DNA of 27,136 nt, from positions 1-27,136 of IMG/VR virus record IMGVR_UViG_3300045996_001904; one strand, written 5' to 3'. Below, one piece after another: positions 1-27,136 of this stretch. Numbering within the stretch: position 1 is the first letter of the stretch; each line of letters opens with the position of its first letter. The stretch is from a virus. The position numbers and the translations under genes were made by a program. Below the pieces are notes generated by a model. That model made no database searches. It worked only from the letters and a program-made list of their open reading frames with translations, and was not told where the DNA came from.

Positions 1-1
1 C

Positions 2-361
2 GAGTATGAAGTGACCATCCGGGTCCAGGGCAAGGCCATGGCCATGATGCTGGAAGTGATCCGGCTCTTGTCCATGACCACGACCAAGATCTACAAGGAA
101 GTGGACCGGGCCGCGATCAATGAACGGTCGCAGGAAGTGGTGGCGGTCCTGCGCGAGGATGAACAGGCGGTGGCGCTGTTCTACTGGGCCTTGCGGGACC
201 GGGGTTTTAAGCATCGCCAGGCAGTCCAGATCACGCACGGGGACTGTCCCACGGTCAAGCACCGGAACTTTTCCAAGGCGGATATTTGGCACTTTGCGAA
301 GTGTTACCCGAAGGAGTCTATTGCATTGCCTGTGCGTAACGAGCTGGAGGTGGTGGGATGA
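2..361 (+). CDS. Hypothetical phage protein, 5' end outside the window
   Basis: The reading frame is open from the window edge to the TGA at 359-361. A GTG at 11 could serve as a start, but no Shine-Dalgarno sequence precedes it and the frame continues upstream (codons Glu-Tyr-Glu), so I treat the gene as truncated at its 5' end. The visible part, about 119 residues, is mostly helical and charged with two Cys near the C-terminus (DCP at mid-protein, KCY late) and no membrane segment. Its stop overlaps the ATG of the next gene by 4 nt, so it belongs to the early operon. I do not recognise the family. Confidence 0.6.
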   Translation, partial: EYEVTIRVQGKAMAMMLEVIRLLSMTTTKIYKEVDRAAINERSQEVVAVLREDEQAVALFYWALRDRGFKHRQAVQITHGDCPTVKHRNFSKADIWHFAKCYPKESIALPVRNELEVVG

Positions 362-525
362 GCGAGCCAGAAGAAGGACAAAAGAGCGATGAGCGTGACA
401 AGGTGATAGCTGAACTTCTGCTTGTGCTCAAGTTTGTCAATCAAAACATTGATTGGCGCAATCCTGCGTATGGTGCTGTGAAGATTGCACTTCACAAGTA
501 TGAAGCGAAAGGAGCCAAGCCATGA
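358..525 (+). CDS. Small hypothetical protein (55 aa)
   Basis: The ATG at 358 overlaps the upstream stop in an ATGA junction, and its own TGA overlaps the next ATG at 522 in the same way. The product starts with an acidic stretch (SEPEEGQKSDERDK) followed by a hydrophobic, probably helical segment (VIAELLLVLKFV) and a basic end. A short GGTGG stretch precedes the start, and translational coupling to the preceding gene is the likely mode of expression. I recognise no family. It is supported mainly by its exact fit into the chain of overlapping genes. Confidence 0.55.
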   Translation: MSEPEEGQKSDERDKVIAELLLVLKFVNQNIDWRNPAYGAVKIALHKYEAKGAKP

Positions 526-698
526 CCCAGTCCTGGTGCCAATCCGACGCCGAGTGCAAGTTCAACAAGGCCCTGATCGTGGAAATGGCCGAGCGGATAC
601 GGAAGCTGGAGCGGGTCATTGTGCAGTTACACGGCCAGGAGATGCTAGAGATCATTAACGTGTGGGAAATCAAGGAGGTGAATCATGCGGGAAAATAA
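522..698 (+). CDS. Small hypothetical protein (58 aa), helical
   Basis: The ATG at 522 overlaps the preceding stop and is preceded by GAAAGGAGCC, a good Shine-Dalgarno match. The product has two early Cys (SWCQSDAEC), then a heptad-like amphipathic helix (LIVEMAERIRKLERVIVQLHGQEMLEI) suggesting a short coiled coil. The end of the gene contains the AAGGAGGTG ribosome site of the next gene and overlaps it by 14 nt. No known family comes to mind; dimerisation through the helix is inference. Confidence 0.55.
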   Translation: MTQSWCQSDAECKFNKALIVEMAERIRKLERVIVQLHGQEMLEIINVWEIKEVNHAGK

Positions 699-843
699 AC
701 GAGTCCAGAGCACGAACCGGGAACTGCACGAGGCCATGTTCATTGCAACGATCCAGGAACAGGCCGGGTATCACGTGCCGTGGATACTCGTGGCCATTGG
801 CCTGGGCGGGCTGTGGTGGGTCTTGTGCGGGATTGTCCTGTAA
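685..843 (+). CDS. Small single-pass membrane protein (52 aa)
   Basis: A very strong ribosome site (AAGGAGGTG at 671-679) sits 5 nt before the ATG at 685. The N-terminal ~28 residues are polar and charged. The C-terminal ~22 residues (VPWILVAIGLGGLWWVLCGIVL) form one clear transmembrane segment ending at the last residue, giving a C-tail-anchored layout with the polar part probably cytoplasmic. It is the last gene before the structured non-coding stretch 844-1065. No family was recognised; tiny membrane proteins in phage early regions often act on host envelope or defence functions, but nothing here shows which. Confidence 0.6.
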   Translation: MRENKRVQSTNRELHEAMFIATIQEQAGYHVPWILVAIGLGGLWWVLCGIVL

Positions 844-849
844 ATGGCA

Positions 850-860
850 CGTGAATTAAC
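850..860 (+). repeat. 11-nt repeat CGTGAATTAAC, copy 1
   Basis: This 11-mer lies directly before the closing stem of the putative structured RNA (861). The same 11 nt occurs at 2428-2438 and, inverted, at 5944-5954 within a promoter spacer. It could be a regulatory site or a chance recurrence; the first two copies both read as R-E-L-T in one frame. Confidence 0.35.
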
Positions 861-1048
861 GGCACAGGCGGCGTGGATGGACACGCAGGCTGGACATTGG
901 GGAATACGGGCAATCCGAGCCTCCATGACGGCGACGCTCCCGAGGCGACGAGTGGGTATCCAGTCCCACGTAGAGACAGGGAGTAAGGCCACTTAGCAGC
1001 CAGTAGAGGCGGGTTAAGCAGCAGGTATCGAGTCCTGCCCTGTGCCCA
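861..1048 (+). ncRNA. Putative structured non-coding RNA with tRNA-like ends
   Basis: This is the longest stretch of the + block without a convincing gene. GGCACAGG (861-868) pairs perfectly with CCTGTGCC (1039-1046). Immediately inside the 3' strand is a hairpin of 5 bp with an 8-nt loop (1021-1025/1034-1038, loop TATCGAGT), placed as a tRNA T-arm is against an acceptor stem. After a 2-nt gap on the 5' side comes GCGT/ACGC (871-874/883-886) with a GG-containing 8-nt loop, like a D-arm. GGCTG (888-892) can pair with CAGCC (997-1001) at anticodon-stem spacing, enclosing 104 nt with further helices: CTCCC/GGGAG (937-941/979-983), GTGGG/CCCAC (952-956/965-969, loop TATCCAGT) and AGGCT/AGCCT (887-891/918-922, an alternative pairing). 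It lacks a standard T-loop (one extra base), a U33 anticodon loop, tmRNA hallmarks and a known riboswitch signature. Function is unknown. Strand is chosen from operon direction. Confidence 0.5.
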
Positions 1049-1065
1049 TAAAGGAGGAGGCAACA

Positions 1066-1230
1066 ATGTTTTATCAGGAACAGATCCAGGACGGGGTGCT
1101 GTGCTGGAGGAACAGCCCAGATGGGGCCTGGAAGCCGTTTACGGTCGAGGAACTGACGGAACGGATCAGGCGAATGGAAAAGCGCCTGAACTATATGCTG
1201 AACAAATTCATGAAAGGAGAGGTGGTGTGA
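1066..1230 (+). CDS. Small hypothetical protein (54 aa)
   Basis: The start is the ATG at 1066, because AAGGAGGAGG at 1051-1060 is a near-perfect ribosome site with proper spacing; a GTG at 1042 in frame lies inside the putative RNA stem and has no such site. The product has an aromatic N-terminal half (FYQEQ, CWRNSPDGAWKPF) and an amphipathic C-terminal helix (TVEELTERIRRMEKRLNYMLNKFMK), plausibly a small coiled coil. It is the first gene after the structured RNA, so the RNA could lie in its leader. No family was recognised. Confidence 0.65.
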   Translation: MFYQEQIQDGVLCWRNSPDGAWKPFTVEELTERIRRMEKRLNYMLNKFMKGEVV

Positions 1231-1331
1231 GCCCAGACGATTGGTCCGCATTCTTTTACGGGGTAACGTGTGGAACGTGGGTGACAACGGCCATTGCAAT
1301 TATCATCATACGGAAAGGAGCTAGACCATGA
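1227..1331 (+). CDS. Tiny membrane protein (34 aa)
   Basis: A GTG start at 1227 overlaps the preceding TGA (GTGA) and follows GAAAGGAGAG at 1212-1221. The 34-residue product has a short polar N-terminus, then a hydrophobic span (FFYGVTCGTWVTTAIAIIII) and the basic tail RKGARP, which fits a single transmembrane helix with the basic end in the cytoplasm. Its end carries the ribosome site of the zinc-ribbon gene that follows. No family was recognised. Confidence 0.5.
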   Translation: MSPDDWSAFFYGVTCGTWVTTAIAIIIIRKGARP

Positions 1332-1537
1332 CCTGTCCCAAATGCATCACCGGTTTACTCATCATCGAGCGCAATTACGATGCCCACGAAGGGCAAGGGT
1401 ACATCACCATGACCAAGTGCTTGAACTGTGGCTGGTACGACGACGACACGATGCGGGCGAATCGCCTGGCCACGGGCAGTTCCTTTCCTACGTTCCAGGC
1501 ACGTGAAATGACACGTTATGAGGAGGTGCTAAAGTGA
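1328..1537 (+). CDS. Small zinc-ribbon protein (69 aa)
   Basis: The ATG at 1328 follows GAAAGGAGC and overlaps the upstream stop. Two knuckles, CPKC (C3, C6) and CLNC (C31, C34), joined by a beta-strand-like segment (LLIIERNYDAHEGQGYITMTK), form a typical four-Cys zinc ribbon within the first 40 residues; the rest is polar. Stand-alone zinc ribbons in phages can act as nucleic-acid or protein adaptors, but the partner cannot be read from sequence. Part of the overlapping early operon. Confidence 0.75.
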   Translation: MTCPKCITGLLIIERNYDAHEGQGYITMTKCLNCGWYDDDTMRANRLATGSSFPTFQAREMTRYEEVLK

Positions 1538-1932
1538 AACTTTCAGAGGCGATATTACTAGGCAGTGTCGGGACATTGCAGGGTTTTGGTCCGTACCAGA
1601 ATTACGGCAAGTACGCCTGTGCATTACAGGCTGCTTTAGTTGCAGTTGGACGCGGTGACGAGCATTGGGCGCGAGCCGGTGAGGAATGGCCATGGACCGT
1701 TCTTACTGGGCCAGTTGTCTGTCCGGTAGATGGTGTTAAATATCCGCACGCTCAAGCAGTCATTTACGTGCTTAATGACAAATACCACTGGCCCCGGCCA
1801 CAAATCGCTGCCTGGGTCGCCACGATTGAGCCTTCAGAGGCGAAAGCTATCGAACCAAAGGAGGAATCATGTACGACGACATTGACGACACACAATTCGT
1901 CCATCTCCCAAACAGAATCAGCGCCCAGCTAG
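1534..1932 (+). CDS. Conserved-type phage hypothetical protein (132 aa)
   Basis: GTG start at 1534 with GAGGAGGTG just upstream, overlapping the previous stop. The first ~105 residues match, from memory, a recurrent phage/bacterial hypothetical family: MKLSEAIxxG at the start, a CALQAAL motif, then CPV and a closing xLNDxxxWxRxQIAxWV motif (here YVLNDKYHWPRPQIAAWV). In relatives the CPxC pair suggests a small zinc site; here the second Cys is absent (CPVDG). The last ~21 residues (Ser/Thr-rich) are read out of frame over the start of the next gene, a 64-nt overlap, and may be non-conserved. Molecular role unknown. Confidence 0.7.
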   Translation: MKLSEAILLGSVGTLQGFGPYQNYGKYACALQAALVAVGRGDEHWARAGEEWPWTVLTGPVVCPVDGVKYPHAQAVIYVLNDKYHWPRPQIAAWVATIEPSEAKAIEPKEESCTTTLTTHNSSISQTESAPS

Positions 1933-2024
1933 ATCGAGAACTGAGCGAGGAAGATGAAGTGAGCGAGATCTTTGAACTGCTCATGGAACAAGATGAGTTA
2001 CAGGAGGAACTAGATTATGAGTAA
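1869..2024 (+). CDS. Small acidic protein (51 aa)
   Basis: The ATG at 1869 is preceded by AAAGGAGGAATC, one of the best ribosome sites in the window, which supports it despite a 64-nt overlap with the preceding gene. The product is strongly acidic (MYDDIDDTQF at the start, then many Glu/Asp) with a helical C-terminal half (EVSEIFELLMEQDELQEELDYE). Small very acidic phage proteins can be DNA mimics or inhibitors, but nothing here shows that; no family was recognised. It overlaps the next gene by 8 nt. Confidence 0.6.
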   Translation: MYDDIDDTQFVHLPNRISAQLDRELSEEDEVSEIFELLMEQDELQEELDYE

Positions 2025-2205
2025 CACCTTTCGAGGACCAGTCACCAGCGACATCGAAAACCTGTTCCTGCGCTATGGCGTGGACCCGTTCCGGTATCCA
2101 GAACTGGTCCGTGGCTTGATGAACTATATTTACGATGAAAAGATTGCCACGGTAAAAGATACGCAAAAACACGTGACAAATACGATAGAAGATGCTATGC
2201 TGTAG
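2017..2205 (+). CDS. Small hypothetical protein (62 aa)
   Basis: ATG at 2017 preceded by CAGGAGGAACT. The product has a short polar N-terminus and two probable helices (TSDIENLFLRYGVDPFRYPELVRGLMNYIYDEK and the C-terminal KDTQKHVTNTIEDAM). No Cys, no membrane segment, no recognised family. The 3' part of the gene (2173-2201) contains a promoter-like sequence for the next gene. Confidence 0.55.
   Translation: MSNTFRGPVTSDIENLFLRYGVDPFRYPELVRGLMNYIYDEKIATVKDTQKHVTNTIEDAML
2173..2201 (+). promoter_or_regulatory. Candidate sigma70-type promoter, near-leaderless start
   Basis: GTGACA (2173-2178) and TATGCT (2196-2201) are separated by exactly 17 nt and resemble -35 and -10 boxes. The expected transcription start falls at about 2208, one base before the ATG at 2209, so the transcript would be leaderless; this matches the lack of a good ribosome site before that gene. 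The sequence lies inside the upstream coding region. Inference only. Confidence 0.4.
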
Positions 2206-2208
2206 GGA

Positions 2209-2466
2209 ATGACACGTACGGAGTTTGAAGCCATGTACCAGATCCTGTTCCCAGAACTGGCCCGGTCGCTTGTCCGGGCCGGATACCAAGACGGGCCAGA
2301 TGCGATGCAGACCGTGTACGTGGCCTGTATCGAGGACAAGTCCTACCGGGGCTACTGGGCCAAGGACAAGGCCTGGCTGGAGACCCAGGTCTGGAACCTG
2401 GCCAAGAAACAGCATTGGGCGAGAATGCGTGAATTAACTCATAACGATGGAGGGAAAGATGAGTGA
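2209..2466 (+). CDS. Sigma-factor region 2-like small protein (85 aa)
   Basis: The pattern FEAMYQILFPELARSLVRAGYQD, then DAMQTVYVACIED, an aromatic YRGYW and a Trp-containing helix WLETQVWNLAKKQHWARMRE follows the order of ECF sigma-70 region 2 (core-binding helices, -10 recognition helix). Region 4 is missing and 85 aa is far shorter than a full ECF factor (~170-200 aa). It could bind host RNA polymerase as a minimal sigma, an appropriator or a decoy; alternatively it is a helical protein with chance resemblance. The start ATG at 2209 has only a weak GGGA upstream but a promoter candidate 7 nt away, suggesting leaderless expression. The 3' end overlaps the next start by 8 nt. Confidence 0.55.
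   Translation: MTRTEFEAMYQILFPELARSLVRAGYQDGPDAMQTVYVACIEDKSYRGYWAKDKAWLETQVWNLAKKQHWARMRELTHNDGGKDE
2428..2438 (+). repeat. 11-nt repeat CGTGAATTAAC, copy 2
   Basis: Direct copy of the 11-mer at 850-860, inside the end of the sigma-like gene and about 20 nt before the next start codon (2459). It reads as R-E-L-T in the gene frame, as the first copy would, so a coding explanation is possible. Confidence 0.3.
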
Positions 2467-2833
2467 GGAAGCTGGGACGATCGAGGAAACGGAAGTGTTA
2501 CAGAGCGGGATGCTGGTCAATCTGAGCGCGTCGGCCCTGTATAAGGCTGATGACGTGAAAGAGAACGATCTGATTCTGCACGTGGCGGGGCTCAAGCAGC
2601 GCACGTTCGATGACGGCACCAAGGCCTGGATTCTGTGCTTTCAGGAAGAAGGGCCGAGCCTGCGCCTGAACAATACCAACCGGGAAAAGCTCATGGAGAT
2701 CATGGGCAGTGGCCGGATTGATGACATGATTGGTCGCGCCGTTCGGTTGTACTACGACAAGAACGTGACCATGGGCAGCAAGAAGGTTGGCGGCATTCGT
2801 CTGGAACGGGCCGAGGATTTGGCAGGAGCGTAA
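2459..2833 (+). CDS. Conserved phage hypothetical protein (124 aa), replication/recombination neighbourhood
   Basis: I choose the ATG at 2459 over the one at 2447 because GGAGGG at 2449-2454 gives it a ribosome site. The core (LILHVAGLKQRTFDDGTKAWILCFQ, then LNNTNREKLMEIMGSG, then DDMIGRAVRLYYDKN, ending in GGIRL) matches from memory a widespread small phage family with the pattern fdDGxKxxLxFxExxxxLxLNxTNxxxixxixGxddxddWiGkxixLyxxxxxxgGkxvxxIRv, often near recombinase and exonuclease genes. The beta-rich pattern would suit an OB-like fold, possibly single-strand DNA handling, but that is inference. It lies just upstream of the Cas4-like nuclease module. Confidence 0.65.
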   Translation: MSEEAGTIEETEVLQSGMLVNLSASALYKADDVKENDLILHVAGLKQRTFDDGTKAWILCFQEEGPSLRLNNTNREKLMEIMGSGRIDDMIGRAVRLYYDKNVTMGSKKVGGIRLERAEDLAGA

Positions 2834-2958
2834 TGACCCATCTCAAGTCCATTGCCCTGTCCGTCCTGGCGCTGGTCCTGGTCCTGCCTCTCATGCTGGT
2901 GCTGGCGCTGGGACATGGGCTCTGGCAGATCAAGTTCTGGGGGAGGAAATTGGTATGA
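2833..2958 (+). CDS. Tiny membrane protein (41 aa)
   Basis: The ATG at 2833 overlaps the preceding TAA by one base (TAATG). The product is almost entirely one hydrophobic Leu/Val-rich segment (IALSVLALVLVLPLMLVLALGHGLW) followed by a basic tail, fitting a single transmembrane helix. Its 3' end contains GGGAGGAAA, the ribosome site of the next gene. No family was recognised. Confidence 0.5.
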   Translation: MTHLKSIALSVLALVLVLPLMLVLALGHGLWQIKFWGRKLV

Positions 2959-3098
2959 CTGTGGCTGAACTGATCAAGCAACTTGAAAAGTACGGGCCAG
3001 AACATGAGGTCCGAATCGAGACAAGTGAAGAGGTTGACAGGGCGGGCGAGGTCGAACTTGACGGCAGAATTATATATATCGTGGGAGAAAAGGCATGA
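2955..3098 (+). CDS. Small protein (47 aa), first of a tandem paralogue pair
   Basis: ATG at 2955 after GGGAGGAAAT, overlapping the preceding TGA. It begins MTVAELIKQLEKYGPEHEVRIE, a pattern common in small phage proteins (MTVxELxxxLxxxxxxxxVxI), and continues as strand-like segments (EVELDGRIIYIVGEKA). The next gene is a paralogue with the same N-terminal pattern. The fold is probably a small alpha/beta unit; function is unknown. Confidence 0.6.
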   Translation: MTVAELIKQLEKYGPEHEVRIETSEEVDRAGEVELDGRIIYIVGEKA

Positions 3099-3250
3099 CC
3101 GTCGCTGAACTGCGCAAGGTGCTGGAAAATTTCGGGGCCGGGCGAGAGGTGAAGATCGAAGATAATGAATTTGGGAGGCTGCGTGACATTGCCACCATCA
3201 TGCTCACAGCCGACGATGATGACGCTAAAGTGGTGATCTTCCATGAGTGA
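3095..3250 (+). CDS. Small protein (51 aa), second of the tandem paralogue pair
   Basis: ATG at 3095 overlaps the previous TGA and follows GGGAGAAAAGG. It starts MTVAELRKVLENFGAGREVKIE, aligning without gaps to the start of the preceding protein, then diverges to an acidic DDDD stretch and AKVVIF. The pair looks like a tandem duplication followed by divergence. It overlaps the nuclease start by 8 nt, so is co-translated with it. Confidence 0.6.
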   Translation: MTVAELRKVLENFGAGREVKIEDNEFGRLRDIATIMLTADDDDAKVVIFHE

Positions 3251-4298
3251 ACTTATCACATCCGGCCAGCTTTTGGATCTAGCCGAGCCGGTCACGCGCC
3301 AGACGCTGGTTGCGAACCAAATTACGGCGTATCTCGAACAGGACCAGAAGACGCTCAATGAATCGATCCTGAACGAGATGCTGGCCGCGTTTAAGAAAGC
3401 GATTACGCGCCAGCTCATGCAACCGCGCATGAACCGGACCGGCTACGAGTCCACGACCAGCTACACGGGGCCATGTGCCAGAAAGGCCCGGCTCCAGTAC
3501 GATGGCGTGAAAGGGGAACCGATCCAGGCCCGGAGCATGCTCAAGTTCCTGCTCGGGGATCTGGTCGAGCTGGCGGTTGTTGGTATTGCCCAGTTGGCAG
3601 GTGTGACCTTAGTGGATAATAACCGAGACCTGTTCGTGACGGGCAAGGACGGGGTCAAGGTCAATGTCCATCCCGATGGACGAGTGGTGGACGTGTTCCC
3701 GGACAATCCTGAACTGTCCCGGCACTATAACTTTGAATGTAAGAGCTGCGATTCACATACTTTTGACAAGTGGCTGGAACAGGGCGGGCCGGATGATACT
3801 TGGGGCTACCTGACTCAAGCCGCAATGGAAGATGCAGCCTGGCGCGAAAAAGGCTATGACTGCCAAGGGACAATTTTCGTTGCAGTCTCCACCGGCTCCC
3901 GCCAAGGCTCTATTGCTGAATGGTTCCTTCCCTACGATCAGACACTGGTCGATGGCTGGCACGAGCGCCGAGCCTTGGCCAGGGCCGAGAGCGTGCCGCC
4001 GATCCCGTTCCAGCCGGTCCCTGATACCGATTACAAGAAGGGGAAGGACGTTTACCCGAATTACTTTGAGCACGGAGACCCGATCCCTCGCGTGAACAAG
4101 AAGGGGACGATATACGGCTGGGATGTCCTGAACGGGAAAAAGAAGCTCGGATTAACATGCTCGTACTGTGCCTACAAATATCAGTGCTGGCCAGCGGCGA
4201 TGGAGGTCAAAAAGGACGGTAGCCCGATCTGGGTTGTGCCAACGGAAAGTGTCACTTGCGAAGCGTCAGCGAGTAAGTCGAGCGCCGATGGCGCGTAG
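3243..4298 (+). CDS. Cas4/RecB-like PD-(D/E)XK exonuclease with Fe-S cysteines
   Basis: The 351-aa protein shows the nuclease motifs in order: GD at 105-106 followed by E109, H143-x-D145-G (HPDG) and E165-C-K167 (the ExK motif), with a later Tyr/Gln-rich helix (WGYLTQAAMEDAAW). A lone C78 (PCARKARL) combines with C306, C309 and C315 (CSYCAYKYQC), the split four-cysteine arrangement that binds a 4Fe-4S cluster in Cas4/AddB-type nucleases. By family knowledge it would degrade DNA ends to prepare recombination or recycle host DNA. The ATG at 3243 has only a weak upstream site but overlaps the previous gene. The C-terminal 32 codons are partly duplicated just downstream (4313-4387). It sits with the small OB-like and paralogue genes in a likely recombination module. 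Confidence 0.8.
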   Translation: MSELITSGQLLDLAEPVTRQTLVANQITAYLEQDQKTLNESILNEMLAAFKKAITRQLMQPRMNRTGYESTTSYTGPCARKARLQYDGVKGEPIQARSMLKFLLGDLVELAVVGIAQLAGVTLVDNNRDLFVTGKDGVKVNVHPDGRVVDVFPDNPELSRHYNFECKSCDSHTFDKWLEQGGPDDTWGYLTQAAMEDAAWREKGYDCQGTIFVAVSTGSRQGSIAEWFLPYDQTLVDGWHERRALARAESVPPIPFQPVPDTDYKKGKDVYPNYFEHGDPIPRVNKKGTIYGWDVLNGKKKLGLTCSYCAYKYQCWPAAMEVKKDGSPIWVVPTESVTCEASASKSSADGA

Positions 4299-4312
4299 AT
4301 CCCGGCGCGGAA

Positions 4313-4387
4313 ATGGAAGTGAAAGGCGGTCGTCCTGTCTGGGTCGTGGCGACTTTGAACGCTAGTAAGAAGTCGAGCGAAGCGTAG
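4313..4387 (+). pseudogene. Duplicated 3' tail of the upstream nuclease (24 codons)
   Basis: From an ATG at 4313 the frame reads MEVKGGRPVWVV, an alternative copy of MEVKKDGSPIWVV encoded at 4200-4238 at the nuclease C-terminus. Both copies end in a similar Ser/Lys tail (ASKSS..A and ASKKSSEA) and a TAG stop, and the bases just before both ATGs are also alike. There is no ribosome site before 4313. I read it as a remnant of a tandem duplication or a recombination scar rather than an independent gene. Confidence 0.6.
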
Positions 4388-4400
4388 AAGGAGGGACGCG

Positions 4401-5000
4401 ATGAATGAGATATTGAGTGAGGAAGAATTTGAGCAAACGCTATGGGCAGCAGTCAATGTCCTCAACGATGATGGTCCCAGCTATAACAAAGTCCTCGCCT
4501 CACACCGCGCCCTGCACAGCCAGGTGAGGGAGTTGGAGAAGGCGAATATCTCACTCATGGAGACAATCAATCTGCCACTCAACGAGTGTAATAAGCGAGT
4601 CCTAGCAGCCCAGGCCAGAAGCACGGCGCTGGAGGCTGAGAAGGCATTACTGCAAGCGAAGTATGAGGCCAGCGAAATTGACAAGAAGATCCACTGGACT
4701 TGCGACCATGAACATTGGCAGCAGCGCGTCACGCAGTTGGCGCATGATAATGCTGAGTTGACTGCGAGGACTGGTCAACTAGAAGGGGCGCTGAAGCCGT
4801 ATCTCGCCATCGTTGAAGCGTTAGAGCCGCAACTTATTGGCTGTAGTCGTGAACAGGAATTAACCTACAAGAAAGCGTTGAAGGATTTGAGGCAAGTTCA
4901 GCATGCCCTGACGCCTGGTGTCTACCGCGAATGGTGCCGTGACCCGAAGCTGTGCCAGGACAATGGCACGTGCCCGAAGGACCCTTCTTGTGCAGACTAA
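4401..5000 (+). CDS. Coiled-coil protein with Cys-rich C-terminus (199 aa)
   Basis: ATG at 4401 with GAAGGAGG upstream. Residues ~30-125 have heptad-like spacing rich in Leu, Glu and Ala (RELEKANISLMETI, ALEAEKALLQAKYEASEIDKK, LAHDNAELTARTGQLEGAL), predicting a long coiled coil. The C-terminal ~25 residues hold five Cys (WCRDPKLCQDNGTCPKDPSC plus an earlier one at IGC), possibly a metal site or disulphides. No catalytic motif, no membrane segment and no recognised family. It lies directly after the nuclease module. Confidence 0.7.
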   Translation: MNEILSEEEFEQTLWAAVNVLNDDGPSYNKVLASHRALHSQVRELEKANISLMETINLPLNECNKRVLAAQARSTALEAEKALLQAKYEASEIDKKIHWTCDHEHWQQRVTQLAHDNAELTARTGQLEGALKPYLAIVEALEPQLIGCSREQELTYKKALKDLRQVQHALTPGVYREWCRDPKLCQDNGTCPKDPSCAD

Positions 5001-5382
5001 TCAACTGGACAGAATCGAGCAGAAGCTTGACCGGCTCCTGGCCCTGCTCCAGAAACAGTCTGCGCCCAAGAAGGTCAAGCAGACTGACGAGGAATGGCTA
5101 GCCGAGACGAAACAGGCCTATCACTGGGTCGATTGGCCCACGGAACTGACCAAGATGCAGACCTGGCTGGCCCTGCCCAAGAACAAGGGCCGGAAGATGA
5201 CCAGGGACTTTATTACGAATTGGATTAATAAGTGCCCGGCTCCGGTCCAGGTCAAGGTTCCGGTTACGGTGCCGCCCGTCTACACGAAGAAGGTCGAGAA
5301 GCAGGCTCCTGGCGTGCCCTGTCCACCTGAATATACAGAGAAATTGTCACGTGTTTTAGGCCGCGAATGGGGGAAAATGTGA
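4990..5382 (+). CDS. Hypothetical protein (130 aa) with short coiled coil
   Basis: I choose the GTG at 4990 because GAAGGA at 4975-4980 lies at proper spacing and because the upstream extension of the frame overlaps the coding end of the previous gene. The N-terminus (QLDRIEQKLDRLLALLQKQ) is an amphipathic coiled-coil helix; the middle has Trp-rich helices (EEWLAETKQAYHWVDWPTELTKMQTWLAL, FITNWINKC), and the C-terminus is Pro/Val-rich. The middle segment resembles small DNA-binding or primase-associated modules only vaguely; I assign no function. Confidence 0.6.
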   Translation: MQTNQLDRIEQKLDRLLALLQKQSAPKKVKQTDEEWLAETKQAYHWVDWPTELTKMQTWLALPKNKGRKMTRDFITNWINKCPAPVQVKVPVTVPPVYTKKVEKQAPGVPCPPEYTEKLSRVLGREWGKM

Positions 5383-5591
5383 AACTGAGCAAGACCCAGC
5401 AAGAGGTCCTGGACCTGATGAAAGGCGGGACCACGGCCTATTGCATGAAAGGTAGGGACTATTACTGGTGGCTTGATGTGCCAAGGCATCGACACGTCAC
5501 AAAAACGATCGAAAAATTGCTCAAGCTAGGGCTGATCGAGATCACGAAATCAGACTGGAGAGGCGCTGTCGCCAAGTACAAGCATCCATGA
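5379..5591 (+). CDS. Small winged-helix-like protein (70 aa)
   Basis: The GTG at 5379 overlaps the previous TGA (GTGA) and is preceded by a purine-rich GGGGGAAA; an in-frame ATG at 5367 is an alternative. The sequence LSKTQQEVLDLMKGG, then HVTKTIEKLLKLGLIEI and the end VAKYKHP has the helix - recognition helix - beta-wing order of small wHTH proteins. It could bind DNA as a repressor or activator of the early genes, but no target site is evident. Confidence in the fold is moderate. Confidence 0.55.
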   Translation: MKLSKTQQEVLDLMKGGTTAYCMKGRDYYWWLDVPRHRHVTKTIEKLLKLGLIEITKSDWRGAVAKYKHP

Positions 5592-5851
5592 ACCATCCTA
5601 AGCAGTACATGGGCTATGTCCTGTACCTGTCCCAGGAGATTCGCCTGGACAGTGCCACGCCGGGCAAGGTCGCCAGCGACCGGCTCGTGGCCACTGCCAA
5701 GCTCCTGGGCGAAACGATCGAATCCTGGGCCAGTTACTGTGGCTGGCAACCAAAGGACCTACTAGAGGAGGTATGGCGTCATGACCCAGAAGCGAAAAAG
5801 AGAGAGCTTGACCGGCAGCAAAAAGCTAAAGGGCGACGAACGAGAAATTAG
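5588..5851 (+). CDS. Hypothetical protein (87 aa)
   Basis: ATG at 5588 overlaps the stop of the previous gene (ATGA). The product has an aromatic N-terminus (MNHPKQYMGYVLYLSQEIRLDSATPGKVASDRL), helices (LVATAKLLGETIESWASYCGW, DLLEEVW) and a strongly basic end (AKKRELDRQQKAKGRRTRN) that might contact nucleic acid. No recognised family. It overlaps the next gene in another frame by 71 nt, unusually long, so its basic C-terminal tail may be a by-product of that overlap. Confidence 0.55.
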   Translation: MNHPKQYMGYVLYLSQEIRLDSATPGKVASDRLVATAKLLGETIESWASYCGWQPKDLLEEVWRHDPEAKKRELDRQQKAKGRRTRN

Positions 5852-5948
5852 AGACATCAAGAACGGGCTCCCGAAAGTGATCGAGTACTGGGCCATGGTC
5901 GGCAAGGAACTGCTGGACCTGAAGGTTACGGTTGACAAGTTACGTTAA
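5781..5948 (+). CDS. Small basic protein (55 aa)
   Basis: ATG at 5781 preceded by GAGGAGG (5765-5771). The first ~20 residues are very basic (MTQKRKRESLTGSKKLKGDER); the rest is helical (IRDIKNGLPKVIEYWAMVGKELLDLKVTVDKLR), plausibly a short coiled coil. It overlaps the previous gene by 71 nt, and its last 6 codons coincide with a promoter candidate (5932-5960). No family was recognised. Confidence 0.5.
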   Translation: MTQKRKRESLTGSKKLKGDEREIRDIKNGLPKVIEYWAMVGKELLDLKVTVDKLR

Positions 5949-5960
5949 TTCACGTATCAT
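5932..5960 (+). promoter_or_regulatory. Strong candidate sigma70 promoter
   Basis: TTGACA (5932-5937) is a perfect -35 box, TATCAT (5955-5960) a good -10 box, and the spacer is exactly 17 nt. The predicted transcription start is near 5967, only a few bases before the ATG at 5971, so the mRNA would be nearly leaderless. The spacer contains an inverted copy (5944-5954) of an 11-mer found at 850 and 2428, a possible operator. This is the best promoter in the window. Confidence 0.65.
5944..5954 (-). repeat. 11-nt repeat CGTGAATTAAC, inverted copy 3
   Basis: GTTAATTCACG on the + strand, the exact reverse complement of the copies at 850-860 and 2428-2438. It fills the spacer between the -35 and -10 boxes of the 5932 promoter, where a bound repressor would block RNA polymerase. 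Operator function is inference. Confidence 0.4.
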
Positions 5961-5970
5961 CTACGCAACA

Positions 5971-6282
5971 ATGACACGTACGTACTACACATTCGATCGT
6001 CGCCAGACACAGGACCTGCGCCTCCGGCTCCAGATTGTCCGGTGTCAGGCGAAGGACTGTGGCCGGGTCCTGCACTGTGACAAGAAGAAGGGCCAGCAAA
6101 AGCTCTGGTGCAGTGACACGTGCCGGTGCCGGATCAGGAACCGGGAACGGAAACAGATCTTGCTGGCGAAGCACAGAGGGATCAGGAAGCGGCACAAGGG
6201 CTTTCTGGGTACTGGGCATTATTTTTGGGGAGCTGCAAGTAAAGGTGTAGCCAGGATGGCAAACGGATCAAGGTCTTTTTAG
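5971..6282 (+). CDS. CGNR-like zinc finger protein (103 aa)
   Basis: The ATG at 5971 lies just after the promoter at 5932-5960; there is no ribosome site, consistent with leaderless expression. Four Cys form a CxxxxC...CxxxC pattern (C25, C30, C47, C51) in the context VRCQAKDCGRVL...LWCSDTCRCRIRNRERK, close to the CGNR zinc finger (CxxxxCxxxFxD...RRWCSxxxCGNRxKxxR) with the GNR replaced by RCR. In that family the finger is usually the DNA- or RNA-binding end of a regulator. The rest is very basic (KHRGIRKRHKG), fitting nucleic-acid binding. It heads the operon containing the exonuclease, which follows with a 1-nt stop/start overlap. Confidence 0.65.
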   Translation: MTRTYYTFDRRQTQDLRLRLQIVRCQAKDCGRVLHCDKKKGQQKLWCSDTCRCRIRNRERKQILLAKHRGIRKRHKGFLGTGHYFWGAASKGVARMANGSRSF

Positions 6283-7037
6283 TGAAAATACTCTTGCTGG
6301 ACATTGAGACGGCCCCGAACACGGCATGGATCTGGGACACGAAACCGCAATGGATTCCAGCCAGCCAGATCAAGGAAAGTTCTTATACGTTGTGCTGGGC
6401 GGCGAAGTGGCTGGGCAGTAAGGACATGATGTGGGCTCGATCGAGCGGCAAGAAAGGGATTCATCGCAAGGGCATGTTGTGGGAAATGCACAATCTACTT
6501 GATCGGGCCGATGCGGTGATCCATTTCAATGGACGGAAATTCGACGTGCCTAAGCTCAATACCGATTTCTTGTTACATCGTATCCCGCCGTACGCACCAT
6601 TCCGGCAAATGGACCTGATCATGACCATGCGCACTAAGTTCCGGTTCACGAGCAATAAACTGGACTATCTGTGCAAGCAAATGAAGCTGGGCGAGAAGCT
6701 GGACCATGAAGGGCAGGAGTTGTGGAGTAAGTGCATGGACAATGACCCGGAGGCCTGGAAGACCATGGAGGCGTACAACAAGCATGACGTGGTCATTACC
6801 GAGCGCCTGTATCACGAGATCCTTCCATGGATCAAGGACCATGCTAATTACACGCTCTTTTCCCCGTCTAGAACCGGGGTGCAATGCCCGAAATGTGGCA
6901 AGTCTGATTACCAATCCAGAGGCTGGGACTATACCCAGACCAGGCGCTATCGCAAGTACAAGTGCAAGGTCTGTCTCGGCTGGTTCCGGTCCGTGTCCAG
7001 TGACAAGGACCAGAAAGCGAGCACAGTGGCGTTATGA
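6282..7037 (+). CDS. DnaQ-like (DEDDy) 3'-5' exonuclease with C-terminal zinc ribbon
   Basis: The 251-aa protein carries the three exonuclease motifs: Exo I D7-I-E9-T, Exo II HFNGRKFD (N83, D88) and Exo III Y165-N-x-x-D169 (YNKHD), so the fold is RNase H-like with two-metal catalysis and the DEDDy tyrosine. C-terminal CPKC (C202, C205) and CKVC (C228, C231) form a zinc ribbon that may hold nucleic acid. By family, it removes nucleotides from 3' ends, either as a proofreader for a polymerase outside the window or as a stand-alone nuclease. The start is a GTG at 6282 sharing a base with the preceding TAG, with AAGG upstream. Length matches small predicted exonucleases of phages and bacteria. 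Confidence 0.8.
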   Translation: MKILLLDIETAPNTAWIWDTKPQWIPASQIKESSYTLCWAAKWLGSKDMMWARSSGKKGIHRKGMLWEMHNLLDRADAVIHFNGRKFDVPKLNTDFLLHRIPPYAPFRQMDLIMTMRTKFRFTSNKLDYLCKQMKLGEKLDHEGQELWSKCMDNDPEAWKTMEAYNKHDVVITERLYHEILPWIKDHANYTLFSPSRTGVQCPKCGKSDYQSRGWDYTQTRRYRKYKCKVCLGWFRSVSSDKDQKASTVAL

Positions 7038-7261
7038 CCATCACCATTGGCGAACTGATCTTGTCCGTGTTCCTGGCCATGGGCATTGGCACGCTCATAG
7101 GCATGGAGCGGGGCTACGATCAGGCCTGTAGCCAGGCCCGTGCCCTGGCCAAGCAACATCGCATGGGCGAGATCCTGGTCCAGGTCCCGGCCAGGATGAA
7201 GGTCGATGCCACGACCTGGGGCAGTGGCTGGTTAGCGAATAAACTGTGTGAAGGGAGGTAG
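7034..7261 (+). CDS. Small membrane-anchored protein (75 aa)
   Basis: ATG at 7034 overlaps the exonuclease stop (ATGA). An N-terminal hydrophobic segment (ITIGELILSVFLAMGIGTLIGM, residues ~3-24) serves as an uncleaved anchor; the remainder is polar (RGYDQACSQARALAKQHRMGEILVQVPARMKVD). No recognised family. The following gene starts 3 nt after its stop with its own ribosome site. Confidence 0.6.
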   Translation: MTITIGELILSVFLAMGIGTLIGMERGYDQACSQARALAKQHRMGEILVQVPARMKVDATTWGSGWLANKLCEGR

Positions 7262-7263
7262 TC

Positions 7264-7464
7264 ATGTTCAGGAAGACGCGCCGTAGAATAGAGGAACTAG
7301 AATCGATCTGTAAGTATAACGAGAAACGAATAGATAAGTTTCTGGACATGGTCCGTGCAACGCAGAGAGAACTTGAACTACTCTCCCAGTCCCTTGGCTA
7401 TAACCGCGTCGAGTACCAGGCCAAGGTCGCGTACGAGAAAAAGGGCGGGCCGGAGAAGCCATGA
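7264..7464 (+). CDS. Small coiled-coil protein (66 aa)
   Basis: ATG at 7264 preceded by AAGGGAGGTAG. It starts very basic (MFRKTRRRIEELES), then an amphipathic helix with Leu/Ile spacing typical of a coiled coil (ICKYNEKRIDKFLDMVRATQRELELLSQSLG). It ends in a basic polar tail. No family was recognised; dimerisation is inferred. Confidence 0.6.
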   Translation: MFRKTRRRIEELESICKYNEKRIDKFLDMVRATQRELELLSQSLGYNRVEYQAKVAYEKKGGPEKP

Positions 7465-7508
7465 TACGTACGTTAATAAGCTATTTACTCGGTTACTTAA
7501 TGCGATGA
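7461..7508 (+). CDS. Possible leader peptide (15 aa)
   Basis: An ATG at 7461 overlapping the previous TGA opens a 15-codon frame (MIRTLISYLLGYLMR) that stops at 7506-7508, overlapping the ATG of the next gene at 7505 in an ATGA junction. The peptide is hydrophobic with basic residues. It fits both neighbours by overlap, so it may serve to couple translation, but it is too short to be certain. The start also reads ATGATACGTACG, close to the ATGACACGTACG of two other genes. Confidence 0.35.
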   Translation: MIRTLISYLLGYLMR

Positions 7509-7690
7509 CCACCGGCTGGGTGCTGACCATGGTGCTGTTCGGGGGCCTGGTGACGTTCACGGACCCGAAACCGTTCCCGACCGAGGCCCTGTGCCGTGAA
7601 GAGGGGAAGCGGCAGATGGTCTATTACCGGACGGACCATGTCCAGGCCAGCTATGAATGCGAACAGGTCCAGATCAAGGAGGCGTTATGA
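7505..7690 (+). CDS. Small exported or membrane protein (61 aa)
   Basis: ATG at 7505, overlapping the mini-frame stop. The N-terminus (MTTGWVLTMVLFGGLVTF) is a short hydrophobic segment; the rest is polar with two Cys (EALCREEGK, YECEQVQ) that could form a disulphide if exported. No basic residues precede the hydrophobic stretch, so a true signal peptide is uncertain. The stop overlaps the next ATG (ATGA). Confidence 0.5.
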   Translation: MTTGWVLTMVLFGGLVTFTDPKPFPTEALCREEGKRQMVYYRTDHVQASYECEQVQIKEAL

Positions 7691-7815
7691 GTTGGTGGGC
7701 AGGGGCAGCACTGATATTTGTGGCCGGAGGATTGTCAAGTTTCTGGGACATAGACCTTTGGAAATGGCTCATTCTTCTGATTCTTGTCGTTGCCGGTGCA
7801 AGGTTAATGCAATGA
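7687..7815 (+). CDS. Tiny membrane protein with two hydrophobic segments (42 aa)
   Basis: ATG at 7687 after AAGGAGG (7677-7683), overlapping the previous TGA. Two hydrophobic stretches (WWAGAALIFVAGGL and KWLILLILVVAGARLM) are separated by a short polar turn (SSFWDIDL), so a hairpin in the membrane is possible. A small holin-like topology is conceivable, but the lysis genes are elsewhere, so I leave the role open. Confidence 0.5.
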   Translation: MSWWAGAALIFVAGGLSSFWDIDLWKWLILLILVVAGARLMQ

Positions 7816-8036
7816 ACGATCCTGTCAATCATCCCGTCCATTACACCCGAGGCAAGATCGAGGTGCTGGATTTTATCCTTGACCAGAACTTCGGCTACCT
7901 GGCCGGGCAAGTGATCAAGTACCTGAGCCGGTATCGGTGGAAGGGGACGCCGATCGAGGACCTGAAAAAGGCACAGTTTTACCTCACTCAACTGATCGAG
8001 AAACTGGAGATGGACAACAATGGCCAAGAAATCTAA
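7812..8036 (+). CDS. DUF3310 family protein (74 aa)
   Basis: ATG at 7812 overlapping the previous stop. The start NDPVNHPVHYTRGKIEVLDFI and the closing AGQVIKYLSRYRWKG...DLKKAQFYLTQLIEKL match the DUF3310 (SaV-like) signature xxxVNHPxHYxxGxIExID...xGxxxKYLwRxxxKgxxxxDLkKAxxYlxxLi. This family is common in phages of many hosts, usually near nucleotide or replication genes; its biochemical function is not established. The family call is confident. It overlaps the next gene by 17 nt. Confidence 0.85.
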   Translation: MNDPVNHPVHYTRGKIEVLDFILDQNFGYLAGQVIKYLSRYRWKGTPIEDLKKAQFYLTQLIEKLEMDNNGQEI

Positions 8037-8322
8037 AGGGCGCAGAATCCCGGCAGTGGACCAGCTCTCGTACATGACGGAGCGCCAGTTCTATTCCGAC
8101 TATGACCCGCCGAAGGAACGGAACAGTTGCGAGATCAAGGTCGTGAACCATGACCGGGGCCGGATCATGGTCAATATCAATGACAAGTGCCTGTTCCCGG
8201 ACGGCGAGGAAACTTTTCAATTTATCCGGGCCATGCACCGCTGCGGGACAGTCCAATGGGGCAGAGACTTCCACGATCGGGTCCAGCGGTATCTGGATAC
8301 GGTCCATATTGTTGGAGGGTGA
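8020..8322 (+). CDS. Hypothetical protein (100 aa)
   Basis: ATG at 8020, within the end of the DUF3310 gene, no strong ribosome site (translational coupling likely). It has a basic N-terminus (MAKKSKGRRIP) and a predicted mixed alpha/beta body (CEIKVVNHDRGRIMVNINDKCLFPDGEETFQFIRAMHRCGTVQWGRDFHDRVQRYLDTVHIVGG). No known catalytic motif was seen and no family recognised. Confidence 0.6.
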   Translation: MAKKSKGRRIPAVDQLSYMTERQFYSDYDPPKERNSCEIKVVNHDRGRIMVNINDKCLFPDGEETFQFIRAMHRCGTVQWGRDFHDRVQRYLDTVHIVGG

Positions 8323-8323
8323 A

Positions 8324-8677
8324 ATGAAAGTCAGGCTAAAAACTAATTGGCATCCCGGCTATTTCAGGGACGTGCAGCACACGGTACGTCTCAACGGGAA
8401 GGAATTTTACCTGTTCACTGACGGGTCATGGTGTACGTCAGATTCGTACGAGCCCGTCCCCACCGAGACCTGGCGTGATGTCACGGGGGAGTGTGAAGTG
8501 TTTCGCGGTGACGACATCAAGCATGGTGATGTGTTTGTTATTGGCGAGGAGGGCTACCGCCTCCGCAAGGTGCAGTTGATGCAACCGGAAGGGGCTGTGG
8601 TCAAGGCTGATGGAATCTTTGGCACGCAATTTCTTATTACAGACGCCTTCATCGTCGAGAAGAGGGACCATGCCTAA
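8324..8677 (+). CDS. Hypothetical beta-rich protein (117 aa)
   Basis: ATG at 8324, with GGAGGG at 8314-8319 as ribosome site; longer versions of the frame overlap the previous gene. The sequence alternates strand-like segments (HTVRLNGKEFYLFTDGSWCT, DVFVIGEEGYRLRKVQLMQPEGAVVK, TQFLITDAFIVEK). An HGDVFV...YRLRKVQ segment resembles small beta-barrel folds. No family was recognised. It overlaps the resolvase-like gene by 8 nt. Confidence 0.6.
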   Translation: MKVRLKTNWHPGYFRDVQHTVRLNGKEFYLFTDGSWCTSDSYEPVPTETWRDVTGECEVFRGDDIKHGDVFVIGEEGYRLRKVQLMQPEGAVVKADGIFGTQFLITDAFIVEKRDHA

Positions 8678-9038
8678 TCCAGCCTACTTACGCGGCGTGC
8701 GCCTTGAGCGTGAACTGGTCAATCTGGGCCGTGCCCATGGCTGGATTGCCTATCGCAGTGCCGGGAGCCATTCCTGTATTGATGTGACCTGGGTCCGGGA
8801 GAAGGACAAGTTGCCGGGTACGGCCATGGAAGGCGTGGAACTGATCAGGACCAGTGGTTGGTTTGCAGAGCCGAAAACGACCATGATCCCGGACCCGTTT
8901 TTGTACGGCTTCTATCGCTATACCAAGGGCCTGAACAAGCACTGGATCTGGGTCCGGGCCGTGGACGATGGTATGACGCATGTGGTCCTGATACAGTGCA
9001 AGACTCGTTTAGCAACAAAGAAGAGGAACAAGAAATGA
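8670..9038 (+). CDS. Hjc-like Holliday-junction resolvase / PD-(D/E)XK nuclease candidate
   Basis: The N-terminus RGVRLERELVNLGRAHGWIAYRSAGSHSCIDV (122-aa protein) fits the archaeal-type Hjc pattern: Glu in the first helix (E13/E15), the RSAGSxxxxD motif with D38, then a late VVLIQCKT (Q109, K111) in place of the usual IEVKS. Hjc enzymes cut four-way DNA junctions as dimers. Here about 70 residues separate D38 from QxK, more than in typical Hjc, and the insert contains an E67-P-K69 that could be the real ExK. The catalytic assignment is therefore uncertain. ATG at 8670 overlaps the preceding gene; GAGAAGAGGG lies upstream. Confidence 0.6.
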   Translation: MPNPAYLRGVRLERELVNLGRAHGWIAYRSAGSHSCIDVTWVREKDKLPGTAMEGVELIRTSGWFAEPKTTMIPDPFLYGFYRYTKGLNKHWIWVRAVDDGMTHVVLIQCKTRLATKKRNKK

Positions 9039-9184
9039 AAAAGCGCACGTACAAGGACATTTCCCTCACGCCGCTGGACTGGGCCAGGCAACCTGGCGTG
9101 GTCTTTCGCCGTCAACGTAAGTCTGCCGACACGATGAAGTGCTTAGCGCTGATCAAGCGCCTGGAGAAGGAGAAGAAGCTGTGA
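9035..9184 (+). CDS. Small basic protein (49 aa)
   Basis: ATG at 9035 overlaps the preceding TGA, with AGAGGAAC upstream. The product is highly basic (MKKRTYKDIS at the start; VFRRQRKSADTMK; KRLEKEKKL at the end) with a central LDWARQPG, so nucleic-acid binding is plausible. No recognised family. The next gene starts at a GTG overlapping its stop. Confidence 0.55.
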   Translation: MKKRTYKDISLTPLDWARQPGVVFRRQRKSADTMKCLALIKRLEKEKKL

Positions 9185-9426
9185 ACGAATGGAATGTCCT
9201 GTGCGTGACACAGGCAGGCAAGGTATCGCTATTACAGAACCTGTCTGAGGATGTGGCAAGAGAAACGGTCAAGCGGCTGACCCCATGGTACAACCGCCCG
9301 GATTGCAGGGAGTATACAGAGGGTGGCTGGCTTATCAATGAGAGTGACGTGGTGAAGATAGAAGTATTCGGCCCAGAAGGTAAAGCATTAGACGTATGGA
9401 GGACTAATGACGCCACACATGCCTGA
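9181..9426 (+). CDS. Hypothetical protein (81 aa)
   Basis: The GTG at 9181 overlaps the previous TGA (GTGA) and has GGAGAAGGAGAAG upstream; it starts VNEWNVLCVTQAGKVSLLQNLSEDVARETVKRL. The segment WNVLxxxxxGKxxxxxxLSxxxAxxxVxRL followed by DVVKIEVFGPEGK looks like a small beta-alpha-beta unit also seen in phage proteins with strand-helix repeats, but I do not recognise a named family. Start chosen by overlap and ribosome site. Confidence 0.6.
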   Translation: MNEWNVLCVTQAGKVSLLQNLSEDVARETVKRLTPWYNRPDCREYTEGGWLINESDVVKIEVFGPEGKALDVWRTNDATHA

Positions 9427-9508
9427 CCATGACTTTAACATGATCTTTGGCACGGCGCTGGTCCTGGGCATGGCCATTGGCTGGGTCCTGCGCATGCTGA
9501 TTAGCTAG
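9407..9508 (+). CDS. Tiny membrane protein (33 aa), last gene of the + block
   Basis: ATG at 9407 preceded by ATGGAGGACT. After a short polar N-terminus (MTPHMPDHDFN) comes a single hydrophobic helix (MIFGTALVLGMAIGWVLRMLIS). It ends at TAG 9506-9508, which overlaps the TAG of the converging gene (9505-9507) inside the palindrome AGCTAGCT. No family was recognised. Confidence 0.5.
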   Translation: MTPHMPDHDFNMIFGTALVLGMAIGWVLRMLIS

Positions 9509-9717
9509 CTGTTCTTGACCCCGAGATAGGCCAGGCTCATGGCCAAGGTGCCCCACGTGGCCTGGAACGCACGCTTGATAAAGAGCACTTCTGTGGCCAG
9601 CTTCCGGTCCTCTTCTAGGTGCTTATCAAACTTGTCCTGGAACTGCCGCACGTCTGAGTGCAGATCATCGATCTTGCTAAAGAGCACTTCAAATAATTTG
9701 TCCTGCGCCTGGTCCAC
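9505..9717 (-). CDS. Coiled-coil protein with C-terminal membrane segment (70 aa), last late gene
   Basis: On the - strand a GTG at 9717 follows a GGAG element. The first ~50 residues form an amphipathic helix (LFEVLFSKIDDLHSDVRQFQDKFDKHLEEDRKLATEVLFIKRAF), followed by a weakly hydrophobic end (TWGTLAMSLAYLGVKNS). This layout, a coiled coil then a C-terminal membrane helix, resembles XhlA-type lysis accessory proteins, and its place at the end of the lysis cassette supports that, but sequence similarity is not evident. It is the last gene of the late operon and converges with the early block. Confidence 0.5.
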   Translation of the reverse strand: MDQAQDKLFEVLFSKIDDLHSDVRQFQDKFDKHLEEDRKLATEVLFIKRAFQATWGTLAMSLAYLGVKNS

Positions 9718-9729
9718 GTGATTGCTCCA

Positions 9730-10071
9730 TTACCATTGCGTCACGGCACGGTCGCTGTGCGCCGATTCGAGGTTGGCGGTATTCACGGCGGTGATTTCGT
9801 AATACACGCCATGCTTGTTAAATGGGACGACATCCTCATAGTGGGGCTCAGTGACCTCGGCAACCTGGACTAAGTCGGTGCCATCAAAGCCACGATAGAC
9901 ACGGTAGCCAGCAATGTCACTTTCTGCGTTCTGGTTCCAAACCACGTGCAGTTGCACTTTCCTGCCGCCAGCCTTGGCAATCTGCTCCTCCTCTTCCCCG
10001 TCCGGTCCGCACGAATACATGGCATGGAGAAGGAGCAGTGCCGTGCCTATGAGAAAGAGGCGTCTGGTCAT
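9730..10071 (-). CDS. Lipoprotein with fibronectin type III domain (113 aa)
   Basis: A basic start and hydrophobic stretch (MTRRLFLIGTALLLLHAMYSC) end in Cys21, a plausible lipobox cysteine, followed by acidic GPDGEEEE. Residues ~38-113 match an Fn3 beta-sandwich (WNQNAESDIAGYRVYRGFDG, YEDVVPFNKHGVYYEITAVNTANLESAHSD). A lipid-anchored position in the host outer envelope would fit a spanin-like or surface role. The Fn3 shares AGYRVYR and a 20-nt identical DNA stretch with the Fn3 in the 913-aa virion protein. It overlaps the next upstream gene by 4 nt. Confidence 0.75.
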   Translation of the reverse strand: MTRRLFLIGTALLLLHAMYSCGPDGEEEEQIAKAGGRKVQLHVVWNQNAESDIAGYRVYRGFDGTDLVQVAEVTEPHYEDVVPFNKHGVYYEITAVNTANLESAHSDRAVTQW

Positions 10072-10430
10072 TTTGCCTGGCAGCTCCCGGCGCAGGCCGC
10101 TTCCGTCCAGTATTCATGGACATGGTGACAAGCCTGATAGCCATTGACCGGCTCTAGACATTTCTTGGCATGGAAGTATGAGGAACAGGACGCGACAGAC
10201 AGCGAGACAAGTAGTAGTACGACTGCCTTCCCGGACAGCTTCTTGAGGGCATTGGCCACGGCCTGGAACACGCTATTGGCCCGCACCTGCGGGACCATGC
10301 CTAACGCTTCCGAGAGCATGAACAGTGCAGCCAAAATTGCCTTGCCCGCGTCAGAACCCAAAAAGTCCCAGATCAGATATGCGTAACTAATGACATCCAT
10401 CATTGCCCCCATTCGGTTTAGAATTTCCAT
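10068..10430 (-). CDS. Small membrane protein of the lysis cassette (120 aa), holin-like candidate
   Basis: ATG at 10430 on the - strand, with AGGA upstream. Two hydrophobic regions are visible: residues ~29-46 (GKAILAALFMLSEALGMVPQ) and ~69-82 (AVVLLLVSLSVASC), the latter ending in a cysteine-rich exported-looking tail (CSSYFHAKKCLEP, HHVHEYWTEAACAGSC). It lies between the endolysin and the Fn3 lipoprotein, so a holin or spanin-related role is possible, but I recognise no family. Confidence 0.55.
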   Translation of the reverse strand: MEILNRMGAMMDVISYAYLIWDFLGSDAGKAILAALFMLSEALGMVPQVRANSVFQAVANALKKLSGKAVVLLLVSLSVASCSSYFHAKKCLEPVNGYQACHHVHEYWTEAACAGSCQAK

Positions 10431-10528
10431 TTGAATCCTACGGCTCCACCTTTGACATCAGCTTGCTTCGCGCCTTCCGGCTTGATCCAGACCAGGTGCT
10501 CGACCAGCCAGCGCCAGATCCGTTTCAC
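10418..10528 (-). CDS. Tiny basic protein (36 aa)
   Basis: A GTG at 10528 (- strand) overlaps the TGA of the secreted-protein gene (GTGA) and has GGAAGGAAA upstream. It encodes VKRIWRWLVEHLVWIKPEGAKQADVKGGAVGFKWKF (Trp-rich, basic, possibly an amphipathic membrane-binding peptide), ending at 10418 inside the start of the next gene. Without it this ~90-nt gap would be the only one in the lysis cassette. No family was recognised. Confidence 0.5.
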   Translation of the reverse strand: MKRIWRWLVEHLVWIKPEGAKQADVKGGAVGFKWKF

Positions 10529-10767
10529 ATTTCCTTCCCGGTCATTTTGACTTGAATGAGCGCGTCAGGATTAATGTTGCAAAAGACACTGTCGCCGGTC
10601 GGGGGATTGGTCTTGGCCAGGGACAGGGCCATCTTCTTGCCCTCCACCATGATCGTGGCCCAGTAGCCAACCTGCCCATCGTGACACGGGGGCACGCCTT
10701 CGTGAAAGGCGCTGGTTGAGGCGGGAAGTAACGCAATAATACACGCAAGTAATAGTGGTCTCATCAT
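10525..10767 (-). CDS. Secreted small protein (80 aa)
   Basis: Starts with two Met codons at 10767, overlapping the endolysin stop. The N-terminus MMRPLLLACIIALLPASTSA is a typical signal peptide, with cleavage likely after the ASTSA. The mature part has two Cys (PPCHDG, VFCNIN), probably a disulphide, and strand-like segments (YWATIMVEGKKMALSLA). It sits directly after the endolysin and would act in the periplasm or outside; no family was recognised. Confidence 0.65.
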   Translation of the reverse strand: MMRPLLLACIIALLPASTSAFHEGVPPCHDGQVGYWATIMVEGKKMALSLAKTNPPTGDSVFCNINPDALIQVKMTGKEM

Positions 10768-11126
10768 ATCCCCTCAAAATGTCCAAAGTCGCCCATGGTC
10801 CAATCGCCACCCCACTTGCCCCCGAGCGCTTTCCACTTCTCGCCTAGAAGTTGGTAGTCCTCATTAGGAGCAATCTTTCCATCGCTCGTAAACAGAATCA
10901 GATCGAAGGCCAGCCGATCGGCATGCTTCGAGTTGCGCGTCTTACTGCGCCCGTTATTGACCAGGAGATCCTGGTACGTGACCGGCATCCCACATTCTGG
11001 ACAGAGCAATTTATCGCTACTGCGCCAGGCGTCCCCCATGGTCCAGTAGTAGTCCTTCTCAGCCATCCAGGCGAGGAACAGGCCCATGGTCCGTGCAAAG
11101 ACATGCTGCCGTTCACGTAAGGTCAT
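10764..11126 (-). CDS. M15-type peptidase endolysin
   Basis: The C-terminal half shows the peptidase M15 (VanY / L-alanyl-D-glutamate peptidase) signature: SKHADRLAFDL with zinc ligands H68 and D75, then LGEKWKALGGKWGGDW and the closing GHFE with H116. In this family the enzyme hydrolyses peptide cross-links or stems of peptidoglycan and phage members are lysis enzymes. Length 120 aa matches compact phage M15 endolysins, and it has no signal peptide, so it would need a holin. An extra CPEC pair (C42, C45) lies between the N-terminal helix and the catalytic core, which could form a small zinc knuckle. ATG at 11126 overlaps the upstream stop (ATGA). Confidence 0.85.
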   Translation of the reverse strand: MTLRERQHVFARTMGLFLAWMAEKDYYWTMGDAWRSSDKLLCPECGMPVTYQDLLVNNGRSKTRNSKHADRLAFDLILFTSDGKIAPNEDYQLLGEKWKALGGKWGGDWTMGDFGHFEGI

Positions 11127-12547
11127 GGAGCCTCCCTCAGTTGAGTGTTCCCTAACGGCGTTGGACGAGTCGAAGCTGCGTCGAGTAATCCGCCAGTCGC
11201 CGCTCCGGCAATGGCCCCGAGCTTGCGCCAGTTACTCGCATTCGGGTTCTGGATCATGCGTGCGACAATGTTCCGGCCAGTCTGGGTCATGAGCAGTTCA
11301 GACATTTTCTCGGCAGCGACGTAGCCAGCTAAGGCTCCACCGATCCCGCCCGTAAAGGTACTGCCCGCGATAATGCCCATGAGCCGTCCCATGATCGGGC
11401 CTTCCGACTGAGCCATCTCTTTGAACCTGGATTCAATGGCTTTATATTCGGCACTACCCGGTGGCACTCGTTGCTTGAACTCGTCATTGGTCCGTATCCA
11501 TTTCAGGACCCGATCGGGATAGAAGATCTCCACACCTTCTTTATTAGTCGTCGCCCGCTCAATCTGTTCAGACAACAGCATGCGGGTCTTTTCTTGTTTG
11601 TAGGCGTTTCTGGCATCTCGCCAGGCCTGGAGCGGAACCCCTTCCGGGATCGGCATATCAGCTAGGTCATCCAGCATCGCCTTCTTGAGCTTGATATAAT
11701 CGCCACGTAACGTATCGTCACTGACCCGGTTAATGACCCGGTTAAAGCCACGGATCGCTGCATCGGCTTCCTCGAAGGTCATGCCAGGGGCACGAGCCGC
11801 ACTGATCTCGACATTCTGGGAGGGGAGGCCAGTCTTGATCGATTCGCTCTTGCCGCTAATGGTCGGCTTCTGCTTGACGATCTTGGCGGTTCCGCCAGTG
11901 AGCGTTTGCTGGATCTGTGCAAAGAGGGATTCCAGCCCGCTCCCGTGCAGGTCGTTCTTCAGCTTGTCCCAGGGTATCGCACTGACATCTTCGCCTAGGT
12001 CCTTGACGGTCTCAGCCAGTTTCGGCCAGGCCGGGAGCGTTTCCTTGATATTGCCTGCTGCCACTTCGTTATAGAGTTGCTTACTGGACGGACTAGGCAG
12101 GAGCTGGCCAGGAATCATCTTGGCCTCTGGGGTCATGGCGGCTCTGGCCGCATAGCCAAAACCAGGGATCAGACGCGGGACCTGGGCCAGGGCCGTGGCC
12201 CCGAGACGGCCTACGCCTGGCGCTAAGGCTGCGGCCCCGAGTTGCATGGCGCTGGGCTCGCTCACGCCCGTGGCCTGGAGCCCGGCTTCTGCCCCGAGGC
12301 TAGCCAAGGCCTCTGTCCCGTAGATCATGGGCAGGCTCATGCCGCCAGTAAAGGGAGCGGTGGCAGCCACAGCGGCTAATGGCACGCCAACCTGTAACGC
12401 GGTCCTGACTCCTTCCATATTGGACTTGACCGGGTTCAGGCCCTGCTTCGGGGCCGAGTCCTGGAAGGCCTTATCGAGTGACAGACCAGAAGTCTGGGCC
12501 GGTTTCTTGGTCGGCGGCTGAAACTCTATGTCGTCCAGTGTGGCCAT
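11123..12547 (-). CDS. Large internal-virion/ejection-type protein (474 aa)
   Basis: ATG at 12547, overlapping the upstream stop by one base. The protein has an Ala/Gly-rich hydrophobic region (residues ~47-130, e.g. LQVGVPLAAVAATAPFTGGM) and another near the C-terminus (MGIIAGSTFTGGIGGALAGYVAAEKM), separated by a long helical, charged region (~140-360). Membrane-active Gly/Ala segments on an otherwise soluble helical protein are typical of podovirus ejection proteins that form a channel during DNA delivery. That role is inferred from composition, size and location beside the large neighbour and upstream of the lysis genes. No named family was recognised. Confidence 0.6.
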   Translation of the reverse strand: MATLDDIEFQPPTKKPAQTSGLSLDKAFQDSAPKQGLNPVKSNMEGVRTALQVGVPLAAVAATAPFTGGMSLPMIYGTEALASLGAEAGLQATGVSEPSAMQLGAAALAPGVGRLGATALAQVPRLIPGFGYAARAAMTPEAKMIPGQLLPSPSSKQLYNEVAAGNIKETLPAWPKLAETVKDLGEDVSAIPWDKLKNDLHGSGLESLFAQIQQTLTGGTAKIVKQKPTISGKSESIKTGLPSQNVEISAARAPGMTFEEADAAIRGFNRVINRVSDDTLRGDYIKLKKAMLDDLADMPIPEGVPLQAWRDARNAYKQEKTRMLLSEQIERATTNKEGVEIFYPDRVLKWIRTNDEFKQRVPPGSAEYKAIESRFKEMAQSEGPIMGRLMGIIAGSTFTGGIGGALAGYVAAEKMSELLMTQTGRNIVARMIQNPNASNWRKLGAIAGAATGGLLDAASTRPTPLGNTQLREAP

Positions 12548-14253
12548 TATTTCTGTGTTCTCCGCTCTCGAATCAAGGCTTCCACCCTGGTCTTACTGAG
12601 ACCTTGTGCGGCCAGGTTCTTCGCGTACTCAAACTCATCCTTTGACAAGTCCCCGAGCGGCTTCTCGTCCTGGTTCCTGGCCTTGGCGGTTTTCTCATCG
12701 AGCCCGTCCAGGCGCTGCTTAATACTCCGTAACTTCTGCTGGACCTGTGAGGATTCTCGCTCGCCCTTCGGGGCCTTTGAGGCCAGCTCAATAAACTCAG
12801 TGGCCAGCTTCAAGCGTTGAACGGCAGTCTCTTTCGTGTCAGGGAGTTTAATAAAGGGGAACATGGACGTGGTCCCACCCATCAGGTCAGGGATTAACTC
12901 GCCAGCATTGAGCTGTTCCTGTGCGGCGAGGTTCCCGACTTCGCCCTCGGCCCGCGCCAGTTGCGGGCGCATGGCTGTCGCAATCGACTTCTGCCACTTC
13001 GTGACCTCAGGATCGGCAATGGCCAGCCGTCCACGCAAGGAGGCGGCATGCTTGGCCCGTGCGCCCCAGCCTTCACTCTCTGGCAGGAACAGTTTATCGA
13101 CCAGGTCGGTCAACTCGCCCATAATCATGGTCGGGCCGGAGAGCCGTACATCTGACTGGACCGCTTCACGCGCCTTTGCGCCCTCTTCAGCAATCGGACC
13201 AGCGACTGAAATTTGTCGCTTCCCTAACTGCTCCTGCTCGAAGTTATACATATCCTTCCGCTCTTGAATGGCGGCTTGATTGCGGACTTTCTGCGCGAGC
13301 CCGGGATCTTTATCGGTCAATTGCATGAACGTCATCGCCTTGCCGTATTTGTTCTTACTCTCGACTGCCGCTAAGGATTCGATGTACGTGCCCATATTGT
13401 GGGCAAGCGGTTTCTGGCGCTGGAGTAATTGATTGACGCTGGTCGCTGGCAACGGAATGTCAATTGGCGCATTCGGATCTTCAGCCGCCTGGAGCAGGAC
13501 ACTGATCTGCTCTGGACTGAGCAGGTTCGCTGGCGGCTTGGCTAATTGCATCGGGACATATTTCCCGTCCTGCATCACGCCACGGCCCTGGGTAATATCA
13601 TCTGTCAAGGCCTGCTCAAACGGACTGATCTTGGCCTGCATGTCTGGGCCGTAGACCGTGCCCATTGGACGCGGGCCTTCAACCATCGCTGGTTCGAGTG
13701 ACGGTGCCGTGAGTTTGCCTCTGCTGACAATTTCATTCGTACGGGGATTGAACTGCCTGGTCGGTTCCATCGTGTACGGGTTCAGTTCCTGTGGAATGCC
13801 CGCCAATGGTTCCGTAGACATGCCCTGCGGTTGAAAGGGCATCGGCGCACCAGGACCCAGCGCTTCCTGCTGACTCGGGATGGTCATGGGCGGCTTCAGG
13901 CCTAGGCCATACTGCTCCGCTTCTGCATAGGTCGGTGCATTGGCTCTGGCAAAGTCCTGCTTGACCTTGAGCTGGGCCGTTTGCTGGCCAAGCTCCTTGA
14001 GGATGCCGATCCCCACGTCCTGGAGCGTGGCCTGCTCCTGAGCGAGCTTCTGGGCATCACGCGAGAACTTGTCCCGGAGCCCGCTAATGATCGGGGGCAG
14101 ATCTGTACTGGCGGCAATGCCACGGTCCTTAGCCGAGGCCCCGAGGGCCTGGAAGTATTCAGTCGTGCCCGGCATAAAGCCAGCATCCAGGGCCTTCAGG
14201 ATCTTCGGGATCATCCCGTCTTCTACTGTGGGGGCCTTTTGCAGTTCAGCCAC
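12547..14253 (-). CDS. Large helical virion protein (568 aa), internal/ejection candidate
   Basis: Begins at a GTG at 14253 with AGGAG at proper spacing. The protein is soluble and mostly helical with Gln/Glu/Pro-rich stretches: an N-terminal helical region (AKDRGIAASTDLPPIISGLRDKFSRDAQKLAQEQATLQDVG), a Pro-rich low-complexity part (residues ~120-200, PPMTIPSQQEALGPGAPMPF), and a long helical C-terminal half (residues ~290-560). It has no enzyme motif. Being adjacent to the membrane-active 474-aa protein and downstream of tail genes, it is likely an internal virion/ejection component. Inference from context only. Confidence 0.6.
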   Translation of the reverse strand: MAELQKAPTVEDGMIPKILKALDAGFMPGTTEYFQALGASAKDRGIAASTDLPPIISGLRDKFSRDAQKLAQEQATLQDVGIGILKELGQQTAQLKVKQDFARANAPTYAEAEQYGLGLKPPMTIPSQQEALGPGAPMPFQPQGMSTEPLAGIPQELNPYTMEPTRQFNPRTNEIVSRGKLTAPSLEPAMVEGPRPMGTVYGPDMQAKISPFEQALTDDITQGRGVMQDGKYVPMQLAKPPANLLSPEQISVLLQAAEDPNAPIDIPLPATSVNQLLQRQKPLAHNMGTYIESLAAVESKNKYGKAMTFMQLTDKDPGLAQKVRNQAAIQERKDMYNFEQEQLGKRQISVAGPIAEEGAKAREAVQSDVRLSGPTMIMGELTDLVDKLFLPESEGWGARAKHAASLRGRLAIADPEVTKWQKSIATAMRPQLARAEGEVGNLAAQEQLNAGELIPDLMGGTTSMFPFIKLPDTKETAVQRLKLATEFIELASKAPKGERESSQVQQKLRSIKQRLDGLDEKTAKARNQDEKPLGDLSKDEFEYAKNLAAQGLSKTRVEALIRERRTQK

Positions 14254-14283
14254 TTGTCAACTCCTGTCTGTATCTGGTACACT
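14254..14283 (+). promoter_or_regulatory. Candidate promoter for the opposite-strand secreted gene
   Basis: TTGTCA (14254-14259) and TACACT (14278-14283) are separated by 18 nt; the first matches five and the second four of the six consensus bases. A start near 14290 would leave a short leader that carries the GGAGGT ribosome site before the ATG at 14304. It lies in the 50-nt gap between the two divergent genes. Confidence 0.4.
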
Positions 14284-14303
14284 CTCCCTACTGGAGGTGC
14301 CCT

Positions 14304-14489
14304 ATGAAAACCTTTATACTCGGTATCCTGATCGGCTCATTTCTGACCGGGGCCATTGCCATTGCGCAGAATGAAGATTTCTATGGTCGTCCCCAGTGGG
14401 GCAAACAGATCGCCCCGAAGTCTGATGCGTACGGTCGCCCCAATCAGCCGCAAGAGAATTACCTCAAGCGACACAAGGGCGACTGTTAA
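14304..14489 (+). CDS. Small secreted protein (61 aa), opposite-strand insert in the late block
   Basis: ATG at 14304 with CTGGAGGTG upstream. The N-terminus MKTFILGILIGSFLTGAIAIAQ is a signal peptide with a likely cleavage after AIA. The mature ~40 residues are polar and aromatic (NEDFYGRPQWGKQIAPKSDAYGRPN) with a repeated YGRP motif and a single C-terminal Cys. It is the only clear + strand gene in the late block, and its stop directly abuts the stop of the converging neighbour (TTAATTA). Gene orientation, own ribosome site and promoter candidate suggest a moron-like accessory gene. Confidence 0.65.
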   Translation: MKTFILGILIGSFLTGAIAIAQNEDFYGRPQWGKQIAPKSDAYGRPNQPQENYLKRHKGDC

Positions 14490-15092
14490 TTACTTCACGC
14501 CTCCACCGCCTCCGCCACTGGTGCCCATGCTGCCCCAGGCAGAGCCGATGTTGTTCCACATATCCCACCAGTTGCTGTTCGCGGCATTGATATTGTTGTA
14601 ACCCGTGCCAGGTCCAATGCTCCGTTGCCCGACCGCGCCAAGCTGCTGGAGCGGTACCATCGGGGCCGTCATCAGGGCCATGTTCTGTTTATTCACTTCT
14701 CCAGGAATGAACTGGTTCTGGTTCTGGAGGTTGAACAGATTCGGTAAAGCCTGGGTCAGGGCCGAGCCGACAATGGCGTTCTGGTTCTCTGGCGCTTGCA
14801 TGCCACGGGCTGAGTGCTGCGCACTGCCCTGAGCGAACAAGTTCTTGGCGAGCACGCCCATGCCCGCATACTGATACGGCATGAATCCGTTTGCATCCGG
14901 TGAGACCACCTTGCGCACATTGGCGTCACCGTAAGCAGATAACTTATCGGACAAGTTATAGAGCTTGTCGGTATATTTCGGGTCCATCCCGAAAATGTTC
15001 CAGGACCCGCCCGCAAAATTTGGCGAGTTCGGGTCGGAACTGGATTCATCGTCCGTCCCTAGCCACGATCGCGCTGCATCAAAAATTCCCAT
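14490..15092 (-). CDS. Virion-associated protein (200 aa), tail/internal candidate
   Basis: ATG at 15092. The protein starts MGIFDAARSWLGTDDESSSD, continues with Asn/Gln-rich sequence (QAPENQNAIVGSALTQALPNLFNLQNQNQFIPGEVNKQN) and ends in a Trp/Gly-rich tail (NWWDMWNNIGSAWGSMGTSGGGGGG). Composition and place between the tail fibre and the two large internal proteins suggest a small structural or internal virion protein (similar in style to ~190-aa podovirus internal proteins). No family was recognised. Confidence 0.6.
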   Translation of the reverse strand: MGIFDAARSWLGTDDESSSDPNSPNFAGGSWNIFGMDPKYTDKLYNLSDKLSAYGDANVRKVVSPDANGFMPYQYAGMGVLAKNLFAQGSAQHSARGMQAPENQNAIVGSALTQALPNLFNLQNQNQFIPGEVNKQNMALMTAPMVPLQQLGAVGQRSIGPGTGYNNINAANSNWWDMWNNIGSAWGSMGTSGGGGGGVK

Positions 15093-15108
15093 CGTCTTCC
15101 TCTTCTCG

Positions 15109-16050
15109 TTAGTACCAGACTACGACTTTGCCTGTATCACCGGCTGTGCCACTGCTCCCATTCGTCAGCCCTGGCGGGGCGTTTCCAGCTCCACCAACGC
15201 CGCCTTGGCCCCCATTACTGCCATGGCCACGAAGCCGAATCGTTCCACCGAAACCTTCACCGTCTGCCAGGTGTTCAGAGGAGGCAGAGCTGCCCGCTGC
15301 AACGGCAACACCCGTATTGACGCCTCCCGTACCGGCTCCACCGCCTGCTCCACCTGTTGCGCTCACGAGACCGCCAAAGGAAGTGGTGCCACCGGTTCCT
15401 CCGGCTGCACCAGGATCGCCGCTGACATTGGCTCCTGCTGTGCCCCCGCCTCCTCCTACGCCACCAGTACCAACGACAACTGCAAACGTGGCTGTCGGCG
15501 TCGTTCCGGCAATGATCAGGCAGGTATAGCCACCAGGACGGCCACGGGCCGCATTGCCACCGCCAGCTCCGGCGACAAGAGTGGAGTCGTAGGTTCCGCC
15601 CCCGCCGCCTCCTCCGCCACCGCCACCGCCGTAGCATTCCACGACAAATGACGTGACCCCGTCAGGAACCGTAAAGGTGCCATTCGCACTAAAGACTTCA
15701 TGACGAGCCACATCTAGGAACTGAAGCGTGGTCGTGTTGTAGCCAGCCAGGCGCTTGCCTTGGTTGGCCAGTGGCGAGCCGGTTCCACCTTCAAACACGT
15801 CTAAGGTCTTGTGATCACCGTTCGCTTGATGGCCAACGGCCAGCCGCTCGACCAGATCTTGCTTGCTGCCCTTCAGGTCTGGACCGACCCCGAGAATGCC
15901 CTGCATCTGGACCACGGCTGTGGCCACGCCATTGATCTTGGCCGCAGAGGCTTCACCGCGAATCGGCACCGGATCTTCATTGACCTGGGTCGTGGCAATA
16001 TCGATCGACCCGGTTGCATACCCTGAACTGCCTGTCATTAAGTCAGCCAT
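15109..16050 (-). CDS. Gly-rich tail fibre protein (313 aa)
   Basis: ATG at 16050, whose upstream gene ends directly before it. The N-terminal ~120 residues (KGSKQDLVERLAVGHQANGDHKTLDVFEGGTGSPLANQG) look like a virion-anchoring part. From residue ~140 a 12-Gly run starts a ~160-residue region of Gly-rich repeats with few large residues, ending in GDTGKVVVWY. Glycine-rich C-terminal domains of this kind form polyglycine-II sandwiches in phage adhesins such as those of T4/S16-type tail fibre tips. It would bind host receptors. The segment FTVPDGVTSFVVECYGGGGGGGG is the typical entry to such domains (xFTvPxGVTxxxVxxxGGGG). Confidence 0.75.
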   Translation of the reverse strand: MADLMTGSSGYATGSIDIATTQVNEDPVPIRGEASAAKINGVATAVVQMQGILGVGPDLKGSKQDLVERLAVGHQANGDHKTLDVFEGGTGSPLANQGKRLAGYNTTTLQFLDVARHEVFSANGTFTVPDGVTSFVVECYGGGGGGGGGGGGTYDSTLVAGAGGGNAARGRPGGYTCLIIAGTTPTATFAVVVGTGGVGGGGGTAGANVSGDPGAAGGTGGTTSFGGLVSATGGAGGGAGTGGVNTGVAVAAGSSASSEHLADGEGFGGTIRLRGHGSNGGQGGVGGAGNAPPGLTNGSSGTAGDTGKVVVWY

Positions 16051-17469
16051 TTATACCGCCGTAATAGGTAAGTCAGTTGCGATCGTATGATCGAGATCGT
16101 GTAGGTCACAGGTGGCGCTACCAGTCGGCATATACAGATCGAAGTTGATATGGTGCAGATACTTCTGCCGTGACGGCCAACCAAAGTTCGGGAACGGGGT
16201 CTTATAGTTTCTAGTAATGTCCGTGACCGTCTCTCCGACTGCATCAGTGAAGTTTCCGTCCACGCGCAGTTGGTAGACAAAAGCTCCAGCAAGTGGATTG
16301 CCCTCGCCCGCGTACACGGCATTGTCGCCGTTCTGGTTCTCGGCCCAGGCCCGGCCAATGCTCTGGCCGACCATCGGGCCGTACCAGACTACGTCTTTCG
16401 GGAACCGGCGCACGTCCAGCCACCATTGCACGGTCGAGTACAGGCCAGAGCCCATCGGGACGCCGAGCATCAGGAACGGGTACTGGTACGTGATCCAGAC
16501 CTGGGACAGGGCCGCAGGGTTGGTCGCTTCGATTCCTGAGGGGCTGGCCTGTGTCGATTGAATCTTGTCGCCAATGTATTGACCCGTCAGGGAGCCATCC
16601 GGGAGCCAGAACACGTTAAAGTCTGAGGTGAACCAGAACAGGCCCACACCAGGAACGGAACAGACACTGTACGGGCTGCTGGTCCCGACTTTGGAATCGA
16701 GCAGTTTGATGGCCGCATCTTCACCGGTTGAGGCCGTGGCGGTCGTAACGTCGGAGCCAAAGTTCGTGCCCGTAATCAGGTAGTAGGCATTGGACTGAAA
16801 CGCGATCAGGCCGGAATAAAACGTGTCCGTACCTCGAATCGTAAAGGGCGTGGCATGGGTAAAGAGCCCGACCAGTGACGGTCTAAGTGTGGCCCAGGAT
16901 GAGTTGCTGGACCAGATCGTGGGATTGCGCGGGTCGGTCCGCTCGATCCCGTTCGTGGTAATGCACATGAGCCGGTCCAGGATCGGGAAGACGCCGGTTC
17001 TGGCCACGGGAATGTTCGTGCCAGTCACCGTCTCAAATATGTCAGAATTGGCATCATACTGCCGGAGCGTATCGACATTGTTCCCGATATAGACTTTGTC
17101 CGTGATGCTCCACGTGGTAAAGAACGTGTCTCGGTTACTGGTCATACCGCTGGTCAGGACTGTCTCCGCGCCCGTGCCGCTGATCTTGGAAATCTTCGTG
17201 TCATAGGCAATGAGCCGTTGGCTTTGCGGGGAGGCCCCGCCAAAATAATACTTGTGCCCGCCCTTGATCCCGAACGCGCCATAACTGATGCCGTTCGGAT
17301 TCAGGTAGATGGACCCGGTCCTGGATCTGGTCCCGCCATCGAAGACGAGGTTCTGCATCTTCTTGGCTTCGCCTGGTTGCAGATCATCGTCTGCACTGCG
17401 CAGGTTCACACCAAAGATCGGGTCAGGGAACTGGGCTTTACTTTCAGGAATTTGATCTCTAAGAGCCAT
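16051..17469 (-). CDS. Tail hub / beta-propeller-like virion protein (472 aa)
   Basis: ATG at 17469. The N-terminus (FPDPIFGVNLRSADDDLQPGEAKKMQNLVFDGGTRSRTGS) resembles the start of podovirus tail proteins with the pattern GxNlRxxxxxlxxGEAxxxxNvxfdgGxxxRxG, and the rest is beta-rich with repeated strand blocks (HKYYFGGASPQSQRLIAYDT, DKVYIGNNVDTLRQYD, GVGLFWFTSDFNVFWLPDG), as in propellers. Length and place suit a tail-hub or P22 gp10-like packaged-DNA stabilisation protein. I cannot tell these apart; family match is from memory only. Confidence 0.5.
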   Translation of the reverse strand: MALRDQIPESKAQFPDPIFGVNLRSADDDLQPGEAKKMQNLVFDGGTRSRTGSIYLNPNGISYGAFGIKGGHKYYFGGASPQSQRLIAYDTKISKISGTGAETVLTSGMTSNRDTFFTTWSITDKVYIGNNVDTLRQYDANSDIFETVTGTNIPVARTGVFPILDRLMCITTNGIERTDPRNPTIWSSNSSWATLRPSLVGLFTHATPFTIRGTDTFYSGLIAFQSNAYYLITGTNFGSDVTTATASTGEDAAIKLLDSKVGTSSPYSVCSVPGVGLFWFTSDFNVFWLPDGSLTGQYIGDKIQSTQASPSGIEATNPAALSQVWITYQYPFLMLGVPMGSGLYSTVQWWLDVRRFPKDVVWYGPMVGQSIGRAWAENQNGDNAVYAGEGNPLAGAFVYQLRVDGNFTDAVGETVTDITRNYKTPFPNFGWPSRQKYLHHINFDLYMPTGSATCDLHDLDHTIATDLPITAV

Positions 17470-17471
17470 AG

Positions 17472-17897
17472 TTAATCCGTTAAATACGTCGCTGTAAAGA
17501 GCACTTCGGTGCCGTCCTGAAGCACCGTTGTGCTACTTAGTACGTCATCGTCTGCCGATGGGTTAGCCCGTATTGTCACGTGCGATGTCCCTCCACTCCC
17601 GAAGGCCACCGCGTAGACAAGGTTCGTGGCAGCGTCAGTCCAAAATATTGGTGCGATCAGTTGTGTCCCGCTCTTAATCGGGTATGGGAGCCCGTCTATC
17701 CTTGTAGTGTTTCCTGTCCCGAGTGCGAGGATTTCAATGCCGCACGTGACGGTCACGATATTGCCAATTTTTGTAAAATGCCCGGTCTGCGTTTCGTGCG
17801 TGGCTGTTCCAGTGGCCGAAGGGGTCCAGGGGCCACTGATCACATGCGGATTCGTGATGACACCGGCTGCACCTGGTTGTGTGGTCCAGTCTGTCAT
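17472..17897 (-). CDS. Tail fibre/knob domain protein (141 aa)
   Basis: ATG at 17897, overlapping the upstream stop by one base. Contains the pattern GPWTPSATGTATHETQTGHFTKIGNIVTVTCGIEI typical of C-terminal beta-sandwich domains of phage tail fibres and capsid decorations (GxwTPxxxgxxxxxxxxGxYxkiGnxVtvxxxi). Here the domain stands alone as a 141-aa protein. It may be a separate fibre tip or a decoration protein. Confidence 0.6.
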   Translation of the reverse strand: MTDWTTQPGAAGVITNPHVISGPWTPSATGTATHETQTGHFTKIGNIVTVTCGIEILALGTGNTTRIDGLPYPIKSGTQLIAPIFWTDAATNLVYAVAFGSGGTSHVTIRANPSADDDVLSSTTVLQDGTEVLFTATYLTD

Positions 17898-18766
17898 TAT
17901 CGGCTCCCTTCACATTGCGTGTACTGGGGCGAGTCAAAGGCCAGGCGCGTGAGCATGTTCTGGTAAATCGACCAGTTAGACGGGAACCGTTCATCGTCCC
18001 ATTCCTGAGCCGTGTACGCCGCCACGCCCTGTATCCAGAGTGAGCGCCATTCCCGCAGTAATTGAATGAACAGGTTCGAGGCTTCATCGACCTTGGACAG
18101 GTCGGCATAGTAATGATGCACGAGTCCGTAGGTGGACTTGTCCGGGGTCGGTTGTAGGTAGAACTCTTGGTTGAATAGGGCACAGCGCCTGGGCAGTGAC
18201 ACGTTCGGCTCGCTGGACTGATACCGGCTATAGACCTCGTCAAAGTTATCGGGGTAGAGGGTGTACCGGGTATTCGCGATCAGATAGGTCGTGGAACTGG
18301 TCGGGGTCGTGGTCCAATTGGTATCAGGCGTGACCACCTTTGTCGCGTTGTTGTACGAGACAATTTGCCGGTACTGGCCTGAGCCGGTTCCACCGGTCAG
18401 GATCATCCACTTACCCGCCAATACATCGTCGCTCTCGCTGAAGCTGGAGGCCAGCGTGATACTGGACGCGGTGCCGGCCTGAGCTGTCCCGCGCCATTCA
18501 TCTGGCCCGTCCAACAAGTACAAGGACAGGGACTGGTTATGATCTGCCGGGATCGCATACCGTTGCTGGCCACGCACGGTTGGCGCGGTCGCCGTCACAG
18601 CGAGAAGCCGATTGAACGGCGCGACCCGCATAATGTCTGACTTGATCTCTTGAATGAAATCGTCTTCAGCCAGATCGATCTGAGTGCTGTCAGGATTACG
18701 TTGTCCGCCACGCTTGAGACCAATAGTGCAGATCCCCGTGAGTGTGGGGTTAGATGGAACGGCCAT
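17897..18766 (-). CDS. Head-tail connector/adaptor-like protein (289 aa)
   Basis: ATG at 18766, overlapping the preceding stop. The N-terminal helical part (LTGICTIGLKRGGQRNPDSTQIDLAEDDFIQEIKSDIMRVAPFNRLL) followed by RGQQRYAIPADHNQSLSLYLLDG, a GTGSGQYRQIVSYNNATKVVTPDTNW domain and a helical C-terminus with WRSLWIQGVAAYTAQEWDDERF resembles podovirus connector proteins that sit below the portal. The middle module LTGGTGSGQxRxIxxyxxxtxxxxxxxxW is a small beta-domain commonly found in phage structural proteins. The connector role is inference from memory of such families. Confidence 0.5.
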   Translation of the reverse strand: MAVPSNPTLTGICTIGLKRGGQRNPDSTQIDLAEDDFIQEIKSDIMRVAPFNRLLAVTATAPTVRGQQRYAIPADHNQSLSLYLLDGPDEWRGTAQAGTASSITLASSFSESDDVLAGKWMILTGGTGSGQYRQIVSYNNATKVVTPDTNWTTTPTSSTTYLIANTRYTLYPDNFDEVYSRYQSSEPNVSLPRRCALFNQEFYLQPTPDKSTYGLVHHYYADLSKVDEASNLFIQLLREWRSLWIQGVAAYTAQEWDDERFPSNWSIYQNMLTRLAFDSPQYTQCEGSR

Positions 18767-21507
18767 TAACTGTGCCTCCGCTGTTTCTTGAGATTCATCA
18801 CGGGCCTGATCGATTGAATGACAAAGTCATCATTACTGCCGCTGATGATCTCCACACTGAGTCGTTCGAAGCCATCTTCATCGACTATGGCTTGGTACTT
18901 ATCGGGGAGCTGCGCATTGATATTGAGAATGGGCGTGATCTGCGCAATGATAAAATCTGATGAGGACGTTTGCTCAATGTCCACTTGTAGGTAATACACC
19001 AGCGCATTGAGCTGATTCGTTCGGTGTGGGACAATCCTCCGGTGTGAACACCAACTATGCCCGCCCCAGGTATTGTTTTGGCTCCAGCGCGGGTAACATG
19101 GCAGTGGCGTGATGCGGACACGCGGGAAGGCCCCGGCATTGGCTGGACCGATAACGAGCGTTCCAGTGCTGGGCGTGATGCCGGTATTGGGTGGTCCTGG
19201 AATGTGTTCTTCCAGGAACAGGAACCCAGATGGCACTATGATGGCGATTGCCTGGACCGGCTGCTGTCCGGTCAGGTCGAGACCGCCACGGAATGGCGCG
19301 ATGCTCGTATTGCCAGGAACTTGAACAGTTGGTTGCTGGTCGCCAACGATCGTGAGTTCCCCAGCGCCAGGCGTCATGGCCAAGGCCAGGAGACTGGCCT
19401 GTTCAGTCAGTGCCAGCCCGCCATCTTGCGTCAGGATGTCAAGGCCAAACGGTCCTACCGTTGATCCTTCAAGGCTTAGAACGTTGGCCGCCTCGATGGA
19501 GATGCTAAGATCTTGTCCAGGCTGACGGCCCGTGACAGTGAGCGCCCCGGTCACTGCCGTAATCGACGTGCCAAAGTTCGGCACCACGCCAGTCAACGAC
19601 AAGGCCCCTGCGAACGGAGTCAGGACCTGTTCATTGGAAATGCTCGTGGATGGGGCAGGGCCGGTGAGCGTCAACTGGCCACGGACTGGCGTCAGGAACG
19701 TATCAGTGGACGGCTGCGGGAGCGGAGCCGAGCCCGTGAAGGTCAAGGCCCCAACGCTTGGAGTCGTCACGAATGACAGGCCAGGAGCCGGAGCACTGCC
19801 AGTCAGCGTGAGCGTGCCAGTAAACGGAGCAATGCTTTCCTGTGACGCGGCTATCTCGACAAGAGTTGGAACTGATCCTGACAGGGCGAGGCTCCCGACA
19901 GGAACCGTAATCGGCAAGGAGGAATTGATGGTCGGTGCCCAGCCGCCGCCAGAGATAAACGTAGACAGTGTCGCGGACGGCGCACTCTCATTATCTGAAG
20001 TGTCGTAGGCCTTGATCCAGAAATAGTTCGTGCCGTAAGTCAGGTCGTTCCAGACATAGAACAAGTTCCCTGTCGCGGCTGGCACGTCACGGAGTTCCGC
20101 AACGGCGACCCCATCGAGACTGCGATAGACACGGTAGCCAGCTAGATCCGGTTCAGTATTCGCATCCCACTCGATCTTGGCCCACTGCATGCACTTGAGC
20201 GTGGCCGTGCCAGGCGTGAGGATGACTTGATTAAAGCCAGCGAGTTGTTCTTCAAGTGTCAGCGTGCCCGCTACAGGCTGAATCTCTGGGGAGCCAACGG
20301 GCGCATAGCCCTGAAGCGTGAGTGCTCCAGTGCCAGGTGTGAGGCCCTGGACATCGCCAAAGAGCAGTTCGCCAGTGCTTGGCGTGAGACTGACCGGAGA
20401 GGAGCCAGCCGACTCTGAGAGGCTTGGAGCCAGGCCAGTCAGGACAAGCTCGGCAGCGACATTGGGGACTATGGTCAGTGACGTGTCGCCGTCGATGAAG
20501 AAACTGGAGTTGATCCTGGTGCCGGCGGTCAGCCCGGAGCCGGTCCGCCAGTTAATGTCGGCTTGGGCTAAGGTCGCGCCACCGGTCCGTTCCCAGGCGA
20601 GCTGAAAGAACAGGTACTGGTTCGAGATCGAGAACGCGCCAGGATTAAAGGTCAGCGAGGAGTCGTGTGCCGCAGTCGTGACATCCGTGAGAACCGAGCA
20701 GAACTGTTGCCCGCCCGTAATCTCCGTCGCATTCGAGCCATCGGCATCGGCCTTAATGAGGCGAAACCGTATCCGTCCATCCTGTCCAGTGGCACTACTG
20801 ACGGCAGACACGACAAAGTGCGCGTCCCAGTCCCCTGCGGTAAAGGTGCCGAGATAAGGAGAAATGGTCCTGAACGCATCTTTCAGGCTCGTATCAAGCG
20901 TGCCGTCTGGCTGGAGCGCATCAACAAAGGTCGTCGATGCCCGCTCGACCCCGACCGCATAGGCCGAAGTATTGACCGCTCCTGTGGCGACAATCCAGCC
21001 GTCATTGATGATGGCCGCAGGTTGTAATGATTCAGAGAGGACGCGCCAGCCAACTTCCTCAGTAATGGGATCTCCCGCCTCATCAAGGACCGGGTTCCCC
21101 AGTTCATCAAGGACAGCGGACTGATCGCTTGTCGGAGTGCTGGCCAGATACCAGCTCTTACTGCCAGTCTGGGCGGAAACAGTCGGAGCAGAGCCTGTAA
21201 GTGTAAGGCTGCCCGTGTCAGGTGCCCTAGCCGTGAGAAGGCTAGGGGCATACCCGGTGAATGTCAGACTGGCTGCGGACGGTTCGCTCCCTTCACCAAA
21301 GGTCAAGCCGCCCGCCTGTGGGGTGATCGCTTGGCCGGTAGTGACGGTCGGGGCGTGTCCTTCAATGGACATGCCAAGGGCAAACTCGGGAGCCGCGCCA
21401 GAAATGGCCATGGCCCCTGTCAGGGCAGTAATGGAGATGTTGGTGGCCACACTGCCCCAACTCGATCCCCAGCTATTGCCCCAGCTATTGCCCCAGGAAC
21501 TTGCCAC
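18766..21507 (-). CDS. Repeat-rich virion protein with Fn3 domain (913 aa)
   Basis: Starts at a GTG at 21507 right after the upstream TAA. It begins with tandem SWGN/SWGS units and then carries many degenerate repeats of about 20-27 residues of the form (I/L)TPxxGxLxLxGxxP (for example IAPFTGTLTLTGSAPAPG, LTPVRGQLTLTGPAPS). A central Fn3 domain lies at residues ~440-520 (WDANTEPDLAGYRVYRSLDG). A non-repetitive region at ~120-350 looks like a separate beta-domain, and the C-terminus (~800-913) differs again (YYLQVDIEQTSSSDFIIAQITP). Such multi-repeat proteins in tail regions often form fibres or surface decorations. Repeat number may vary between relatives. Confidence 0.65.
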   Translation of the reverse strand: MASSWGNSWGNSWGSSWGSVATNISITALTGAMAISGAAPEFALGMSIEGHAPTVTTGQAITPQAGGLTFGEGSEPSAASLTFTGYAPSLLTARAPDTGSLTLTGSAPTVSAQTGSKSWYLASTPTSDQSAVLDELGNPVLDEAGDPITEEVGWRVLSESLQPAAIINDGWIVATGAVNTSAYAVGVERASTTFVDALQPDGTLDTSLKDAFRTISPYLGTFTAGDWDAHFVVSAVSSATGQDGRIRFRLIKADADGSNATEITGGQQFCSVLTDVTTAAHDSSLTFNPGAFSISNQYLFFQLAWERTGGATLAQADINWRTGSGLTAGTRINSSFFIDGDTSLTIVPNVAAELVLTGLAPSLSESAGSSPVSLTPSTGELLFGDVQGLTPGTGALTLQGYAPVGSPEIQPVAGTLTLEEQLAGFNQVILTPGTATLKCMQWAKIEWDANTEPDLAGYRVYRSLDGVAVAELRDVPAATGNLFYVWNDLTYGTNYFWIKAYDTSDNESAPSATLSTFISGGGWAPTINSSLPITVPVGSLALSGSVPTLVEIAASQESIAPFTGTLTLTGSAPAPGLSFVTTPSVGALTFTGSAPLPQPSTDTFLTPVRGQLTLTGPAPSTSISNEQVLTPFAGALSLTGVVPNFGTSITAVTGALTVTGRQPGQDLSISIEAANVLSLEGSTVGPFGLDILTQDGGLALTEQASLLALAMTPGAGELTIVGDQQPTVQVPGNTSIAPFRGGLDLTGQQPVQAIAIIVPSGFLFLEEHIPGPPNTGITPSTGTLVIGPANAGAFPRVRITPLPCYPRWSQNNTWGGHSWCSHRRIVPHRTNQLNALVYYLQVDIEQTSSSDFIIAQITPILNINAQLPDKYQAIVDEDGFERLSVEIISGSNDDFVIQSIRPVMNLKKQRRHS
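20123..20142 (-). repeat. 20-nt stretch shared with 9893-9912 (Fn3 core)
   Basis: CGATAGACACGGTAGCCAGC (as read on +) is identical at 9893-9912 and 20123-20142. Both encode AGYRVYR in the Fn3 domains of the lipoprotein and of the 913-aa virion protein, pointing to a common origin of the two domains. Confidence 0.7.
21448..21495 (-). repeat. 12-nt tandem repeat encoding WGNS units
   Basis: Four successive 12-nt units at the 5' end of the 913-aa protein gene encode WGNS, WGNS, WGSS and WGSV. The first two are nearly identical in DNA (unit TGGGGCAATAGC), so the array may vary in copy number. Confidence 0.7.
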
Positions 21508-21924
21508 TTACGGTCCCCACTCCGTCCCAGATTGCCCGTCGCCAGTCACGGCCACGTCATTGACGTATTGGACATTGGCCTCAACGATTTCTGCTCGAAT
21601 ACTCCAGAGCACCGTAATTGTGCCAGCCAAGGCATCCAAGGTCGCATCCCAGCCGTGCGTCACCATGAACTGTGGCGAGTACCAGAGCGGGGCGGCTTGC
21701 GCGCCAGACAGAATCCATTCCTGTGCGAGACGTTGCGTGTCCCCGGATCGGCACTTTTCATAGAGCCTGATCTGGAGAATATCCCCGGCAACCATGTCGC
21801 TGACATCCAAGACGATCTGAATGTTGCCATCAGTCGTGTCGGCGTCAGGACCAGCCGTGTCAGTGGTCATGGACCATTCAGTTGTACTGACGGCCTCTGT
21901 ACCCGTGAACAGTTCAGTAATCAT
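21508..21924 (-). CDS. Hypothetical virion protein (138 aa)
   Basis: ATG at 21924. Beta-rich sequence (GNIQIVLDVSDMVAGDILQIRLYEKCRSG, AGTITVLWSIRAEIVEANVQYVNDVAVTG) without membrane segment or catalytic motif. It could be a small tail or capsid-decoration beta-sandwich. It directly abuts the 913-aa gene (its TAA touches the next GTG). No family was recognised. Confidence 0.6.
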   Translation of the reverse strand: MITELFTGTEAVSTTEWSMTTDTAGPDADTTDGNIQIVLDVSDMVAGDILQIRLYEKCRSGDTQRLAQEWILSGAQAAPLWYSPQFMVTHGWDATLDALAGTITVLWSIRAEIVEANVQYVNDVAVTGDGQSGTEWGP

Positions 21925-21930
21925 AGGTCC

Positions 21931-22746
21931 TCAATAGAAACAGTAAAATGCCACATCTTGCGGTTCAGCCGTGCCGCTACACTCAGCGCGAACTTGTAAC
22001 TGCGTGCCCGATGGAATACTTACATGGAATGGTGCGAGCGGAAAGGGGCCTAGCTGGACTTCGCTAGACGTGGTGCGCGTAAACCATTCGCAGATCGTGC
22101 CGCCGCCGATTTGCAATTCCCAGTGGTAACTGAGGTCTCCTGTCGTGGTATCCGTGAGCGTCCCGCCAATCCCGAGCATGACCGCGCCGTAATGTTTTGA
22201 TGCCGTTGACCCAATATCTGCCGCCGTGGATTCAGCCCCGCTATTGCCGGGGGTATGGCTCGTGCCTTGTGACGCGGCTGTGCTCGTGCCGTAGGCGTCA
22301 CAGCCAGAGAATAATGGGCCAGGGATCGCACTCGCACCCCCGTTGGCAAACATCAGCACTTGCGCGGTATCCGCTGTGATAAGTGCCTGAACCCGCCCAG
22401 ACACGAGTGTTCCTTTTGGAATAAAAATCGGCATGTAGTACATCAGCGGACCACTGCCGACACTGCCACGCCAGCCGCAGAGAAACTCAGGGACGATAAT
22501 ATTTTCTTGCCCTGCCCCTAGCGCAATATCCAACAGCATGTCCGTTTGGGTCCCTAGGCCTGAAGTCACCGTAATCCCGATCCAGAACCCGTAGACATCA
22601 TAGGTCGTGGTCATCAGTGTGGCCCACGCGCCTTTGTCGTGCGGAGTCGCGTGCGCTGTCAGTTGCGTCCCCCAACTGGTGCCAGGGGTGGCAGGTAAAT
22701 TGTGTTGCCAGATGGCCTGCTGTAAGTTGCGGTTCAGTGCCAGCAT
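21931..22746 (-). CDS. Hypothetical virion protein (271 aa)
   Basis: ATG at 22746. The protein begins MLALNRNLQQAIWQHN and is beta-rich thereafter (TYDVYGFWIGITVTSGLGTQTDMLLDIALGAGQENIIVPEFLCGWRGSVG; FHVSIPSGTQLQVRAECSG), which suggests an extracellular beta-sandwich with Gly/Ser/Thr-rich loops. A virion surface role is inferred from context between the tailspike and the repeat protein. No family was recognised. Confidence 0.55.
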   Translation of the reverse strand: MLALNRNLQQAIWQHNLPATPGTSWGTQLTAHATPHDKGAWATLMTTTYDVYGFWIGITVTSGLGTQTDMLLDIALGAGQENIIVPEFLCGWRGSVGSGPLMYYMPIFIPKGTLVSGRVQALITADTAQVLMFANGGASAIPGPLFSGCDAYGTSTAASQGTSHTPGNSGAESTAADIGSTASKHYGAVMLGIGGTLTDTTTGDLSYHWELQIGGGTICEWFTRTTSSEVQLGPFPLAPFHVSIPSGTQLQVRAECSGTAEPQDVAFYCFY

Positions 22747-22751
22747 CGTCG

Positions 22752-24587
22752 CTAGACCACCCTTCCGTTATCGGCCAGGATCACGGTGTCCAGATAGAAT
22801 GTCCCGCTAAAGCCTGTGAACCCAGCTTGGCTCCCGATCTCCAGGGTGTCAGAAACTTCCAGGTTGTAGAGATCCACGTTGGTAAATAGATCTTCCTGCA
22901 CCCCATCTTTCCAGGTCTGGAAAACCCCGTCATTGGCGGTGGCTGACGAGGCGCGCTGAATCAAGAACTCCAGTACATGCTCATTGGTGTCGATGTCGAA
23001 CTGACTCGTCCGCACAAACGACCCCGTGTCGTCCGCGCAGCGCATGACGCACTGCTTGGGAGACACCCCCGCATCGACGTAGCACTCAAACATCATCGGG
23101 GAATTGTCAGCCGCACCGACTCGCCAGATGCGCAGTTGACGGCTGGAGGATGAGGCAAAGGTATTCAGGTTGATCGTGAGCTTGCCTCCGAGATAGGGCG
23201 TGCGCCACTTAAACACTTTCCTAATAACGTTCCCGTTGTTGCTCGTCGTAGAGGGCGTCACGCTCAAGCCATACGAGCCATCAAGTGCAGCTCCGGCAGC
23301 CACGGCCACTGACCCGTTCGCGCCCTGGGTCGTGCTGGTCCAGTTGGAGGTATCGCCTGTCTCAAACCCATCAGAGAACATCGGGCCAGCCGGTTGCGAG
23401 GCAATGGTGTAGATGGGGATCGTGCCCGTTTGCACGCCGTTCACCAACACCGGGACGGTATAGGCGACATTATCCGCGTTCGTGGCGGCTGCGCGAACTT
23501 TGCCGAGCACAGGCCCCGAATCAGTCGGGTCAAAGTCATGCACGATCCCGTCCTTATAGATGATGCCGCACCGGTTGGCGTTCCAGGGAACCGAGATCCC
23601 GTTCTGATTGTCTTTGATCAGGTAATCGACCAAACTCCCGGCCATGCCATAGACACTCAGGGATTTGGGGGTATTGGTCCCGGTAAGCCTGATCATAATC
23701 TTGTCGTTCACTTTCGGCGTGATCCCCAGGAAATTCATGGCGTGAATCTCGATGGGGATCGTGCAGTCCTCAATATGGATCGTGGTATCTTGCAGCCCGC
23801 CAGAACCAGGTTGAGAAGCCTCCGATTTGATGTGATTGATGAGGAGCGTCCCGATAGCAGATTGCATTTTTTGAAGATGAATCAGCGCTATTCCGTTGTT
23901 GTCGCCACTGACAGTGGAAATGTACATGCTGGACCAGAGCTTCGTCGTACTAGTCCCCAGCTTCAGCCCGTACTCCCCATTGTGGCCTAGATGGAGGTCC
24001 CGCATCTTCAGCGGTGTCGCTCCATCAGCCAGCCAGATGCCTTGTTTCGGAAACCGATTGACATGGACCCACTCAATAATCATCCCTTCGCCCGGTGCGG
24101 TATTAAATTCAATGCCGCTCCCGAGGGTGTCCGTGTGCCCGCTGGCTTTCTCTAAGCGGAAGCCCATGAGTTTGGTCCAATGCATCCATTGACCAGGAAA
24201 GGTGACGGTGGGATCGTTGACAATTGCCGAGACATTGCTGCCGCTGAGTTGGCGCAGATACGTCCCGTACTGCACGGCCTGGGCACCGATGCCCGCCCCG
24301 ATCAGGGTCATTCCTGGCCTGACTTTGATCTGCGTAAAGGCAATACGCCAGTTCGGTAGGTAGCAGGTCCCGGTTCCTGCGGCATTCAGATAATTCTGCA
24401 AGGCGGTCGTTTGATCGATCAGCAAGGTGGAGTCATCAACCAATCCATAATCGGCAGGATTACGGAACAGTTTAGCAGGGACCACCTGGGAGAGGGTCGC
24501 TTTCCTATCCAGTCCGCCCTGAATGACCGGGATAGTTTCCGCTCCCGTCAATGCTGATGCTGCGGCTCGTTCGCTAATTTTACCCAT
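22752..24587 (-). CDS. Tailspike: beta-helix plus C-terminal jelly-roll (611 aa)
   Basis: ATG at 24587. The N-terminus MGKISERAAASALTGAETIPVIQGG is a common virion-anchoring start of phage tailspikes (xKIxELxxxxxxxGxExxPVxQxG). Residues ~45-330 show the pectate-lyase-like right-handed beta-helix pattern: a linker NPADYGLVDDSTLLIDQTTALQNYLNAAGTGTCYLP, then strand turns with GxxxxxxHLGHNGEYGLKLG and GIxLxxLQK. From ~405 on, MFSDGFETGDTSNWTSTTQGANG begins a LamG-like jelly roll. Such proteins bind or depolymerise host surface polysaccharide. Catalytic residues cannot be fixed by eye. This is the best receptor-binding candidate in the window. Confidence 0.75.
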   Translation of the reverse strand: MGKISERAAASALTGAETIPVIQGGLDRKATLSQVVPAKLFRNPADYGLVDDSTLLIDQTTALQNYLNAAGTGTCYLPNWRIAFTQIKVRPGMTLIGAGIGAQAVQYGTYLRQLSGSNVSAIVNDPTVTFPGQWMHWTKLMGFRLEKASGHTDTLGSGIEFNTAPGEGMIIEWVHVNRFPKQGIWLADGATPLKMRDLHLGHNGEYGLKLGTSTTKLWSSMYISTVSGDNNGIALIHLQKMQSAIGTLLINHIKSEASQPGSGGLQDTTIHIEDCTIPIEIHAMNFLGITPKVNDKIMIRLTGTNTPKSLSVYGMAGSLVDYLIKDNQNGISVPWNANRCGIIYKDGIVHDFDPTDSGPVLGKVRAAATNADNVAYTVPVLVNGVQTGTIPIYTIASQPAGPMFSDGFETGDTSNWTSTTQGANGSVAVAAGAALDGSYGLSVTPSTTSNNGNVIRKVFKWRTPYLGGKLTINLNTFASSSSRQLRIWRVGAADNSPMMFECYVDAGVSPKQCVMRCADDTGSFVRTSQFDIDTNEHVLEFLIQRASSATANDGVFQTWKDGVQEDLFTNVDLYNLEVSDTLEIGSQAGFTGFSGTFYLDTVILADNGRVV

Positions 24588-24599
24588 GTGCCGCCCTTT

Positions 24600-25892
24600 C
24601 TAATTTTGCCCGCGTATGGTCGTGCGCGTGGTCATCGCGTGGTCCATGCGACTAGCCACACCGGTCAGGACCGCACTGCCCACTGCCCCGGTAATCTGCG
24701 TGGCTGATTCTGAGACGAACAGCACGGCCCGTTGCCTGGCGCTGCCATCAGTCGTGCCGTAACTGAACGTGACGCCGTCTGAGGTGAACGCTGAAAAGGA
24801 CGCGGCCATGAACGTGGCCCCGTCTTTATAGAGGCTGACTGGATCATTGTCTGAGAGCGATTGCGTGTTCGGGGCAACGGCATCGTTGACGTTCATCGCG
24901 GACGAGCCCTGCGCAGATGAAGTAAAGGCACTGATCCCGATCACTTCGGCGCTGCCATCCGTATAGAGCGTGTCCACGGCCAGGGCACTGCTATGGAGCA
25001 TGAGCCCGAATTGTGGCGTGAAGCCCGCACCGGTGATGGTTGCGCTACCCGTACCCGTTGGGGAAGCCGAGGTGAGGAGCTTGGCTGACAGCCCGCTCAG
25101 TTTCACGGCCAGGTAATTCGTGGCCATGACTTCTGCGTTAGATACACGGGTATAGAGGCTGAACCCGTTCGCATCAAAATCCTGGATCTGTATCTCAGGC
25201 CCGCCAGCACCGGCAGAGGTACGCCGGGCCACGCAATCCGTTTCAAAACTCAGTGTGGCAACTGCGCTCGCTTGGCCCGCAGTCTCGCTCATGCTGACTG
25301 AACGCTGCGTGTTGGAGCCGTCATTCACTACCACGCCGAGCGACAAGCGCAAATCGCTATCGGTCGTCAAGCTGGCATCGTTCGCTCCGAAGGTAAGGAC
25401 AAAGGTCGGTTCAAAGGCCGGATCAGTTACGTCAGTCGCAGCGCCGACCGTCGCTCCCGCTGTCGCGTTCCCGACATAGCAGTTAGAGACACCGTTGCCA
25501 CCGATCAGCACCACGGTCATCATGTAGGCCTCTGGTGGGGCATCGGTCCAATTGATCCGTACGCCGTCCGTGATCCAGGCGCTGAAATCAGCCGACCCAT
25601 CAATGGCGCTCATACTGGTCTTGAGGAGCGTCACGACCGCCGCCGTTCCGCTTCCGGTCATGCCCGTGTCGGAACTGGCCACGCCATGCTCACTGCCTGC
25701 GGCAATGGCCCGGCTCCTGGTCCCGTCCGTGGCCCCGATCGAGAGCATGGCATTGTTGACTTGCGTGCCATCTGCTGTGCCAGCCGACAGAAAGAACAGG
25801 GCCGCTTTTGGCGTGCCAAAGCCTGTTGAAGTAAAATCTTGTGTCCCAGTGCTGGTATTGCACGCCGCACGGACAACGGCAAATTCCGCCAT
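24600..25892 (-). CDS. Virion protein with two copies of a beta-domain (430 aa)
   Basis: ATG at 25892. The first half (GFGTPKAALFFLSAGTADGTQVNNAMLSIGATDGTRSRAIAAG, then MSAIDGSADFSAWITDGVRINW) and the second (GFTPQFGLMLHSSALAVDTLYTDGSAEVIGISAFTSSAQGSS, then MAASFSAFTSDGVTFSYG) align in the same order, so the protein is an internal duplication. The strand-rich, Ser/Thr/Gly-rich composition suits a virion surface protein. The pattern of a GF.P K/Q then AWITDGV motif is not one I can name. Confidence 0.6.
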   Translation of the reverse strand: MAEFAVVRAACNTSTGTQDFTSTGFGTPKAALFFLSAGTADGTQVNNAMLSIGATDGTRSRAIAAGSEHGVASSDTGMTGSGTAAVVTLLKTSMSAIDGSADFSAWITDGVRINWTDAPPEAYMMTVVLIGGNGVSNCYVGNATAGATVGAATDVTDPAFEPTFVLTFGANDASLTTDSDLRLSLGVVVNDGSNTQRSVSMSETAGQASAVATLSFETDCVARRTSAGAGGPEIQIQDFDANGFSLYTRVSNAEVMATNYLAVKLSGLSAKLLTSASPTGTGSATITGAGFTPQFGLMLHSSALAVDTLYTDGSAEVIGISAFTSSAQGSSAMNVNDAVAPNTQSLSDNDPVSLYKDGATFMAASFSAFTSDGVTFSYGTTDGSARQRAVLFVSESATQITGAVGSAVLTGVASRMDHAMTTRTTIRGQN

Positions 25893-25895
25893 GAG

Positions 25896-27136
25896 CTAAT
25901 CCCTTCCCCGCATGAGGCGCGTAATTCTGGCATTGGCTGGCGCAGATGGTGGGGTCGTATCGGTCGGAGGCGGGGGCTCTGTGTCGGTCCAGGTGCCGAT
26001 CAGTAATTCCCCCGGCACCTCCACAATGAAGGCATCAAGTCGGTTCCCGCCTAAGTTACTCGTCCACATGAAATAGCGCCCGGTAATGTCCAGCGCCCCT
26101 TTCGGGCGCTTGCAATAGTTCTGGTCTGAGCACCCGGCCCCGTTGCCGCCCGTGGCGGTCAAACGGCTCATCAATGGGGCAACGATCAGTTGTTGTAATG
26201 GGGCTGCCCCATCGGCTCGCGCACAGACTAATTCATTCTCGTGCGTGTTCTGATCCGCGTTACTCCCGCAGAAGTATTGTCGATTGAGCGGGCGCGTCGT
26301 GGTCGGCACGGCATTGGAATGCGTGATATGGTTCATGATCGCCGCCGTCCATGACGCACTATAGTGCAAGGTCGTCGTGGTCATCGGATCGCTAAAAGGA
26401 TAGCGGGCTGACCTGGACGGTTCGCTGCCGTGGCCGTCCTGGCCAATGATGTAGCTGTAGCCGGTATCGACATGGGACAGATTGCCGACCGAGGAGGTGC
26501 GCCGAAATTCCACGCCGGTACTGTTATTGAAGATCCGGTTGACTTCATCGTTCGGCACCCCAACATCTTCCTGGCTCATCGTCCAGTCACCGGTCCGATC
26601 GAGAATACACTCGTCAAAGGTCGCCCCGGCAATGGTCGGATAGAAACGGAAGATATTCGTCGTGCTGTTATAGACCAGGCAGCCGAGGTAGCCGCCGCTC
26701 GTGGTCCGTAAGGCTCCAGCGTGAACCGTATCGTTATAGTTACTGTGCCAGGCCCAGAGGCGTCTCGGGCAGTTACCGGTAACGCAGCCGAGACTTGTAC
26801 TCGATCCATCTGATAAGAGCGCCGTCCGGTTCGTAATATCGACCACCACTTCGGCGGTCTGGGCAATAATGTCGTAGCGTTTCAGTTGGTGATCGATCGG
26901 GTAGTACAGTTTGGTCGGCAGTCCATAGCTGAAGTACATCATCTCGCCGGTCATGCCCTGTTCCACTGAGAAGCCGACGCTCGGGAACAGATTCCCGAGT
27001 TTTGTCACGACGCCTGTGGTCTTATTGAGCTTCATCAGCGTCATCCCGGCACCGCCGTTGAGCTGGCTCAAGCCAAGGAAGATGTACATATCTGCCGATC
27101 CTACATGGTTATTCATCTGCATCCAGTAGGAATAAC
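25896..27136 (-). CDS. Beta-propeller-like virion protein, 5' part outside the window
   Basis: The - strand frame is open to the window edge; the first Met inside is at 27122, but the preceding in-frame codons read YSYW with no stop and no ribosome site, so the gene is likely longer. The visible ~412 residues show repeated strands with 4-6 blade-like units (MTLMKLNKTTGVVTKLGNLFP, YPIDHQLKRYDIIAQTAEVVVDI, LDITGRYFMWTSNLGGNRLDAFIVEV) typical of beta-propellers and eight Cys. It ends with a Pro/Thr-rich linker (TEPPPPTDTTPPSAPANARI), a motif that usually precedes an Fn3 domain but here the protein stops. Probably a virion-associated carbohydrate or receptor-binding protein. Confidence 0.6.
   Translation of the reverse strand, partial: YSYWMQMNNHVGSADMYIFLGLSQLNGGAGMTLMKLNKTTGVVTKLGNLFPSVGFSVEQGMTGEMMYFSYGLPTKLYYPIDHQLKRYDIIAQTAEVVVDITNRTALLSDGSSTSLGCVTGNCPRRLWAWHSNYNDTVHAGALRTTSGGYLGCLVYNSTTNIFRFYPTIAGATFDECILDRTGDWTMSQEDVGVPNDEVNRIFNNSTGVEFRRTSSVGNLSHVDTGYSYIIGQDGHGSEPSRSARYPFSDPMTTTTLHYSASWTAAIMNHITHSNAVPTTTRPLNRQYFCGSNADQNTHENELVCARADGAAPLQQLIVAPLMSRLTATGGNGAGCSDQNYCKRPKGALDITGRYFMWTSNLGGNRLDAFIVEVPGELLIGTWTDTEPPPPTDTTPPSAPANARITRLMRGRD

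Follow-up and report, generated by a model that had tools for sequence, protein, structure and literature searches.

The viral DNA stretch analysed here (an IMG/VR record of 27,136 nucleotides, hereafter the window) contains a tRNA-like RNA element that belongs to a well-supported RNA family, in which an acceptor-like closing stem, a D-arm and a T-arm surround an insert. That the family is real and has the anatomy described we regard as nearly certain. The reading that we favour, with a little better than even confidence, is that of a non-decoding tRNA-like RNA, which would be cut out by tRNA-processing enzymes and whose constant elbow would carry an exchangeable effector insert.

The RNA element in the window folds into a tRNA-like frame

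Two small co-directional genes flank the element (Table 1), at which no promoter or terminator was recognised. The segment 861–1048 has a minimum free energy (MFE) of −78.6 kcal/mol, better than dinucleotide-shuffled controls (z = −2.35, with 1 of 200 shuffles equally good), and the MFE structure includes the 8-bp closing stem, the D-arm and the T-arm, the last of these stacked on the stem. A preliminary description made from the sequence had proposed these three helices; they are present as described, and homologues keep the same three with compensatory changes. It had also pointed to two look-alike hairpins, with loops TATCCAGT and TATCGAGT, and this likeness is real as well; 7 of 177 members, that of the window included, have a canonical second T-arm within the insert, versus 0.1 expected in shuffles. 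An anticodon-stem-like pairing proposed between 888–892 and 997–1001 is unsupported, being missing from the MFE structure and having no homologue with the same insert for comparison. Folded alone, the insert is no better than shuffled sequence (z = −0.89), and it has no close relative among the collected inserts.

In a relative phage contig that is syntenic across the element region (L002), two small genes take the place of the RNA, and homology breaks off at window position 852 and picks up again at 1049, which marks the element as a discrete cassette. Conserved protein coding across 844–996, a possibility raised together with the RNA proposal, is not borne out, since the homology to L002 is interrupted from 852 to 1049, an interval that two small genes occupy in L002; the 50-aa open reading frame at 844–996 and the frames overlapping it have no PHROG match.

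Table 1 Features of the RNA element and its neighbourhood in the window.
Feature	Position	Strand	Evidence or remark
Upstream small gene, 52 aa	685–843	+	Conserved in syntenic relative L002
Cassette; two small genes in its place in L002	853–1048	+	blastn homology ends at 852, resumes at 1049
tRNA-like RNA element, whole	861–1046	+	Covariance-model match; MFE z = −2.35
Acceptor-like closing stem, 5′ strand (positions −1 and 1–7)	861–868	+	Pairs with 1039–1046
CG linker, positions 8–9	869–870	+	CG or CA in 142/142 B-subfamily elements, under a collection descriptor that permitted C/T then A/G
D-arm GCGTG-GATGGA-CACGC, 5-bp stem, 6-nt loop	871–886	+	D-stem covariation, constant loop
Hypervariable insert replacing anticodon and variable arms, 134 nt	887–1020	+	170 non-redundant inserts family-wide
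Second T-arm-like hairpin within insert, GTGGG-TATCCAGT-CCCAC	952–969	+	In MFE structure; inner T-arms enriched
T-arm GCAGG-TATCGAGT-CCTGC, 8-nt loop	1021–1038	+	Two-sided changes at all 5 pairs
Acceptor-like closing stem, 3′ strand	1039–1046	+	Abuts T-stem directly as in tRNA; covariation
Downstream small gene, 54 aa, ATG at 1066, AAGGAGGAGG just upstream	1066–1230	+	Conserved in L002

The element belongs to a family with a covarying core

Scanning IMG/VR with the T-arm of the window returned contigs repeating the same layout, and further scans with two D-arm variants and one T-arm-only pattern yielded many more loci; two of these exact-pattern scans, with one D-arm variant and with the T-arm alone, gave at least 120 matches each. 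By descriptor, we collected at least 196 elements, comprising 142 of type B, to which the window belongs, and 54 of type A, in which the D-arm reads GGCGGAA..TTAGACGC and resembles a tRNA-Leu D-arm lacking the GGT. As a control for chance, each acceptor was paired with the downstream sequence of other loci: among the D-arm matches listed, the strict closing structure was present in 74 of 118 for type B (63%) and 43 of 91 for type A (47%), compared to 1.3% and 1.5%, respectively, of the mismatched pairs.

A covariance model trained without the window (R1) matches it at 862–1046 with 55 bits (E = 4.3e-9) and also detects type A members, at 22–31 bits. The window shares the features that define the R1 family, namely a closing stem of at least 7 bp, a 5-bp D-arm with a GAWGGA-type loop, and a T-arm with an 8-nt TATCNAG-type loop abutting the stem. 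A joint MAFFT alignment of types A and B misregistered the acceptor and was left out of the analysis.

Among 54 distinct B-type homologues, 99.5% of cells are paired, a percentage biased upward because the collection criteria demanded the acceptor pairs, and all 12 variable pairs, that is, all 7 core acceptor pairs and all 5 T-stem pairs, show two-sided changes, a variety of pair types that is free of this bias. The covariation score of the 54 sequences is 0.594, versus 0.125 when shuffled and at most 0.10 with slid partners. In this set the search pattern left the D-stem no freedom to vary; in homologues chosen by the T-arm only, it covaries at 4 of 5 pairs (GCGTG/CACGC, GCACG/CGTGC, GCGCT/AGCGC, GCGTT/AACGC and others). 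Acceptor, D- and T-stems thus covary strongly, and the preliminary idea of a tRNA-mimic RNA with an acceptor, D-arm and T-arm layout was right.

Conservation in the family extends to the two loops, the D-loop GAWGGA (GAAGGA or GATGGA in 134 of 142 B elements) and the 8-nt T-loop UAUCAAGC. The pair −1:73, which is G861:C1046 in the window, covaries and is formed in 104 of 142 B elements versus 42 when shuffled, and beyond it the excess of pairing over shuffles decays out to −4:76. Closing stems often extend into the flanks, for example CATTTTGC/GCAAAATG in L247 and TAAACT/AGTTTA in L164, runs of a kind that ordinary tRNA precursors avoid.

The conserved core is related to the upper half of tRNA

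The family core is arranged as in tRNA, with the T-stem abutting the closing stem and 2 nt between the closing stem and the D-stem, and an A or T stands directly before the T-stem in 99% of elements. Two elements (L036 and L146) share their insert at 98.6% and differ in the loop, one having the 8-nt TATCGAGT and the other the canonical 7-nt TTCGAAT, indicating that the 8-nt and the canonical T-loop can replace one another. Elements are also found near tRNA genes, 23 of 179 (about 13%) lying within 1 kb of one versus 5.9% for random positions; in all 23 the strand is that of the nearby tRNA, and 7 elements lie 6–14 nt from a tRNA gene, within tRNA operons.

In members of 69 nt, a hairpin of just 3 bp occupies the site of the anticodon arm, so the family cannot in general read codons. 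CCA is encoded at the tRNA position in 5 of 44 distinct type A and 4 of 137 distinct type B elements, and the discriminator base varies among elements; together with the frequent extension of the closing stem, this makes charging by one synthetase unlikely.

Other tRNA-like sequences were also observed. In Pseudanabaena phage Pan3 (L310, ON968454, 4058–4123), the insert itself matches Rfam tRNA with 34.9 bits, one tRNA-like unit being nested in another. Roseobacter phage DSS3P8 (L428, KT870145) has a tRNA-like sequence at 1445–1530 with TATCAAGC as its 8-nt T-loop, which looks decoding (possible TTG anticodon) and is missed by ARAGORN; it lies within a 2.2-kb annotation-free stretch that also has an ARAGORN tmRNA call. 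An annotation-free stretch of Xanthomonas phage Rb1 (L429, PQ569993, 1582–2258) has ARAGORN calls of a tmRNA and a tRNA-Phe. At 2576–2668 of L092, ARAGORN calls a tRNA-Tyr, yet the start of this sequence (AGCAAGGTGGCGGAATGTAAACGC...) resembles that of a further family member, placed immediately after the first one. The family also shows that tRNA finders overlook tRNA-like genes, to which the 8-nt T-loop probably contributes.

Inserts are diverse and exchanged between phages

At least 170 non-redundant inserts were obtained, ranging from about 20 to 180 nt. Their structure is weakly above that of shuffles on average (mean z about −0.34), so a folded effector is not proven. GNRA-type CCGAAAGG hairpins are present in 9 inserts versus a shuffled maximum of 7. 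At the insert ends, the 170 inserts show no conserved anticodon-arm sequence.

Comparisons between related loci reveal that flanks and inserts do not share one history. Within one phage clade, the orthologous site is occupied by different inserts: L090 and L163 have flanks that are 90% and 89% identical and inserts that are unrelated, sharing no more of the element than its first 25 nt, whereas L108 and L163, with flanks 83% and 74% identical, have an insert in common at 98%; this discordance indicates that inserts or whole elements have been exchanged. Insert-sharing pairs show some compensatory changes inside the insert; however, the unrelated pair L235/L225 scores similarly, and we therefore make no claim of compensatory change within inserts. 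A search for further members of one insert family found no additional distinct allele, and a search for a partner protein among the neighbour genes found none.

The family is enriched in phages

The family is phage-enriched, rare in bacterial genomes and common in environmental viruses. Phages mostly have one copy, sometimes two in tandem with different inserts. The element is present in six isolates, Caulobacter phage DMCA, Pseudanabaena phage Pan3, Acidovorax phage AP1, Komagataeibacter phages phiKX1 and phiKX2, and Alcaligenes phage QDWS595, and in all six records no feature of its own is annotated for it.

Host chromosomes were considered as the main home of the family and rejected: about 85,000 species genomes contained 17 D-arm matches, of which 1 (L304) is a plausible element and most others are readable as the coding string VAELDA, and the R1 model matched in 3 of 398 genomes of one phylum. 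A plasmid copy was seen in Roseomonas mucosa plasmid p1-AD2 (L430, 2891–3027), near a gene for a glycosyl hydrolase 108 (phage-endolysin-like). Two further observations were made: a viral contig that carries a tRNA-like element also has an Rfam Burkholderiales-2 RNA (L214, 1542–1615), and a Marinicella MAG (L298) has direct repeats (GTTGCGGTTTTAAGCCGAGTTCTTTTGAAGTAAAAT) around 1342–1540 that resemble a CRISPR array.

Possible function and competing explanations

According to the reading that we favour, the constant part is the upper half of a tRNA, in which the GAWGGA and UAUCAAGC loops presumably dock to form the tRNA elbow, and the lower half is replaced by an insert that varies from phage to phage and is swapped through recombination. 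As the window element sits between co-directional genes and has no recognisable promoter or terminator, tRNA-processing enzymes probably excise it from a polycistronic transcript. The RNA would be released by RNase P, acting at the 5′ end, and by tRNA 3′ nucleases, a route through the tRNA enzymes that we consider reasonably probable, and the tRNA-like shape would stabilise the released molecule. The insert would serve as an effector domain, a natural tRNA-scaffold cargo diversified by an arms race with factors of the host or of competing phages; for the insert being an exchangeable effector under diversifying selection, we see a chance slightly below even.

Several points count against this explanation, namely the rare encoded CCA, the weak insert structure and the location of only about 13% of elements near tRNA genes; in addition, the extended closing stem, unlike mature tRNA ends, could hinder normal RNase P cleavage. 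More broadly, and only tentatively, we suggest that phages possess a widespread class of RNAs, made by way of host tRNA processing, whose constant tRNA elbow would present an effector diversified by an arms race, for example RNAs that inhibit host defences or rival phages. If true, the combination of a conserved tRNA elbow and an exchangeable insert would give viruses a new means of making and diversifying functional RNAs.

The main rival to the effector-insert model would place the function in the constant elbow, as a decoy or sponge for host tRNA-elbow binders (defence nucleases, RNase P, T-loop modification enzymes), with the insert being drifting filler that removes codon reading. Conservation confined to the elbow loops and stems is consistent with such a decoy, as are inserts that vary freely, are weakly structured on average and go down to about 20 nt, but mere filler fits poorly with inserts kept 98% identical despite flanks diverged to 74–87%, while neighbours carry others, and with the recurrence of CCGAAAGG hairpins and inner T-arms in inserts, so that we regard the decoy as unlikely. 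The isolates make both the effector and the decoy readings directly testable. An antisense regulator directed against phage or host mRNAs from within a tRNA scaffold would suit an insert that is exchangeable and weakly structured within a stable-looking frame, and several inserts have 12–14 nt of exact complementarity inside their own locus; across 181 elements, however, matches of this kind within the own locus do not exceed chance (mean excess of 0.22 nt, with 5.5% at p ≤ 0.05), and we consider this role improbable.

The preliminary description had also entertained an intron-bearing or decayed tRNA and a leader for the genes that follow, and neither idea fared well. In favour of a decaying or intron-bearing decoding tRNA are subfamily A, with a D-arm that we take to be tRNA-Leu-like and sometimes a canonical T-loop and encoded CCA, and the Rfam tRNA match inside the Pan3 insert. 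This origin is nevertheless very improbable given the strong purifying covariation, the at least 170 different inserts, their ends without conserved anticodon-arm sequence, the shortest members, which at 69 nt are too short for an anticodon arm, and the absence of any tRNA call by ARAGORN or Rfam for the element in the window. Even less probable is a cis-acting leader or riboswitch for downstream genes: although a ribosome-binding site and a gene follow immediately after the window element, no downstream family recurs (at most 3 of 150 neighbour proteins share a PHROG), orientation to the flanking genes is mixed, with no more than 91 of 156 downstream genes on the strand of the element, and some elements belong to tRNA operons.

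Comparison with known RNA families and systems

Rfam searches of the window, at the gathering threshold and at E ≤ 10, gave no family match, and those of the homologue loci gave no family either, the sole tRNA match on an element being the inner one of Pan3. Neither ARAGORN nor Rfam calls a tRNA (RF00005) on the window element or a tmRNA in the window, and tRNA-Sec (RF01852) matches, present in 10 phages, all lie elsewhere and none on elements. We found no description of such an RNA family in the open-licence full-text literature.

The 8-bp acceptor, the 5-bp T-stem and the D-stem of the 5-bp class recall what we take to be the proportions of bacterial tRNA-Sec; compared to tRNA-Sec and tRNA-Leu, the phage elements have no anticodon arm, and their discriminator and acceptor bases are not conserved. 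Stable RNA C of phage T4, or species 1 (rnaC, NC_000866, 70908–71046), resembles the family in being a small phage RNA that is encoded in a tRNA cluster and carries a canonical T-arm close to its 3′ end, but it has a canonical 7-nt T-loop and no family-type D-arm that we could recognise, and R1 has no match in T4 70000–73000, RNA C included. The likeness to tmRNA (SsrA) lies in an upper half of tRNA that is kept and a lower half that is replaced by another domain; in contrast to tmRNA, the family has an insert too short and variable for an mRNA-like domain, and its D-arm has a full 5-bp stem.

YrlA is a noncoding RNA with a tRNA-like module unable to decode, suggested to be a tRNA mimic, and in this it resembles the phage family. 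A possible role of its tRNA-like domain as a competitive inhibitor has been mentioned (PMC7790460). Its constant and variable parts are, however, unlike those of the phage tRNA-like family, the YrlA model (RF02553) matches no element, which leaves the Y RNA-like membership considered earlier unsupported, and no Ro/Rsr gene was recognised among the best 25 neighbour families. With regard to processing, the architecture of the elements is predicted to be compatible with that of substrates of RNase P and the CCA-adding enzyme; an encoded CCA is rare, and the closing stem often exceeds 7 bp.

In the engineered tRNA scaffold, a cargo is placed at the anticodon position of a tRNA frame. Such a scaffold has been used for recombinant RNA (PMC3753655). 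The element, a member of no family that we found, works like a tRNA mimic or a natural tRNA scaffold, differing from the engineered one in that the phage elements are natural, viral and equipped with non-canonical loops.
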